Positions 1-45,891 of a stretch of DNA of 45,891 nucleotides are shown here, piece after piece. The notes below the pieces were generated by a model that made no database searches, was not told the DNA's origin, and was given only the letters and a program-made list of their open reading frames with translations. Origin of the DNA: Planctomycetota bacterium (GTDB taxonomy: Bacteria > Planctomycetota > Phycisphaerae > Phycisphaerales > SM1A02); the NCBI GenBank assembly GCA_016872835.1, contig VGYX01000016.1:1-45891 (forward strand), in the 5' to 3' direction. How positions within the stretch are numbered: position 1 is the first letter of the stretch; every line of letters starts with the position of its first letter. A program made the position numbers and the translations under genes.

Positions 1-666
1 GGCCTTGCACCCGTTCGCGTGATCGAGAGCGGCGACGTGGAAGTCGGCGACTGGGTGCTTGCGCTCGGCAATCCGTTCGGTCTGGAGCAGACCGTGACCG
101 CTGGCATCATCAGCGCGAAGGGTCGCGACGAGGTGGGCCTTGCCACGTTCGAGAACTACCTGCAGACCGATGCGGCGATCAATCCGGGCAACAGCGGCGG
201 CCCTCTGTGCACGCTGGACGGCGCCGTGGTGGGCATGAACACCGCATTCGGCAGCCGCACGGGCGGCAACGACGGCGTGGGCTTCGCGATTCCCATGGAG
301 ATCGTGAAGCGCGCGGCCGACGACATCGTGCAGGACGGTCGCGTGCGCTATGGCTACATGGGTGTGATGCTGCAGGATCTTGTCGGTGAACAGGGCGCGA
401 TGGTCGGAAGCGTGCTGGGTGGCGGACCGGCCGACAAGGCCGGCCTTCAACGTGGCGACGTGATCCGACGCGTGGACGGCTTTGCCATCGGGAGCCGCGC
501 CTCGCTGATGCGCGTGATCGGCACCAAGACGCCAGGCACCGTGGTGAAACTGGATCTGCTGCGCGACGGACGCGATGTGACCGCCGAGGTGACGCTGGCC
601 ACGCGACCCACCGCCGGCGTGGCCGTGCGCGACGAGCGCGGCGACGTGCTGGTTCCCGCCCGCTAG
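1..666 (+). CDS. HtrA/DegP-type serine protease, C-terminal part (5' end outside window)
   Basis: Envelope quality-control protease of the trypsin-like HtrA family, cut by the left edge of the window. The reading frame is open from base 1, so the GTG at 19 is internal. The visible part has the LALGNPFGL strand and the GNSGGP nucleophile motif, with the catalytic Ser codon at 193-195. The His and Asp of the triad lie upstream, outside the window. A single PDZ domain follows (roughly 340-620), with a typical [14 protein letters not shown] carboxylate-binding region. The protein ends soon after this PDZ. The stop shares the palindrome CTAG (663-666) with the stop of the convergent cyclase gene. 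Family assignment is firm; the exact member (DegP, DegQ or DegS) cannot be decided. Confidence 0.93.
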
Positions 667-1757
667 CGGTCGCCGCCACCTTGCAGCAGCATCTGCACGA
701 AGCGGCGGATGTTCTCGTTGGCCTGCGTGGTGACCGAGGTGAACTCGATGCAGGCCATCGTGCGGCCTTCGCGCTGGAAGGTCCGCACCACGCGCGCGTA
801 GACGTCGGTTTCGCTTGAGCCACCACGTGCGAAGTGCATGTGCATCTTCAGGTCGGCGTGCGCCTCGATCGGATCGGCCATCTCGGCCAGCACACCGTTG
901 TAGCCGATGTCAAGGATCGTGCCGCGGAGCACGCCCGGAAGCACCGACTTGTTCCGGATGCGCTCGTACTCGAAGGGCATGCGCGTCTCCACGCGCGGAC
1001 TCTTGCGGACCTCCTGCCGTGGCACGGGCTTGTCGAGCCCTGGAATGCCGAGGACCTCGTACAGCAGCACCTGATCGCGCTTGCCTTTCACATACACCGG
1101 CATCGGTTCGGAGAGTTGCACGCGATCCTGCAGCAGATGCCGCGTGGAGTCGCTGATCAGCACCTGGCCACGCAAGCTGTACGCCTCAATGCGCGAGGCG
1201 AGATTCACCTCGTCACCGATCACGGTGTACTCAGCGTGCAGGTCCGAACCCAGGAGACCCGCGATCACGGCCCCGGTGTTGATGCCGATGCCCATGTTCA
1301 GCTCGGGCAGCTTGCGCGCACGATTCTCCCGGTTCATCTCGAGCAGCGCGCGCTGCATGTCCACCGCACAGTGCACGGCCCGGAAGGCGTCATCGCCGTG
1401 CGAGATCGGCGCGCCGAACAGCACCATGACGGCGTCGCCCATGAACTTGTCGATTATGCCGCCATGCGACACCGCGATCTCGGTCATACGGATCAGGTAA
1501 CGATTGAGCATGTCGAGCAGAGTGGGCCCGTCATGCTGTTCGGAGATCGAGGTGAAGCCCCGCAGGTCGGTCAGCAGCACCGTGACGTCGTGCGGACGAA
1601 ATCGCTCGCCGCGGCTGACGCCCACCGAGCCCGTGACCGCGTCTCCAAGGAGATTTTCCAGATGTGTCCGCATCGCCGGCGCCAACGGTGCGCCAGTCTG
1701 CCCCTCGAACAGTGCTTCCACCTGCTTCAGGATGAGGGACACCGCGGGCGTGCGCAT
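663..1757 (-). CDS. Class III adenylate cyclase with C-terminal PilZ domain
   Basis: Soluble protein of 364 residues predicted to make cAMP. The cyclase domain covers about residues 50-240. It has the first metal Asp in [10 protein letters not shown], the second in [13 protein letters not shown], the adenine-selecting Lys in that same DKFMGD motif, a Thr/Asp pair in [10 protein letters not shown], and the transition-state Asn and Arg in NLASRIE. About residues 255-355 form a PilZ-like domain: an RKSPR arm and a DIGYNG motif, where DxSxxG is usual. This suggests control by c-di-GMP, but the Ser-to-Gly change makes binding uncertain. I chose the ATG at 1757 rather than an upstream in-frame start because a TACGAT box sits 6 nt before it. 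It is divergent from the EboD gene. Confidence 0.9.
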
Positions 1758-1763
1758 GGCTGA

Positions 1764-1769
1764 ATCGTA
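1764..1769 (-). promoter_or_regulatory. -10 box TACGAT, leaderless-type, for the cyclase gene
   Basis: On the minus strand TACGAT is followed by 6 nt and then the ATG at 1757, so transcription would begin at or next to the start codon. No Shine-Dalgarno sequence fits between them. It forms a divergent promoter pair with the box at 1802-1807. Confidence 0.5.
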
Positions 1770-1801
1770 GGGTGTCCGAGCGACTGGAAGAACCACGCAC
1801 C

Positions 1802-1807
1802 TATCCT
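1802..1807 (+). promoter_or_regulatory. -10 box TATCCT for eboD
   Basis: TATCCT lies 9 nt before the ATG at 1817 and supports that start over the GTG at 1772. There is no convincing -35 element, as is usual in this GC-rich window. Confidence 0.45.
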
Positions 1808-1816
1808 GAAGCACGC

Positions 1817-2950
1817 ATGGACACTGTCTGGTCCGATGTCTCGACCGTCCCGCTTCGCCATCGTGTGTGGTGGGCGGAGGACGCGTTGCATGCCTCGAAC
1901 CCTTGCTGGCAAGAGGCCCTCGGGGGGCTCGAGGGCCACTGTGTGGCGTTCATCGATTCCGGCGTGGCGCAAGCGTGGCCGGCCCTTGCCGAGCGGCTGC
2001 ACGCGGTGGTGAAGGACACCGGGCTTGATCGCGTGTCGTTGCGCGCGGTGGAGACGATCCCAGGCGGCGAGACGTGCAAGGACGGTCTGGCGCATGCGGA
2101 ACGCGTGGCGCGCACATGCTTCGAACTTGGCGTGAGCCGCAAGGGCGGCGTGATCGCGATCGGTGGCGGTGCCGTGCTGGACACCGTCGGATTCGGTGCG
2201 TCCATCGCACACCGAGGCGTGCCGGTGATCCGTGTGCCGACCACCACGCTGTCGCAGGACGACAGCGCGATGGGGGTGAAGTGTGGCGTGAATGCGCACG
2301 GTCAGAAGAACGCGCTGGGCGCCTTCGCCGCGCCACACGCCGTGATCTGCTGTGAGCGCCTGCTCGCTTCGCTTCCACTTGAGCACTGGCTTGGCGGCTT
2401 CAGCGAGGCGGTGAAGATCGCGCTGCTGAAGGATGCGGATCTGCTCGCCACACTGGAGCGCGACGCCGTGCGGATCCGATCGCGCGACATGCATGCCGCG
2501 CGCCCGGTCCTGCGACGGTGCGCGGAACTGCACCGAGCGCACATCCTGCATGGCGGCGATCCCTTTGAGCAGGGATCGGCGCGGCCGCTTGATCACGGAC
2601 ACTGGGCGGCGCATCGACTGGAGGCGCTGAGCGGTTGGCGACTGCCCCACGGTCAGGCGGTCGCCATCGGCATCGCGATCGATGCGCACATTGCGCGCGC
2701 GCTCGGACTGCTTTCGGCGTTGGACGCAGGGCGCATCGTCGCGCTGCTGCGGGCGCTCGGCCTTCCCGTGTTTCATCCTCTGATGCAGCCGGCCGATCCG
2801 CTGATCGAGGGACTGGAGCAGTTCCGACAGCATCTGGGTGGCCAGCTCAGCGTTCCACTGATCACGCAACCGGGCACGTCGCGGGAAGTCCATGAGGTCC
2901 CCGTGAGGGCGGTCCAAGAGGCCTGTCAGGGGTTGGCGAACGTCGCCTGA
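1817..2950 (+). CDS. eboD: EboD-like sugar phosphate cyclase (3-dehydroquinate synthase family)
   Basis: Protein of 377 residues of the dehydroquinate synthase superfamily, predicted to be cytoplasmic and NAD- and metal-dependent. Visible motifs are the NAD-binding AIGGGAVLDTVGF, the VPTTTLSQDDS segment, the metal Glu in GFSEAVKIALLKD, and His ligands in DHGHWAAHRLE and LPHGQAVAIGI. The GHWAAHRLE form, rather than the FGHAIE of true AroB, is what I associate with EboD enzymes in metabolite-export clusters. EboB, EboE, EboC and EboF homologues follow, which supports this over a shikimate-pathway aroB. The substrate is unknown. The start at 1817 is set by the upstream TATCCT box; a GTG at 1772 would add 15 residues. 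Confidence 0.82.
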   Translation: MDTVWSDVSTVPLRHRVWWAEDALHASNPCWQEALGGLEGHCVAFIDSGVAQAWPALAERLHAVVKDTGLDRVSLRAVETIPGGETCKDGLAHAERVARTCFELGVSRKGGVIAIGGGAVLDTVGFGASIAHRGVPVIRVPTTTLSQDDSAMGVKCGVNAHGQKNALGAFAAPHAVICCERLLASLPLEHWLGGFSEAVKIALLKDADLLATLERDAVRIRSRDMHAARPVLRRCAELHRAHILHGGDPFEQGSARPLDHGHWAAHRLEALSGWRLPHGQAVAIGIAIDAHIARALGLLSALDAGRIVALLRALGLPVFHPLMQPADPLIEGLEQFRQHLGGQLSVPLITQPGTSREVHEVPVRAVQEACQGLANVA

Positions 2951-2970
2951 GCGCCGAAGGAGGCGCCTTT
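2951..2970 (+). terminator. Weak intrinsic terminator after eboD
   Basis: A 5-bp GC stem (GCGCC/GGCGC, 6-nt loop) directly after the stop codon is followed by CTTTT. The stem is short, so readthrough into the deiminase gene is possible. Confidence 0.35.
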
Positions 2971-3004
2971 TGACGCTACGGATGGCTTTCATGGCGGTTT
3001 TTGG

Positions 3005-3032
3005 TTGTCCACGGCCGTGGTGGCGCTAGGTT
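3005..3032 (+). promoter_or_regulatory. Promoter candidate for the secreted deiminase
   Basis: TTGTCC (3005-3010) and TAGGTT (3027-3032) are separated by 16 nt. They would give an untranslated leader of about 30 nt before the ATG at 3070. Confidence 0.4.
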
Positions 3033-3069
3033 GTCTCGAATTCTTACGCAACTCGACCCACGGGACCCC

Positions 3070-4677
3070 ATGAACCTCTTCCGCACCCTCGTCGCCTCAC
3101 TCGCCTGCCTTGCCTGCACCCCCGCCTTCGCAGGTGACGAGGAGCTCGCCCTGCCCCGCACCATGACCGATGCGGAAGTGGAATGGGCCGCCAAGAATCC
3201 CGCGGCGGGCTTCAAGGCGCTCACTGCGCCTCCGACCGGGCCGCTGGTGGCCACGACTGAATACAGCCCCTCGCAGGCGATCCTGTTCGGCTACGCCGGC
3301 ACGAGCAGCTGGAAGAACATCATCGCGCTGATGGCCAAGCACATCACCACGACCGCGAACACCGAGGTGTGGGTGGTCGTGACCAGCAGCAGCCAGCAGA
3401 CCGACATGACGAATCGTTTCAACACGAACGGCGTGAACATGTCGAAGGTGCGCACCTTCACCCTGCCGCTGAACAGCATCTGGGCGCGCGACTACGGCCC
3501 GCGCTTCATCCATGAGGGCGGCTGCCGCGTGATCGTGGACAGCACCTACTACAGTTCGCGCCCCAGTGACGACGCCATTCCCGCTGGTCTGGCCTCGCAG
3601 CTGAAGATGACCTATTACGCCACCGACCTGTACCACTCGGGCGGCAACTACCACATGGCCGAAGGTGGCACCGGCTACTGCACGCGGCTTGCGGTGAACG
3701 ACAATCCGAGCAAGACCGAGACCCAGATCAAGGACATCTTCAGGTCCTACTACGGTCTTTTCACCCAGATCTGGACGCAGTTCCCGTTCACCGTGGATGG
3801 CACGGGACACGTGGACATGTGGTTCATTCCGGTGGGACCGACAAGCGTGATCATCAGCGACTGGCCGCTCAACGCCGGCAGCACACAGGACGTGATCTGC
3901 GACACGACCGCCGCGGACATGATCTCGCGTGGCTGGACCGTGACGCGTGTGCCGGCGTTCCTGGTGGGCGGCGTGCACTACACCTACACCAATGCCACGA
4001 TCTGCAACAACATCGTGCTCATCCCGAGCTACACGAACGCCACGGTGACCTCCTCGAACGCGACGGCACTGGCCGCGTGGCAGGCCGCATGCCCGGGCAA
4101 GACGATCATCCAGGTTCCCAACGAGAACATCATCGGCGCTTCAGGCGCCATGCACTGCATCATGATGCAGGTGCCCACGAGCACGGGCGGCGACAACCCC
4201 GTGACTTACGTGAAGAATCTGAACACGGCGCAGTCCTTCAATCCCGGTGCAACGGTCGCGGTGAACTGGATCAGCGATCACATTCGGGCCATCAGCTCCG
4301 TGGACATCCAGCTCTCGACCGACGGCGGCTCCTCCTTCAGCACGGTGGCCGCCAACGAGACGAACGACGGCACCTACACCTGGACGGTGCCTGACCTGTA
4401 CAGCACGCAGGCGCGCATCCGCGTGCTTGCGAAGGATTCGCTCGGCAACACGGGCGGTGACATGAACGACGCCAACCTGATAATCAATGGCACGCAGACG
4501 CGCACCGGCGATCTGGACGGGGACGGCGTGATCACCGGCGGCGACATCTCGGTGCTGCTGCTCGACGTGGGTCCGTGCCCCAACCTGTTGGATTGCCTGG
4601 CCGACGTCGACTTCGACGGAGTGGTGGGCGCAGGCGATATCTCAGTGCTGCTGCTGTCGCTCGGCGATCCGGTCTGA
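3070..4677 (+). CDS. Secreted peptidylarginine/agmatine deiminase-family protein with dockerin-like tail
   Basis: Exported protein of 535 residues. A signal peptide (MNLFRTLVASLACLACTPAFA) is followed by a guanidino-group deiminase domain of the bacterial PAD type. The catalytic set is complete: Asp141 in WARDYGP, His247 and Asp249 in GHVDMW, and the nucleophile Cys363 in GAMHCI, plus the substrate-contact motif HSGGNYH. The known chemistry is hydrolysis of a guanidino group, from peptidyl-arginine or agmatine, to a ureido group and ammonia. About residues 395-475 look like an Ig/fibronectin-type beta module. The last 55 residues hold two Ca-binding-like loops (DLDGDGVITGGD and DVDFDGVVGAGD), each followed by ISVLLL, the planctomycete dockerin-like repeat. 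I chose the ATG at 3070 because the signal peptide begins there. It lies between ebo genes but may be independent of them. Confidence 0.85.
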   Translation: MNLFRTLVASLACLACTPAFAGDEELALPRTMTDAEVEWAAKNPAAGFKALTAPPTGPLVATTEYSPSQAILFGYAGTSSWKNIIALMAKHITTTANTEVWVVVTSSSQQTDMTNRFNTNGVNMSKVRTFTLPLNSIWARDYGPRFIHEGGCRVIVDSTYYSSRPSDDAIPAGLASQLKMTYYATDLYHSGGNYHMAEGGTGYCTRLAVNDNPSKTETQIKDIFRSYYGLFTQIWTQFPFTVDGTGHVDMWFIPVGPTSVIISDWPLNAGSTQDVICDTTAADMISRGWTVTRVPAFLVGGVHYTYTNATICNNIVLIPSYTNATVTSSNATALAAWQAACPGKTIIQVPNENIIGASGAMHCIMMQVPTSTGGDNPVTYVKNLNTAQSFNPGATVAVNWISDHIRAISSVDIQLSTDGGSSFSTVAANETNDGTYTWTVPDLYSTQARIRVLAKDSLGNTGGDMNDANLIINGTQTRTGDLDGDGVITGGDISVLLLDVGPCPNLLDCLADVDFDGVVGAGDISVLLLSLGDPV

Positions 4678-4701
4678 ACGGCTCCAGCTGCTGCTGCTCC
4701 G

Positions 4702-4707
4702 TAGACT
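4702..4707 (+). promoter_or_regulatory. -10 box TAGACT, leaderless-type, for the small ebo-linked gene
   Basis: TAGACT is followed by 6 nt and then the ATG at 4714, with no Shine-Dalgarno sequence. It could drive the gene pair 4714-5860. Confidence 0.45.
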
Positions 4708-4713
4708 GGCTGC

Positions 4714-5025
4714 ATGCAGCCGGATGGACTCCCACCACTTGATCGAGAACAGCTGATCCAGCTGGGCTTCATCGAGGCGCGCGGGCGCGTGCTGGACATC
4801 GCGGCTTTTCTGGACCGCGTGCAGCGTGCCGCGTCTGCGCCGGGTGTACCAGCGGATGCGCTGGCCGACGATCGCGTGCGCGCCCTGTGCGAAGCGATGC
4901 GCCTTGCGCTCGATGGCCAACCTGAGCGCGCGCGACGCATCCTGGAACACTGGAGCGACGCCACCACCGATCCGGCGGCGCATGCCGACGGGAAGGCCGC
5001 GCGCGGCGTGCCGAGGACGGCCTGA
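4714..5025 (+). CDS. Small ebo-linked protein of unknown function
   Basis: Soluble helical protein of 103 residues with no signal peptide or membrane segment. The N-terminal half (LGFIEARGRVLDIAAFLDRV) and middle (RALCEAMRLAL, RARRILEHWSD) read as amphipathic helices, and the last 20 residues look disordered. The stop is one base from the EboB start, so the two are almost certainly co-transcribed and possibly translationally coupled. Its position next to EboB suggests a role in the same pathway. EboA is the one cluster member I cannot place, and this protein is about half the length I would expect for EboA, so I do not use that name. Confidence 0.7.
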   Translation: MQPDGLPPLDREQLIQLGFIEARGRVLDIAAFLDRVQRAASAPGVPADALADDRVRALCEAMRLALDGQPERARRILEHWSDATTDPAAHADGKAARGVPRTA

Positions 5026-5026
5026 C

Positions 5027-5860
5027 ATGTACATCGACCCGCATGTGCACATGGTCAGCCGGACCACCGACGATTACGCCCGCATGGCGGTGGCCGGTTG
5101 CGTGGCGATCACGGAGCCCGCGTTCTGGGCCGGCTTCGACCGCGGAAGCCCCGAGGGTTTCCACGACTACTTCCGCCAACTCACCGAAACCGAGCCGCGA
5201 CGTGCGGCGGCCTACGGCATTCGCCACCATGCGTGGATCTGCATCAACCCGAAGGAGGCAGAGGACCACGCCTTCGCGCGCGACGTGATGCAGCTGATTC
5301 CGCAGTTCCTGCAGCGGCCGAACGTGCTGGGCATCGGCGAGATCGGCCTGAACCGCAACAGCCGCACCGAACTCGCGGTGTTCGAGGAGCATCTGGAGCT
5401 TGCTGCGAGGTTTGACACGCTGGTGCTGGTGCACACGCCGCACCTGGAGGACAAGCGCAAGGGCACGCGACTGATCCTGGACGCGATCCGCAATCAGGGG
5501 AAGCTCAGACCCGGCCGTGTGCTGATCGACCATGTGGAGGAGCACACGGTACGAAGCGTGCTGGATGCGGGCTTCTGGGCGGGTATGACGCTCTATCCCG
5601 ACACCAAGTGCACCGCCGCGCGCGCCGTGGACATCATCGAGATGCATGGCGCAGATCGCCTGTGGATCAACAGCGCCGGCGACTGGGGTCACAGCGATCC
5701 GCTCGCCGTGCCGAAGGCCGCGGCGGTCATGCGCGCGCGCGGTCACACCGCCGACGCAGTGCGCAGGATCACGCTGGAGAATCCACGGGTGTTCCTTCGC
5801 CAAAGCCCGAACTTCAGCGACGCGCCCCTGCGACCGACCGCACCCGACCTCGGTCGCTGA
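5027..5860 (+). CDS. eboB: EboB-like TatD-family metal-dependent hydrolase
   Basis: Protein of 277 residues with a TatD/amidohydrolase TIM barrel. The metal site is readable: HVH near the N terminus (His6, His8), Glu105 in GIGEIGLN, His136 in VHTPH, His169 in DHVEEH and Asp219 in SAGDWG. TatD enzymes are hydrolases or nucleases, but EboB members are tied to export of a small metabolite and their substrate is not known. I chose the ATG at 5027 because it starts the conserved barrel strand. An upstream in-frame start would overlap the preceding gene. It is followed after 24 nt by the MFS fusion gene, which has its own promoter-like box. Confidence 0.85.
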   Translation: MYIDPHVHMVSRTTDDYARMAVAGCVAITEPAFWAGFDRGSPEGFHDYFRQLTETEPRRAAAYGIRHHAWICINPKEAEDHAFARDVMQLIPQFLQRPNVLGIGEIGLNRNSRTELAVFEEHLELAARFDTLVLVHTPHLEDKRKGTRLILDAIRNQGKLRPGRVLIDHVEEHTVRSVLDAGFWAGMTLYPDTKCTAARAVDIIEMHGADRLWINSAGDWGHSDPLAVPKAAAVMRARGHTADAVRRITLENPRVFLRQSPNFSDAPLRPTAPDLGR

Positions 5861-5872
5861 AGCCGCTGCCCC

Positions 5873-5878
5873 TACGAT
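5873..5878 (+). promoter_or_regulatory. -10 box TACGAT, leaderless-type, for the MFS fusion gene
   Basis: TACGAT, then 6 nt, then GTG at 5885, with no Shine-Dalgarno sequence. The same box and spacing occur before the cyclase gene on the other strand. Confidence 0.45.
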
Positions 5879-5884
5879 GGCGGC

Positions 5885-7957
5885 GTGTCGCACGCCGAGG
5901 AACACGGTGCCCCGCGCAGGTGGCTGACGCTGCTGGCCATGACCGGCAGCCTGAGCATGATCATGCTCGACGTGACCGTGGTGGGCGTGTCGCTTCCGGC
6001 GATCCAGCACGACCTTGGACTCTCCGCGGGCCAGATGCAATGGGTCGTGAACGCGTACATCCTTGCGCTGGCGAGCTTGGTGGCGCTTGGTGGTCGCGCG
6101 GCCGACTCGTTCGGGAAGGTGCCGGCGTTCGTGACGGGCATGCTTGCATTCACTGGTGCAAGCGTGGCGTGCGGTTTCGCGACGGGAGCGACTTCGATCG
6201 TGGCGTGGCGAACGCTTCAAGGAGCCGCCGCCGCGCTGATGCAGCCCGCGAGCGCGAGTCTGGTGGTGGGCAGTTTCGCGCCGGGCGAGCGCGGCAAGGC
6301 CATGGCGGTGTACGCCGGCATCCCCATGCTGTTCCTGGCGGCCGGCCCCGCCATCGGCGGAGCGCTGACCCAGTACGCCAGCTGGCCCTGGAACTTCTGG
6401 ATCAACGTGCCGGTCGCGGTCGTGTCGCTGATGATGACGCTCATCGCAAGACCGAATGAGGTGCGCCGTACGCGTACGGGCTCCGATCCGATGGGTGCGC
6501 TGCTGCTGGTGCTTGGATTGCCCACGTTCGTGTTCGGATTGATGGAGGTGCATGGACGCGGCTGGACGGATCCGTTGGTGATCACCGCGCTGGTGACGGG
6601 CGCCACGCTGCTGCCGATCTTCGTGCGATGGGAACTGCGTCATGCGTCGCCGCTGCTGGCGCTGCAACTGTTCCGCGATCGGGGCATCCTGATCGACGCG
6701 TTCATTCTCTTTGCGATGCAGTTCGCGATGAACGGGCTGGTGATCTTCGGCAGCGCCTTCCTGCAGCAGGTGCTGGGCTTCGAACCCATGCAGGCGGGCG
6801 TACGCATGCTGCCGATGCTGGTGCCAGTGCTGGTGGTGGTGCACATCGCCGGTCGTCTGTACGACCGTGTGGGTATCCGCAAGCCCGCGCTCATCGGCAC
6901 CGCGCTTGCGACCGTCGGCATGTTCGTGCAGGCGGGCGCAGCGCTGTTGCAGAGTTATCCCCTGCTCGCCGTCGGCATGGCGACGCTGGGCACCGGCATC
7001 GGCTTCGTGATGAGTCCGACGAACGTGGACAGCATGAGCCGAGCTGGACCGGCGCACCGCGCGCAGGCGAGCGGGCTGGTGCAGACGGTTCGACAGATCG
7101 GTGGCTCGCTGGGCGTGGCGGTGGTCGGTTCGATCATCCTGGTGAGCGAACCCCAGCTCGGCATGCCGGCCAGCGTCGCGCTGGGTTGGTCGATCTCGGG
7201 CGCGGCGCTGACGCTCGCCCTTTTCGCGGCTTGGCGCGGACTTTCATCCGATTCACCCCGTACACTTGTGCGCATGTCTCGACCGATCGTCGGCATCACC
7301 ACCGACATCAGCGAAGCCAATGGCACCGTGAGCTACCGCGTGAACCGCCAGTACGTGCAGGCGGTGCATCGCTGTGGCGGCGTGGCCGTGCTGCTCACGC
7401 ACGAGCAAGGCGACGCGCTCGACCTGATCGACGCCGTCGATGGCGTGATCATCACCGGCGGCAAGGACATCGACCTTCGCAAGTTCGGACAGGAACTGCA
7501 CCCCAAGAGCGACGTGATGAATCCGGACCGCCAGAGCGGGGAGTTCGGAATCCTGGCCGCGCTGGATCAGCGCCCAGACAAGCCGGTGCTCGGCATCTGC
7601 CTGGGCATGCAGATGATGGGCGTGCACCGCGGATGCCATCTCGTGCAGCACGTGCCCGACGTGATTCCGGGCGGCGAGCTCCATCAGAACAATCAGCTGC
7701 ACGCGGTCGAGACTGACTTCGGCAAGGGAGACATCACAAGCAGTCATCACCAGATGCTGGGTGACGCGGGCCCCTTCGAGGTGAAGGGCCGAAGCCCTGA
7801 CGGATGTCTGGAGGCGATCCAGCTGGCTGGACGACCGTTCTACATCGGCGTGCAGTGGCATCCCGAGCGCACGAAGGATCCCGCGCTTGGTGATGGCATG
7901 ATCAAGCGGCTCGTGGATGCCGCGGCCGCTGCTCGCGCCAAGAAGGAGAAGTCATGA
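5885..7957 (+). CDS. MFS transporter fused to class I glutamine amidotransferase (peptidase C26)
   Basis: A single open frame of 690 residues. Residues 1 to about 450 form a 14-helix drug:H+ antiporter type MFS transporter. It has LDVTVVGVSLPAI in helix 1 (motif D1-like), GGRAADSFGK in the first cytoplasmic loop (motif A) and GPAIGGAL in helix 5 (motif C). Residues 464-690 are a gamma-glutamyl-GABA hydrolase/PuuD-like amidotransferase with nucleophile Cys572 in GICLGMQ and His659/Glu661 in WHPE. The junction has no stop codon, but the second domain begins with its own Met (7274), preceded by TACACT at 7 nt. It may therefore be a true fusion, a fusion with an internal start, or two genes merged by loss of a stop. 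The final stop overlaps the TlpA-like start. Confidence 0.83.
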   Translation: MSHAEEHGAPRRWLTLLAMTGSLSMIMLDVTVVGVSLPAIQHDLGLSAGQMQWVVNAYILALASLVALGGRAADSFGKVPAFVTGMLAFTGASVACGFATGATSIVAWRTLQGAAAALMQPASASLVVGSFAPGERGKAMAVYAGIPMLFLAAGPAIGGALTQYASWPWNFWINVPVAVVSLMMTLIARPNEVRRTRTGSDPMGALLLVLGLPTFVFGLMEVHGRGWTDPLVITALVTGATLLPIFVRWELRHASPLLALQLFRDRGILIDAFILFAMQFAMNGLVIFGSAFLQQVLGFEPMQAGVRMLPMLVPVLVVVHIAGRLYDRVGIRKPALIGTALATVGMFVQAGAALLQSYPLLAVGMATLGTGIGFVMSPTNVDSMSRAGPAHRAQASGLVQTVRQIGGSLGVAVVGSIILVSEPQLGMPASVALGWSISGAALTLALFAAWRGLSSDSPRTLVRMSRPIVGITTDISEANGTVSYRVNRQYVQAVHRCGGVAVLLTHEQGDALDLIDAVDGVIITGGKDIDLRKFGQELHPKSDVMNPDRQSGEFGILAALDQRPDKPVLGICLGMQMMGVHRGCHLVQHVPDVIPGGELHQNNQLHAVETDFGKGDITSSHHQMLGDAGPFEVKGRSPDGCLEAIQLAGRPFYIGVQWHPERTKDPALGDGMIKRLVDAAAAARAKKEKS
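7261..7266 (+). promoter_or_regulatory. Internal -10-like box TACACT before the amidotransferase domain
   Basis: TACACT, 7 nt, then ATG at 7274, inside the open frame. This geometry matches the leaderless starts elsewhere in the window and suggests that the amidotransferase can be made alone. Confidence 0.35.
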
Positions 7958-8580
7958 TGTACGCGCTCGCGATCGCTTCGATGCTGCTGCTGCAGGGCGC
8001 CGCCCCTGCCGCCAAGCCTGACCTGAGTCCGAACGCGCCGGCGCCGCAGACCGCGCCTCTTCGACCCGGCGATGCCGCACCCCCGCTGACCATCGACAAG
8101 TGGGTGAAGGGCGAACCGGTCGAGAAGTTCGAGAAGGGTCGCGTCTACGTGGTCGAGTTCTGGGCGACCTGGTGTGGCCCCTGCATCAAGGGCATTCCGC
8201 ACCTCACCGAGCTGCAGCGCGATCATCCCGATCTGGTGATCATCGGTGTGGCTGCGGCGGAACGCCAAGCTGGCGCGAAGCCGGGCCTGAGCGAGAAGCC
8301 GCCCGAAGTCGATCCGCGCCTGAGCGGCGTCGAGGATTTCGTGAAGCAGCGCGGCGACGAGATCGGCTATCGCATCGCGTGGGATGGTGACGCAAGCATG
8401 GGCAAGGCGTGGATGTTCGCCGCCAAGCAGAGCTCGATCCCCTTCGCGTTCATCGTGAACCGCGAGGGCAACATCGCGTGGATGGGGCATCCGAACGAGA
8501 TGGATGCCACGCTCACGCGCGTCCTGAAGGGCACCGAGGGCCGCGTGGCTCCACCGCAGCCGCCCGCCGCGGCGCCCTGA
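7954..8580 (+). CDS. TlpA/ResA-like thiol-disulfide oxidoreductase
   Basis: Protein of 208 residues with an N-terminal export signal (MMYALAIASMLLLQGAAPA), a Pro/Ala-rich spacer, and a thioredoxin fold. The WATWCGPC active site places the redox cysteines at 74 and 77. A cis-Pro-containing segment (SSIPFAFIVNREGNIAWMG) follows at about residues 160-178. The family acts outside the cytoplasm, reducing or isomerising disulfides or supporting cytochrome c maturation. The ATG overlaps the stop of the upstream fusion gene and the stop is 6 nt before eboE, so it is part of the operon. Its place inside an export cluster fits redox handling of an exported product, which is inference. Confidence 0.88.
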   Translation: MMYALAIASMLLLQGAAPAAKPDLSPNAPAPQTAPLRPGDAAPPLTIDKWVKGEPVEKFEKGRVYVVEFWATWCGPCIKGIPHLTELQRDHPDLVIIGVAAAERQAGAKPGLSEKPPEVDPRLSGVEDFVKQRGDEIGYRIAWDGDASMGKAWMFAAKQSSIPFAFIVNREGNIAWMGHPNEMDATLTRVLKGTEGRVAPPQPPAAAP

Positions 8581-8586
8581 TCGCGC

Positions 8587-9744
8587 ATGCTGCCTGTCGG
8601 CTACTGCACGAACGTCCATCCCGGGCGCAACCTGGACGAACTGAGGCGCAGCCTGCTGGGCCCGGTGGCGAGGGTTGCGCGTCTGGTCGGTCCGGAGCCG
8701 CTGCCCGTGGGTGTGTGGCTCTCGGCCGAGGCCACGCGACAGCTGCATGAACAGCCATCCGAGACCGAGCGACTGCGCGACGCGGCGATGGATGTCGGTG
8801 TTCACATCGCGGCGGTGAACGCCTTCCCGTACGGCAACTTCGGTGCCGCATCGGTGAAGACGCGCGTGTACGAACCGCACTGGGCGGACGCGCGCCGCGC
8901 CCTCTACACGATTGCCGTGGCCGAGCTGCTTCCGAAACTCGTCGCGCCGGGCGTGCGACATGCGAGCATCAGCACGCTGCCGCTCGGATGGCGACCGCGC
9001 TTCAGTGCCGAGGGTTGTGGTGCGAGCGTGGGCCTTGCGTCGGCGCAGATCGAGCAGGTCGCACGAGCGCTGGCCCGGATCGAGTCGGCCACCGGACTCC
9101 ATGTCACGCTGGACATCGAGCCGGAGCCGGGCTGCGCGATCCAGACCGTGTCGGAACTTGCCGGCTTCATGCGCCACTGCCTACGACCTGGCGACGCTTC
9201 CAATCCCGTGCATCGACATGTGGGTGCCTGTCTGGATGCATGCCACCTTGCCGTCATGGCTGAGGCGCCCGACGCCGCGATGACAGCGCTTGTCGAGGCG
9301 CACGTGCCCGTGCATCGTGTACACATCTCGTCGGCCCTGCGCGGCGACGCCTCCGAGTCGAACGTGCAGGCCCTTGCCCGCTTCGACGAGCCTCGCTTCC
9401 TGCATCAGGTGGTCACCGGATCGGCGGAGCAGCCACGCGTGTACGAGGACATTCCTGATCACGCGGCGGCCCGACCCGATCACCCATGGCGCTGCCACTT
9501 CCACGTGCCGATCTTCATGCATCAGATCGGTGGACTCGCCACCACACGCGACACGATCGAGCCACTCCTGCGTGCCGTGCTTCACGCAGGCCAGCGACCT
9601 TTCATGGAGGTGGAGACCTACGCATGGGATCGGCTGCCGGACACGACCGCGGGTGATGTCGAAGAGGGGCTTGCGCGCGAGATCCTGCATGCCAGATCCC
9701 TGCTTGCCAAATGTGCGGCGGGCGCACACGCTGCACGCGGATGA
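8587..9744 (+). CDS. eboE: EboE-like metabolite traffic protein (xylose isomerase-type TIM barrel)
   Basis: Cytoplasmic protein of 385 residues beginning VGYCTNVHPGRNLDE, the characteristic opening of EboE proteins. The fold is the sugar isomerase/AP endonuclease 2 barrel. Candidate metal ligands are Glu in LDIEPEPGC, Asp and His in CLDACHLAV, His in VPVHRVHIS and Glu in FMEVETYAWD. No reaction is established for EboE; the family is required for correct export of the pathway product in the systems studied. The gene is 6 nt after the thioredoxin gene and its stop overlaps eboC (ATGA), so translation is probably coupled. Confidence 0.87.
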   Translation: MLPVGYCTNVHPGRNLDELRRSLLGPVARVARLVGPEPLPVGVWLSAEATRQLHEQPSETERLRDAAMDVGVHIAAVNAFPYGNFGAASVKTRVYEPHWADARRALYTIAVAELLPKLVAPGVRHASISTLPLGWRPRFSAEGCGASVGLASAQIEQVARALARIESATGLHVTLDIEPEPGCAIQTVSELAGFMRHCLRPGDASNPVHRHVGACLDACHLAVMAEAPDAAMTALVEAHVPVHRVHISSALRGDASESNVQALARFDEPRFLHQVVTGSAEQPRVYEDIPDHAAARPDHPWRCHFHVPIFMHQIGGLATTRDTIEPLLRAVLHAGQRPFMEVETYAWDRLPDTTAGDVEEGLAREILHARSLLAKCAAGAHAARG

Positions 9745-10679
9745 GTGACGTCACCCCCACCCTTCCCGCCGGCGTCGGAGCCTGGATGCGGCTGCTGCGC
9801 ATCTCGAACGCGCCGACGGCGCTCACGGGGTCGCTGGTGGGCACGATGATCGGCACCTCCACGAATCTCGGGGCTCTCAACATCAACATCATGGCGCTCT
9901 GCGGCGTGGGGTCGGTGCTTCTCTACGCGGGCGGCATGGTGATGAACGACTACTTCGACCAGCCGATCGACCGGATCGAACGACCGGACCGGCCCATCGT
10001 GTCGGGGCATGTCTCGGAGCGCAGTGCGCTCTCGCTTGGCATGGGACTTCTGGCGGTGGGCGTGACCGCGATGGTCGCCGTCGGCAGCGCCGTGGTGCCT
10101 TGGGTGCTTCTGCTGCTTGCCATGGTCCTTGCCTACAACCTGCTGCATCGCGATCCGGTCGCGGCGCCACTGCTCATGGCCGCATGCCGCATGCTGGTGC
10201 CGGTGATCTCCGCCATCGCGGCAGCACCCCAGAACAAGCCGGACTGGGAACTCGTGGGTGCGGTCACGATTCCGCTTGGCGTCTACACGGCCATGATTTC
10301 GCTCGCTGCGCGACACGAGGCCGCTCGTGTCCCGTCTCCGCGCCCCGTGGCGCCCATCGGCGTGCTGTTCATCGTGCTGATGGCCGCGGCACTCGCGCCG
10401 CTTGCGTTCATGTTCGCTGGCGTTCTGCAACCATTTCCCCGCACGGCGCTCATGCTGGCGGTGCCTGCACTCGTCCTCGCGTGCTGGACCATGCTGCGCG
10501 GCCTTCGCCTGCTGCGGCGCGACGACCGAAAGCCTCATGGCGTGATGGCATGGATCGCCGCGATCGCGTTCATCGATGCAGCCTCGTTGGCACCGCTCGC
10601 CGGCGGCTCGCTGGTCCTGGTGGCCGTGGGCGCCGGATTGCTCACGTTGTGGATGCAGCGGCGCATCCTGGGCAGCTGA
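9741..10679 (+). CDS. eboC: EboC-like UbiA-family prenyltransferase
   Basis: Integral membrane protein of 312 residues with about eight or nine hydrophobic helices. The first Asp-rich motif is N69DYFDQPID77, followed by RIERPDRPI, as in UbiA enzymes that bind the prenyl diphosphate through Mg. The second Asp-rich motif is weak: the equivalent loop reads AARHEAARVPSP and lacks a clear DxxxD. Family members attach isoprenoid chains to aromatic or cyclic acceptors, but the EboC acceptor is unknown. I chose the ATG at 9741 because it overlaps the eboE stop. EboF follows after 3 nt. Confidence 0.87.
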   Translation: MSDVTPTLPAGVGAWMRLLRISNAPTALTGSLVGTMIGTSTNLGALNINIMALCGVGSVLLYAGGMVMNDYFDQPIDRIERPDRPIVSGHVSERSALSLGMGLLAVGVTAMVAVGSAVVPWVLLLLAMVLAYNLLHRDPVAAPLLMAACRMLVPVISAIAAAPQNKPDWELVGAVTIPLGVYTAMISLAARHEAARVPSPRPVAPIGVLFIVLMAAALAPLAFMFAGVLQPFPRTALMLAVPALVLACWTMLRGLRLLRRDDRKPHGVMAWIAAIAFIDAASLAPLAGGSLVLVAVGAGLLTLWMQRRILGS

Positions 10680-10682
10680 CGC

Positions 10683-12092
10683 ATGGGCACGCCTCATCCA
10701 TCGGGTGCGCAACGCACCGTGGTCGCGATCGTCGCCGGGCTTTCCGCCGGTCAGATTGGCGCTGACACACCGACGTTGCGTGATCTCGCACGCACGCTCG
10801 GCGGTGTGCACATGCTGCAGCCTGCGTTCCCGGCCGTCACATGCACCTCGCAGGCAACCATGCTGACGGGGCTCTCGCCGCAAGGGCATGGCATCGTCGG
10901 CAACGGATGGCTGGATCGTGAACTCGGCGAAGCCAGGCTCTGGAGGCAGTCACGTGGACTGATTCAGGCACCGCTGGTGTGGGAGTCCGCGCGCGCCCGC
11001 TTTCCTGGGTTGTCCGTGGCGAACCTCTTCGGCTGGTTCAACATGTTCAGCAGCGCGGACGTCACGGTGACGCCACGTCCGCAGTACGCAGCCGACGGGC
11101 GCAAGGCCGCGGACATCCTGGCCACGCCCGAGGGACTGCGCGAGCGGCTCGTGGCGGAACTGGGCGCGTTTCCACTGTTCAATTTCTGGGGGCCACGCGC
11201 GGACATCCGCAGCACGGAGTGGATCGTGCAGGCCACCCAGCGTGTGATGACCTGGCACGATCCGGCCCTCACGATCTGCTACCTGCCACATCTCGACTAC
11301 GTGCTGCAGCGAGAGGGACCCGGAGGCCCCACCGTGCGGCGCGAACTGCGCGAGGTGGATCGCGTGCTGCAGTCGCTGATCGCGGCGTGTCGCTCGCGCG
11401 GTGCACGCCTGATCCTCTGCAGTGAGTACGGCATCGAGAGGGCGCATCAGGTGATCCATCCGAATCGAGCGCTTCGCGAAGCCGGCCTGCTGTCGGTGCG
11501 CCAGGAGTTCGGTGGCCTGAACCTTGACCTGAACGGCAGCGCCGCGTTCGCGCTCTGCGATCATCAGGTGGCGCATGTGTACGCACAGGATGGTGCGTCG
11601 CTGGCCCGGACACGGGAGATCCTCGCGGCGCTTCCCGCAGTCGATCGCGTGCTCGCGGGATCCGAACGCGCGGAACTGCAACTGGATCATGCGCGCACCG
11701 GTGACCTTGTGCTGGTGCCCACGGCGGGCGCATGGTTCGCCTACCCGTGGTGGACCGAGCCCTCGGAAGCCCCGGACTACGCACGCACGGTCGACATCCA
11801 TCGCAAGCCCGGCTACGACCCGTGCGAACTGCTGCTGGATGCCGGCCCGCTGGCGACGTCGGCCAAGGTCGCGTGGTTCATGCTTCGAAAGCGACTTGGC
11901 ATGCGCGCCCTGCTGCAGTGCACGCCGCTTGACGCATCGCTGGTCCGCGGCACGCATGGCCGCGTGGACCTGAAGCCGGAACTCGAGCCGGTGCTGCTTG
12001 CAGAAGGAGCGTTCCTGCCGCAGGAAGGGCGGCTTCCCATGCACGCCGTGCACGAGGTGATCCTGCGACACCTGACGGGCGAGCCGGCATGA
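10683..12092 (+). CDS. eboF: EboF-like nucleotide pyrophosphatase/phosphodiesterase-family protein
   Basis: Protein of 469 residues of the alkaline phosphatase/NPP superfamily without an obvious signal peptide. The nucleophile region is FPAVTCTSQATMLTG, with Thr53 the likely nucleophile, followed by GHGIVGNGW. The first metal Asp expected near residue 18 (DG after the first strand) is replaced by IVAGLSAG. Later ligand positions are partly kept (YLPHLDYV, SEYGIE where SDHG is usual). The active site is therefore altered but not lost. It sits between eboC (3 nt gap) and the DUF3299-like gene (4 nt overlap). Membership of the cluster is clear; catalytic activity is not. Confidence 0.83.
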   Translation: MGTPHPSGAQRTVVAIVAGLSAGQIGADTPTLRDLARTLGGVHMLQPAFPAVTCTSQATMLTGLSPQGHGIVGNGWLDRELGEARLWRQSRGLIQAPLVWESARARFPGLSVANLFGWFNMFSSADVTVTPRPQYAADGRKAADILATPEGLRERLVAELGAFPLFNFWGPRADIRSTEWIVQATQRVMTWHDPALTICYLPHLDYVLQREGPGGPTVRRELREVDRVLQSLIAACRSRGARLILCSEYGIERAHQVIHPNRALREAGLLSVRQEFGGLNLDLNGSAAFALCDHQVAHVYAQDGASLARTREILAALPAVDRVLAGSERAELQLDHARTGDLVLVPTAGAWFAYPWWTEPSEAPDYARTVDIHRKPGYDPCELLLDAGPLATSAKVAWFMLRKRLGMRALLQCTPLDASLVRGTHGRVDLKPELEPVLLAEGAFLPQEGRLPMHAVHEVILRHLTGEPA

Positions 12093-12712
12093 AGTGGCTG
12101 TGGGCCGTGCTGGTTGCCGTGCTCATGGCGGGTGCGGCCGCGATGGTGTGGCCCGCTTCAGAGGACCTTGTCAATCCACCCAAGCCGGAGGCGCCAAGGC
12201 CTCAAGGACCTGCCTTCGCCGAATCCCGCTCGCCATCCGCACGCATCGAGCGAAAGCCAGACGGCACCATTGAACTCGATGGTCGCTTCATGGTGACCGG
12301 TTCGGGCACCGAGCAGGACCCGTTCGTGATCTCGTGGCCGCTGGTGTTCAGTGCCAGCGAGACGATCGACGCGGCGGCCGGCAAGCTTGCCGCGCCGGTG
12401 CACATCGACTTCCTGAACGGTCAATGGGTGCAGCTGAGCGGCTATCTCGCGCCACCGCTCTGGGGCGAGCAGACCAGCGAACTGCTGGTCATGAAGAATC
12501 GCTGGGATGGCTGCTGCATCGGCTTGCCACCCACACCTTTCGATTGCATCGAGGCCTCGCTTGCCGCGCCCCTGAAGCTGGGTGCACAGCACACGATCAG
12601 CTTCGGAACGGTGCGCGGCCGCCTGATGGTCGAGCCATTCAAGGCGGGCGTGTTCCTGCTGGGGCTCTATCGGCTGGAGGACGCGTCGATCGCCGAGATG
12701 AAGTCGCCCTGA
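12089..12712 (+). CDS. Membrane-anchored DUF3299-like protein
   Basis: Protein of 207 residues with one N-terminal helix ([20 protein letters not shown]) and no lipobox, then a Pro-rich spacer and an extracytoplasmic domain. The motif [19 protein letters not shown], with paired cysteines and the G-PP turn, resembles the core of DUF3299 proteins. Those are often found near ABC or MacB-type export systems in Gram-negative bacteria. It overlaps the eboF stop by 4 nt and is the last gene of the run, so it may be the envelope-side partner of this export cluster. That role is inference from position. Confidence 0.75.
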
Positions 12713-12748
12713 TCGCGTATCGGCTGCGCGGTCCGCGTATGGCCAGGC

Positions 12749-12772
12749 ACTACCTCCAACCCTCGTTCTCGG
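12749..12772 (+). repeat. Dispersed 24-nt intergenic repeat, divergent copy
   Basis: Matches the copy at 36751-36774 at 22 of 24 positions, in the same orientation. The preceding 10 nt are also similar (TGGCCA shared). It lies between the DUF3299-like gene and dus, starting 49 nt before the dus ATG. Confidence 0.7.
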
Positions 12773-12785
12773 GCGTGGATCGTGT

Positions 12786-12791
12786 CACAAT
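12786..12791 (+). promoter_or_regulatory. -10-like box CACAAT before dus
   Basis: CACAAT, then 6 nt, then ATG at 12798, with no Shine-Dalgarno sequence. The first base departs from TANNNT, so it is weaker than the others. Confidence 0.35.
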
Positions 12792-12797
12792 GCGCCC

Positions 12798-13835
12798 ATG
12801 CTTCGCATCGGCGCGGTCACGCTTGAAACGCCCCTGCTCCTCGCGCCGATCGCGGGTCATTGTGACCTTGCGTTCCGCATCCTCTGTCGTGAGCAGGGCG
12901 GCGTGGGCATCGCCTACACCGATCTGCTGAATTGCCATGCGCTCCTGCGGGGCACGCCGCGCAGCATGGAACTCGCCTCGACCAATGGTCTGGATCAGCC
13001 CTGCGGCATGCAGCTGTACGGCAACTGGACCGACCCATTGCCCGAGGCGGCCATCTGGGCGATCGAGCACGGCGCGCGCGTGATCGACATCAACATGGGG
13101 TGTCCCGTGGACAAGGTCGCCAAGCGCAATGGTGGTTCACTGCTGCTCTGCCAGCCCTTCGACACCGTGAAACTTGCGGAGCGCATCGTGCAGGCCGTGG
13201 AGCGGCACTCGAACGGCCGCGTGCCCGTGACCGCGAAGATCCGCCTGGGCTGGGATCCGGAGCACTTCGTGGGTCCGCAGCTCGCGCGCGATCTGGAGCG
13301 CGCAGGCATCGCGGCAGTCACCGTGCATGGGCGCTTCACCTGCCAACTCTTCAGTGGCGAGGCCGACTGGAACAGGATCGGTGAGGTGGTGGCGTCGGTC
13401 GAGCGAGTTCCCGTGATCGGCAATGGCGACATCACCGAGCCCCAGCACGCTCGCGAACGCATGCGCCAGACCGGCTGCAGCGGGGTGATGATCGGTCGGG
13501 GCGCCCTGCGCACGCCATGGCTGTTCCGACAGGCCTGGCACGAGATTCGCACCGGCGAGCCGTTGGTCGAACCATCTTTCAACGAGAAGTGCCGGGTGAT
13601 TCTTCGGCACCTGGCGCTGCTGGACCGCTACGTGCCCGCCGCGCAAGCCGTGGACTGCATGCGCAAGCGGATCAGCTGGTACGGCAAGACCATGGGTCAC
13701 ATCAAGCCACTGAAGGAGGCGGTCCGAGTGGCGGATTCCACCCAGACCATGCGGCAGGCCATTCAGGCCTGGATCCAGCCAGACCGAGAGGCCGTTCCCA
13801 GAGCCGGTTTCCGGACCCCAGAAGCGGCTTTCTGA
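12798..13835 (+). CDS. tRNA-dihydrouridine synthase
   Basis: FMN-dependent enzyme of 345 residues that reduces specific uridines in the tRNA D-loop. Diagnostic segments are [13 protein letters not shown] near the N terminus (FMN binding), the catalytic Cys102 in [28 protein letters not shown], and IGNGDITEP with [13 protein letters not shown] for the flavin phosphate. The C-terminal helical part (about 250-345) binds tRNA. Length is normal for the Dus family. Which Dus subfamily (A, B or C) it matches cannot be settled by eye. It is monocistronic, with its own promoter-like box. Confidence 0.93.
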
Positions 13836-14019
13836 ATTTTCCGAGCGGTATGCAACACCCCCTCCCCCCACTCCGTATTCGAACCTGAGGAGTTGCGTTC
13901 CGACCACAGTCGGGGCGCACGACGCTTGGACATTGTTCTGAATGGCCGGTGCCGTTCAGACGAGAGAGGGAAAGGACTCAAGCGCTGTTGTTTTGCGCAT
14001 TGAGGAAGAGGAGGATGGC
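13836..14019. other. Intergenic region with leader hairpin upstream of an exported-protein gene
   Basis: A 9-bp hairpin (13938-13946 with 13951-13959, loop CGGT, one G-U pair) sits about 60 nt before the start at 14020. A smaller CCGAC/GTCGG hairpin lies before it. There is no T-run after either, so they are more likely leader structure than terminators. A purine-rich Shine-Dalgarno tract (GAGGAAGAGGAGG) precedes the next gene. Confidence 0.4.
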
Positions 14020-14619
14020 ATGATTTCGGAGAAGGAAAAGGGCCTTGGAGCCAGTTGGCTCCTGGGATGTGGGCTTGCGGCACTCGGTGCCGCTGCACCA
14101 TCCGAAGCCGCGCTCGTCACGCTTTCGGGCGTGTTCACGAACACCACGGGCGCAGCCGTTGAGAAGGAATTCTCGCACAAGATCATCGTCGACGAAACCA
14201 TCACCAACCTCAATGTGTTCGGAGACGTGTCGCTTGTCGTCACGGATTTCAACCGCAATGGTGCATCGATCACCGCCCCCGCTGGTCAGCTGTATTCGGG
14301 CTGGATCAACGGTGCAAAGGTGGCGTCCTTTGCGCCAGCCAACGCCCCTGGCGGTGGTTTCGTACTCACCGCAGCAGCTCGATCGCTGGCCACGTTCGAT
14401 TCGAGTTACGGCTCTTCCGCCGCACCGTTGGCGATCGCATCGGTCCTGAAGCCCAACGATGAAATCGAGGTCCGCCTGAAGTTCACCGTCTCTGCCGGTG
14501 ATCAGGTCGCTTACACCGCCACCTTCAATTTGGTACCCGGCCCCAGCGCCGCCTGTGCTGCCCTGCTGGCGCCATGGATCGGTCTGCACCGTCGGCGCAG
14601 GACCGAGAACGACTCTTGA
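14020..14619 (+). CDS. Exported protein with PEP-CTERM-like C-terminal signal
   Basis: Protein of 199 residues. After a short charged start, residues 8-28 (GASWLLGCGLAALGAAAPSEA) form a signal peptide, and the mature part is a beta-rich domain of unknown function. The C terminus has the tripartite sorting signal: VPGPS, a short hydrophobic helix (AACAALLAPWIGL), then RRRR. Such tails are recognised by exosortase/archaeosortase-type enzymes and planctomycetes use a short variant. The start is set by a strong Shine-Dalgarno tract just upstream. A second protein of the same design follows 116 nt later. Confidence 0.7.
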   Translation: MISEKEKGLGASWLLGCGLAALGAAAPSEAALVTLSGVFTNTTGAAVEKEFSHKIIVDETITNLNVFGDVSLVVTDFNRNGASITAPAGQLYSGWINGAKVASFAPANAPGGGFVLTAAARSLATFDSSYGSSAAPLAIASVLKPNDEIEVRLKFTVSAGDQVAYTATFNLVPGPSAACAALLAPWIGLHRRRRTENDS

Positions 14620-14735
14620 TGCGTCGAAGTTGAAGTTCGCACTTGCACGCTGATTTCTGGAATCTGACCGTCTGATCGATTGCTCGATGCCTTCCGAATG
14701 ATCGGGGGTCGAGCTCACAAGGAGAGGGAAAAGAG

Positions 14736-15458
14736 ATGAGGAAGTTCGCTGTTCTGGCCAGTGCCACCGCCGCCATCGCGACCGCAGCCACCACCATGGC
14801 CGGCCCGCTTCTGACGATCACGGCCAACGTAGGCGGCTACGCCCCAGTCACCAGCAGTTCGAATGGCAGCCCAACCGCCACCGCCGGCAGCTACAGCTAC
14901 ATCGGCGGCGTGGTCAGCGGATTCCCGATGGACTGGATGATCAGCTGGGACCTCGTCGGAGAGGATTCCGCGGTCCATCCCAAGAGCATGTTCGTGACCA
15001 ACGGGTTCCGCGTGCAGAACCTCACGAGCAGCGCCAAGACGTTCGACATCATGGTTACGCTCGCCTCCTCGCCAAGCCTGTCGGGTGTGCCGCTTACCGG
15101 CACATCGCTCCTCGGTGGAACGCTTGTGTCGGATGCGGCGGGAAGCAACGCGACGCTGACCAGCATCGGCTCCCTCTGGACCGGCCAGGTGAACGGCACC
15201 TCGTATGCACCATCCGCGCTGATGAACAACGCGTATGTGACCACCAGCGCAACGACCTCATTCGGTGCGAGTACCGGATCCTGGAACGGAACCATTGCCG
15301 GGGCGCTGGCCTCTGTCGGCTACCGCATGAACTTCACCCTGGGTGCCAAGAGCACCGCGGTGTTCACCGGCTACTGGGAAGTCGTCCCGACCCCTGGTGC
15401 CTTTGCCACGCTGGTCGTCGCGGGTGGTCTGGCCAACCGCCGTCGCCGGACGAGTTGA
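14736..15458 (+). CDS. Exported protein with PEP-CTERM-like C-terminal signal
   Basis: Protein of 240 residues with a classical signal peptide (MRKFAVLASATAAIATAATTMA) and a Ser/Thr/Gly-rich beta domain of unknown function. The C-terminal signal is VVPTPGAFATLVVAGGLA followed by RRRR. A strong Shine-Dalgarno sequence (AAGGAGAGGG) precedes the ATG. A perfect terminator follows. The strong ribosome site and terminator suggest high expression of a surface or extracellular protein. It does not look homologous to its neighbour beyond the export signals. Confidence 0.72.
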   Translation: MRKFAVLASATAAIATAATTMAGPLLTITANVGGYAPVTSSSNGSPTATAGSYSYIGGVVSGFPMDWMISWDLVGEDSAVHPKSMFVTNGFRVQNLTSSAKTFDIMVTLASSPSLSGVPLTGTSLLGGTLVSDAAGSNATLTSIGSLWTGQVNGTSYAPSALMNNAYVTTSATTSFGASTGSWNGTIAGALASVGYRMNFTLGAKSTAVFTGYWEVVPTPGAFATLVVAGGLANRRRRTS

Positions 15459-15523
15459 ATTTCAGAGACCTCGATCGCGTGTGCCGGGAGCACCGCGATC
15501 AGAAGTGAACCACTCCCCGTTGC

Positions 15524-15559
15524 GACGCGAGCCCTCTTCGGAAGGCTCGCGTCGTTTTT
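15524..15559 (+). terminator. Intrinsic terminator after the exported-protein gene
   Basis: A perfect 10-bp stem (GACGCGAGCC/GGCTCGCGTC, loop of 10 nt) is followed by GTTTTT. The T-run overlaps the last codon region of the convergent scpB gene. Confidence 0.85.
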
Positions 15560-16181
15560 ACGCGTTGGGGTTCCGAAGTTCCTTGGCCTGCGGCAGGTCC
15601 TCGATCCGCGAGAGACCGAAGACCTTCAGGAACTCCGTCGTGGTGCCGTAGAGCATGGGGCGACCCAGTTCCTCGGCTCGACCGGTGATGCGAACCAGTC
15701 GCCGCTCCAGCAGGCTCTTGAGCACCTCACCGCACGCCACGCCACGAATCGCTTCAAGCTCGCTGCGGAGAATCGGTTGACGGTACGCGATGATCGCGAG
15801 CGTCTCGAGGGCCGCCGGCGTGAGGCGCCCCTGCTGTCGCAGGCCACGCACTCGTGCAAGCAGCGGTGCGAAGGCCGGGATGGTGAGCAACTGATAGCCG
15901 CCCGCCAGGCGCTCGGCCCGGAACGAGCGCTGCTGCGATTCGTAGGTGGCGTTCAATTCGGCGATCGCGTCACGCACCTGCGCGGCCGCGCCATCCTTCA
16001 CCTTGCCGGTCGACTTCAGACCCAGCATCTCGACGAGTTTCTGCTCGGTCACCGGACGGTCGTTCGTCAGCAGCACCGCCTCGATGCGCAGCGTGAGCGG
16101 CTGGTCGGGGCACGGTGGGCCAGCGACCGGCTCCAGTTCAGGAGTGGTCTCGATCGAGTCGGTGGGTTCGGTGGCGCCCAT
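15558..16181 (-). CDS. scpB: Segregation and condensation protein B
   Basis: Protein of 207 residues and kleisin-associated subunit of the SMC-ScpAB condensin complex. After a disordered acidic N terminus (about 28 residues), two winged-helix domains follow: LTLRIEAVLLTNDRPVTEQKL, then LTPAALETLAIIAYRQPILR with the strongly conserved AIIAYRQP motif and RGV. The C terminus (GRPMLYGTT, FLKVFGL) is typical. scpA is not in the window. It is the last gene of a minus-strand operon, 8 nt after the ATP synthase epsilon gene. Confidence 0.93.
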   Translation of the reverse strand: MGATEPTDSIETTPELEPVAGPPCPDQPLTLRIEAVLLTNDRPVTEQKLVEMLGLKSTGKVKDGAAAQVRDAIAELNATYESQQRSFRAERLAGGYQLLTIPAFAPLLARVRGLRQQGRLTPAALETLAIIAYRQPILRSELEAIRGVACGEVLKSLLERRLVRITGRAEELGRPMLYGTTTEFLKVFGLSRIEDLPQAKELRNPNA

Positions 16182-16189
16182 GCAGGCGA

Positions 16190-16612
16190 TCAGTTGCGGG
16201 TACCGCGAGCGCGAGCGGCGGCGACCTTGGCGTGGGCGACCGCTTGCGCGCGCTCGGCGGCGTTGCGGGCGGACTCGGTGGTGCCGGCGCCGCTCACGGC
16301 CGAGGCGTTGGCCTTCTGAAGTTCATCGGAGGCAGCCTTCGCATCGATCGAGTCAGCGGGCACGGCCGAATCGGCCAGCAGCGTGAGCGCGTCACCCTGC
16401 ATCTGTGCGAAACCGCCATCGACCACCAGCGTGGTGTTGCCCGAGGGGCCGTTCAGGGTGAACAAGCCGGTTCCGAGCCGCGTGAGGAACGGGCTGGCGC
16501 CGGGCATCACGCCCTTCTGACCGTCGAAAGCCTGGAAGCTCACGTAGGTGGCGTCCTGGGTCAGGCTGACCGAACTGGGGGTGACGACCGAGCAGCGGAA
16601 GGTGGTGGCCAT
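16190..16612 (-). CDS. atpC: F-type ATP synthase epsilon subunit
   Basis: Protein of 140 residues of the F1 central stalk. The N-terminal beta-sandwich is clear (FRCSVVTPSSVSLTQDATYVS, GVMPGASPFLTRLGTG, LVVDGGFAQMQGDALTLLAD), and a C-terminal Ala/Lys-rich helical part follows. It couples rotation to catalysis and can inhibit ATP hydrolysis. No other ATP synthase gene is in the window, although atpC normally ends the atp operon. Here it lies between a CYTH gene and scpB. The ATG at 16612 has a GGAG ribosome site and replaces a longer frame that would run back through the CYTH gene. Confidence 0.88.
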   Translation of the reverse strand: MATTFRCSVVTPSSVSLTQDATYVSFQAFDGQKGVMPGASPFLTRLGTGLFTLNGPSGNTTLVVDGGFAQMQGDALTLLADSAVPADSIDAKAASDELQKANASAVSGAGTTESARNAAERAQAVAHAKVAAARARGTRN

Positions 16613-16662
16613 GGGTTCTCCGAGGGGGCGAATGGTAGCAGAGGCCATGGAAACCGCGGAAA

Positions 16663-17175
16663 TCAGCCCGAAACGCCCGGAGGGCCCTGCACCGCCAGCG
16701 CGAAATTGCGCCATCGGGGGTCCTGCGTGACCTCGGGGCCCAGGACTGGCACCAGCCACGCGGGAATTGGGGCTTCGGTCGCAGCCGTCGGCAGCTCCAC
16801 CTCGGCCATCCACAGCGGCCAATCCAGGAACTCGTCGATCTCCCATGTGAGCACGCCCTCCCGCACGCGATGGCGGCGCTTGCGCACACGCCGCCCCTGC
16901 GTGCGTGGCCATCGCGCCTGAAAGTCCTGCTCGGAAATGGATCGCTCGGTCTCCTGTCGCACCAGACCCGCTCCGCGCTTCACGGTGTGCAGACACTCCA
17001 CGCGGCCATCGGGATGCTCGATTCGGCGAAGCCGACCCTCGGCGAAATCCGGATCGTCGTTCGCGCGCTCCGGAAGGTAGCCCTGCTCGATCTTCCAGAT
17101 GGAAGTGCCCATCGGCAACACGGGCGCGCCTCGCAGCACCCACACGCGCTCGATCTCGAGAGGTGCCGCGCTCAT
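16663..17175 (-). CDS. CYTH-domain protein
   Basis: Protein of 170 residues with the CYTH tunnel fold shared by class IV adenylate cyclases, thiamine triphosphatases and inorganic triphosphatases. Charged strand motifs are visible: IERVWVLRG, IEQGYLP, RLRRIEH, CLHTVKRG, RKRRHRVREG, TWEIDEF and MAEVELP. The N-terminal signature ExExK is degenerate: E7 and E9 are kept but position 11 is Val rather than Lys. Catalysis is therefore uncertain, although the Arg/Glu lining of the tunnel is kept. The ATG at 17175 overlaps the holB stop by 4 nt, fixing both start and operon. Confidence 0.8.
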   Translation of the reverse strand: MSAAPLEIERVWVLRGAPVLPMGTSIWKIEQGYLPERANDDPDFAEGRLRRIEHPDGRVECLHTVKRGAGLVRQETERSISEQDFQARWPRTQGRRVRKRRHRVREGVLTWEIDEFLDWPLWMAEVELPTAATEAPIPAWLVPVLGPEVTQDPRWRNFALAVQGPPGVSG

Positions 17176-18272
17176 CGCGCCATGGCCATGCGGCTTGCGT
17201 CGGTCCACTCGGCCACCAGCGCGGCCAGCGCGAGCTTGGGGTTCACGTTGCCACGCACGTTGTCCTCGAACCGCTCGATCGAGGCGGTGCACGCCAAGCT
17301 TGCGGCGATCTCCTCGGCGACGGCGCGATCGCACGCGCCGCGAAGGCGCTCTCGCAGATGCAGGCCGCAGAGTCGCGCGAGCATGGACAGGCCCAGGCGA
17401 TTCGCGGCTTCCTTGCTGGCGTACTCGTTCTCCTTCACGATCGATTCCGCGAGTTCGTTCGCGCGCTCGTGCATGCGCTCGGCAAGATCACCCGGCAACT
17501 TGCCCTGATCCATGTGCTGGAAGCCCTTCTGGAAGTCACTCCACCAGGCGTGCAATCCCCGGCGTTCGGCGGCCACGGCCGCTCCCGGGCTTCCCTCGGC
17601 GAATCGCAGCAACCACTCACGCTCGGCCCCGGTGGCGGACAGGCCGCCGCCGTCAAGCCACGACTTCATCGACGCTGCGTCGAGCGGACCAAACGTGACC
17701 TGCTGGCAGCGACTTCGGATCGTGGGAAGCAGTCGATCAAGCCGCGTGGTCAGCAGCATGAGATAGGTGCGCGGAGGCGGTTCCTCGAGCGTCTTCAGCA
17801 GCGCATTCTGCGCCTCGGCCTCGAGCAGTTCCGCCTCATCGATCACGAACACCTTGCCGTGACCTCGAACCGCCGTGCGGAACGCGGCGCTGTCGTGGTG
17901 ACGACCCTCGCCATCGGTGCCGCCCAGCAACGTCTCACGCAGCAGGTCGAGCGGAATGTTGAGCTGCTTGCGCTCGCGCAGTTCGCGATTGGCGCTGTGA
18001 CGCGAAAGCTCCTTGCGGATCACGGTGAAGTCAGGATGCGTGCCGGCGTCGAGCAGGCGAGACTCCTCGGTGGCCGCGGGCGCCTGGAACGTCCGTCGCT
18101 GCGCAGGCGTGGCGGCGGGATCCAGCACCAACCCGGCGAAGATGCGCGCGGCGAGCATCTTGCCGGTGCCCATCGGACCATGCAGGATCCAGGCGTGATG
18201 CAGGCGATCGCGCTCGAGTGCGGCCGAAAATGCGCGCACGGCCCCGGGCTGGCCGAGCAGCGGTGCGCTCAC
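17172..18272 (-). CDS. holB: DNA polymerase III subunit delta'
   Basis: Clamp-loader subunit of 366 residues. The AAA+ domain has the P-loop GPMGTGKM, the helical VFVIDEAELLEAEAQNALLK (Walker B region), EEPPPRTYLMLLTT and the SRC sensor motif (IRSRCQQVTF). The C-terminal half is all-helical, as expected for the collar. The Cys-rich zinc insert of other DnaX/HolB-type proteins is not visible. It overlaps the CYTH start downstream and the exported-protein stop upstream (4 nt each). Confidence 0.9.
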   Translation of the reverse strand: MSAPLLGQPGAVRAFSAALERDRLHHAWILHGPMGTGKMLAARIFAGLVLDPAATPAQRRTFQAPAATEESRLLDAGTHPDFTVIRKELSRHSANRELRERKQLNIPLDLLRETLLGGTDGEGRHHDSAAFRTAVRGHGKVFVIDEAELLEAEAQNALLKTLEEPPPRTYLMLLTTRLDRLLPTIRSRCQQVTFGPLDAASMKSWLDGGGLSATGAEREWLLRFAEGSPGAAVAAERRGLHAWWSDFQKGFQHMDQGKLPGDLAERMHERANELAESIVKENEYASKEAANRLGLSMLARLCGLHLRERLRGACDRAVAEEIAASLACTASIERFEDNVRGNVNPKLALAALVAEWTDASRMAMAR

Positions 18273-19255
18273 TTGGGAACCTCGATCAGCACGCAGGTCT
18301 GCGGCGCAGGTGGCGTTCCAGGCGCGGCACCCTTCGGTGGCGGCACGAGCAATTGCTCGCCGTTCACCTGCATCACCGGGAACTGCTTGAAGAGTTTCTC
18401 GACCGCGGGGCTGAAGAGCGTGCTGCGTGGGTCGTACGCAGTGCTGTCGAACACGCCGACGGTCACGATGCTCATGTGCTTGTCGAGATCGTGATGCACG
18501 TAGGCCTCCACACCGCGGCCGCGGAGCGAGCGACAGTAATCCTCAGCCCGCTGCTCGATCTCGTCCTGCGCAAGCGTCTTGCTGTCGAAGTCGCTCCACA
18601 TGGCCACCTGGAAGGTGAAGACCGGGGCAACGCCGGGCAGCTTGCGCCGTGCCGCAGCGCGCAGGTCGTAGGCTGAACGTGATTGATCGGAGGAGGACGT
18701 GGCTCGGCTCAGGTAGGCGCGGCCGAAAGGCCGCACACGTCCATCGGGCGAGATCGACTTCACCATCTCCAGCGCACTGCGGGCATCGTCGTCCTTGGGA
18801 CCGTTGAACTGGCCGAAGAACACCACCGAGCCCCGATCGGTGGAGCGCACGTAGCAGCCCTTGACCGCGGGATAGGTCTCCGCCATGCGTTCGCACGCGG
18901 CCTTCGCCATCTGCTGATGACCGTCGTCGGCGAAGGTGACCAGCACCACACCCCAACGCGCCGGCTCCGCCGCGGCCCGACCCGCCTCGGAGGTCTTGGT
19001 CGGCTTCGCTGCCCGCCCTGGAATGCCCACGCCAGGCACCGTTCGGCCACGCTGCTCGATCGCGTTGCCGTCGACCTCGTCGCCCGGCTCCATGAGCTCC
19101 TGTCCGGCTGGCGGAGGCGATGGCTTGGGAGACTGCGCCCATCCGGTCGCAGTCATGCAGGCCGTCAGGACGCTGAAAAAGCACCCCCGAACGAGCCCTA
19201 AACGCTGGCACTGGATGGTCTTCCGAAATTTTTGGTTGCGCGTGAAATCGTTCAA
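18269..19255 (-). CDS. Exported protein of unknown function
   Basis: Protein of about 328 residues. A signal-like helix (LGLVRGCFFSVLTACMTATG) ends at an AQ cleavage site, and a Pro-rich and Gly-rich linker follows. The mature part contains two similar alpha/beta stretches (WGVVLVTFADDGHQQMAKAA and FTFQVAMWSDFDSKTLAQDE) that resemble SPOR-like or proteolysis-associated repeats, but I cannot name the family. The start is uncertain: a TTG at 19255 has AAGGG upstream and a TAGCAT box, and no ATG or GTG gives the full signal peptide. It heads the operon that leads into holB. Confidence 0.65.
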   Translation of the reverse strand: MNDFTRNQKFRKTIQCQRLGLVRGCFFSVLTACMTATGWAQSPKPSPPPAGQELMEPGDEVDGNAIEQRGRTVPGVGIPGRAAKPTKTSEAGRAAAEPARWGVVLVTFADDGHQQMAKAACERMAETYPAVKGCYVRSTDRGSVVFFGQFNGPKDDDARSALEMVKSISPDGRVRPFGRAYLSRATSSSDQSRSAYDLRAAARRKLPGVAPVFTFQVAMWSDFDSKTLAQDEIEQRAEDYCRSLRGRGVEAYVHHDLDKHMSIVTVGVFDSTAYDPRSTLFSPAVEKLFKQFPVMQVNGEQLLVPPPKGAAPGTPPAPQTCVLIEVPK

Positions 19256-19276
19256 GGACGGAACCCTTGATTTCCG

Positions 19277-19282
19277 ATGCTA
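19277..19282 (-). promoter_or_regulatory. -10 box TAGCAT for the holB operon
   Basis: On the minus strand TAGCAT lies 21 nt before the TTG start at 19255. This leaves a short leader carrying an AAGGG ribosome site. Confidence 0.4.
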
Positions 19283-19403
19283 CCCGGCGGTCGCGGCTGT
19301 TCGCGGCCACCCGAATTTCAATCCTTGCCGCAGGACGCGGAAGGCCAGTTGCCCGAAGGGCTCGGACCCATGGATGTGGACCGAGCCAGGCACGGAGTTT
19401 CTC

Positions 19404-19715
19404 ATGTCTGAAATCCATCCCATTTCTGGCCCGACCGGCGCCCCCCTTTCGGGTGCCGTTCAACGGACCCAGCTCGACGCGGCGTCGATGGCACCAAGTG
19501 CCTCCGCCACGCAGGGGGCCCCACGCACCCAGATGCAGGACCGAATTGAACTGTCCGAGCATGCGCGGCATCTGGACCGTCTGCGCCAGATGCCCGATGT
19601 GCGCCAATCCAAGGTCGAGGCGGCGCGGAACGCCATCGCCGACGGGGTGTTCGAGACCCCGGACCGCCTGCGCGCAGCGCTGCTGAAGATGCTCGACGAG
19701 ATCGAACCAGGCTGA
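19404..19715 (+). CDS. flgM: FlgM-like anti-sigma-28 factor
   Basis: Small protein of 103 residues with a disordered N terminus and a C-terminal helical part ([31 protein letters not shown]). That part matches the sigma-28-binding region of FlgM, including the AI..G.Y/F spacing. FlgM holds FliA inactive until the flagellar hook is complete and is then exported. A GGAG site precedes the ATG at 19404. No other flagellar gene is present here. The C-terminal match is good but short, so a different small helical protein cannot be fully excluded. Confidence 0.72.
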
Positions 19716-19747
19716 CGCCACAAGCCCGGAAACATCAAAAAGGGCGT

Positions 19748-19781
19748 AACAGGGGCCTCTGTTCGGGCCCCTGTTCGCGTT
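19748..19781 (+). terminator. Intrinsic terminator after flgM
   Basis: A perfect 10-bp stem (AACAGGGGCC/GGCCCCTGTT, 8-nt loop) is followed by CGCGTTTT. Confidence 0.8.
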
Positions 19782-19820
19782 TTCCGAGGGCCAGGACGCG
19801 CCCGGGGTGCATCCTCCATT

Positions 19821-19826
19821 TACGAT
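19821..19826 (+). promoter_or_regulatory. -10 box TACGAT for the amidohydrolase pair
   Basis: TACGAT lies 20 nt before the ATG at 19847. The leader contains GGAGG at 19838-19842, so this gene uses a conventional ribosome site. Confidence 0.45.
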
Positions 19827-19846
19827 CGCGGTTCCACGGAGGCCCC

Positions 19847-22800
19847 ATGCGACGCACCCCTGTCATCGCCCTTGCCGCTTTCGCCTGCGTCGCCGTGGCT
19901 CAGGATCCGCCTCCGGTCGCCATGCGTCCCGCGGATCTGCGCCGAGACCTGATTGAACACGCCACGGTGGTGGTAAGGCCGGGCGAGCGCATCGAGGACG
20001 GCGCAATCCTGCTTGAGAACGGCTGGATCACGAAGGTCGGCAAGGCGGGCGAGGTGAAGGGTCCAGCAGGCACGACCGTGCACGACGCGCGTGGCAAGAC
20101 GATCTATCCCGGGTTGATCGACTCGGGGCTTGTGATCGAAAGCGCCGCGGCCGCACGCGCCCACGCGGACGATGCGAGCGCACACTGGAACCGCAAGGTG
20201 GTGCCGCAGCTGCGCGTGGTGGACATGCCCCCCGTGCCTGCGGCCACTCGGAAGGAACTGCGTGATCTCGGCTTCACGCTGGCGGCGGCGCATCCGAACA
20301 CCGGCATCTTCCGCGGTCAGTCTGCGGTGGTGCTGCTGGCCGAGGACGATCGCAAGGCCGAGGCGATCGTGCCCGAAGCCGCGCAGGTGATCGCCTTCGC
20401 GCACGTGGGCGACGATGGAGCGGAGGATTCGCGATATCCCGCCGCGCTGATGGGGGCGATGGCGCTGGTGCGCCAGACGCTGCATGACGCGTCGTGGATG
20501 GCGGCATGCCAGCGTGTGTGGAGCGCCAACCCGCAGGGCAACGATCCGCCCGAGGCCAGCGCGCCGCTCACCTCGCTCGCGCGCGTGATCGCGGGCTCGC
20601 AGCCGGTCGTGTTCGATTCGGGTGACGAGGAGGAACTGCTGCGTACCGTGCGCGTGGCGCGTGAATTCGGGCTGGATGCGCGTGTGCTGGGGTCGGGCCT
20701 GGAGTTCCGTCGGCTGGCGGACGTGACCGCGGCCAAGGTGCCCGTGGTGGTGCCGCTTGAATTTCCCAAGACGCCCGACGTCTCCGATCCGCGCAAGGAT
20801 GACTCGGTGAGCCTGCGCGAACTTGCCACATGGGCACTCGCGCCGCGGAATCTGAAGGAGCTGCTCGATGCGGGCGTGGACTGCAGCGTGGGCACGCATC
20901 GCCTGAAGAACCGCGCCGACCTTCCCGCGCGCGCACGGCGCGCCATGAGCGAGGGCCTGAGCGAGGACCGGCTGCTTGCATGCCTCACGGTGAATCCCGC
21001 GAAGCAGCTTGGTCTCGCCAAGGTCACCGGCACGATCGAGCCTGGTCGCATGGCGAACCTGCTGGTCACCGACGGTCCGCTGTTCGGCGAGAAGACGCAT
21101 GTCATGGCCACCTGGGTCGCCGGCACACCGAGCTTCGGCCACGAGCCGGTGAAGTTCTCGTTCTCGGGTCCCTTCACGCTGAAGGCCGATGGCGTGGAAC
21201 TGACCGGCACCATCGACACCGACGCGAAGTCGATCGCGTTCGAGAAGCAGCCGCCTGCACCACCGGCGCCCGCGGCCCCCGCACCGACTCCCGATGGCAA
21301 GACGGAACAGGGCGCCCCCGCCGCGACGAAGCCCGCCGACGCTCCCAAGGCGCCGGAACCCGAGAAGTTCGCCGCGGAGCGCGTGGACTTCGACACCGAT
21401 CGCGTGGGCTTCACCCTGAAGGGCGAGGCCTTCGGCGTGAAGGGCCTGCTGCGCTGCACCGCCGTGGTGGTGGGTGATCGCGTGCAGGGCACCGCCGAGA
21501 CTGGTGACGGCAAGGAGATCGCCTTCACGCTGGAGAAGCGCGATGTACCCAAGCCCGCCGACGCGAAGCCCGCGGAACCGGCCAAGCCCGAGCCTGCGAA
21601 GACCGTGGATCCGCTCGCGTTCATTCCGCGCACCGTGCCGCTGGGTGAGTACGGCCTCGATGCACCCGTGAAGGCGCAGAGCGTGCTGGTTCGCAACGCG
21701 ACCATCTGGACCTGCGGCAGCGACGGCATCGTGACCGGCGGCGACATGCTGGTCGAGGGCGGCAAGGTGAAGGCCGTGGGTCGCGGATTGAAGGCACCCG
21801 AGGGCGTGCTGGTGATCGACGCGACCGGCAAGCATGTCACCCCCGGCCTGATCGACTGCCACAGTCACACCGGCATCAACGGTGGCGTGAACGAGTGGAC
21901 CAAGAACAACACCGCCGAATGCCGCATTGACGACTGCATCGATCCAAACGCGCAGGGCTGGTATCGGGAACTTGCGGGTGGCCTGACCGTGGCGAACCAG
22001 TTGCACGGCAGCGCAAATCCGATCGGCGGACAGAACAGCGTGGTCAGGCTGAAGTGGGGCGGCAACGCCGACGATTTCCGCTTCCCCGGCGCGATCGGTG
22101 GCATCAAGTTCGCGCTGGGCGAGAACGTGGTGCGCCCGCGTGGCCGCTATCCGAACACGCGCATGGGCGTCGAGGCACTGCTGCGAGACAACTTCCGCGC
22201 GGCCCGCGAGTACGCGGCGGAGCGCGCAGCCTACGAGGCGCTGCCAGCGGACGCGAAGACGCGCACGATGCCGCCGCGTCGCGATCTGCAGCTTGACACG
22301 CTCGCGGAGATCCTGGTCGGCAAGCGCCTCATCCACTGCCACAGCTACCGTCAGGACGAGATCCTGATGCTGCTGCGACTTGCCGATGAGTTCGGCTTCC
22401 GCATCGGCACGCTGCAGCACGTGCTTGAGGGCTACAAGGTGGCCGACGAGATCTCCAGACATGGCGCGGGTGCCAGCACCTTCAGTGACTGGTGGGCCTA
22501 CAAGATGGAAGTCATGGACGCGATCCCGAGCAACGGATCGCTCATGCGCGACGTGGGTGTGCTGGTGAGCTTCAACAGCGACAGCGACGAGATGGCGCGC
22601 CGCATGAACATGGAGGCCGCCAAGGCCGTTCGATACGGCGACTGTCCCCCTGAGGAGGCGCTGAAGTTCGTCACCCTGAATCCCGCGAAGCAGCTGCGCA
22701 TCGATCATCGCGTGGGAAGCCTGGAGCTCGGCAAGGACGCCGACTTCGTGATCTGGAACCGCGAACCGCTGTCAAGCTTCGCGATGGCCGACAGCACCTG

Positions 22801-23113
22801 GATCGAGGGCGCGTGTCTGTTCGACCGCGCCAAGGCGGATGCGATGCGTGCGCGTGACCGTGCCGCCCGCGCCAAGCTGCTGGAGCTGGCGGTGGCCGAG
22901 GGCGAGAAGGCCGGCGCGCTGAAGGCGCCCCCCGAGCCGGCGAAGGAATCCAAGCCCGCGCCGGGCATGCTGGCTCGCATGCTCGAGACTCGGCGCAACG
23001 CCCTGCTGGACGAGGTGCGCCGTGGGCGCGATCCCGACTCGATCGGTCCGGGCGACTGCGGATGTGGTGGAAGCGCCGAAGGCTGGCGCCTGATGCTGGA
23101 GGAGGGCCGATGA
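19847..23113 (+). CDS. Exported two-module amidohydrolase-family protein
   Basis: Protein of 1088 residues with a signal peptide ([19 protein letters not shown]). Module A (about 25-430) has the amidohydrolase fold landmarks but reads [13 protein letters not shown] where the metal motif HxH belongs, so it lacks the metal site. A beta domain and Pro/Ala/Lys-rich linkers (about 430-600) follow. Module B (about 615-1000) is intact: His672 and His674 in LIDCHSHTG, His830/His832 in LIHCHSY, His858 in LQHV and Asp912 in FNSDSDE. The C terminus has a Cys-rich GDCGCGG. The substrate is unknown; related proteins are annotated as imidazolonepropionase-like or cyclic-imide hydrolases. Its stop overlaps the next gene (ATGA). 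Confidence 0.85.
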
Positions 23114-24450
23114 AGACCTGTGCGATCATGCTCTCCCTGTTCGTCGCTTCGATCGCGCTGGCGCAGAGCGAGATGCCCGCGGCGGCACCGCAGGACACCC
23201 CGATCGCGATCGTGAATGCGCGCATCGATCAGGCGGTGTCGGGCACCGTGCCGATCGCGCGCGGTCACGTCGTGTTCGACAAGGGATTGGTCGTGTCGGT
23301 CGGCGAGGGTGATCCGGCTTCACTCCCGGCGAACTGCCAGAAGATCGATGGCGCAGGACTGACCGTGCTGCCAGGCTTCGTGAACACCGGCAGCATGCTT
23401 GGACTCGTGGAGACGCTGCAGGTGCAAGCCACCGATGATCGCGTGGAATTCGGCGCGTGGCGACCGGAAGTCCGCGCCTGCGTAGCGGTGAATCCCGACA
23501 GCAACCTGATTCCGGTGGCGCGCGCCGGCGGCGTGCTGACCAGCTGTCTCTTTCCGCAGGGTGGCGTGGTGAGCGGCCACGCCAGCGTGATGCGGCTGGA
23601 CGGCTGGACCAGCGAGGACCAGACCATCTTGCCGCGTGCGGGTCTGGTGGTGCAGTGGCCCGTCAGCGAACCCATCACGGCCCCGTGGATGGACAAGAGC
23701 GTGGAGGACCAGAAGCGCGATGCGCAGAAGAACATGAAGGAGATCGATCGCTTCTTCGATCAGGCGAAGGCCTGGGCCGACGCACACGAGGCTGATCCCA
23801 CAGGAACGCCGGGCGACCTGCGCTTCCAGAACATGGTCGAGGTGGTCCGCGGGCGCGAGCCGGTGATCCTGACGGCGAATTCGCCCGGCAGCATCGAGAG
23901 CGCCGTGCTGTGGGCCGTGCGTCGTGGCCTGAAGCCGGTGATCTGGGGCGGCATGGGAGCCGACCAGTGTGTGCCCCTGCTGAAGAAGCACGGCGTCCCG
24001 GTGCTCGTCGCCGGCACACATCGCCTTCCGCGGCGCTCGGCTGGCTCGATCGACGACGTCTATCGACTTCCTGCGCGGCTTTATACCGAGGGCATCCCCT
24101 TCGCCATCGCGACTGGAAGCGACCCCTCGAACGAACGGCATCTGCCCGATCATGCGGCGACAGCCGTGGCCTATGGGCTGCCTCCGGATGTGGCATTGCG
24201 TGCGATCACGCGTGACCCCGCAACGATCATGGGCGTGGGCGGCAAGCTCGGCTCGATCGAGACGGGCAAGGCCGCCACGCTGCAGCTGGTTTCCGGCACG
24301 CCGCTCGAGATGACCTGCGAACCATTGGTCGCATTCATCGATGGCCGGCGCGTGGATCTTGGCAACCACCAGACCCGGCTGGACGCGAAGTACCGAGAGA
24401 AGTACCGCCGCATGGGCAAGCTGCCGCCCGTGGCGAAGCCCGCGCCGTGA
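23110..24450 (+). CDS. Exported amidohydrolase-like protein lacking the metal motif
   Basis: Protein of 446 residues with a signal peptide ([19 protein letters not shown]). The fold landmarks match the preceding protein: the beta-sandwich start ([10 protein letters not shown]), [13 protein letters not shown] in place of PGxIDxHxH, then [28 protein letters not shown] near the C terminus. The His ligands of the central barrel are also absent ([10 protein letters not shown]). It is therefore probably non-catalytic, acting as a partner or regulator of the active module upstream. The ATG at 23110 overlaps the stop of that gene, indicating coupled translation and likely equal amounts of the two proteins. 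Confidence 0.8.
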
Positions 24451-24488
24451 TTCGGCACGCACCATCGGGGGGTCCTCGCGACACGCGC

Positions 24489-24494
24489 TAGGCT
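24489..24494 (+). promoter_or_regulatory. -10 box TAGGCT, leaderless-type, for the helicase gene
   Basis: TAGGCT, then 7 nt, then GTG at 24502, with no Shine-Dalgarno sequence. Confidence 0.45.
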
Positions 24495-24501
24495 TGCGCG
24501 C

Positions 24502-25872
24502 GTGAGTGCATTCGAGGTCCTCGGTTCCGATCCCATGCTCCTGCCCGCGCTGCAGCGCCGCGGCATCGTGCAACCCACCGCCGTGCAGGAAGGAACCCTT
24601 CCCGCCGCGCAGGAGGGTCGGGACATCGTCGCCGTGGCCCCCACGGGAAGCGGCAAGACGCTGGCCTTCCTGCTTCCGATCGCGCATCGCCTGCGCACTG
24701 AACCTCCGCCGCGGCCCAGGGGTGGGCGCGTGGATCCAATGCATCGCCTGCGCGCCGTGGTGCTGGCGCCCACGCGTGAACTTGCCCAGCAGATCGCCCG
24801 CGAGGCCGACTGGCTCTTCGGTGGCACGGTGCTGCGTGCGCTGGCCGCCTATGGCAAGACGGCGATCTCGCCGCAGGTGCAGGCCCTTCGCAAGGGCGTG
24901 GACCTGCTGGTGGCGACACCGGGCCGCATGCGCGAACTGCTGGAGGCCGACGCATGCTCGCTGGCGTGGCTGCGTGCGCTGGTGGTGGACGAAGCCGATC
25001 GCATGCTGGACATGGGCTTCCTGCCGCAGGTGCAGGCGATCGCCGATCGCTGCCCAACGCAGCGGCAGACGATGCTCTACACGGCGACCTTGCCCAAGCA
25101 GGTCGAGGAACTGGCCCGCACGCTGGTGCGTGAACCGCTCCGCTTTGGCGAGCGCGTGACCGCGGCGCGCACCGAGCCCAAGGCATTCGACGCCGCCGAC
25201 GACCTGAAGACCCCGCTGCTGCTGCATCTGCTGCAGGACACCAGGCGCACCGGTGTGCTGGTGTTCGTGCGCACCCGGCGGCGCGCGGGATGGGTGGCGG
25301 AAGCGCTGCATCGCAACGGCATCGCGGTCGGAAGCCTGCATGGCGATCGCTCCCAGAAGCAGCGCGAGGCGGCGCTGGAGGGCGTGACATCGGGTCGTCT
25401 TCGCGTGCTGGTCGCCACCGATGTGGCCGCGCGCGGACTGCACGTGCCTGCGCTGCGCAGCGTGGTGAACTACGACCTGCCGCTGGTGGATCAGGACCTT
25501 GTGCATCGGCTTGGTCGAGCAGGTCACGGACATGCCGGCTTCGCCGAGGCCTTCGCCTTCGTGGATCCCGCCGAGGGCGATCGATGGCGCCGTCTGGCGA
25601 AGCTCTGCGACCTCGATGCACGGCTTGCGAAGATGCCCGAGGGCGTTGCACCGCGCGCCCCGCGCTCTCGCACCGAGGTGCGTTCCCCGGAGGCCAAGGA
25701 GGCGGCCCGTCGCGAGCGCGCCCGCGCCGACAAGCGAGCGCGGCGCGATCGCGTGGAATCCATGCGCAAGCTGCGTGACCAGCAGGCCGCCTCGCGCGGC
25801 CGGCTGCGCGGCAAGCAACGGGGCAAGCCGATCGACGCGTCGATGCGACCGGGCAAGGGCGTCCGGGGATGA
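24502..25872 (+). CDS. DEAD-box ATP-dependent RNA helicase
   Basis: Protein of 456 residues of the RhlE/CsdA type. Motifs in order are the Q motif (IVQPTAVQEGTLP), I (APTGSGKT), Ia (APTRELAQQ), Ib (TPGR), II (DEADRMLDMGF) and III, which reads TAT (YTATLP) where SAT is usual. The second RecA domain has VLVFVRTRR, LHGDRSQKQRE, motif V (VATDVAARGLHV) and motif VI (HRLGRAGH). Two changes stand out: the Asp of ARGLD is His, and the last Arg of HRxGRxxR is His (residue 342). A basic C-terminal tail (about 390-456) probably binds RNA. It overlaps the next gene by 4 nt. Confidence 0.9.
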   Translation: MSAFEVLGSDPMLLPALQRRGIVQPTAVQEGTLPAAQEGRDIVAVAPTGSGKTLAFLLPIAHRLRTEPPPRPRGGRVDPMHRLRAVVLAPTRELAQQIAREADWLFGGTVLRALAAYGKTAISPQVQALRKGVDLLVATPGRMRELLEADACSLAWLRALVVDEADRMLDMGFLPQVQAIADRCPTQRQTMLYTATLPKQVEELARTLVREPLRFGERVTAARTEPKAFDAADDLKTPLLLHLLQDTRRTGVLVFVRTRRRAGWVAEALHRNGIAVGSLHGDRSQKQREAALEGVTSGRLRVLVATDVAARGLHVPALRSVVNYDLPLVDQDLVHRLGRAGHGHAGFAEAFAFVDPAEGDRWRRLAKLCDLDARLAKMPEGVAPRAPRSRTEVRSPEAKEAARRERARADKRARRDRVESMRKLRDQQAASRGRLRGKQRGKPIDASMRPGKGVRG

Positions 25873-26507
25873 GGCACGCGGCGGGCTGGGTTCTGGACTC
25901 GCTCCTCGCCATCATCGGCGGACTGCTTCTGACCACGCTGCTCGCGGCGGGTCTGGTACAGGCGTGCATCGGCCTGCGCATCGAGCAGATCGACGTCTGG
26001 ATGTGCGACCGGAACGTGCCCTGGTGGATCTCGCGCCATGCCGCGATCGGCGTGCGCTGGATCAACGGCAATCAGAACCTCACGCCGCTGCTGGGTGAGA
26101 CGCCGCTCCAGCCCGCGGACACCACCGAACCTCTGGCGGATGGCCCGCCGCCGGCGGAATGGGCGCTCTCCAAGCTTCCGCCGCTTGCCGGACTTCCGAT
26201 CGACAGCCGCTTCGCCGCGCTTGGGGTCGGCTGGCCGGTGCCGGCTTTCGTGCGCACGTGGGTCGTGCTGGATCCTCAGGAATCCTTCCCGATCTCCGCG
26301 GAACTCGATCAGAGCGGCTTCGCCATCGAGAGCGCGATCGCGCGACTGGGTTCCGAGGATCTTAGCCGCGTGCGGATCGACATCAGGGGGCTCGCCTTGG
26401 ACGCCTCTCTCTGGATCGTCGCGAGTCTGGGTGCGCTCCGGTGGCTGCGCGTGCGAAGGCTCAATCGGCCGGCAGCAGCGGCAGCACCACCCGCACCAGC
26501 AGCATGA
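25869..26507 (+). CDS. Membrane protein of unknown function
   Basis: Protein of 212 residues with an N-terminal helix (WVLDSLLAIIGGLLLTTLLAAG), an extracytoplasmic segment of about 150 residues, and a second hydrophobic stretch near the C terminus (ASLWIVASLGALRWL) followed by a basic and Ala/Pro-rich tail. There is no recognisable domain. It overlaps the helicase stop by 4 nt, so the two are co-expressed. Its last 47 nt overlap the end of the convergent small membrane-protein gene. Confidence 0.6.
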   Translation: MRHAAGWVLDSLLAIIGGLLLTTLLAAGLVQACIGLRIEQIDVWMCDRNVPWWISRHAAIGVRWINGNQNLTPLLGETPLQPADTTEPLADGPPPAEWALSKLPPLAGLPIDSRFAALGVGWPVPAFVRTWVVLDPQESFPISAELDQSGFAIESAIARLGSEDLSRVRIDIRGLALDASLWIVASLGALRWLRVRRLNRPAAAAAPPAPAA

Positions 26508-26709
26508 GGGCCGCGGCCAGCGCCGCCATGCCCACCAGCAGTTGCCCGCTCATCCGGAAGACCTCCGGCCAGTAGCGATCCAGCGAGTGCAGGCGAATGG
26601 CTTTCCACGTCACGCTCACTCCGATCACCATGGGCACCACCCACGCCCACCACCAGTGGATGCCTCCGGGCAGCGGATCGACCAGCGGAATCCAGGCGAG
26701 CAGGATCAT
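26461..26709 (-). CDS. Small membrane protein
   Basis: Protein of 82 residues with two or three hydrophobic segments (MILLAWIPLVDPLPGG, WAWVVPMVIGVSVTW and LLVGMAALAAALMLLVRVVL). No family is recognised. The ATG overlaps the stop of the upstream DUF6677-like gene by 4 nt. Its 3' end overlaps the convergent gene tail-to-tail by 47 nt, which is unusual but compatible with both frames being real. Confidence 0.6.
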   Translation of the reverse strand: MILLAWIPLVDPLPGGIHWWWAWVVPMVIGVSVTWKAIRLHSLDRYWPEVFRMSGQLLVGMAALAAALMLLVRVVLPLLPAD

Positions 26710-27155
26710 GCGCGCGGCCCCCGTGGCCCACGAAGGGCATCCAGCAGCGCCACCACGTTCATCAGTCCAGCCATGGCCGTGAACAGGATTCCCACGTCGT
26801 TCGCCACGCCAACCGACTTCAGCGAGCTCACCTGCACCATGTTTCCGTTGGGAAGCGTCATGGGCAGCAATTCGCCCACCTTTCCCGACTTCAGCAGATA
26901 GGCGTTCGCGGCATCAGCCAGAAAGGCCAACGGACCGACTCCGCCCTGCGCCAGGAACCACAGACCGTCCTCTCTTCGATCCACGCAATCCAGCCCACCG
27001 ACCAGCAGTCCTGTCAGGAAGAGACCAACGACTCCCAGCATGACCAGCCATCCTCGTCTGGAATCGCCATTTTTCAGGTGACCAAGACCCGGCCAGATCC
27101 ACCCAAGGGTGCCGGAGGCCAAGTGAAGGGGTCGCTCATCCTGATCTTGGCTCAT
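26706..27155 (-). CDS. DUF6677-like planctomycete membrane protein
   Basis: Protein of 149 residues with the pattern LGWIWPGLGHLKNGDSRRG, then a helix (WLVMLGVVGLFLTGLLVGGLD) and VDRREDGLWFLAQ. I associate this with the planctomycete family DUF6677 (TM2-like membrane proteins). A second helix (GILFTAMAGLMNVVALLDAL) ends the protein. The function is unknown. The ATG at 27155 begins the conserved part; an upstream in-frame start would add only eight residues. Confidence 0.65.
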   Translation of the reverse strand: MSQDQDERPLHLASGTLGWIWPGLGHLKNGDSRRGWLVMLGVVGLFLTGLLVGGLDCVDRREDGLWFLAQGGVGPLAFLADAANAYLLKSGKVGELLPMTLPNGNMVQVSSLKSVGVANDVGILFTAMAGLMNVVALLDALRGPRGPRA

Positions 27156-27242
27156 GTTTGTACGCGGGCGCGATCCCACCCGCTGTTAGAGTGTAATGGT
27201 GAAGCTCGCCGGATGAACCGGTCGCCCACGGAGACCTCCGAC

Positions 27243-27647
27243 ATGACCACCGACGCCAACCATCCGAAGAAGCAAGTCCCCTTGGGTCACGGGGAGGTCG
27301 TCGATCGACGTGTCGGCATCGACCGCCGAGCGTTGGCCGCTCCGTCGGCCACCAACCTTGAGCGCCGCCGTGGTCCCGGCCGACGACTGACCGACTTCGT
27401 GAAGAGCGCCGAGGAGGGCGAGATGAACAAGGAGCAGTTCCTGTTCCTGCTCGCCATCGAAGCCTTCAAGCGGGTGAACCACAAGACCTTCCCCACCTGG
27501 ACCGACGTGCTCGAGATCATCCGGAAGCTGGGCTACCGGAAGACCATGCGGTCGGAACTGCAGCTTGGCGCGCGCGCCAACGACTGGACGGAGAAGGCCG
27601 ACGCCCCCGCAGGCGTTCACAAGATGGCTGAAAAGCGCGAGGAGTGA
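27243..27647 (+). CDS. Small basic conserved protein of unknown function
   Basis: Soluble protein of 134 residues. The N-terminal half is rich in Arg (DRRVGIDRRAL, LERRRGPGRRL) and probably disordered. The C-terminal half is helical (MNKEQFLFLLAIEAFKRVN, TWTDVLEIIRKLGYRK) and looks like a compact DNA- or protein-binding domain. The ATG at 27243 has GGAG 9 nt upstream. A TAGAGT box at 27187-27192 could be its promoter, with a leader of about 45 nt. It is convergent with the ferredoxin gene. Confidence 0.6.
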   Translation: MTTDANHPKKQVPLGHGEVVDRRVGIDRRALAAPSATNLERRRGPGRRLTDFVKSAEEGEMNKEQFLFLLAIEAFKRVNHKTFPTWTDVLEIIRKLGYRKTMRSELQLGARANDWTEKADAPAGVHKMAEKREE

Positions 27648-27653
27648 GGCCTC

Positions 27654-27920
27654 TCAGGCCTTCTTCTTGTACCAGTCGGCGTTGATCTGGATGTACTTTT
27701 TCCACTCTTCCGGCAGGTCTTCGCCCGGAAAGATGGCCCGGACCGGGCACTCGTCCACGCACAGCCCGCAATCGATGCAGGTGTCAGGGTCGATGTAGAG
27801 CTGCGTGGCCTCGGCGAAGGTGCCTTCGCCCTTCGTCGGGTGGATGCAGTCGACGGGGCAGACCTCGACGCACGAGGCGTCCTTGGTTCCGATGCAAGGT
27901 TCAGCGATGACGTGGGCCAT
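27654..27920 (-). CDS. 7Fe-type ferredoxin
   Basis: Electron carrier of 88 residues. The first Cys set is C-x7-C-x3-C-x3-C (CIGTKDASCVEVCPVDC) and the second is C-x2-C-x2-C-x3-CP (CIDCGLCVDECP). The seven-residue spacing in the first set is the pattern of ferredoxins that hold one [3Fe-4S] and one [4Fe-4S] cluster. The acidic C-terminal tail and final KKK are ordinary. The redox partner is unknown. It lies downstream of the Lys-rich peptide gene on the same strand but is separated from it by a strong terminator. Confidence 0.92.
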   Translation of the reverse strand: MAHVIAEPCIGTKDASCVEVCPVDCIHPTKGEGTFAEATQLYIDPDTCIDCGLCVDECPVRAIFPGEDLPEEWKKYIQINADWYKKKA

Positions 27921-27978
27921 GGTCGCTCCGTGGAAGTGGGCCGTGATCGTAGCGAAGTCCCTCCGCGCGCATCAACCC

Positions 27979-28019
27979 TAAAAACCATCGGAGCCGGCCA
28001 CTTGGGCCGGCTCCGATGG
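27979..28019 (-). terminator. Strong intrinsic terminator of the Lys-rich peptide gene
   Basis: A perfect 15-bp stem (27985-27999 with 28005-28019, loop of 5 nt) is followed on the minus strand by TTTTTA. It is the strongest terminator in the window and starts 24 nt after the peptide stop codon. Confidence 0.9.
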
Positions 28020-28043
28020 GACTGTTCGATACGACTGACGAAG

Positions 28044-28100
28044 TCAGCGGGACTTCTTCTTGGTCGCCTTCTTCTTCGCAGCCTTCTTCTTCTTGGCCAT
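28044..28100 (-). CDS. 18-residue Lys-rich peptide
   Basis: A very short frame encodes MAKKKKAAKKKATKKKSR, with 10 Lys and 1 Arg in 18 residues. It resembles the tails of histone H1-like and other bacterial nucleoid proteins. Three things support a real gene: an AGAGGAG ribosome site 8 nt upstream, the perfect terminator immediately downstream, and no other gene between 27920 and 28251. The leader contains an 8-bp hairpin (28140-28147 with 28161-28168). A role in binding DNA, RNA or polyphosphate would fit the charge but is inference. It could instead be a translated leader or the remnant of a longer basic protein. Confidence 0.6.
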   Translation of the reverse strand: MAKKKKAAKKKATKKKSR

Positions 28101-28250
28101 TGGATGGCTCCTCTGTACGTCACGCGGATGTCGGAGAGAGGAGTCGCTGCGTGACGGTACGCGACTCCGTCGGTACTTGTACCTTTATCGGCACGTCTTG
28201 TGAAGGGGCTGCACCAAAAAACTTTGCAAGTCGCCTCATCCACCCATTCC

Positions 28251-28967
28251 ATGACCCCGAACACCCCAACAGAGCGCACGCAGGTGGTGATCGTGGGTGC
28301 GCAAGGTCGCATGGGTCGTGCGTTGATCGAGGCGATCGAAGCGCATGGTTCATGTCTCGTCGCAGCACGCATCGATCAAGGTGACGCACTGCCGGACGCT
28401 GGCGACTTGGTGATCGACTTCTCGAGTGATGATGGTGCAAAAGTGGCCTTGGCAGCCTCAGAACGCCGTTCCGCGCCCCTCTTCGTGGGTACCACGGCCC
28501 TCTCCAACAGCACGATGGAGGCGTTGCGGTCGCGCGCGCGACAGGTGCCTGTGATGGTCGCCAGCAACGCTTCGCTGGGTGTGGCGGCGATGCATCGCAT
28601 GGTCGCTTTGGCGCTGCAGGCGCTCGGACCGGCTTGGAAGATTCGCCTGACGGAGACCCATCACACCAAAAAATTTGATGCACCCTCGGGCACCGCGATC
28701 GCGCTGGCCGAGACGGTTCGACGCGCTGGGGGCGACCTGCCGGTCGAGGCGATCCGGTCAATCCGTGAAGGTGACGTGGTGGGACATCACGTGCTTGAGC
28801 TGGTGGGACCAGGCGAAACACTCACGCTTTCTCATGAGGCGCACGATCGATCGCTCTTCGCGCGCGGTGCGCTCACGCTCGCGCTCTGGTTGCGCACTCA
28901 ACCTGCTGGCATGCACACGGTGCAGGCATGGCTCGATCAGCGCATTCGGGGCAGAATGCAGCCATGA
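28251..28967 (+). CDS. dapB: 4-hydroxy-tetrahydrodipicolinate reductase
   Basis: Enzyme of 238 residues in the lysine and diaminopimelate pathway, reducing the dihydrodipicolinate precursor with NAD(P)H. The Rossmann motif is VVIVGAQGRMGR, and the catalytic and substrate motif is ETHHTKKFDAPSGTA, with the His pair and Lys of the family. It is shorter than the E. coli enzyme (about 270) because the N-terminal domain is trimmed (DLVIDFSSDDGAKV follows early). I chose the ATG at 28251 because upstream starts precede the conserved strand. It overlaps the M16 gene by 4 nt. Confidence 0.93.
   Translation: MTPNTPTERTQVVIVGAQGRMGRALIEAIEAHGSCLVAARIDQGDALPDAGDLVIDFSSDDGAKVALAASERRSAPLFVGTTALSNSTMEALRSRARQVPVMVASNASLGVAAMHRMVALALQALGPAWKIRLTETHHTKKFDAPSGTAIALAETVRRAGGDLPVEAIRSIREGDVVGHHVLELVGPGETLTLSHEAHDRSLFARGALTLALWLRTQPAGMHTVQAWLDQRIRGRMQP
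28952..28957 (+). promoter_or_regulatory. -10-like box CAGAAT inside the dapB 3' end
   Basis: CAGAAT, then 6 nt, then ATG at 28964. It would allow separate leaderless expression of the M16-like gene, though coupling to dapB is equally possible. Confidence 0.3.
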
Positions 28968-30208
28968 GTGCCATCCACACGGAAACCCTCACAAATGGGC
29001 TGAAAGTCGCGATCGAGCGGATTCCGGGCATGTCCACGGCAAGCCTCTGCTGGCTGGTGCCGGTGGGCACGGCGGGTGATGCGCCAGACAGTGAGGGTGC
29101 CACGACGCTGCTGAGCGAGTTGATCCTGCGTGGCGCTGGCACACGAGACAGCCGCACCTGGAGTGATACGCTGGACGCGCTCGGATGCGAGCGGCGCACC
29201 ACCGCGAATCCGTTCCACATCCTGATGACGGCCACCCTGATGGGAAACCGTCTGCATGGCGCATTCCCCCTGCTGGCCGACGCGATCCTTCGGCCAAGAC
29301 TGGATCCGGAACATCTGGAGCCGGTCCAGAAGCTTGCCCTGCAGGCGCTCGATGGGCTGGCGGATGACCCGCAGCACCTGGTGATGCTGCGCTTGGCGCA
29401 AAGATTCCTTCCGGCACCCTACAACCGAACCGGTTACGGAACGCACCAGGGCCTTCGCCGCGCCACGATGGCGAATCTTCGATCCTCATGGGCTGCGCGC
29501 GCCGTGCCCGCCGGGAGCATTCTTGTGATCGCAGGTGCGGTCGAGCCGACCGCCGCGATGGGTGTAGTGGGGCCCGCACTGGAGTCCTGGGTCGGCACCA
29601 CACAGGAACCGCCTGTCGTCGACGCGGCCGTCGGTGGCGTTGATCATCTGGTGCAGGATTCCTCGCAGACGCATCTGGCGATCGCGTTGCCCGCACCGGT
29701 CGACGCGGATCCGGACTCCAACGCGCTTCGGCTGGCCAGCATGGTTCTTGGTGGGGAGTCGAGCAGCCGACTGTTCACCGAGGTACGCGAGAAGCGTGGT
29801 CTGTGCTACAGCGTGGGCGCGAGCGTTTCTCTGGGCCGCGATCGTGGCATGCTTCAGGTCTACGCGGGCAGCACACCGGAGCGCGCGGGCCAGACCTTGG
29901 CGTGCATCCAGGGCGAATTGGAGCGATTCGGTGGCGGCATCACCGCGGATGAGTTCGATCGGGCCAGCACGGGCCTGAAGTCGCGCGTGGTCATGCAGGG
30001 CGAGAGTGCGGCCGCGCGGGCAAGCAGTGTGGCCGGAGACCTGTTCCGCATGGGTCGCGCGCGCACGCTTGCGGACATGGCGGCTGCCTTCGATGCACTC
30101 ACGGTGGACAGCGTCAACGCCGCGATCGATCGGCATTGGGGCCAAGGCTGGACGGATCGGATGGTGCTCGCTTCCATCGGCCCCGCCCCGCTGCAGCCGG
30201 CCCGCTAG
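28964..30208 (+). CDS. M16-family peptidase homologue without the HxxEH zinc motif
   Basis: Protein of 414 residues with the two-domain M16 fold. Where the zinc motif HxxEH belongs (residues 48-52) it reads T-L-L-S-E, so the zinc ligands are missing. The second domain keeps the REKRGLCYSVGAS segment, which contains the Arg/Tyr pair that helps hold substrate. In known bacterial two-chain M16 enzymes one chain has HxxEH and the other the Arg/Tyr pair. This is the second type, and no catalytic partner is next to it. No signal peptide is seen. It overlaps dapB by 4 nt. Confidence 0.85.
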   Translation: MSAIHTETLTNGLKVAIERIPGMSTASLCWLVPVGTAGDAPDSEGATTLLSELILRGAGTRDSRTWSDTLDALGCERRTTANPFHILMTATLMGNRLHGAFPLLADAILRPRLDPEHLEPVQKLALQALDGLADDPQHLVMLRLAQRFLPAPYNRTGYGTHQGLRRATMANLRSSWAARAVPAGSILVIAGAVEPTAAMGVVGPALESWVGTTQEPPVVDAAVGGVDHLVQDSSQTHLAIALPAPVDADPDSNALRLASMVLGGESSSRLFTEVREKRGLCYSVGASVSLGRDRGMLQVYAGSTPERAGQTLACIQGELERFGGGITADEFDRASTGLKSRVVMQGESAAARASSVAGDLFRMGRARTLADMAAAFDALTVDSVNAAIDRHWGQGWTDRMVLASIGPAPLQPAR

Positions 30209-30211
30209 AAT
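30206..30211 (+). promoter_or_regulatory. -10 box TAGAAT before the small protein gene
   Basis: TAGAAT overlaps the M16 stop codon and lies 11 nt before the ATG at 30223. Confidence 0.4.
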
Positions 30212-30222
30212 TTCCCGCTGCC

Positions 30223-30477
30223 ATGGCACTCGAGATCAACGCGTTCGCTCCCGGCACCCGCGTCCGCGTGACGCAGCAGATGCCGCAGACTCACACCGTC
30301 TGGTCGACCCGCGTGGAGGGCACCGTGGTGCGCTGGCGTCAGGATCGGACCGGCAGCTGGTTCGCCCACGGCAAGGACGACAGGGTGTGGCTGGACCGGC
30401 TGGAACTCCGCCGCGACGACGGCGAGCTGGTCACGCTGAATCTGGATCAGTGGAGCATGATCGAGCCCGTGGGCTGA
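30223..30477 (+). CDS. Small conserved protein of unknown function
   Basis: Soluble protein of 84 residues, rich in beta strands (GTRVRVTQQM, VEGTVVRWRQDRTGSWFAHG, VWLDRLELRR, GELVTLNLDQWSMI). It reads as an SH3-like or small barrel fold. I do not recognise a named family. The next gene on the other strand is convergent, 17 nt away. Confidence 0.65.
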   Translation: MALEINAFAPGTRVRVTQQMPQTHTVWSTRVEGTVVRWRQDRTGSWFAHGKDDRVWLDRLELRRDDGELVTLNLDQWSMIEPVG

Positions 30478-30494
30478 TCGAAGGCGTCACACGA

Positions 30495-31220
30495 TCACTT
30501 CGAACCAGAAGATGCCGGGGGCTGCCCCGTGTTCGACTGCTTGTCGAGCTGCTGTATCTGCTGCTCGATGCGGTCCAGGCGATCCATCACGGGCTGCAAG
30601 CTCGGATGGATCGGCTGGCGCTCGGCAGCCTGACCCACCCCGGGCTTGGCAAAGGTGCCCGCGTGGATCGGGCGAACCATGTGCTCGGCCCTCCAGGCAT
30701 CGGCCTGCAGCGTGACAGTCTTGGACTCGGCGCCGCGACGGATGGTGAAGGTGATCGTGTCACCGGCCTTCATGCCGCGCAGCTTGCGGCGAATGTCGTG
30801 CGGACCCGCGTCCTCGGATCCGTCGACCGCGATCACCACGTCGTGATCCTCCACGCCGGCCTTGGCCGCCGGAAGCCCGGGGATCACGTCAACCAGAAGC
30901 GTGCTGCGCGCGGGATTGAGACTCATGTGTCTCGCAAGCGCCGCACCCGGCTGCTCCATGGTCACGCCCAGCATCACGGGAGGCGGCGTGAGGATGTTGC
31001 CTTGCGCATCGACATAGGTGCCGTCGGCGCGCGGATCCATGTAGGCGGGACGACCAGGCGCGCCGGCTGGCGGCGTCGCATGACCTTGCGTCATCGCGGT
31101 GCGCTGGGCGTCGCTGGGGGCTGCGGAGGTCTTGGCTGGTGCTTGCTCGGAACTGCAGGCCTGCAACAGAAGTGCGCACATGGACGAAACGAGGGCAGTT
31201 TTGCGGATCGCGATGCTCAT
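30495..31220 (-). CDS. PDZ-domain lipoprotein
   Basis: Protein of 241 residues with a lipoprotein signal (MSIAIRKTALVSSMCALLLQAC) whose lipobox LLQAC predicts lipidation. After a Pro/Ala-rich linker and DPRADGTYVDAQGNIL, a PDZ domain covers about 80-175 (VMLGVTMEQPG, VDVIPGLPAAKAGVEDHDVV, LRGMKAGDTITFTIRR). A short coiled coil (MDRLDRIEQQIQQLDKQ) follows. There is no protease domain, so it is more likely a scaffold or substrate-binding partner in the envelope. A TAGCAT box is 6 nt from its start. Confidence 0.85.
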   Translation of the reverse strand: MSIAIRKTALVSSMCALLLQACSSEQAPAKTSAAPSDAQRTAMTQGHATPPAGAPGRPAYMDPRADGTYVDAQGNILTPPPVMLGVTMEQPGAALARHMSLNPARSTLLVDVIPGLPAAKAGVEDHDVVIAVDGSEDAGPHDIRRKLRGMKAGDTITFTIRRGAESKTVTLQADAWRAEHMVRPIHAGTFAKPGVGQAAERQPIHPSLQPVMDRLDRIEQQIQQLDKQSNTGQPPASSGSK

Positions 31221-31226
31221 GCCGAA

Positions 31227-31232
31227 ATGCTA
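31227..31232 (-). promoter_or_regulatory. -10 box TAGCAT, leaderless-type, for the PDZ lipoprotein
   Basis: On the minus strand TAGCAT, then 6 nt, then ATG at 31220, with no Shine-Dalgarno sequence. It forms a divergent pair with 31260-31265. Confidence 0.5.
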
Positions 31233-31259
31233 CCTCGGGCGATGATCGCGCATGGCGAA

Positions 31260-31265
31260 TATGCT
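31260..31265 (+). promoter_or_regulatory. -10 box TATGCT, leaderless-type, for the + strand lipoprotein
   Basis: TATGCT, then 6 nt, then ATG at 31272. Confidence 0.5.
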
Positions 31266-31271
31266 GCGTTG

Positions 31272-31757
31272 ATGGGCCGTTCCACCGCGCTCATCCTCGT
31301 GTGCGCCGCGGCGGCATGCCTGTCCGCGTGCCAACCGCCTGCGCGATCGCGCGGCGACACGATCTCCTCCCCCGCGGACACCTCCGCGAGCGAGTGGCCC
31401 TTCGTTCCCTCGACGATCCGCGTGCATCCTCTCAGCCGGATCACGGTCGATGCGGCGGGCCGTCGTCGTGTGGAACTGCGCATCGAGTGCCGGGATACCG
31501 AGGGTGACTCGGTACGGACGATCGGACTGGTGGAGATCCGCATGGGCGATGGCGACCCCCGTGAGGAAGCGCTTGACCTGAATGTCATGCGCGTGAATCA
31601 GGAAACCTGGGACCGCGTGACTCGAACCTATCGACAGACACTCGACATTCCCAACGGATTCGTGTGCAAGCCCGGTGCCAAGCTGCCAATCAAGCTGGTC
31701 CTGCGACTGTCGCAGGACCGCGTGCTTTCCGCGACGGGTGACATCGCGTGCCCGTGA
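31272..31757 (+). CDS. Lipoprotein of unknown function
   Basis: Protein of 161 residues with a lipoprotein signal (MGRSTALILVCAAAACLSAC, lipobox LSAC). The mature domain is beta-rich (RITVDAAGRRRVELRIECRD, PIKLVLRLSQDRVLSATGDI) and I do not recognise the family. The ATG at 31272 begins the signal peptide and matches the -10 box spacing, so it is preferred over upstream in-frame starts. It overlaps the EamA permease gene by 10 nt if that gene starts at the GTG at 31748. Confidence 0.75.
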   Translation: MGRSTALILVCAAAACLSACQPPARSRGDTISSPADTSASEWPFVPSTIRVHPLSRITVDAAGRRRVELRIECRDTEGDSVRTIGLVEIRMGDGDPREEALDLNVMRVNQETWDRVTRTYRQTLDIPNGFVCKPGAKLPIKLVLRLSQDRVLSATGDIACP

Positions 31758-32653
31758 CAGGTGGCATGCGTGCGCTTCGCGCGGACGCGTGGCTGCTGCT
31801 GACTTCGGTCATCTGGGGCGCGGCATTCGTGGCGCAGCGGGACATCGCGGACAAGTTGGATGCAGGTTCGATCGCGTCACTGCGATTCCTGACTGGTGGA
31901 CTGCTGCTGCTTCCGATCGTGATCGTGCGAAGACCAATGGCGCGTGCGCGGTCGCCCCTCGGCACCGTCATGGGTGGAGGCATCGCCTGTGGCGTGGTGA
32001 TGTTCGTGGCGTTCATGCTGCAGCAGCGCGGCATCGAGGCGGGCAGCACGGCAAGTGCTGCGGGATTCATCACAGGGCTCTATGTGCTGTTTGTGCCGGT
32101 GCTTGGACTTTTCGCGGGCTTGCGGACCCATCCGGCACTTTGGGCCGGTGCGGGGCTTGCCGCAGCTGGGTTGTACCTGCTCAGCATGGGTGTGGACCTT
32201 CGCATGTCGTGGGGCGACACGCTGGTCCTGCTCTGTGCCGGCGCGTGGGCTGTGCATGTGCTGCTGATCGGGAGCTTCTCGCCTCGGTGCGACGCGATCG
32301 AGTTGGCCACGGCGCAGTTCCTCGTCACGGGTGTCGTGGCCACCCTGAACCTTCAGCAGCTGCCGAGTGCGGACGCGATTCGTGAATGTCTTTGGGCATT
32401 GCTGTATCTGGGCCCGGTCGCCGTAGGCGTGGCCTTCACGTTGCAGGTGGTAGGCCAGCGGACGGCACCCCCTGCGCACGCAGCCGTGATTTTGAGCCTG
32501 GAGGGGATCTTTGCGGTGATTTTCGGGGCTTGGCTGGGGGGTGAGCGCCTGTACGCGGCCCAATATGTGGGCTGTGGACTGATGCTGATAGGCATCCTGC
32601 TTGCGCAATGGCCCGAGTTCGTGCGCAGGCAGACCCCGGCCGAATCGTGCTAG
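31748..32653 (+). CDS. EamA-family (DMT) permease
   Basis: Inner-membrane transporter of about 301 residues with ten predicted helices in two EamA repeats. The first repeat begins LLLTSVIWGAAFVAQRDIAD and contains the conserved SLRFLTGGLLLLP. The second ends PPAHAAVILSLEGIFAVIFGAWLGGERL, as in RhaT/YdcZ-like drug/metabolite exporters. The substrate cannot be told. The start is either the GTG at 31748 or the ATG at 31766; the second would still leave the first helix intact. It precedes the tRNA-Gln gene. Confidence 0.9.
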   Translation: MPVTGGMRALRADAWLLLTSVIWGAAFVAQRDIADKLDAGSIASLRFLTGGLLLLPIVIVRRPMARARSPLGTVMGGGIACGVVMFVAFMLQQRGIEAGSTASAAGFITGLYVLFVPVLGLFAGLRTHPALWAGAGLAAAGLYLLSMGVDLRMSWGDTLVLLCAGAWAVHVLLIGSFSPRCDAIELATAQFLVTGVVATLNLQQLPSADAIRECLWALLYLGPVAVGVAFTLQVVGQRTAPPAHAAVILSLEGIFAVIFGAWLGGERLYAAQYVGCGLMLIGILLAQWPEFVRRQTPAESC

Positions 32654-32656
32654 AAT
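32651..32656 (+). promoter_or_regulatory. -10 box TAGAAT for tRNA-Gln
   Basis: TAGAAT overlaps the EamA stop and lies 12 nt before the first base of the mature tRNA. Confidence 0.5.
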
Positions 32657-32668
32657 CATCGCCCGCTT

Positions 32669-32739
32669 TGGGGATTAGTGTAACGGTAGCACAACTGACT
32701 CTGACTCAGTTAGTCCTAGTTCAAATCTAGGATCCCCAG
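32669..32739 (+). tRNA. tRNA-Gln (anticodon CUG)
   Basis: A full cloverleaf can be drawn: acceptor TGGGGAT/ATCCCCA, D arm GTG/CAC, anticodon stem ACTGA/TCAGT with loop CTCTGAC, variable TAGT, T arm CCTAG/CTAGG with loop TTCAAAT, and discriminator G. Anticodon CTG reads CAG. The U1-A72 pair and G73 are normal Gln identity elements. The CCA end is not encoded. Confidence 0.95.
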
Positions 32740-32760
32740 TTTTCAGTGCGGTACCTCCTT

Positions 32761-32792
32761 GGTGCCGCCCTCCGGCGGCACCTTTACTTTTG
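32761..32792 (+). terminator. Intrinsic terminator after tRNA-Gln
   Basis: A perfect 9-bp stem (GGTGCCGCC/GGCGGCACC, loop CTCC) is followed by TTTACTTTT. Confidence 0.8.
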
Positions 32793-32814
32793 AGATCGTG
32801 AGACGGGGGAAGTT

Positions 32815-32834
32815 CGGCCGCCCTCCGGCGGCCG
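32815..32834 (+). repeat. Second hairpin sharing the core of the tRNA terminator
   Basis: An 8-bp stem (CGGCCGCC/GGCGGCCG, loop CTCC). Its central 16 nt are identical to those of the terminator 53 nt upstream. There is no T-run, so it is not an obvious terminator. Confidence 0.6.
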
Positions 32835-32864
32835 CGCGCACGTCAATTGTCTGGCGGCAGTTCA

Positions 32865-32870
32865 TACGAT
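32865..32870 (+). promoter_or_regulatory. -10 box TACGAT, leaderless-type, for the BtuF-like gene
   Basis: TACGAT, then 7 nt, then ATG at 32878, with no Shine-Dalgarno sequence. Confidence 0.45.
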
Positions 32871-32877
32871 CAAGCAC

Positions 32878-33801
32878 ATGCGCGTCGTGAGTCTTCTGCC
32901 CTCCGCCACGGAGTTGCTCTGCGAGATCGGCGGCGCACGCCTGCTCGTGGGTCGAAGTCATGAGTGCGACTTCCCCGCCGAAATCACGAATCGACCCGTC
33001 CTGACAAGCCAGATCACCCATGCCGCGACCAGCACCGAGATCGATCAGCAGGTCCGCGAGGCCTTGAGGGACGGGAATGGTGGTGCTGCGCTCTACCGAC
33101 TCGACGAGGCGGCGCTGCGCGCGCTGAAGCCTGACGTGATTCTGACGCAGGATTTGTGCGCGGTGTGCTCGATCGATCTGCGTACGGTGCAGCGAGTGGC
33201 TGCGGACCTGAGGCCATCTCCGCGCATCGTGAACCTGAATCCGGGCTCGCTGATGGAGGTGTTCGACGATCTGCTGCGCGTCGGTGAGGCTGTTGGACTT
33301 GAGACCGGTGCGCAACAGGCGATGGTGGCTTTGCGCGAGCGCTACTGGAGCGCGGTGGATTTCGTGAATCCCTACGTGCCCGGGCCCGAGGTGCTGTTCT
33401 TGGAGTGGTGCGATCCCCCCTTCGGTGGTGGGCACTGGACGCCGGAACTCGTGCGCGCCGCAGGTGGCAGGCATTCGCTCGGCGAACCGGGCGCGAAGAG
33501 TCGGCAGCTGTCGCCTGAGGAGATCATCGAAGCCGCACCAGAGCGCGTGGTCATCTGTCCGTGCGGATACGGTTTGGACCGCGCGTGGCAGGAACTCGAG
33601 GTGCTTCGGCGCACACGATGGTGGCCCCTGCTGCCTGCCGTGATGGAGGGCCGGTCAAACGCCATCGCGGTGGTCGACGGCAATCAGATGTTCAACCGTC
33701 CTGGACCGCGGCTGGTGGATGCCTTCCGCTGGCTCGTGGGATGGTTGAACGATCGGCCCGAGGTCGTGCCGGACGGATTCCCCATGCGCTCCCTCTGCTG
33801 A
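32878..33801 (+). CDS. BtuF-like cobalamin/iron-siderophore binding-fold protein without signal peptide
   Basis: Protein of 307 residues with the helical-backbone periplasmic binding fold (Peripla_BP_2). It begins MRVVSLLPSATELLCEIG, the first strand-helix of BtuF-type proteins, followed by GRSHECDFPAE and KPDVILTQDLCAVC. There is no signal peptide, so the protein appears cytoplasmic. The motif TQDLCAVC with nearby cysteines is typical of this non-exported subgroup, annotated as cobalamin-binding or ABC transporter-associated. No BtuCD genes are adjacent, so transport is not supported by context. Confidence 0.82.
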   Translation: MRVVSLLPSATELLCEIGGARLLVGRSHECDFPAEITNRPVLTSQITHAATSTEIDQQVREALRDGNGGAALYRLDEAALRALKPDVILTQDLCAVCSIDLRTVQRVAADLRPSPRIVNLNPGSLMEVFDDLLRVGEAVGLETGAQQAMVALRERYWSAVDFVNPYVPGPEVLFLEWCDPPFGGGHWTPELVRAAGGRHSLGEPGAKSRQLSPEEIIEAAPERVVICPCGYGLDRAWQELEVLRRTRWWPLLPAVMEGRSNAIAVVDGNQMFNRPGPRLVDAFRWLVGWLNDRPEVVPDGFPMRSLC

Positions 33802-34062
33802 CTTGGCAGCCCAACTCCGAGAACGAGGGTCGGAGGTTGTTGTTGACCCCTTGCATGACGCACCTTCGCCCACGTCGCGTGAACGTGAGCCGCTCAAATT
33901 CCTCGGACATTCCGCTGATTTGTTCAGCTTGGACGGTGCGTGTCAACGTGACAATGTGCCGCGAGATCCAAAGGTCCGGAAACAAACTCCCCCCTGTTAC
34001 GCGGACTCAGGGGAGTCACAATGGCACGCGGATTGCCCAATGAAACGCGAGAGGAGACACCC
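33802..34062. other. Intergenic region and clpB leader
   Basis: It holds one copy of the 24-nt repeat (33817-33840). It also has a 7-bp hairpin (33986-33992 ACTCCCC with 34010-34016 GGGGAGT, 17-nt loop) ending 47 nt before the clpB ATG. I see no CIRCE or HspR-type operator and no clear sigma-32 promoter. Confidence 0.45.
33817..33840 (-). repeat. Dispersed 24-nt intergenic repeat, left copy beside clpB
   Basis: Perfect reverse complement of 36751-36774. Reads CCGAGAACGAGGGTCGG and on to 33840. The next 9 nt are partly conserved. Confidence 0.85.
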
Positions 34063-36690
34063 ATGCGACTCGACCGATTCACCCAGCCCGTGCAGGAAGC
34101 GATCACCGGAGCCCAGAGCAAGGCGAACCTCGCCGGCCATGGCGAACTGAGCCCGCTGCACGTGCTGAGCGCCATGCTCGACGAACGCAATGGCCTTGCC
34201 GCGAGCCTGCTGCAGCGCTGCGGTGTGGACCCGGCTCGCGCACACGATGTGGTGGAAGCGGAGCTTCGCCGCCTGCCCAAGGTGCAGGGCGCGCAGGCCG
34301 CGCCGGGTCAGGCCTTCATGCAGGTCTTGACTGAAGCCGAACGCGAGTCGCAGCGCATGAAGGACGCCTATGTGAGCACCGAGCATCTGCTGCTTGCGCT
34401 CGTCGACACGAAGACCGTGGCGAAGGAAGCGCTGAGCACGCTGGGGCTCTCGAAGGCGCGCGTACAAGGTGCCATCGATGCCCTGCGCAAGGCCAGCGGT
34501 GTCGGCAACGTGAACGACCCGAACGCCGAAGGCGCGATGGAAGCGCTGAAGAAGTACGCCATCGACCTCACCGAGCGCGCGCAGAACGGCAAACTCGACC
34601 CGGTGATCGGCCGTGACGAGGAGATCCGTCGCTGCATGCAGGTGTTGAGCCGCCGAAGCAAGAACAATCCGGTGCTCATTGGCGAGCCAGGCGTGGGCAA
34701 GACCGCCATCGCCGAGGGTCTGGCTCTTCGCATCGTGAACGGCGACTGCCCCGAAGGCATGAAGGGAAGCCGCATCATGGCCCTCGACGTGGGTCAGCTG
34801 CTCGCGGGCGCCAAGTTCCGCGGCGAGTTCGAGGAGCGCCTGAAGGCCGTGCTGCGTGAGGTGGCCGCCGCCGAAGGCAGCGTGATCCTGTTCATCGACG
34901 AGCTGCACACCATCGTGGGTGCCGGCCAGACCGAAGGCAGCCCCAGCGCCGGCAACCTGCTCAAGCCCGCGCTCTCGCGCGGCGAGCTGCGCTGCATCGG
35001 CGCCACAACGCTGAACGAGTACCGCAAGCACATCGAGAAGGACCCCGCCTTCGAGCGTCGCTTCCAGCCTGTGTTCGTGGGCGAGCCCAGCGTGGAGGAC
35101 ACCATCGCCATCCTGCGCGGCCTGAAGGCCCGCTACGAGGCACACCACGGCGTGCGCATCCAGGACGGCGCCATCGTGAGCTCCGCCACGCTGAGCCAGC
35201 GCTACATCGCCGACCGTTTTCTGCCCGACAAGGCGATCGACCTGCTTGATGAGGCCGCGAGCCGCCTGCGCATGGAGAACGACAGCGTGCCCGCCAGCAT
35301 CGACGAGATCCGCCGCGAGGTGATGCGCCTCGAGATCGAGCGCGAGGCACTGAAGCTGGAGAAGGACCCCGACAGCAAGAAGCGCCTCGACGCGATCGAG
35401 GGCGAACTCGCGGGCCTGCAGGAGCGCAATCGCTCGCTCACCGCGCAGTGGGAGGTGGAGAAGAAGGACCTCGACGCGATCAAGGCCTGCAAGAAGGAGA
35501 TGGACCACAAGCAGACCGAGCTGGATCAGGCGCAGCGTGCCGGCCAGCTGGAGAAGGCAGCACGCATCCAGTACGGCGAGATGCGCGACCTTGAGACGAA
35601 GCTGAAGTCCGCCGAGGTGGCGCTGAAGAAGCGCCTCGAGACCGGCACGGCACTGGTACGCGAGGAAGTCGACAGCGAGCAGATCGCGGAAGTGGTCGGC
35701 AAATGGACCGGCATTCCCGTGAGCCGCCTCATCGAGAGCGAGCGCGAGAAGCTGCTTCGCATGGAGGAACAACTGCGTCACCGCGTGGTCGGTCAGCCGG
35801 AGGCGGTCACCGCGGTAAGCGAAGCCGTGCGCCGCAGTCGTGCTGGCCTCGGCGAGTCGCACCGCCCCATCGGAAGCTTCCTCTTCCTGGGACCCACCGG
35901 TGTGGGCAAGACGGAGCTGTGCAAGGCGCTCGCTGAATTCCTGTTCGACACCGAGGACGCCATGGTGCGGATCGACATGAGCGAGTTCATGGAGCAGCAC
36001 AGCGTGGCGCGACTCATCGGCGCACCTCCTGGCTATGTGGGCTACGAGGAAGGCGGCCGACTGACCGAGGCCGTGCGACGCCGCCCCTACGCGGTGGTGC
36101 TGTTCGACGAGATGGAGAAGGCGCACCCCGACGTGAGCAACGTGCTGCTGCAGGTGCTCGACGACGGCCGCCTGACCGACGGCCAAGGCCGTACGGTGGA
36201 CTTCAGCAACACCATCATCGTGATGACCAGCAACATCGGTGCGCAGGCGATTCTCGAGATGACCGAGAAGGGAGAGCCCGACGAAATGATCGCCGCGCAT
36301 GTTCGCACCCTGCTGAAGAAGCATCTACGCCCCGAACTGCTGAACCGCATCGACGAGACGGTGGTCTTCCACCAGCTGCGCAAGAAGGATCTCGCGGGCA
36401 TCGTGGAGATCCAGGTAGGCAGCCTGCGCAAGCGCCTGAAGGCACGCGGGCTGGATCTGGAACTCACCCCCGCGGCCGTGAACGCCCTGGCCGACGAGGG
36501 CTACGACCCGGCGTTCGGCGCGCGTCCGCTGAAGCGGGTCATCCAACAGCGACTCGAGAACGAGATCGCAAAGCGGATGCTGGAGGGCGCCTACGCCGAG
36601 GGCGACACCGTGCGCGTGGACTTCGCCGGCAAGAGTTTCACGTTCGGGGCGGGGAGTCGACGCGAACACGGCACCGGCGCGCAGGTTTGA
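34063..36690 (+). CDS. clpB: ATP-dependent protein disaggregase ClpB
   Basis: Chaperone of 875 residues that works with DnaK to rescue aggregated proteins. Domains in order: an N-terminal double ClpN repeat (about 1-150), NBD1 with Walker A GEPGVGKT (from residue 207) and Walker B ILFIDELH, the coiled-coil middle domain (about 400-525, very rich in Lys/Glu), NBD2 with Walker A GPTGVGKT (from about 611) and Walker [12 protein letters not shown], and the C-terminal D2 small domain. Length is normal for ClpB. I chose the ATG at 34063 because GAGGAG lies upstream and the conserved MRLDRFTQ begins there; an ATG at 34021 would add 14 residues. It is monocistronic and flanked by inverted 24-nt repeats. 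Confidence 0.96.
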
Positions 36691-36750
36691 CGCGCGTGCA
36701 TCGAAGTTGAGTCAGCAACCTGCGAAGCGACGAACGCCAACTGGCCAATC

Positions 36751-36774
36751 ACAACCTCCGACCCTCGTTCTCGG
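36751..36774 (+). repeat. Dispersed 24-nt intergenic repeat, right copy beside clpB
   Basis: Perfect reverse complement of 33817-33840. It abuts the glmS stop codon (36775-36777). Confidence 0.85.
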
Positions 36775-38613
36775 TCACTCGACGGTGACGCTCTTCGCGA
36801 GGTTGCGCGGCTTGTCCACGTCTTTGCCACGCATCACCGCCGCGTGGTACGCGAGCAGCTGCAGGGGCACCACGGTCACGAGCGGCTGCAGCATCTCGGA
36901 CACGTCGGGCACATAGAACACGTCCTCGGCCAGCGTCTTGATGTGCTCGTCGCCCTCGGTCGCCACCGCGATCACGGCGCCGCCGCGGCTGCGAACCTCC
37001 TCGATGTTGCTGAGCACCTTCTCGTACTGGCTGTTGCGCGTGGCCACGAAGACCACCGGCATGCCCTTGTCGATCAGCGCGATCGGACCGTGCTTCATCT
37101 CGGCCGCGGGCATGCCCTCGGCGTGGATGTAGCTGATCTCCTTCAGCTTCAGCGCGCCCTCGAGCGCCACCGGCCAGTTCAGACCGCGGCCCAGGAAGAG
37201 CCAGTTCTCGCGCTCGATGTGCTTCGCGGCCGCCTTCTTGATGTGGTCGCTCAACTGCAGCGTGCGCTCGATCGCGGCCGGAATACGCTCGAGGTTCTGC
37301 AGGAAGTTGCTCACGTAGTCCGCGCTCAGGTAGCGGCGTCGGCCCACGAACAGGGCCAGCATGCTTGCCACCATCACCTGGCCCACGAACGCCTTCGTGC
37401 TGGCCACGCCGATCTCCGGGCCCACACGCAGGTACACGCCCGCATCGGTCTCGCGCGAGATGCTGCTGCCCACCACGTTCACGATGCCCAGCGCGAGCGC
37501 GCCGCGGCTCTTTGCCTCCTGCAGCGCAGCGAGCGTGTCGGCGGTCTCGCCGCTTTGGCTCACCGCCACCACGACGGTGCCTTCCTCGACGATCGGATTG
37601 CGGTAGCGGAACTCGCTGGCGTAGTCCCAGTCGCTCGGGATCTTGCCGAGTTCCTCCATGAGGTAGGTGCCGATCATGCACGCGTGCAGTGCGGTGCCTT
37701 GGCCCACGAACACCAGACGCCGCGCCGTCGCCAGCTGCCGCGCCATCTGCGACACGCCGCCGAGCACGATCTGCCCGGCGCGCGTGTCGACGCGGCCCTG
37801 CAGCGTCATGCGCAGCGCGCGCGGCTGCTCGTGGATCTCCTTGAGCATGTAGTGCTCGAAGTTGCCCAGCTCGATCTCGGCCAGGTCGAACTCGAGTTCC
37901 TTCACCTGCGCGTCCACCGGCACGTCGTCGACGGTGCTGGTGCGGAAGCTGTCGCGCGTGAGCTTGGCCACGGTGTAGTCGGCCAGCGTGAAGGCCTGCG
38001 TGGTGTGCGCCACGATCGCGCTTGAGTCGCTGGCCACCACATACTCGTCCTTGCCCACGCCCACCATGAGCGGGCTGCCCTTGCGGGCCACCACGAGCAC
38101 GTCGGGTTCCTTCTCGCAGATCACGCCGATGGCGTAGGCGCCGGTCACCTCGCGCAGCGCGGCCTGCACGGCCTTCTCGAGGTCGCCGCGATAGAGCTCA
38201 CCGATCAGGTGCGCGAGCACCTCGGTGTCGGTCTCGCTTGTGAAGGTGTGGCCCTTCTCGGTGAGGTAGGTCTTCAGGCTGGCGTAGTTCTCGATGATGC
38301 CGTTGTGGATCACCGCGATGCCGTGGCCGAGCTTGGTGTCGTCCCGGTGCGGATGGGCGTTCTTGTCGGTCACGCCACCGTGCGTGGCCCAGCGCGTGTG
38401 GGCGATGCCGATGGTCCCGTCGAAGTCTCCCTTCTTCTCGATCAGGTCCTCGACATTGCGCACGCGGCCGACGGCCTTGGCGATTTTGAGCTTGCCCTTC
38501 TCCATGACAGCCACGCCGGCGCTGTCGTAACCGCGGTACTCGAGGCGCTTCAGGCCCTCCAACAGGATGGGGCTGGCCTGGCGACGACCGATGTAGGCGA
38601 CGATTCCGCACAT
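36775..38613 (-). CDS. glmS: Glutamine-fructose-6-phosphate aminotransferase (isomerizing)
   Basis: Enzyme of 612 residues that makes glucosamine-6-phosphate for cell-envelope amino sugars. The mature N terminus is the nucleophile Cys of MCGIVAYIG. The class II glutaminase domain contains HTRWATHG, GIIENY and SETDTEVLAHLI. Two SIS domains follow (VFVGQGTALHACMIGTYLME and SQSGETADTLAAL; FLGRGLNWPVALEGALKLKE). The final residues KSVTVE are the conserved C-terminal end. The ATG at 38613 is required for the Cys. A glmS ribozyme is not evident upstream. Confidence 0.97.
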   Translation of the reverse strand: MCGIVAYIGRRQASPILLEGLKRLEYRGYDSAGVAVMEKGKLKIAKAVGRVRNVEDLIEKKGDFDGTIGIAHTRWATHGGVTDKNAHPHRDDTKLGHGIAVIHNGIIENYASLKTYLTEKGHTFTSETDTEVLAHLIGELYRGDLEKAVQAALREVTGAYAIGVICEKEPDVLVVARKGSPLMVGVGKDEYVVASDSSAIVAHTTQAFTLADYTVAKLTRDSFRTSTVDDVPVDAQVKELEFDLAEIELGNFEHYMLKEIHEQPRALRMTLQGRVDTRAGQIVLGGVSQMARQLATARRLVFVGQGTALHACMIGTYLMEELGKIPSDWDYASEFRYRNPIVEEGTVVVAVSQSGETADTLAALQEAKSRGALALGIVNVVGSSISRETDAGVYLRVGPEIGVASTKAFVGQVMVASMLALFVGRRRYLSADYVSNFLQNLERIPAAIERTLQLSDHIKKAAAKHIERENWLFLGRGLNWPVALEGALKLKEISYIHAEGMPAAEMKHGPIALIDKGMPVVFVATRNSQYEKVLSNIEEVRSRGGAVIAVATEGDEHIKTLAEDVFYVPDVSEMLQPLVTVVPLQLLAYHAAVMRGKDVDKPRNLAKSVTVE

Positions 38614-38783
38614 GGCAGGTGGCTTTCGAGGGTGTCCTGAGGGGTTTGGAGGGGCCGGTTCGGGCCCCCTTCCGAGGCCCATTCGGCAAGGTAGCACGGA
38701 TGCTTGAGAGGTCGAGTGAAAGATCGGGGTTCTGGGGTCCGGGCCCTGTCAGGAAACGCTCTTGGCGGGCAAACTGGACCTGC

Positions 38784-39380
38784 ATGGACGAGATTCAGCG
38801 CACGAAGGCCGATCTTCGGGGACGCGTTCGAACCGCCCTGCGTTCGATGGATTCCGCAAACCGGGCCCAGGAAGCCGTCGCGATCCGGCGGTCGATCCGT
38901 GCATGGCCCACCTGGGTTGGAGCTCGTTCAGTGCTTGGGTTCCTTCCGCTGGCGAGCGAGATTGATGTTCGTCCTCTGCTTGGCGAGGCCCTGCAACGCG
39001 GCATTCGCGTGTGCGTGCCGGTCGTGACAGGCGACGGGTTCTTCCAACCATGCCTTTTGACGTCGCTGGACCCGAAGGATCTGGAGATCGACCTGATGGG
39101 CATCGCCGTGCCGCGGCACCGGGAGCTGGTTCCGGCAGCGCAGATCGACGTGGCGCTGGTGCCCGGCGTGGCCTTCGACCGGTTTGGCCGGCGACTTGGC
39201 CGCGGCGGTGGGTTCTACGACCGGTTCCTGCCCAGGCTGCGACGGGAGGCTGCGACGCTGGGTGTCTGCTTCGGGTGCCAGCGCGTGCCCGAGGTCCCGA
39301 CGCTCTCCCACGACGCCCGGGTGGAGTGGCTTGCGTCGGAAACCGGCGTTGCGGCTGCACAACCCAATTCGCCGATCTAA
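38784..39380 (+). CDS. 5-formyltetrahydrofolate cyclo-ligase
   Basis: Enzyme of 198 residues that converts 5-formyl-THF to 5,10-methenyl-THF with ATP (5-FCL, YgfA/MTHFS family). Key segments are KADLRGRVRTAL at the N terminus (ATP contact Lys/Arg), LGFLPLASEIDVRPLL, and the phosphate-binding loop FDRFGRRLGRGGGFYDRFL near residue 140. It is divergent from glmS. The ATG at 38784 begins the conserved helix. Length is normal. Confidence 0.92.
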   Translation: MDEIQRTKADLRGRVRTALRSMDSANRAQEAVAIRRSIRAWPTWVGARSVLGFLPLASEIDVRPLLGEALQRGIRVCVPVVTGDGFFQPCLLTSLDPKDLEIDLMGIAVPRHRELVPAAQIDVALVPGVAFDRFGRRLGRGGGFYDRFLPRLRREAATLGVCFGCQRVPEVPTLSHDARVEWLASETGVAAAQPNSPI

Positions 39381-39383
39381 TCT
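39378..39383 (+). promoter_or_regulatory. -10 box TAATCT for the L,D-transpeptidase
   Basis: It overlaps the stop codon of the upstream gene. The leader contains GGAGAAG at 39411-39417 before the ATG at 39423. Confidence 0.4.
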
Positions 39384-39422
39384 CCCCGTCAGCCCGCCGC
39401 GCCCACCACCGGAGAAGTCGTC

Positions 39423-40676
39423 ATGGTCCTTTCCAGCCAGAGTTCACGCCAGAGTCCACGCAGTCGCTTCATGAGCAATTCGTCGCCGCGGCGTTCGCGC
39501 TTGCGCGTGGTGACCCTGCTTGCGGGTCTTGCCGTGGTGGGCACGGTGATCTACTTCGCGTTGAAGGCGTGGTCGTCGGGGCCCTCGAAGGAGAGTGCCG
39601 TGAAGATGGCGGAACGGCCAGCGCCGGCACCGGCTGCGCCCGCGGCAACGGGTGGCGAGGTGACGATCGAACTCCCAAGCGATCAGGTGATCGGTGGTGG
39701 TGCGGATTCGAAGCCTGCAGCGATGCTCGCGACACCCACCGCGGTGGCCGCGGCGCAGACGCAGCCCACAAACGACGCGACGTCGGAAGCCGCGAAGGCT
39801 CCCACCGTGCCGTCAGCGCCGATGGGCGTGATCGGTGCGTCGGCCACGAATCAGCAGCCAGCATCCGATGCGGGCGGCACCGGAGCGGGTGCCCCCGCGA
39901 TGCCAGCCGCTGGCACGATGGCGCTCGACGAGGCGATCGCGATGGTGGATCGTGATCCCATGCGCGCCCGTGCGCAGCTCACGCGACTGCTCGAGGGCTC
40001 GGCCCTGTCGACCGCAGATCGCATGCGCGGCTACGACGCGATCAACAAGGTGAACGCCGTGCTGGTGTTCAGCAACCGCGTGGTGAACGGCGACCCGTAC
40101 TCGCTCGGCTACAAGATCGAGCCGGGCGACAGCCTGGCGCGCATCGCGAAGGCGCAGAAGCTTGATTGCGACTGGCGACTCGTGCAGCGCATCAATGGCA
40201 TCTCGAATCCGAACGGCCTGAAGGTCGGACAGTCCGTCAAGCTGCCGCGGGGCGCCTTCAATGCCGAGGTCCGCAAGAGCGAGTACCGACTGAACATGTA
40301 CATGGGCGAGGGCCCCGATCGCGTGATGATCGCGAGCTACCCGATCGGCCTGGGTGAACTGAACACCACGCCGACGGGTGCTTTCATCGTGCGACCCAAG
40401 AGCAAGCTGATCGATCCGGAGTGGCGCAATCCTCGCACGGGCGAGTTCTTCCAGAGCAACGACCCGAAGAACCCGATCGGCGAGCGCTGGATCGGCCTGA
40501 AGGGCATCGAGCCGCACAACAAGGGGTTCGAGGGCTACGGCATCCACGGCACGATCGATCTGGAATCGATCGGACAGCAGAAGAGCATGGGCTGCGTGCG
40601 CATGCGCCCGCTGGACGTGGAGATGGTGTACGAGATGCTCACCGAGCCGAACTCCACGGTGACGATCGCGCCCTGA
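39423..40676 (+). CDS. LysM-containing L,D-transpeptidase (YkuD family)
   Basis: Membrane-anchored periplasmic enzyme of 417 residues. A basic N terminus leads into one helix (VVTLLAGLAVVGTVIYFAL), then a long Ala/Pro-rich linker (about 50-165), a short helical segment, a LysM domain (about 218-275; YKIEPGDSLARIAKAQKLD, NPNGLKVGQSVKLP), and the YkuD catalytic domain (about 285-417). The active-site motif is complete: His375 in GIHGT and Cys391 in SMGCVRM. It forms 3-3 cross-links in peptidoglycan or attaches proteins to it, which implies that this organism has peptidoglycan. Confidence 0.92.
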   Translation: MVLSSQSSRQSPRSRFMSNSSPRRSRLRVVTLLAGLAVVGTVIYFALKAWSSGPSKESAVKMAERPAPAPAAPAATGGEVTIELPSDQVIGGGADSKPAAMLATPTAVAAAQTQPTNDATSEAAKAPTVPSAPMGVIGASATNQQPASDAGGTGAGAPAMPAAGTMALDEAIAMVDRDPMRARAQLTRLLEGSALSTADRMRGYDAINKVNAVLVFSNRVVNGDPYSLGYKIEPGDSLARIAKAQKLDCDWRLVQRINGISNPNGLKVGQSVKLPRGAFNAEVRKSEYRLNMYMGEGPDRVMIASYPIGLGELNTTPTGAFIVRPKSKLIDPEWRNPRTGEFFQSNDPKNPIGERWIGLKGIEPHNKGFEGYGIHGTIDLESIGQQKSMGCVRMRPLDVEMVYEMLTEPNSTVTIAP

Positions 40677-40721
40677 CGGCACGGGCGCTGAAGTCCGTGG
40701 AACCCCGGGGCATGCAGACGG

Positions 40722-40727
40722 TATAAC
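40722..40727 (+). promoter_or_regulatory. -10 box TATAAC, leaderless-type
   Basis: TATAAC, then 6 nt, then ATG at 40734, with no Shine-Dalgarno sequence. Confidence 0.5.
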
Positions 40728-40733
40728 GTCCGC

Positions 40734-43432
40734 ATGCTGCAGAGCCTTCACACTGATCTGGCCGGTCCGGGCCGAACCCTGCTCGCAAGCCTGATTGCGC
40801 TGCTTGTCACCGCGTCCGGCGTGACTGCGCAAATTCTGCCGCCCTCCGAACCGCCAGCGCCGCTGCGAACCCGTGACCTGAAGGCGTGGATCGGCGAGAT
40901 TCAGCCCAACGATGGCACGCGCGCGGTGATGGAGCGATCCTTCGACGCGTGCGTGGATCGATGGATCGAGGTGCGCGACCAGACCGTGCGCCCCGCGCAG
41001 GCGAAGGTCGACGCGGCACCGGACGACGCCGCGGCCATCGAGGCGCGGCAGCGTGCGATCAGCCGCGCGTTCGAGGCGATGCGCACGTCGGAGCGCACCA
41101 TGTTCGACGCCATTCGAGCCGCGGACTTGAACGCCGAGCAGACGTCCAAGCTCGATCGGATTGAGCAGACGCGTGCTCGCAAGCGCGCGTCCGCCGTGGT
41201 GCGGAGCGTCTCGCTGAATTTGCCGCGCGTACCGGGCGTGAAGGAACTCGCACCCGAGCAGCGAGCCGCCGTGGAAGCGAAGGTGAGCGCGTGGGAACAG
41301 TCCGTCACGCCGCTGATCGATCGCCTTGCGCAGGCAAGCGTGGATCCGAAGATGGCCGATCAGGCCGCGGCGCTTGGCCGCAAGCTGCTGGCGAGCCAGC
41401 GCGGCGCCGTGCGCGAGATCGCCACGGTGCTGCCAGCGCCTGAGGCTGCGCAGTTTCTGGAGGCGTTCCGGCGACGCGCGCTGTCTGGAAGTGGCATGGA
41501 CGGTTTCCCCTCTGCCTCGCCCATGGACATGCGGGAGCGGCTTGACCCCGAGAAGCACGCGGAGGCTCTGGAGCAGATTCGCGAATGGGAACAGGCGCGC
41601 ACCGAACTGGATGAGGCGCGGATGGACGCGATGCTCGCCGAACCCCCCTCGCCCGAAGCGCTGCAGGAACTCGCGAGCCGTGCGGTGAAACTGAACGCTG
41701 AAAGCGCTGCCGCGATCGCCGAGGCGGCAGGCATGCCGGATCTCGCAATGCCGACCATGCGCCTTGAGATCGGTGGCGACGGAAGCGACATGGACCTTGA
41801 GGATCTGGCGCTCGGCGGTGGAGGCATGATGGTCTTCTCATCGGGTGGCGATGGAGGCGACCCGGGCATGGGCGGCAACGCGATGGTGATCATGCAAAGT
41901 TCCGACACCATGCCTGCCGAGGGGTCAACGATCACCATGCAGTCCTCCACGATCATCGTGGGTGCGTCGGCCGACAGCGGAATTCCTGACAGCAAGGTGG
42001 ACGGCAACGATCCCGCGATCGCTGCCGCAATGGCTGCCGGTGCCGCGATGGGGCGCGCGATGACCGAAGGCATGCATGTCACCGCGTCGGATGTGCAGAC
42101 GGCACAGGACACGGAGCGATCCGTCGGGTTCGGGCCCATGGGAGGTCCGCGCCCGATGAGCCGTCAGGAGATCGAGCGGCTGCGCGTTCAACTTGGCGTG
42201 CCGGACGTGCAGCGCGCGATCTGGGACACGCTGGCCGAGGACCTGCTGAAGGCGAGTGGAGACTGGATGAAGGCCGCTCCCGCGCCAAACGGAATGTTCG
42301 GCGCATCCACGCCGGCACCAGGCCAGAGCCCCGACGCGTTCACACAGGCGCAGGCGGCGCGGCGTGCGGAACTTGCGCGCATCGAGGACGGATGGTTCGC
42401 GAACGTGAAGAGTGGTGTGTCGGGCATCGATGCGGCGACGCTCGAGACCGAACGATCTCGGCGCGCACTCGCGCGGGCGCAAGGGGCGCTTCGGGGTGGC
42501 GGCTTCATGATGTCCACACTGCTCACCTCGCGACAACTGCGGCTTGATCTGGATCAGGCGGCCGCGGATCTCTCGCCCGCCGGCCGCGCACGGTGCGCCG
42601 CGGCCCTGCAAGCCTGGCGCACGCAGTTGATCGCGGAACTTGCGACCGCCCAGTCGCAGATGGACGACGCGCTGAAGGTGCAGATGGCCTTCATGCAGTC
42701 GACGGTGCAGCAGGATGACGCCGGCAACATGGATGCCTCGGTGAACTTCACGATCGACGAGAAGCAGGCGGAGCAGATCGAACGTGCTCGAAAGCCGCTT
42801 GAGGAGACGATCGCGCGCATCGATGCGTCGCAGCGTGCGGCCGTCGATGCTGTCGCCACCACGCTGTCTGCAGCAGATGCACCGACGCTCCGACGCGCGG
42901 CGCGGCGACAGACGCACCCCGAGGCGTACCGCTCGCAGGAGAAGGTCGACGCCGCGGTGGCGCGCGTGCTTGCGCTGCCTGATCTGTCCACCGCGCGCTC
43001 GCCACCACGCTGTCTGCCGCAGATGCACCGACGCTCCGACGCGCGGCGCGGCGACAGACGCACCCCGAGGCGTACCGCTCGCAGGAGAAGGTCGACGCCG
43101 CGGTGGCGCGCGTGCTTGCGCTGCCTGATCTGTCCACCGCGCGCGTGGAAGCGGTCTCGAAGCTCGCGGACGAGTACCGCACGCGCTCGGACGCGCTGTC
43201 GGAGCAGTCGATCGAACGAACCGACAAGTCCGACAAGGCGATGTCCGGCGTGCTGCAGGGCGGCCCGGGCGAGGATCCACAGCAGATGCGGCGGAAGGTG
43301 CAGATGCTGCAACGCGCCGACCGGAGTCGCGGCGACGCCACCTATGACCGCGAGGAACTGAACGCCCGCACGATGCGCCGACTTCGCGCGCTGCTGTCGC
43401 CTGAGCAGGCGGCGGCGGCGCGGCTGGAATAG
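40734..43432 (+). CDS. Large exported protein of unknown function, frame broken by a 146-bp tandem duplication
   Basis: With one copy of the duplication removed this is an 850-residue protein. As written, the frame from 40734 runs out of register after about residue 755 and ends at 43361, while the true C terminus (VEAVSKLADEYRTRSDALSE onward) continues in another frame to 43432. The protein has an N-terminal signal peptide ending near VTAQ and long helical, Ala/Arg/Glu-rich segments. A central Met/Gly/Ser-rich low-complexity stretch lies near residues 360-450 (MVFSSGGDGGDPGMGGNAM). The C-terminal part contains RLRVQLGVPDVQRAIWDTLA and ALPDLSTAR. Related to the next gene. No known domain. Confidence 0.72.
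42853..43144 (+). repeat. Tandem duplication, 2 x 146 bp
   Basis: Copies 42853-42998 and 42999-43144 differ at one base (A at 42872, C at 43018, a synonymous change). The period is 146, so the second copy shifts the frame of the gene. Confidence 0.95.
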
Positions 43433-43435
43433 TCT
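43430..43435 (+). promoter_or_regulatory. -10 box TAGTCT, leaderless-type
   Basis: TAGTCT overlaps the upstream stop codon and lies 7 nt before the ATG at 43443. Confidence 0.45.
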
Positions 43436-43442
43436 GCGCTGC

Positions 43443-45891
43443 ATGCGAACCGGAAACCTTGCGCCCTCCATCGTACGTCTGGCCACGCTTCTGCTTTGGG
43501 CCTGCTGCACGCATGCGGTGCACGCCGGCTCGCTGCAGGACGCCCAGTTTCCGAAGCCGATCACCAGCGCGCAATACGAGAAGGCCCTGAAGGACGCTGC
43601 GCTTCCTGCCGAAGAGCGTGCCGCGTTCGACGCCGCCTTCGACGCCTACGTGGATGACTGGCAGCGTCTTCGCGATCGCACGCTGCGGCCATTGCGATTG
43701 GAACTGGAGGACGTGAACGCCAAGCGCATCGGGGCGATCGAAGCGGTGCGCCAGCAGATCGCAGCGCGGGAGCCGGCGCTTGAGGAGACTCCCGAAGAGC
43801 CGGAGGAAGGGCCGGCGGAGTACGCACGCGTGCTTCAGGCGACAAGCGCGGAACAGGCGGTCATGCGCAAGAAGGTCCGTCAGGCCACGCACGCGTGCTT
43901 CAGGCGACAAGCGCGGAACAGGCGGTCATGCGCACGAAGGTCCGTCAGGCCTATGACCGCATCGGTCAACTCGACGCACGACTTGTCGGGGCGTTGCGCG
44001 CCGGTCCACGCACGCCGGAGCAGTCTCGCGCACTCGACGCGCTTGCGCGGGAGCGTGCCAGCCGCCTGGCGAGCGCGATGGTCCGATCCACCGTTGGGTG
44101 GCGCGCAAGTCCGGTGCTGGCGAAGATGCCGAGCGCACCCAAGGATCTTGACCCGAAGGTCGCGGCCGCATTCTCGGATCGCATGGACCGACTGCAGCGG
44201 GAGTCGCTGCCGCTGCTGCAGAAGCTCGCGCAGGTCTCGCTGGAGGATGGAGATCAGGACGAGGCCGAGCGAGCCGCGGATGACGCGCTGATCGCGCTGC
44301 GCCTGAAGGCGATCGGCGAGATCGGATCAACGCTTCCAGCCGACGCCGGCTTCGCATGGGTGGACTCGGCCCGCGCCCGCATGCTGCAAGGTGTGACGTG
44401 GGGTGCGGAACGAGCCCCCGTGGCGGCGATCGTCGAGGCGATTGGTGATCGCATGGATGACTCGGCACGCAAGCGGATGAATTCGTGGATCACCGACCGT
44501 CAGACGATCGAGAACGCGTTGATGGGCACCACGACGGACTGGAGTGCGCGGAACGAGCGCATGGAGGCGCTGAAGGCGCTGAACGTGCAGGCGATGCAGG
44601 ACCTTGCCGAATCCACGCGCACGCCCGAGCTTGTCGAGGATGACTTCGTGATGAAGGCGAACATGAAGGCGATGCGTAGCGCCGATCCCGACGACCTTCG
44701 CGCGAGCTTCGGTGGCGAAGACTCGGATCTCGGCGCCATGATGGAGCGTCGCATGACCGCACGCCTGTCCGAGATGAACGACGCACCTGCCGAGGGTGGT
44801 GCCGCGCCCGAGGCCCCGGCTGGCGCGCAGGATGCCTCCATGATGGCCATGCAGCAGCGCCCACTGCAGCGATCGCAGACGAATCGGCTTCGAGACGCGC
44901 TCGGGATCACGGCGGAGCAGCGTGCCGTGTGGGACGCGCTGGTGGACGATCTGCTTGAAGCGAGTTCCACCCTGCACGAGTCGAAGGCGCTCAAGCCCTC
45001 CGTCATGAGCCAAGACCCGAAGGAGGCATTGGCGACCATGGTCCGCGCCAGCGAATACCGCGCTGAGCAGCAGGCGCTTGAGAGCCACTGGTTCGACTCG
45101 ATCGCCGCCACCTTCACGTCGATTCCTCGCGACACGCTTGCGGATCAGCGCTCGCGCTGGAACTTCCGCCGACTGCGTGATCTGGGCGGCATGGCGCGTG
45201 CGGTCTCCTTGATGACGGGCGACCGAACCGGTGACCTCGACCTTGACGCCGCCCTCGATCGGCTGCCCTCGGAAGTCCGTGCAAGCCTTGCGCCCCAGGT
45301 TCTCGCGTCGCGTGAACGGCGCATTCAGGACCTGCAGACATCGCTCGAGTCGACGGAGTCCTTCATGCGGTCCATGGCCAAGCTGTCCGAGGGGCTCATG
45401 AATGGCCAGCAGCCGGATCCGGAGCAGATGAACGAACTCATGAAGGCCCAGCAGGACTTCGTGGCCGCGGCACAGAAGCGCGCCAAGCAGGCTGCGGCGG
45501 CGCAGCGCGACGAGGTGGACGCGATGGCGAACGCGCTTCCTGCCCCCGCCGCGGGCATGCTGCGGCGCGCGATTTCGGCGCAGCAGTACCCCGAAGTCTT
45601 CCGACCGATGCAGCGGACGGACAGCATGATCGAGCGCGTGATGTCGTTGCCGGATCTTTCCGTGAAGCAGATCGCCGCGCTTGACGCCGAGGTGGACGCG
45701 TTCCGAGTGAAGTCGGACGCGGTGGCCGAGCGTGCCATCGCAAGCATCACCGAGGCGGACAAGGCGCAGTCGGACATCGTGTCGGGAGCGGGCGATCCTT
45801 CGGACGGTCAGGCAGCGATGGCCAAGTTCGCGCGGATGAAGGCGAGCGAGATGAACGCCGCCGATCTGGACTACGACCGCAGCGAACTTTC
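43443..45891 (+). CDS. Large exported protein of unknown function (3' end outside window), frame broken by a 65-bp tandem duplication
   Basis: Paralogue of the preceding protein. It has a signal peptide (ATLLLWACCTHAVHAG) and helical Ala/Arg/Glu-rich stretches. As written, the frame from 43443 is lost after the duplication at 43822-43951 and ends at 44291. The correct frame resumes (KVRQAYDRIGQLDARLVGAL) and is open to the end of the window. Shared blocks with the paralogue include LRDALGITAEQRAVWDALVDDLLEAS and MSLPDLSVKQIAALDAEVD. No known domain; the length and composition suggest a coiled-coil-like envelope or extracellular protein. Confidence 0.7.
43822..43951 (+). repeat. Tandem duplication, 2 x 65 bp
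   Basis: Copies 43822-43886 and 43887-43951 differ at one base (A at 43870, C at 43935, Lys versus Thr codon). The period of 65 shifts the frame. Confidence 0.95.

Follow-up and report, generated by a model that had tools for sequence, protein, structure and literature searches.

A lysine-rich mini-gene between dapB and a ferredoxin gene

The window (the whole 45,891-nt stretch of DNA analysed here) belongs to a genome of 2.39 Mb in 46 contigs (G000) and carries on its minus strand an 18-codon frame that runs from an ATG start to a TGA stop (28100-28044). Its product, MAKKKKAAKKKATKKKSR, contains 10 Lys and 1 Arg out of 18 residues arranged in about three K-runs. An earlier note, made from the sequence alone, had placed the frame exactly there and had likened the peptide to histone H1 tails, a likeness that its composition bears out. 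Among the ATG frames of 12-40 codons in the window, it is the sole one that reaches 50% Lys, and no frame of this kind arose in 20 first-order Markov windows. The predicted ribosome site is GAGGAG at 28113-28108 (minus); across the aligned genus sequences it takes the form (G)GGAGCC or one close to it. Farther upstream, a promoter-like element, TTCACA-17-TACAAG (28176..28204, minus), overlaps CCGATAA; it was recognised by eye, is conserved, and is absent from the consensus promoter scan of the window. The 15-mer CCGATAAAGGTACAA of this promoter-like region has a single occurrence in G000; at 3 mismatches there are 2 additional places, compared with 17 for the backward control. If transcription started near 28169, the leader would be ~70 nt long.

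The frame is followed by an intrinsic terminator (28019-27985, minus) with a 15-pair stem, of which 12 pairs are G-C, and a TTTTT tail. As the earlier note had held, this is the strongest terminator of the window in terms of stem length: of 13 terminator-like sites recorded in the window (8 + 3 + 2), it has the most pairs, the remaining 12 having at most 9 pairs each. As a class, these sites are not commoner than in shuffles (8 vs 7.0, 3 vs 8.5 and 2 vs 4.1). The interval 27979-28168 contains no second recognised gene, again in line with that note; mechanical ORFs in other frames overlap it. The 200-nt stretch 28178-27979 folds at -81 kcal/mol compared with -60.1 (sd 4.3) for shuffles (z -4.9), a low energy to which the terminator hairpin contributes.

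Upstream, the divergent dapB gene (PF01113, PF05173; 28251..28967, plus) probably starts at the ATG at 28251, which was chosen by eye and is in frame with a listed GTG at 28200. Downstream lies a conserved 4Fe-4S ferredoxin gene (27654..27920, minus, starting at 27920), whose best named relatives bear mostly Phycisphaerae, Phycisphaerales or Planctomycetota in their titles. By eye, a candidate -10 element for ferredoxin is located 3' of the terminator, TACGAT in the window and TATCAT, TACAAT or TATAAT in relatives of the genus. A DUF6677 gene (26706-27179, minus) and an unnamed conserved gene (27186-27647, plus) flank ferredoxin and travel with it in the family.

The frame is conserved as a coding sequence within the genus

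A search of 41 genomes matched the frame and at least part of the leader in all 15 genomes of the window's genus; the frame is complete in 13 of them and cut by contig ends in two, which were excluded from the count of complete sequences. Across 15 aligned codons, with one extra Lys codon of G006 removed by hand, the variable sites numbered 1, 0 and 5 at codon positions 1, 2 and 3, so that five of six fall at third positions. Length differences within the genus are whole codons, and all complete frames are intact, with 18-21 residues. Furthermore, genus members with a complete sequence keep the ribosome site, the leader and the terminator together with the peptide, in support of the stand-alone mini-gene that the earlier note had proposed. 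In each of the 14 complete genus sequences, that of the window among them, the terminator stem keeps 14-15 pairs, and changes in one arm are matched in the other. That note had also pointed to relatives keeping the terminator without the frame as evidence against a gene; the 14 complete sequences keep both, and a partial exception is found outside this set in G083, where the frame is reduced to MAAKKKK. A simple scan for a hairpin of at least 7 pairs followed by a T-run was positive at 64 of 79 distinct loci and negative at 15. Given the genus-wide retention, the whole-codon length changes and the third-position bias, the sequence comparison identifies 28100-28044 (minus) as a real protein-coding gene.

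The 18-mer lies near the short end of a length series in a fixed gene slot

Ferredoxin, which matched at E 1e-20 in 89 of 101 genomes of the window's family, a group of Phycisphaerales-type Planctomycetota, served as the anchor for a survey of the gene slot. The survey comprised 89 ferredoxin loci from 88 genomes, G098 being counted with two; it left out a ferredoxin fragment at a contig start (G110) and weaker second matches in G043 and G055. A Lys-rich frame precedes ferredoxin at both loci of G098 (L103, L105). In the length, leader and model-match counts, a protein with an upstream Met was shortened to the first MA; in G094 and at the second locus of G098, the frame begins inside a contig-cut repeat.

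An open Lys-rich frame was found upstream of ferredoxin at 66 of the 89 loci, with lengths of 18-172 residues (median 50.5); 31 frames have at most 36 residues and 35 have more. They begin with MAKKK- or MAAKKK-type sequences, and the proteins are Lys/Arg/Ala/Thr repeats (K/R-A-T repeats). The order in the family is divergent dapB, Lys-rich gene and ferredoxin; dapB lies divergent beyond the Lys-rich gene at 47 of the 66 loci and was not detected in the stretch examined at 19. Another 17 loci carry a Lys-rich coding run to which no start could be assigned, in most cases on a contig ending there, and at one of these (G058) the gene is on the opposite strand. Six loci were flagged as having no Lys-rich frame. 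Three of them (G022, G080 and G106) offer just 217-242 nt of upstream sequence, which in two cases begins, by eye, within Lys codons; no Lys-rich frame lies within 1.5 kb upstream of ferredoxin in G018 and G054; and the sixth, G083, has a frame of 7 residues with the leader and a terminator-like hairpin kept. This locus (L112, G083:C6:35100-37500) could reflect either true shrinkage or a collapsed repeat; in the same genus, the frame of G047 encodes 30 residues and that of G123 encodes 27.

Since the same slot holds repeat proteins of 18-172 residues, the 18-mer stands near the short end of an H1-tail-like family. The mini-gene announced by the earlier note is real, and its picture as an isolated 18-mer gives way to that of a member of a repeat-protein family in a fixed slot. 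Lengths below 18 residues were found in G247 (17) and G083 (7). We considered that the frame could be the decaying remnant of a longer H1-like gene, still transcribed and being lost. Longer forms are indeed common (over 36 residues at 35 of 66 loci), G083 is down to 7 residues, and longer frames tend weakly to occur in larger genomes (Spearman 0.28, p 0.025, n=65, without correction for relatedness). Against this, no complete frame of the genus is broken: each has 18-21 residues and comes with a conserved ribosome site, leader and terminator. Short forms also recur across several genera, and together this makes decay an unlikely explanation.

In other families of the order, G027, G032 and G040 keep the Lys-rich gene and ferredoxin, and dapB was not detected there. 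Beyond the family, 16 of 80 named ferredoxin loci have a clear Lys-rich frame upstream, and the frames of 13-15 residues at L196 and L214 look chance-like. No Lys-rich frame was found in the 2 kb upstream of ferredoxin at L148, L160-L162, L166, L167, L169, L173-L176, L178, L181 and L182, whose records are titled Phycisphaerae, Phycisphaerales or Planctomycetota. The gene is missing from many ferredoxin loci of Planctomycetota outside the family, so the slot is a trait of the family and some relatives and not of the phylum. Lys-rich frames of 21-50 residues also occur in other families of the order at L043 (G033), L044 (G036) and L051 (G029), where no dapB or ferredoxin match was found in the stretches examined and where the upstream DNA shows, by eye, [CT]CGATA-like and CTCC elements. 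Three public MAG records (L153, L155 and L164), which bear the names Chitinophaga pinensis, Candidatus Kuenenia stuttgartiensis and Singulisphaera, carry the ferredoxin and the Lys-rich gene of this family and so seem to be misnamed.

The leader has the pairing pattern of a pseudoknot next to the ribosome site

The earlier note had described the leader as structured, and the structure supported by comparison is a pseudoknot of two helices. Helix S1 would pair GGAGTCGC (28168-28161, minus) with GCGACTCC (28147-28140), and helix S2 would pair CGTCACGC (28156-28149), located in the S1 loop, with GCGTGACG (28125-28118), 4 nt before the ribosome site. A near-invariant CTCCGAC (28136-28130) lies between the two helices, and CTCCGA or TCCGAC is found within the last 80 nt of 71 of 75 distinct leaders.

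The loop 7-mer G[TC][TC][AG]CGC together with a downstream 7-mer GCG[TC][AG][AG]C is present in 43 of the 75 leaders; S2 is fully Watson-Crick in 42 of these and contains wobbles in one, with five combinations in all. In the alignment of 41 distinct leaders, 287 of 287 S2 cells pair, compared with 12-41% for slid versions; because the pattern by which the 43 leaders were picked fixes four of the seven pairs, S2 is tested by three pairs only. Three of the seven pairs changed on both sides (reached by 7 of 500 shuffles), 11 cells carry two-sided changes (0 of 500), and the covariation score was 0.151 vs 0.081 in shuffles (0 of 500), while the count of further pair types was not above shuffles (125 of 500). 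For S1, the mean helix score was 17.9 vs 13.8 (sd 0.4) when arms were swapped between leaders (0 of 300), the helix picker having taken other helices in some rows (e.g. L011, L016, L068 and L071). Any upstream-downstream pairing in 71 leaders scored 18.6 vs 15.3 (sd 0.3; 0 of 300). Both the shuffle and the arm-swap controls ignore the relatedness of the leaders.

S1 encloses the loop 7-mer, which pairs with the sequence just before the ribosome site; the two helices therefore interleave, as in an H-type pseudoknot. As judged by comparison, the leader has the hallmarks of this class, namely a loop of helix 1 that pairs 3' of helix 1 and compensatory changes. The nested minimum-energy fold of the window's leader (-23.5) uses a different 5' helix without S1, indicating that a competing fold exists; S1 and S2 alone score -15.1 and -12.2. 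The 32 leaders without a GTTACGC-type S2 differ in what follows them: a protein of at most 36 residues stands behind 37 of the 43 S2 leaders vs 2 of these 32, the other 30 preceding proteins of more than 36 residues. Rfam gave no match for the leader at gathering thresholds and, at E up to 1, just a miRNA model (E 0.066) on the terminator stem.

Two other readings of the upstream elements were set aside. Pairing of CTCC with the GGAG of the ribosome site is not favoured because CTCCGAC is kept where the site is AGGAA (L071, L125). The -10 element of sigma-28-type promoters is GCCGATAA, and [CT]CGATA is common upstream of the gene in the window's family; we did not adopt this assignment because [CT]CGATA lies, by eye, upstream of a TTGACA-like promoter in other families (L042, L043, L050 and L051).

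A covariance model links the leader to Lys-rich frames

A covariance model (R1) was built from the 43 leaders with S2 only. It matched 41 of 201 genomes of the order, each at a single site and each a member of the window's family; under stricter filters, 20 further genomes of that family were listed without a match. In a set of 120 genomes of the class it matched three, again in the window's family only. After each of the 41 matches, an ATG opens a Lys-rich frame at ribosome-site distance; these frames have from 7 to at least 125 residues, and four run off the contig. Fourteen of the 41 matched genomes were not in the model, several being close kin of model members. G058, which the ferredoxin survey had missed, was found by R1 and has, by eye, a changed S2 (GCACGCGG/CCGCGTGC). 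These observations indicate that the leader and the Lys-rich frame belong together, and the R1-visible leader stands before the Lys-rich gene alone in the genomes searched.

These matches also bear on the possibility that the functional product is the RNA itself, that is, the pseudoknot and the terminator hairpin, with an incidental frame of nearly free length. The retention of leader and terminator while the frame spans 7 to 172 residues, and the presence of CTCCGA or TCCGAC in 71 of 75 leaders, agree with such a role. Yet an incidental frame sits poorly with the third-position bias and codon-sized indels, and with a Lys-rich frame at ribosome-site distance after 41 of 41 matches; we thus regard an RNA product as improbable.

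Comparison with known proteins and regulatory RNAs

Chlamydial Hc2 (HctB, PF07382) is built of Lys-rich repeats, with 165-237 aa and a length that varies by repeat number (PMC2848022). The slot proteins are likewise Lys-rich tandem repeats that vary in length (18-172 aa); in contrast to Hc2, 31 of 66 slot loci encode at most 36 residues. None of six relatives' peptides (21-74 aa) exceeded the curated cut-off of PF07382, NF038052 or NF038053, the best score being 17.1 bits for PF07382 vs a cut-off of 40; the scan covered these six peptides, the 18-mer being below its 20-residue limit. Across NCBIfam and Pfam nothing exceeded the cut-off for the six, and no library family names the protein. A PF07382 profile search of G000 gave no match at E 0.001. 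Another DNA match in G000, at C8:5971-5999, was rejected as a second Lys-rich gene because it sits in the frame of another protein, presumably a membrane pyrophosphatase. PF07382 matches elsewhere in the genome were found in 7 of 15 same-genus genomes and 11 of 25 genomes overall, two being over the cut-off. In G005, G006, G007, G013 and G015, a further Lys-rich stretch resembling PF07382 lies in a frame of about 280-300 residues.

The composition of the family also recalls the Lys/Ala-rich, disordered, H1-like C-terminal tails of AlgP and PhaF. AlgP is associated with polyphosphate granules, and fragments of its tail bind DNA (PMC9239181). AlgP has an N-terminal helical domain and KPAA repeats, whereas the slot proteins have no other domain and KPAA is not their repeat; an AlgP/PhaF-type N-terminal domain with a KPAA tail was not seen at the loci read. 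The leader resembles preQ1-type translational riboswitches, in which a pseudoknot by the ribosome site controls translation, in that its pseudoknot adjoins the ribosome site. Unlike these, it has no Rfam match and no known ligand, and it occurs at one site per genome, always before the Lys-rich gene. Titles and abstract openings of the papers listed in literature searches gave nothing on this gene, its leader or H1-like proteins in Phycisphaerae, and the main text of PMC6461901, on freshwater Planctomycetes, has no occurrence of lysine, histone, small protein or riboswitch.

Proposed function

We consider it probable that the locus is a stand-alone mini-gene for an H1-tail-like polycation, near the short end of its family, with translation set by a pseudoknot. 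The frame, its conservation, the gene slot, the terminator and the covarying pairings are read directly from sequences; promoter use, the level of translation, switching and the binding partner of the peptide are deduced from them. Transcription probably starts near 28169 from TTCACA-17-TACAAG and probably ends at the 15-pair terminator. In the mRNA, S1 (28168-28161/28147-28140) and S2 (28156-28149/28125-28118) would form an H-type pseudoknot that stops 4 nt short of the ribosome site, a position that suggests translational control. The folded pseudoknot would hinder initiation and the open one would allow it, so that it most likely sets the translation level. The product would be disordered; since it has no hydrophobic residue beyond Met and Ala, folding or membrane attack is unlikely. 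By analogy with H1-like tails, it may bind DNA, RNA or polyphosphate by charge.

That the frame is instead a Lys-codon leader peptide sensing lysine supply by attenuation, as in amino-acid operons, has very little likelihood: a Lys-codon run followed by a terminator does adjoin the lysine-pathway gene dapB, but dapB is divergent, the gene after the terminator is ferredoxin and not a same-direction amino-acid gene, ferredoxin seems by eye to have its own -10 after the terminator, orthologues reach 172 residues, and the ORFs lie downstream, not upstream, of the covarying structure.

The leader is a candidate new regulatory RNA. A more speculative version, which we hold to be rather doubtful, is that the pseudoknot is a cis-regulatory element not described before, restricted to a single gene in a single Planctomycete family, and that it senses the level of free polycation: the Lys-rich product (or polyamines or Mg2+) would stabilise the pseudoknot and shut translation, giving an autogenous loop around a minimal bacterial histone tail. 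That the product itself closes this loop is a guess.

The slot offers a natural length series from 7 to over 170 residues, in which the ribosome site and the slot stay constant and which lets one ask how much polycation is required for an effect on the nucleoid; Hc2 and AlgP, the H1-tail-like bacterial proteins compared here, are long repeats or tails attached to other domains. Automatic annotation would likely skip frames as short as 18 codons, and longer repeats are often at contig ends; the family is therefore probably under-reported. At L081, L088, L092, L094, L096, L101, L104, L108, L110 and other loci, the contig often stops within the Lys-rich repeat at a distance of a few hundred nt upstream of ferredoxin, which looks as though the repeat interrupts assembly.
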